From Deltaproteobacteria bacterium (lineage in GTDB: Bacteria > Bdellovibrionota_F > JAHFAK01), in contig JAHFAK010000057.1 in NCBI GenBank assembly GCA_023250585.1, positions 1 through 5,144 of the forward strand: DNA of 5,144 nucleotides. Reading direction: 5' to 3'. Both the position numbers and the translations under genes were made by a program. Below the pieces are notes generated by a model. It saw nothing but the letters and a program-made list of their open reading frames with translations, was not told the DNA's origin and made no database searches. Below, one piece after another: positions 1 through 5,144 of this stretch. The stretch's first letter is position 1. Each line of letters starts with the position of its first letter.

Positions 1-1149
1 TCGGAGTGTACAATATTCTTTCCCATCAATATATACAGGAGCAGTTGGTGTTTCTTTAATGCCGGGGAGGCTGATTCCGATGTCTGAGTATTTGCTTTCC
101 TCTGGGCCATTGACAACACAACCCATGACTGCAACTTTTAGTTTTTCAACCCCAGGATAAACTTTTTTCCATTCCTTAATTTTTTGAGCAATATGATCGG
201 TGACTTCGCGATCGAGTTTTACGAAATAATCGCTGTCAGTTCGACCACATCCAGGACAACTTGTAACTATTGGTTTAAAAAAACGAAAATTCATGTTTTG
301 TAGAAGCTGCGTACATACTTCAACTTCGCGTGCTCTTGAAATACCTGGTTCGGGAGTTAATGAAACACGAATCGTGTCGCCAATACCCTGTTGCAGAAGA
401 ATTGCAAGAGCTGCCGAGCTGGAGGCAATTCCTTTAATTCCATTTCCCGCCTCAGTTAATCCAAGATGCAGAATATAATCAGTTTTTTCTGCAAGCTTTT
501 GATATGCGCTCACCATATCTTGAATGTCTGACATTTTTACGCTGACAATGATTTTTTCTTTTGGTAATCCAAGACGGATTGCATATTCAGTGCTATGTAT
601 AGCACTTTCAATCATGGCATCGATGAGTACTTCTTTGAAATCTTTAGGATTTTTGAGCTCTGCGTTGGTGTCCATCATTTTGGTGAGTAGATCTTGATCT
701 AATGATCCCCAATTTACTCCAATACGTACTGGCTTATTATTTTTTATAGCAATTCGTATAATTGCCTCAAAATTATCATCGTGTTTTTTGCCTTTTCCGA
801 CATTTCCGGGATTTATCCGATATTTTGCCAGCGAGGCTGCGGCTTCAGGAGATTCAGAAAGTAATTTATGTCCATTATAATGGAAATCACCAATAATAGG
901 AGTCTTATACCCCTTTTGTTCAAGTTTTTCTATAATTTGTGGAACTGCTTCTGCTGCAGCTGAATCGTTAACGGTAATTCGAACAAGCTCCGATCCTGCA
1001 TCGGCAAGTTCAATGATTTGATTAACTGTTTCATCAACTCGAGCGGTTACGGTATTCGTCATTGACTGAACAACAATCGGATGATCGCTGCCAATGGGAA
1101 CATCTCCAATATAACATGAAGGGGTCTTTCGACGTTTGATTTCAAACAT
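1..1149 (-). CDS. ispG: 4-hydroxy-3-methylbut-2-enyl diphosphate synthase (IspG/GcpE), 3' end outside the window
   Basis: IspG reductively converts the cyclic diphosphate MEcPP to HMBPP, the penultimate step of the cytosolic MEP isoprenoid pathway, using a [4Fe-4S] cluster. The frame stays open for 383 codons to base 1, so only the last few tens of residues should be missing. Seen in translation: the N-terminal TIM-barrel region with [14 protein letters not shown] (about residues 20-33), [41 protein letters not shown], and the cluster domain with SCPGCGR (Cys298, Cys301) and MGCVVNGP (Cys344). These align one residue off the three cysteine ligands and the glutamate ligand known from Thermus IspG, which makes Glu351 the fourth ligand here. 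The usual glycine before that glutamate is Glu350. It is the short bacterial form without the plant-type insert. There is no Shine-Dalgarno before the ATG, and a promoter at 1156-1185 would start the mRNA at or next to the ATG. The identification is very secure. Confidence 0.97.
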
Positions 1150-1155
1150 GAGCAG

Positions 1156-1185
1156 ATTCTATGTTAGAACTATCGGAGTTGTCAA
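1156..1185 (-). promoter_or_regulatory. Predicted sigma70-type promoter of ispG
   Basis: Read on the minus strand, a perfect -35 box TTGACA (1185-1180) is followed after 18 bases by TAGAAT (1161-1156), five of six matches to the -10 consensus. Initiation about seven bases downstream falls on the A of the ispG ATG at 1149, predicting a leaderless mRNA. This fits the absence of a ribosome binding site. The -35 box is separated by only one base from the parS-like site at 1187-1202, so a bound protein could affect this promoter. Not tested beyond pattern matching. Confidence 0.55.
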
Positions 1186-1186
1186 A

Positions 1187-1202
1187 TGTTCCACGTAGAA
1201 CA
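1187..1202. other. parS-like centromere site 1
   Basis: TGTTCCACGTAGAACA, an inverted repeat with one imperfect pair (C at 1192 against A at 1197). Flanking bases extend the dyad to 1184-1205. It differs from the commonly cited parS TGTTTCACGTGAAACA at positions 5, 11 and 12; the changes at 5 and 12 compensate each other. It lies between the stop of the 58-residue gene (8 bases away) and the ispG promoter, one base from its -35 box. On the plus strand it is followed by a T-rich run, so a terminator role is an alternative, but no plus-strand gene precedes it. The recurrence of the same 16-mer three more times favours a binding site. Confidence 0.75.
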
Positions 1203-1210
1203 TTTTGTTT

Positions 1211-1387
1211 TTAGAACCCCTCTTCTTTGAGTTTGCGGCTTATGCGTTTTGCTTTGTTAGACATGAATCGATTGAGAAAAAGAAGACGTTCTTCAAGATA
1301 CTCGAGCTTTTTTCGGAGAGAAAGCGCAGCAAATTGCTTCATTCGTTCAATATCAAATTCTTCTGTTTGTTTTCTTTGATTATTCAT
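1211..1387 (-). CDS. Small charged helical protein, probable partner of the upstream nucleotidyltransferase
   Basis: 58 residues starting MNNQRKQTEEFD. An in-frame ATG at 1450 would give 79 residues, but the extra part lies wholly within the upstream gene in another frame and reads unlike a protein N-terminus, so the ATG at 1387 is preferred. That ATG overlaps the last 8 bases of the nucleotidyltransferase gene, an arrangement that suggests translational coupling. The protein is basic and rich in Lys, Arg, Glu and Leu, predicted to be almost entirely helical. Its core, ALSLRKKLEYLEERLLFLNRF (residues about 21-41), resembles the 'L..KL.WLEE...F' pattern I associate with small proteins encoded beside AbiEii/DUF6036-type nucleotidyltransferases. 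By inference it is the second member of a toxin-antitoxin-like pair. Which member would be toxin cannot be told from sequence. Confidence 0.72.
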   Translation of the reverse strand: MNNQRKQTEEFDIERMKQFAALSLRKKLEYLEERLLFLNRFMSNKAKRISRKLKEEGF

Positions 1388-1877
1388 CTTTAAATTGTGT
1401 AAGCCTTTTGAGTGCACGAATATCCAGTAAATCTCGTTCCCGTCCGGCATGTTTTTTTAAAGCTATGAGATCAGGAATGCTTGCAATTCGTAAGATCAAT
1501 TCTCGGTCTTTCATGATGACACTATTTGTATAGAGAATATCGAATTCAATAATCTGTTCAATCATAACAACATCGATATCTTCTATTGGATTATGGGGAT
1601 TATATACCGAGAATACCTTCATTCCTTTTTCGTACATCCATTCTTTTCGTTTTTGTGGATCAGCAAATTCTTGAAGTTTCACGGGCATTCGTGGAAGCAT
1701 CTTGAGCTTTTCTACTGCATGAATAAATTTTTGAATTTCATCGTTAGTCATCGCAATAACAATATCGAGATCACCGGTATGACGATCATATCCATGAAGA
1801 TTTACCGCTATGCCTCCAATAATGACATATTTAAGGCCGAGTTCATTAAATGTTCGAAATATATTTTCGTAAAGCAT
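1380..1877 (-). CDS. AbiEii/DUF6036-like nucleotidyltransferase, putative toxin-antitoxin component
   Basis: 165 residues of the DNA polymerase beta-like nucleotidyltransferase fold. Motif I is IIGGIAVNLHGYDRHTGDLDI (residues 19-39), with Gly21-Gly22, Arg32-x-Thr34 and the metal-binding pair Asp36-x-Asp38. A third acidic residue is likely Asp102 in EDIDVVMI. Near the C-terminus, DLIALKKHAGRERDLLDI (136-153) matches the K..a.R.RD..D motif typical of AbiEii and DUF6036 proteins. All catalytic positions look intact, so the enzyme is probably active. Relatives transfer nucleotides to RNA or protein targets in type IV toxin-antitoxin or abortive-infection systems; the substrate here is unknown. 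It is the first gene of a two-gene operon, with an 8-base overlap with the next gene. No Shine-Dalgarno precedes the ATG, and a promoter at 1889-1917 leaves only a few bases of leader. A stand-alone housekeeping role is possible but less typical. Confidence 0.85.
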   Translation of the reverse strand: MLYENIFRTFNELGLKYVIIGGIAVNLHGYDRHTGDLDIVIAMTNDEIQKFIHAVEKLKMLPRMPVKLQEFADPQKRKEWMYEKGMKVFSVYNPHNPIEDIDVVMIEQIIEFDILYTNSVIMKDRELILRIASIPDLIALKKHAGRERDLLDIRALKRLTQFKDE

Positions 1878-1888
1878 AGAGTTAATAA

Positions 1889-1917
1889 ATAATAAGTGAT
1901 AGCTTCTGAGAAGTAAA
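1889..1917 (-). promoter_or_regulatory. Predicted promoter of the nucleotidyltransferase operon
   Basis: On the minus strand TTTACT (1917-1912) is followed after exactly 17 bases by TATTAT (1894-1889), a good -35/-10 pair. The start of transcription would be near 1882, about five bases before the ATG at 1877, so the message would be nearly leaderless, in keeping with the absent ribosome binding site. The perfect parS-like palindrome at 1946-1961 is 28 bases upstream of the -35 box. In such AT-rich DNA chance matches are common, so this is a moderate call. Confidence 0.4.
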
Positions 1918-1945
1918 GACGTTTAGTAGATGAATACTTAAAGAA

Positions 1946-1961
1946 TGTTCCACGTGGAACA
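1946..1961. other. parS-like centromere site 2 (perfect palindrome)
   Basis: TGTTCCACGTGGAACA is a perfect 16-bp palindrome, extended by flanking A and T to 18 bp. It keeps the CACGTG core of parS and differs from TGTTTCACGTGAAACA only at the two compensating positions 5 and 12. This form is close to sites I recall for pseudomonad and Caulobacter ParB. It lies two bases beyond the stop codon of the exported protein gene and upstream of the nucleotidyltransferase promoter. Together with site 3 it shares an 18-bp stretch that includes the preceding TTAAAGA. As minus-strand RNA it could fold into a stem with an ACGT loop followed by CUUU, so a weak terminator role for the exported protein gene cannot be excluded. 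Confidence 0.85.
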
Positions 1962-1963
1962 TT

Positions 1964-3529
1964 TTATAGTTCTTCAGGTTCTCCAATGGGTTTTGGCTCA
2001 TATTCTTTTGGTTCGTTTATTATCTCTGCATTTTCAGTTTGGATAGCAGGGTGCGCGTTTTGAATAGGTACATAGCCACGACCTTTGCCTAATCTATGAT
2101 TCCAGTCTTTGATCGTATCTGAAGTTAATTCCCTGAGAGCATCTTCATTTGTATCGCATTCAAAGAGAGTTAGAAATTTGTTTTGTTTTTCTCCATTTTC
2201 ATTGGTTGAAGGAAATGTTAGATTGATTTCTGGAGAGAAGCTATACTGACCATATTTTTGTAAACATTCAGGTATATCAATATTGTTTGCCCTACACATT
2301 GCTTCCACTAACGGATTGAGAACACCTTTATCAATACCAGGATGATCGAGAAAGAGTGAAACGTCATTAGCAGAAAGGATTTGGTTAAAGAATTCTTTTT
2401 GTTTATTTTTTGTTTTTTCTAATTGATCATCAATATTTTTTATATATTCATGAACCGATTCTGTTTCACCACCCTGATTAATAATATTTTTAATCCAAGT
2501 GTCGTTTTCTTTTTTCCAGTATTCTTTAAACCGTTTGGTATTAAGGATAAGTTCTAATGAAAGAGTATTGTCGGTATAGTTTTTACAGAGGCGCTTAAAA
2601 ATGTCTCCGTATTTTTCTTTAAATGAGTTAATTTCCTGCTTAAGTCTTTCTTTAATTTCATCAGAAACGTAAATATCGTATAAATCTTCGGGAGTTTTGA
2701 CAAGCAATTCCTCCCCTGTTTTTTTGTTTTTTATCAAAATAAAAATGTACTTATCCTGAAGGAGTACTTCCCCTTCTTCAGATTCAAATACTAAGCGAGC
2801 TTCTGTATGAGGAAGCCTGTTTAAATCTAGAAGTACTTGGTTATACGTTCTTTTATCAGTTTTACTTTTTGGATCATAGAGAGTATCTAAAATTTCCATT
2901 TTAAAGACTGCCTCAAGACGAAGATATTCCCATACAACCTGAAAATGGTTTGGATTAAGAATTAAGGGTATACGAATAGTATTTCCCGTAAACCCATTTT
3001 TATCATAAAGAATTTCGAGAGCTACCTTCTTAATAAAGTTTTCAATGGTCTTATCAATAGAAAATTGATGAGTTATATACACTGTTGTTGGGTTATAGAA
3101 AAACGGAAGTAGGAATACAGGATCATTTTCAGAATTTTTAATAATTCTATTCGCTATTTCTTCCGATGTTTCGCTTATGTGTATATCAGTTACAGCCTTT
3201 TTTATCTTATTACAGTCTCCTGCTTTTACTAGACCTATTTCTTTGGATTGATGAATATTTTTTAGCTTTATTGTAGATTTTTCATGGAGCTTTTCCATAT
3301 TTTTCCATACATCATACGTAATATTTGGAAAGCCATCGTTTCTATTCTTAATAATCTGTACTAATTGTCTATATTTTTTAAGGTTCTCAGGCGTGCAAAA
3401 TGTATCATATTCTTGAGATGCTATGCAAAAAGTTTCAGTTTTTTTCTGTAGGTTATTTTCGGCAGAGACTAACAAAGAGGATGATAAAACTATAGAGCTT
3501 ATTAAAATTATTACGTTATTTGTTCTCAT
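1964..3529 (-). CDS. Exported protein of unknown function, larger member of a divergent paralogous pair
   Basis: 521 residues from the chosen ATG. The longest open frame begins at 3655, but the ATG at 3529 has an AGAGGA ribosome binding site 10 bases upstream and opens directly into a signal peptide: MRTNN, then a hydrophobic run (residues 6-21), then VSA with probable cleavage after Ala23. The extra 42 codons would bury the signal peptide and include a parS-like site. I recognise no family. It is clearly paralogous to the protein at 3708-5048: TPENLKKYRQLV (46-57), ITYD (70-73), WEYLRLEAVFKMEILD (200-215), EGEVLLQDKY (252-261), KYGDIFKRLCKN (306-317) and a C-terminal domain around FSPEINLTFP (431-440) ending in LFEC. 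Cys315 and Cys458 are conserved in the paralogue and could form a disulfide in the periplasm or outside the cell. Its middle carries roughly 45 more residues than the paralogue, and it ends in a Glu/Pro-rich tail. Confidence refers to the gene and its export, not to a function. Confidence 0.88.
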   Translation of the reverse strand: MRTNNVIILISSIVLSSSLLVSAENNLQKKTETFCIASQEYDTFCTPENLKKYRQLVQIIKNRNDGFPNITYDVWKNMEKLHEKSTIKLKNIHQSKEIGLVKAGDCNKIKKAVTDIHISETSEEIANRIIKNSENDPVFLLPFFYNPTTVYITHQFSIDKTIENFIKKVALEILYDKNGFTGNTIRIPLILNPNHFQVVWEYLRLEAVFKMEILDTLYDPKSKTDKRTYNQVLLDLNRLPHTEARLVFESEEGEVLLQDKYIFILIKNKKTGEELLVKTPEDLYDIYVSDEIKERLKQEINSFKEKYGDIFKRLCKNYTDNTLSLELILNTKRFKEYWKKENDTWIKNIINQGGETESVHEYIKNIDDQLEKTKNKQKEFFNQILSANDVSLFLDHPGIDKGVLNPLVEAMCRANNIDIPECLQKYGQYSFSPEINLTFPSTNENGEKQNKFLTLFECDTNEDALRELTSDTIKDWNHRLGKGRGYVPIQNAHPAIQTENAEIINEPKEYEPKPIGEPEEL

Positions 3530-3539
3530 GATTACATAA

Positions 3540-3545
3540 TCCTCT
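3540..3545 (-). promoter_or_regulatory. Ribosome binding site that decides the exported protein's start
   Basis: AGAGGA on the minus strand, 10 bases before the ATG at 3529. It is the clearest Shine-Dalgarno in the window and, with the signal peptide that follows, supports this start over the longer reading from 3655. Further upstream a weak TTGCAG (3578-3573) and TTATTT/TATTTT (about 3548-3554) with 18-19 bases between them might be the promoter, but this pair is too poor to list alone. Confidence 0.6.
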
Positions 3546-3602
3546 GTAAAATAAGGTTCTTGTGAAAAAATACTGCAAAAACGGTTCCATTTTTTTAAAG
3601 AA

Positions 3603-3618
3603 TGTTCCACGTAGAACA
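3603..3618. other. parS-like centromere site 3
   Basis: TGTTCCACGTAGAACA, identical in sequence and orientation to site 1, flanked by A and T. It lies in the 178-bp region between the two diverging exported-protein genes, 73 bases before the minus-strand start and 89 bases before the plus-strand start. It is upstream of both genes, so a terminator role is excluded here. It shares an 18-bp stretch with site 2 (TTAAAGAATGTTCCACGT), which may reflect duplication of the site with its flank. Confidence 0.78.
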
Positions 3619-3645
3619 TTGGAGAGAAAGCCCTCATCGTTACTT

Positions 3646-3690
3646 TTGACATCATTTTATACTTGCAATTTTATAAAACTTGTGTACTAT
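3646..3690 (+). promoter_or_regulatory. Predicted promoter region of the plus-strand exported protein gene
   Basis: A perfect -35 box TTGACA (3646-3651) is followed by possible -10 boxes TTTTAT (3669-3674, 17-base gap) or TATAAA (3672-3677, 20-base gap). A second pair, TTGCAA (3663-3668) and TACTAT (3685-3690) with 16 bases between, would start transcription near 3697, close to the ATG at 3708. Which is used cannot be decided here. The parS-like site 3 ends 27 bases upstream of the first -35 box. Confidence 0.4.
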
Positions 3691-3707
3691 CATAAATGGG
3701 TTAAAAA

Positions 3708-5048
3708 ATGAGACAAGCCGTTAAAAAGTTATTATTTTTAATTGGTTGTATACAAATTTCATTCGTTGCCGCTCAAGTAAACATCTCACCGACAATAGAT
3801 ACTTTTTCGTTTTCACCTGAAAATCTCATAAAATATAGAAAACTCGTATGGGACTATGAAAAGAAAAACAGTAAGATTACTTATGATAGCACTCGTATTG
3901 AAGAAATAGTAAAAAAATTGAATCCAAAACTCAAAATAGATCATGATCTATTTACTAAAAATGAAAGAACAAAATTCTATTTGATATCTGTTCCGAAGGT
4001 CATAGCTGAGTTATTTAAGAGTGATAGTATTAAATCACATAACTATCCTGCCGTTTTAACCGATGTGTATGTTCATCATAAAAGTATAAAAAGTAAAGAA
4101 AGCGACTATACTCAAGAAATGAAAATTGAAAAACCATTCGATGCTTATGGCTATGGTAAAGACATCATTTATGTGCCTTTACTTATTGATGAAAGAGATT
4201 TTGTTGATACGGAAGGAAAGATTAAAGAAAAGATAGAGGAAATTCCCTATACCAAAGCTCTTATTCAAACAGCTTGGGATTATATAAAACTCGAATCATG
4301 TTTTATGAATGAAGTATTTGACTTCGTTTTTGATAATAAAAAGAATATTACCTACTGGCAGGTTCTTAACACATTGGCAAAAGAAGATGATAGTGAAGCA
4401 AGTTTAGTTATGTATTCGAAAAAAGGGGAAGTGTTCATTAGAGACAGATACTTGATTAAAATAAAAGATAAAAAAACAGGAATAGAAACCGAGATTTCAA
4501 GTCCAGAAGAACTTGAAACTTTTAGATTGCAAAAGATACGGCAATATCAAGAAAAATTAGTTCAAGAACTTAACACTGCCTATGGTGATATTTTCCAAAG
4601 ATTTTGTCAGAATGCTTCTTCGTTTACCCGAGAAAGCATTGATTCTATTGAGGGAGTTAAAGAACTTATCTCATCGTTATCTCAAAATAATTATAGCAAT
4701 GCTTTAAAATATTTTGTATTTGAGATACAGATGCAAAAAATTATAGCCAGTGAATCTTCGGCATTTAACGACGATGATCATGAGGAGATAGAAGAATTTG
4801 AGTATTCATTTGAGTATACATTTGCTCCTAAGGTCATAGTATATATACCCTTTATTAATGAGCAAGGAATAATAGGACAAAAATGGTTTGAATTTTTCTC
4901 CTGTGAACCCAAGCAAGAGAATCTCGAAAAACTCACTAACGAGGATATGGCTGAAATTAATAACTTAAGTAATCAAAAAAAGTCAGAGTTTATTCATCTT
5001 CTCAAATATGAAAGCTCGGGAAAATCGAGAAGCTATACACCTCAATAA
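3708..5048 (+). CDS. Exported protein of unknown function, smaller member of a divergent paralogous pair
   Basis: 446 residues. The start MRQAVKKLLFLIGC opens a signal peptide: basic n-region to Lys7, hydrophobic core 8-20, and VAA with probable cleavage after Ala22. Only a weak GGG at 3698-3700 serves as ribosome binding site. No known family is recognised. Features shared with the protein at 1964-3529 are SPENLIKYRKLV (36-47), ITYD (57-60), WDYIKLESCFMNEVFD (190-205), EVFIRDRY (241-248), a KDKKTG loop, AYGDIFQRFCQN (291-302) and a C-terminal FAPKVIVYIPFINE (372-385) ending in FFSCE. Cys300 and Cys399 match the conserved cysteines of the paralogue; Cys198 is unique to this copy. An acidic stretch DDDHEEIEEFE (355-365) precedes the last domain. 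The conserved order suggests an N-terminal helical segment, a central domain and a C-terminal beta-rich domain. The divergence of the two sequences implies an old duplication. The cell location is periplasm, envelope or host-facing; no function can be assigned. Confidence 0.88.
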   Translation: MRQAVKKLLFLIGCIQISFVAAQVNISPTIDTFSFSPENLIKYRKLVWDYEKKNSKITYDSTRIEEIVKKLNPKLKIDHDLFTKNERTKFYLISVPKVIAELFKSDSIKSHNYPAVLTDVYVHHKSIKSKESDYTQEMKIEKPFDAYGYGKDIIYVPLLIDERDFVDTEGKIKEKIEEIPYTKALIQTAWDYIKLESCFMNEVFDFVFDNKKNITYWQVLNTLAKEDDSEASLVMYSKKGEVFIRDRYLIKIKDKKTGIETEISSPEELETFRLQKIRQYQEKLVQELNTAYGDIFQRFCQNASSFTRESIDSIEGVKELISSLSQNNYSNALKYFVFEIQMQKIIASESSAFNDDDHEEIEEFEYSFEYTFAPKVIVYIPFINEQGIIGQKWFEFFSCEPKQENLEKLTNEDMAEINNLSNQKKSEFIHLLKYESSGKSRSYTPQ

Positions 5049-5073
5049 TAGTTACATTTCCTATCAATATAAA

Positions 5074-5089
5074 TGTTCTACGTGGAACA
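5074..5089. other. parS-like centromere site 4
   Basis: TGTTCTACGTGGAACA is the exact reverse complement of sites 1 and 3, flanked by AA-A and T-TT so that the dyad spans 5071-5092. It lies in the 45-bp gap between the stop of the plus-strand exported protein gene and the stop of the truncated minus-strand reading frame, four bases from the latter. In this convergent position a bidirectional terminator hairpin is a real alternative (stem AAATGTTC over a TACGTG loop), though there is no strong U tract. Confidence 0.75.
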
Positions 5090-5093
5090 TTTA

Positions 5094-5144
5094 TCATTCT
5101 TCTGAAATGTCTAAGGACTTTGGTTGAGTTTCTGGAGCTATATC
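5094..5144 (-). CDS. C-terminal end of a minus-strand gene running off the window (tentative)
   Basis: The last 51 bases, read on the minus strand, encode DIAPETQPKSLDISEE followed by TGA, with a TAA next in frame. The peptide is hydrophilic, acidic and proline-bearing, like the Glu/Pro-rich tail of the exported protein at 1964-3529. As for that gene, the stop lies within a few bases of a parS-like site. It might therefore be another member of the same family, but 16 residues cannot show this. A second minus-strand frame is also open over this short stretch, so the call is weak. Confidence 0.4.
   Translation of the reverse strand, partial: DIAPETQPKSLDISEE

Follow-up and report, generated by a model that had tools for sequence, protein, structure and literature searches.

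The window analyzed here, a stretch of 5,144 bases, is the beginning of the 13,952-bp contig C121 of a deltaproteobacterial draft genome that comprises 2.24 Mb in 164 contigs. The left end of the window is occupied by the ispG (gcpE) gene (1..1149, minus strand; Pfam GcpE, E=1.4e-107), the 3' end of which is cut by the contig end and continues on contig C98. On the same strand, ispG is accompanied by a small ORF of 60 amino acids (1211..1393) and an adjacent nucleotidyltransferase-like gene (DUF6036 / AbiEii-like; 1380..1877); these two overlap and might represent a toxin-antitoxin-like pair. The remainder of the window encodes two predicted secreted proteins of a small paralogous family, one on the minus strand (1964..3529) and the other on the plus strand (3708..5048). 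A third paralog, interrupted by a stop or a frameshift, is located immediately beyond the window, at positions 5251-6172 of C121, and this three-member family was found nowhere else in the genome. As shown below, the secreted protein genes are interleaved with a series of palindromic sites; we consider these genes and the nucleotidyltransferase-like gene to be neighbors only, and the 60-aa ORF likewise is not itself part of the site array.

A pattern search of the window with the 16-bp motif TGTTCYACGTRGAACA yielded exactly four matches, at 1187-1202, 1946-1961, 3603-3618 and 5074-5089, in full agreement with the positions given in the initial annotation of this DNA, and no further match even when up to 3 mismatches were allowed. 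The claim that four such 16-mers within 5 kb exceed chance also holds, with 0.06 matches expected in the window from dinucleotide-preserving shuffles and none of the 200 shuffles reaching four. The only perfect palindrome among the four sites, TGTTCCACGTGGAACA, lies between the nucleotidyltransferase-like gene and the first secreted protein gene (1946..1961). The other three share a single one-base variant with one changed half: TGTTCCACGTAGAACA is found in the interval separating the ispG start from the 3' end of the 60-aa ORF (1187..1202) and again in the gap between the two divergent paralogous genes (3603..3618), and the same sequence on the other strand, TGTTCTACGTGGAACA, directly follows the stop codon of the second secreted protein gene (5074..5089). 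All four sites are located outside of genes, as originally noted, although the intergenic share of the window is about 8% rather than the 7% given there. The site at 3603 falls inside a mechanically called ORF (1964-3655) only when this ORF is read from the upstream ATG; given the signal-peptide-like MRTNNVIILISSIVLSSSLLVSA at the ATG at 3529, the start of this minus-strand gene is most likely at 3529, 74 bp downstream of the site.

In the whole 2.24-Mb genome, the exact TGTTCYACGTRGAACA motif is present in six copies, five on C121 (at 1187, 1946, 3603, 5074 and 6243) and a single one at position 371 of C98, and a control search with the reversed pattern yielded no matches at the same, exact stringency. 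The changed half TGTTCTAC is present in three of the six sites, and every exact copy is preceded by A and followed by T, so that the perfect sites are in effect 18-bp palindromes. The 281 bases at the start of C98 align, in reverse orientation and at 95% identity, to the 281 bases at the start of the window; this overlap lies within one ispG gene, and C98 opens with the 3' end of ispG that C121 lacks. We infer that C98 is the left neighbor of C121 and that the overlap is 95% rather than 100% identical owing to strain variation in the assembly. After joining, the C98 site, 5 bp past the ispG stop codon, is located about 90-100 bp to the left of window position 1. Thus, far from being scattered evenly over the genome, all six copies fall within a single region of about 6.4 kb (more precisely, about 6.36 kb, with spacings of roughly 1.3, 0.8, 1.7, 1.5 and 1.2 kb); six positions drawn at random from a 2.24-Mb genome would cluster this tightly with a probability of the order of 1e-12. 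Another, seventh copy that deviates from the motif at a single base, TGTTCCATGTGGAACA, is located 1.1 kb further out, at C98:1478, and matches with two mismatches are scattered and largely background-like, with 16 in the whole genome compared to 8 for the reversed control. The flanks of the sites are unrelated beyond about 18-30 bp, that is, the flanking sequences have diverged around the retained 16-mers, indicating that the sites are conserved while the surrounding DNA changes.

Two other sequence features were detected in the joined region. A 110-bp intergenic repeat with 79% identity between its copies is present on C98 (locus L009, 417-526), where it adjoins the palindromic site, and on C121 (locus L008, 7969-8081), and could be a mobile or structured repeat. 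In addition, two different lon-like protease genes flank the cluster of sites, one at 14043-16487 of C98 and the other at 9157-11574 of C121.

The perfect palindrome is not merely similar to the bacterial centromere site parS, as was initially proposed, but is identical to sequences proven to be parS elsewhere. The same 16-mer TGTTCCACGTGGAACA is parS2 and parS3 of Pseudomonas aeruginosa (PMC4368675), the Bdellovibrio bacteriovorus parS used in vitro (PMC10547168) and the listed consensus for P. putida, and differs by one base from TGTTCCACGTGGAACG of Myxococcus xanthus (PMC7022226). P. aeruginosa resembles the genome studied here also in having several clustered, partly intergenic copies (parS1-4) and a single chromosomal ParAB pair (PMC4368675, PMC7022226); however, the lineages are unrelated, and the present genome has at least six sites spaced by about 0.8-1.7 kb, three of them with the TGTTCTAC half. 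For M. xanthus, which shares with Bdellovibrio this form of parS, hereafter C-type, 22 sites are listed (PMC7022226). The parS of the Bacillus subtilis/Caulobacter type, TGTTTCACGTGAAACA (hereafter T-type), has the same palindromic architecture and is served by a ParB with R173 and G201 but has T instead of C at position 5 and A instead of G at position 12.

A survey of 386 genomes detected the C-type palindrome in 52 and the T-type palindrome in 145, with almost no matches for the reversed patterns; the two types were found together in only three genomes, compared to about 19.5 expected under independence. Among 37 other, unrelated genomes with parS-type motifs, 19 have a copy of the motif within 10 kb of the region encoding the helix-turn-helix (HTH) domain of ParB, and in six of these 19, the exact C-type sequence is present. 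In one surveyed genome (G048), exact TGTTCCACGTGGAACA sites number 13 and are distributed among many contigs, with only one next to parB; this set represents either unusually dispersed parS sites or another use of the motif.

The genome contains a single parB gene (HTH_ParB, E=2.1e-33), located directly downstream of parA on the minus strand of contig C162 (locus L007:1131-2042) and followed by what we take, from the translation, to be a bactofilin-like gene. In the PDB, the top-scoring matches of this protein are ParB/Spo0J proteins, followed at lower scores by Noc proteins; its best matches among the contigs of other genomes show 36-43% identity and come from scattered phyla. Noc belongs to the same protein superfamily and recognizes a site of the same length, 16 bp, namely NBS, TATTTCCCGGGAAATA. 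Positions 173, 179, 184 and 201 separate parS readers from Noc, with R/G versus Q/R at 173/201, and NBS differs from parS at bases 1 and 6 (Jalal et al., PMC7383237). The ParB of this genome has R173, T179, N184 and G201, so that, by this rule, it is a parS reader, and the sites in the window carry the parS-type bases at both discriminating positions (G1 and A6 of the half-site). Neither the sites nor the protein fit a Noc system, which would combine an NBS-type site with Q173, K179, K184 and R201. Judging from its sequence, the protein encoded beside ParA is a chromosomal-type ParB with a parS-type DNA-binding domain.

The proposal that the cluster is a ParB-binding centromere region is thus supported by the exact sites, their clustering, the presence of the ParA-ParB pair and the known parS sequence. 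Two observations that, according to the initial annotation, would refute this proposal, an even scatter of the motif and a genome devoid of ParB, are both contradicted by the data. We consider it almost certain that the four palindromes in the window, as well as two or more others immediately beyond it, are the parS sites, that is, the centromere, of the chromosome of this bacterium. It is very improbable that, instead, the sites serve a local transcription regulator as operators controlling the adjoining genes. Such a role would fit the intergenic location of every site and the placement of two of them ahead of genes (1187 preceding the start of ispG and 3603 between divergent genes). However, the sites at 5074 and at C98:371 directly follow stop codons, the neighboring genes do not form one pathway, none of the listed ORFs of the contig was recognized as a regulator gene, and the sequence is an exact known parS that is also found close to parB in unrelated genomes. 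Nevertheless, the sites might have a local regulatory side effect, given that P. aeruginosa ParB bound at parS3 and parS4 represses neighboring genes (PMC7022226). Even less probable is a family of terminators or dispersed repeats duplicated along with the tandem paralogous genes, to which the interleaving of the sites with the three secreted protein paralogs (1964-3529, 3708-5048 and the broken copy at about 5251-6172) and the short T runs after some copies might seem to point: there are only six copies in 2.24 Mb, two of these are at ispG, away from the paralogs, the flanks show no likeness beyond about 18-30 bp, and a loop-less palindrome makes a poor terminator. The suggestion that the sites might belong to a plasmid or secondary replicon whose sequence was assembled along with that of the chromosome can be practically dismissed despite the short contig (14 kb) and the fragmented draft, considering that the genome has only one ParB and that core genes are located on or adjoin the contig and surround the sites, namely, ispG, lon (two copies, one on C98), mnmG, a phosphoketolase/transketolase-like gene and a gene that presumably encodes an RF-1-type peptide-release domain.

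A location of these parS sites close to oriC, which the initial annotation had raised as a possibility, is likely but unproven, with dnaA and parB lying on separate contigs of the 164-contig draft. The start of the mnmG gene, which was frequently found near parS in the genome survey (for example, in G034, G058, G053, G019 and G051), is 6 kb away from the last site. Around the cluster, we also recognized, from reading of the translations, genes that we take to be lon, an RF-1-type peptide-release gene and genes for CBS/HlyC-type membrane proteins. In G001, the one genome from this class in the comparison, a single T-type parS immediately follows dnaN-gyrB-gyrA, a region that is normally the origin. 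In the genome analyzed here, dnaA-dnaN-recF and parAB are located on contigs other than those with the sites (C133 and C162, respectively), and a search of these two contigs for full parS yielded only single half-sites. Across the 30 kb of joined sequence, only a weak GC skew without a clear switch was observed.

The cluster is a new example of the well-known ParABS centromere, ordinary in kind. In such systems, ParB dimers load at parS and, with CTP bound, form closed clamps that slide along the DNA; ParA moves the resulting platform, and SMC may load on it. By analogy, each 16-bp palindrome would be read by the HTH of a dimer of the single ParB, which would then bind CTP, close to a clamp and slide over a few kilobases of flanking DNA. 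With six sites spaced by 0.8-1.7 kb, the ParB complex could cover the entire 6-7 kb region, forming one continuous ParB-coated platform of about 7 kb or more that ParA would move to opposite cell halves and that may also serve for the loading of SMC. The genes within this platform might be partly silenced, as are the neighbors of parS3 and parS4 in P. aeruginosa (PMC7022226).

The near exclusion of C-type and T-type parS in the survey is accompanied by a difference in ParB at residue 204 (Caulobacter numbering), the last residue of the GHAR/GHAK motif, in an alignment of short HTH stretches. The closest solved ParB structure, 7bnk, which we take to be a Myxococcus-type ParB, has arginine at this position, whereas the ParB of the present genome has lysine. 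Among the first 26 genomes with one site type only, lysine 204 was found in six of the nine with C-type sites and in none of the 17 with T-type sites; in a second set, picked by site type only, the corresponding counts were 21 of 35 and 0 of 30 (Fisher p = 5.6e-8). With both sets pooled and the present genome included (about 90 genomes), lysine 204 is present in 28 of 45 C-type and 0 of 47 T-type genomes. In a scan of approximately 370 column-residue combinations, position 204 came first, several orders of magnitude ahead of the others, in the second set as well as in the pooled one. Arginine 204 occurs with both site types, so that the rule is one-sided: lysine implies C, but C does not imply lysine. 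Other residues were considered as the cause of the C/T difference and rejected: 179 and 184 vary without pattern, and an acidic residue at 172, hinted at by a few C-type proteins, is also found, as D or E, with T-type sites.

Position 204 contacts DNA in the Caulobacter structure (PMC7383237), and in Helicobacter pylori ParB, Lys190, which our alignment places at position 204, is listed among the residues that bind parS specifically (PMC11229316), the site in this case being the hybrid TGTTCCACGTGAAACA. The present genome (K204, C-type) and its sole compared relative from the same class, G001 (R204, T-type), differ in both traits together. In a tree of the short domain built without column 204, 17 changes are needed; on this tree, which has few well-supported branches, site and residue change alike in about 11 of 17 non-overlapping pairs and in opposite directions in none. 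A tree-based sign test confined to the supported branches retains two pairs only and, with so few well-supported branches, shared ancestry may underlie the association.

Residue 204 of ParB thus appears, from comparison of sequences, to go with the fifth base of parS, which is an association and not a proof of contact or specificity. We lean slightly toward the stronger view that residue 204 reads base 5 of parS, with arginine accepting T or C and lysine requiring C on at least one half-site, and that lineages switch the residue and the base together, the present genome being one such switch relative to its class. No report of the 204/site association was found in the open-access literature, and the novelty of this observation is uncertain.

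The findings described here, obtained from sequence alone, locate the centromere in a poorly sampled bacterium that branches deeply, and indicate that parS has two common flavors, the C-type being one of them, that almost exclude each other. Beyond annotation, the residue-site association is the only part of specialist interest. The ParB/Noc specificity code explains half-site positions 1 and 6 (PMC7383237); if the association of residue 204 with the site type is confirmed, this code would reach position 4 of the half-site (the fifth base of the 16-mer), which would help predict the parS type from the ParB sequence and design orthogonal ParB-parS labels.

Follow-up and report, generated by a model that had tools for sequence, protein, structure and literature searches.

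In P. aeruginosa, the sites parS1-4 lie near oriC, and two of them, parS3 and parS4, are located upstream of PA0011 and PA0013; ParB binds GTTCCAC half-sites in this species, and at the intergenic parS3 and parS4 it represses the downstream genes (PMC7022226). In B. subtilis the genes adjacent to parS are unaffected, and in V. cholerae few effects on such genes were found (PMC7022226). Two ParB residues, R173 and G201 in Caulobacter, are absolutely conserved in ParB orthologues and are different in Noc (PMC7383237). The other systems that come close to the locus described here are arrays of ORFan exported paralogues, which occur in tandem or inverted form.

The stretch of DNA analysed here, referred to as the window, is 5,144 nucleotides long and forms the start of a 13.9-kb contig, C121 (L013). 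It carries two divergent genes for exported paralogues, A and B, and probably ends within a third copy, C. The best reading of the locus is that this family lies inside a chromosomal centromere, in a cluster of candidate parS sites (Table 1). These surroundings were absent from an earlier sequence-only reading of the window and are added here.

Exported paralogues A, B and C

The lengths and strands of A and B and the head-to-head gap between them are as the sequence-only reading had given them, and the five motif groups that it named are all present in both proteins, in the same order. These are (A/B) TPENLKKYRQLV/SPENLIKYRKLV, NITYD/KITYD, WEYLRLEAVFKMEILD/WDYIKLESCFMNEVFD, YGDIFKRLCKN/YGDIFQRFCQN and, in the C-terminal F.C motif, FEC/FSC. 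The two proteins are 26% identical over 527 columns (BLASTP, single comparison; 116 bits, E = 1e-32). Without their signal peptides, the mature parts align with a score of 333, compared to 50 ± 9 for shuffled sequences (Z = 33). The relationship also holds for each part taken by itself, with Z = 9.8 for the N-terminal and Z = 8.9 for the C-terminal parts. On these alignments A and B are beyond doubt true paralogues, with homology far above chance.

Table 1. Features of the window and of the adjoining sequence. Positions are those of the window unless a contig is named.
Feature	Position	Strand	Basis or remark
ispG (GcpE), 383 aa, runs off contig	1..1149	-	profile match; 3' end overlaps C98
parS TGTTCCACGTAGAACA	1187..1202	.	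gap between ispG and 58-aa ORF
58-aa ORF	1211-1387	-	overlaps nucleotidyltransferase-like gene
nucleotidyltransferase-like protein, 165 aa	1380..1877	-	DUF6036, 25.1 bits (cut-off 23.6)
parS TGTTCCACGTGGAACA, perfect palindrome	1946..1961	.	gap between nucleotidyltransferase-like gene and A
exported paralogue A (P0001), 521 aa	1964..3529	-	ORF, BLASTP, motifs, hydropathy
divergent intergenic region A/B, 178 bp, holds one parS	3530..3707	.	between start codons
parS TGTTCCACGTAGAACA	3603..3618	.	A/B divergent gap; 73 bp upstream of A start, 89 bp upstream of B start
exported paralogue B (P0002), 446 aa	3708..5048	+	ORF, BLASTP, motifs, hydropathy
parS TGTTCTACGTGGAACA	5074..5089	.	between 3' ends of B and C
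likely C-terminal tail of C, DIAPETQPKSLDISEE-stop	5094..5144	-	last 51 window bases, read from sequence
scaffold gap, 100 N, inside C	C121 5145-5244		window end (5144) = gap start
remainder of C	C121 5245-6172	-	homology to A and B
parS, fifth site, beyond window	C121 (L013) 6243-6258		70 bp upstream of C start
parS, sixth site, perfect palindrome	C98 (L024) 371-386		just after ispG stop codon

The signal peptides that had been claimed for both proteins are supported by hydropathy: each N-terminus has a basic n-region, a hydrophobic core at approximately residues 5-20 and then a stretch of small residues of the kind cleaved by signal peptidase, and every later segment is less hydrophobic than the N-terminal core. 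Both N-termini thus look compatible with Sec export. In A, the signal peptide is followed by a conserved core that extends to approximately residue 326, a C-terminal part with the F.C motif, and an acidic, proline-rich tail; a helix-rich insertion at approximately 330-425 is absent from B. An alternative in-frame start for A, the ATG at 3655, would give an ORF of 563 residues. Since this ORF would cross a parS site and make the signal peptide internal, the 521-residue start is preferred. A sigma-70 scan found 26 promoter-like sites compared to 23.7 in shuffled sequence; this is no excess, so the promoters are treated as putative.

The third copy lies just past the window, on the minus strand at approximately 5094-6172 of C121, and is split by a frameshift and by the N-gap of the scaffold; its pieces were treated separately and were not joined. 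The N-terminal 218 codons (5516-6172) are 49% identical to B and 33% to A, and the following piece (5245-5505), which is in a different frame, is 52% identical to A and 48% to B; the frameshift lies near 5516-5545. The reading frame that closes the window probably encodes the tail of C, and resembles the tail of A in its acidic, proline-rich character. Because the assembly mixes strains, the frameshift could be either real or an artefact; it may have come from an assembly error. We note that positions 1-281 of contig C98 (L024) and approximately the same positions of the window overlap in ispG with an identity of only about 95% (about 5% differences), which is a sign of a strain mixture. At the thresholds used, there is no fourth copy in the 2.24-Mb genome (164 contigs, 97% complete). 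The suggestion that the pair might be part of a larger set thus holds to the extent that a third copy exists, but the set ends there, with three copies at one locus in the whole genome.

The genes on C121 run in the order ispG(-), 58-aa ORF(-), nucleotidyltransferase-like gene(-), A(-), B(+), C(-) and a 134-residue gene(-), followed by two membrane CBS-type genes(-), lon(-), an Hsp20-like gene(-) and mnmG(+), where all names other than ispG and lon were assigned by eye. The 134-residue protein has the look of a peptide-release factor of ArfB type, from its GGQNVNK motif alone. The nucleotidyltransferase-like gene also matches AbiEii, just under the cut-off, and together with the 58-aa ORF (1211-1877) it could form a toxin-antitoxin-like pair. 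Two different full-length Lon-type proteases flank the parS cluster, one at 9157-11574 of C121 and one, identified by eye, at 14043-16487 of C98.

Searches with A and B returned nothing credible in any of the collections used, in agreement with the earlier statement that they have no recognised family; the profile searches assigned them to no known family. The best Pfam matches reached 17.1 and 12.8 bits, below the cut-offs of 25.5 and 22.9; in NCBIfam and PHROGs the best E values were 0.065 or worse for both proteins; and in PADLOC the best match (E = 0.0013, 16 bits) was of A, and not B, to a "2TM" effector model. The sub-threshold matches of A in these four collections differ from those of B. 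A sequence search of the PDB gave no credible match to either protein, and nor did tblastn searches of phages with B and of plasmids with A; the plasmid matches were UPF0149 proteins at E ≥ 0.2 and were dismissed. Pattern scans of a collection of species genomes and of viral contigs (two viral scans) found no relatives; a four-row alignment contained no conserved stretch on which a further viral scan could be based. When 386 genomes were searched by profile (59 in an earlier round), the query genome, which was one of them, was the only one with matches to the family; the 385 others, one of which belongs to the same phylum, yielded no relative. A match in genome G039, in which 69 positions spanning a KKTG-type hairpin align at E = 0.0036, was judged to be due to chance; it is located in an exported protein that looks transglutaminase-like by eye, beside an ABC transporter.

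AlphaFold models built from paralogue alignments of two to three rows had pLDDT values of 44 for B and 33 for A, too poor to define a fold, and a PDB fold search with the low-confidence model gave only matches with E > 0.5. The results support the view that A, B and C form a lineage-private family of exported paralogues, as the sequence-only reading had proposed. Its further suggestion of an envelope or host-interaction function finds no support from sequence, profiles or fold search; from the signal peptides alone we infer that A and B would act at the envelope or outside the cell.

Candidate parS sites and ParB

The palindrome TGTTCYACGTRGAACA, whose core is built from GTTCCAC half-sites, has six exact matches in the 2.24-Mb genome, and the reversed control pattern has none. 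Measured against the 16-bp TGTTYCACGTGRAACA type, two of the five sites on C121 are exact and the other three each deviate at one position of a single half-site; with up to three mismatches allowed, 0.17 sites would be expected on this contig by chance. The sites occupy six consecutive intergenic gaps, one in each. Gaps account for only about 459 bases, or about 7%, of C121 1-6667 (hand calculation), yet all five of its sites fall inside them. The start of C98 overlaps the ispG end of C121, and the six sites are therefore probably one cluster of approximately 6.5 kb. An Rfam scan of the contig found nothing.

The genome has a single match to ParB_N, at 1650-1916 of contig C162, with parA adjacent. 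Aligned by eye, its recognition helix has R and G where the Caulobacter protein has R173 and G201, and in this register the two residues point to recognition of parS type rather than of Noc type. The clustering of six sites, their GTTCCAC half-sites and this single ParB with parS-type residues lead us to read the palindromes as chromosomal parS. The gene identified by eye as mnmG lies on the same contig as the sites, and the only relative from the same class has a single matching site just after dnaN-gyrB-gyrA (genes also identified by eye); for these reasons the cluster may lie near oriC, although other contigs carry dnaA (C133) and parAB (C162). The position of the locus in a parS cluster, with one site in the 178-bp region, accounts for this shared region better than does the co-regulation of a special secreted pair.

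Origin of the array and possible effects of ParB

The account that we favour, and consider fairly probable, is that A, B and C are a private trio of Sec-type exported proteins that arose within the ParB-parS centromere cluster by local duplication with inversion of at least one copy. A and C point in one direction and B in the other. Upstream, B and C resemble each other all the way from parS, by way of TTATACTTGCAATTT, to the start codon; as this similarity runs from parS to the putative promoter, the copied unit would have included parS, and the duplications probably took the site along. Duplication of these genes cannot be the only way in which parS was copied, because sites are also found beside ispG and the nucleotidyltransferase gene. 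The sites at 3603 and 5074, which flank B, are exact 20-nt inverted repeats; this is compatible with an inversion, but short palindromes also look inverted by chance.

A different interpretation would make the palindromes terminators, or a repeat peculiar to the lineage, and the exported pair an ordinary orphan family that has no link to segregation. Several sites do directly follow stop codons, and the palindrome at 1946 was caught with its flanks by a terminator scan (10-bp stem, T-rich tail); however, that scan yielded three hits compared to 1.8 expected, which is no excess, and the site at 3603 lies between divergent starts, where a terminator is not needed. There are moreover just six copies in 2.24 Mb, in a single cluster, and their core consists of the half-sites recognised by the ParB of P. 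aeruginosa (PMC7022226). We consider this interpretation highly improbable.

The proteins might alternatively be secreted factors for interaction with a host or prey, diversifying under selection at a site where parS is incidental. Their signal-peptide-like N-termini, restriction to one lineage, length differences created by insertions and strong divergence (26-50% identity) are all in keeping with this; but profile searches detected none of the domains, repeats or motifs that characterise known secreted factors, and the divergence fits relaxed constraint equally well, one copy being frameshifted, so that we judge such a role to be rather unlikely. The same frameshift could be taken to mean that the family is decaying, with C already a pseudogene, the copies drifting to loss and the function minor. 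This is quite improbable, given that A and B retain long open frames and ordered motifs despite their low identity, which implies past or present selection, and that C is open apart from the one visible frameshift, which lies close to the scaffold gap of an assembly that mixes strains.

Returning to the trio in its centromere cluster, ParB would nucleate at each predicted parS, slide over the neighbouring genes and mark the segment for chromosome segregation. It may in addition lower transcription from nearby promoters, by analogy with parS3 and parS4 of P. aeruginosa: the sites are upstream of all three genes, 73, 89 and 70 bp from the start codons of A, B and C respectively. Some damping of A, B and C by ParB is on this analogy plausible, and probably occurs. 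The location of the sites may also mean merely that gaps tolerate them. A stronger proposal, that ParB loaded at the site in each gap switches A, B and C according to the state of the partition complex and so ties secretion of these envelope proteins to replication or the cell cycle, with the gene-parS duplication being retained for the sake of both sites and proteins, is in our view very unlikely.

Comparison with known systems

The locus suggests that duplication and divergence can take place inside a chromosomal centromere, with parS in each gap, in a family confined to a single deep-branching lineage, one other genome of the phylum having been compared. If ParB does control A, B and C, they would provide a clean natural test of a promoter parS as a transcriptional switch; without such control, they would be an orphan family placed in a parS cluster of the usual kind. 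In common with arrays of ORFan exported paralogues, the genes encode signal-peptide-like N-termini, have been duplicated locally, have diverged strongly and belong to no family, but here they are found inside a parS cluster and number only three. In common with parS1-4 of P. aeruginosa, several intergenic sites with GTTCCAC half-sites are clustered, some of them upstream of genes. Repression by ParB has been reported in P. aeruginosa, whereas the sites here are candidate ParB sites. The arrangement also differs from that of P. aeruginosa in that six consecutive gaps hold one site each, and in that three of the intervening genes encode exported paralogues.
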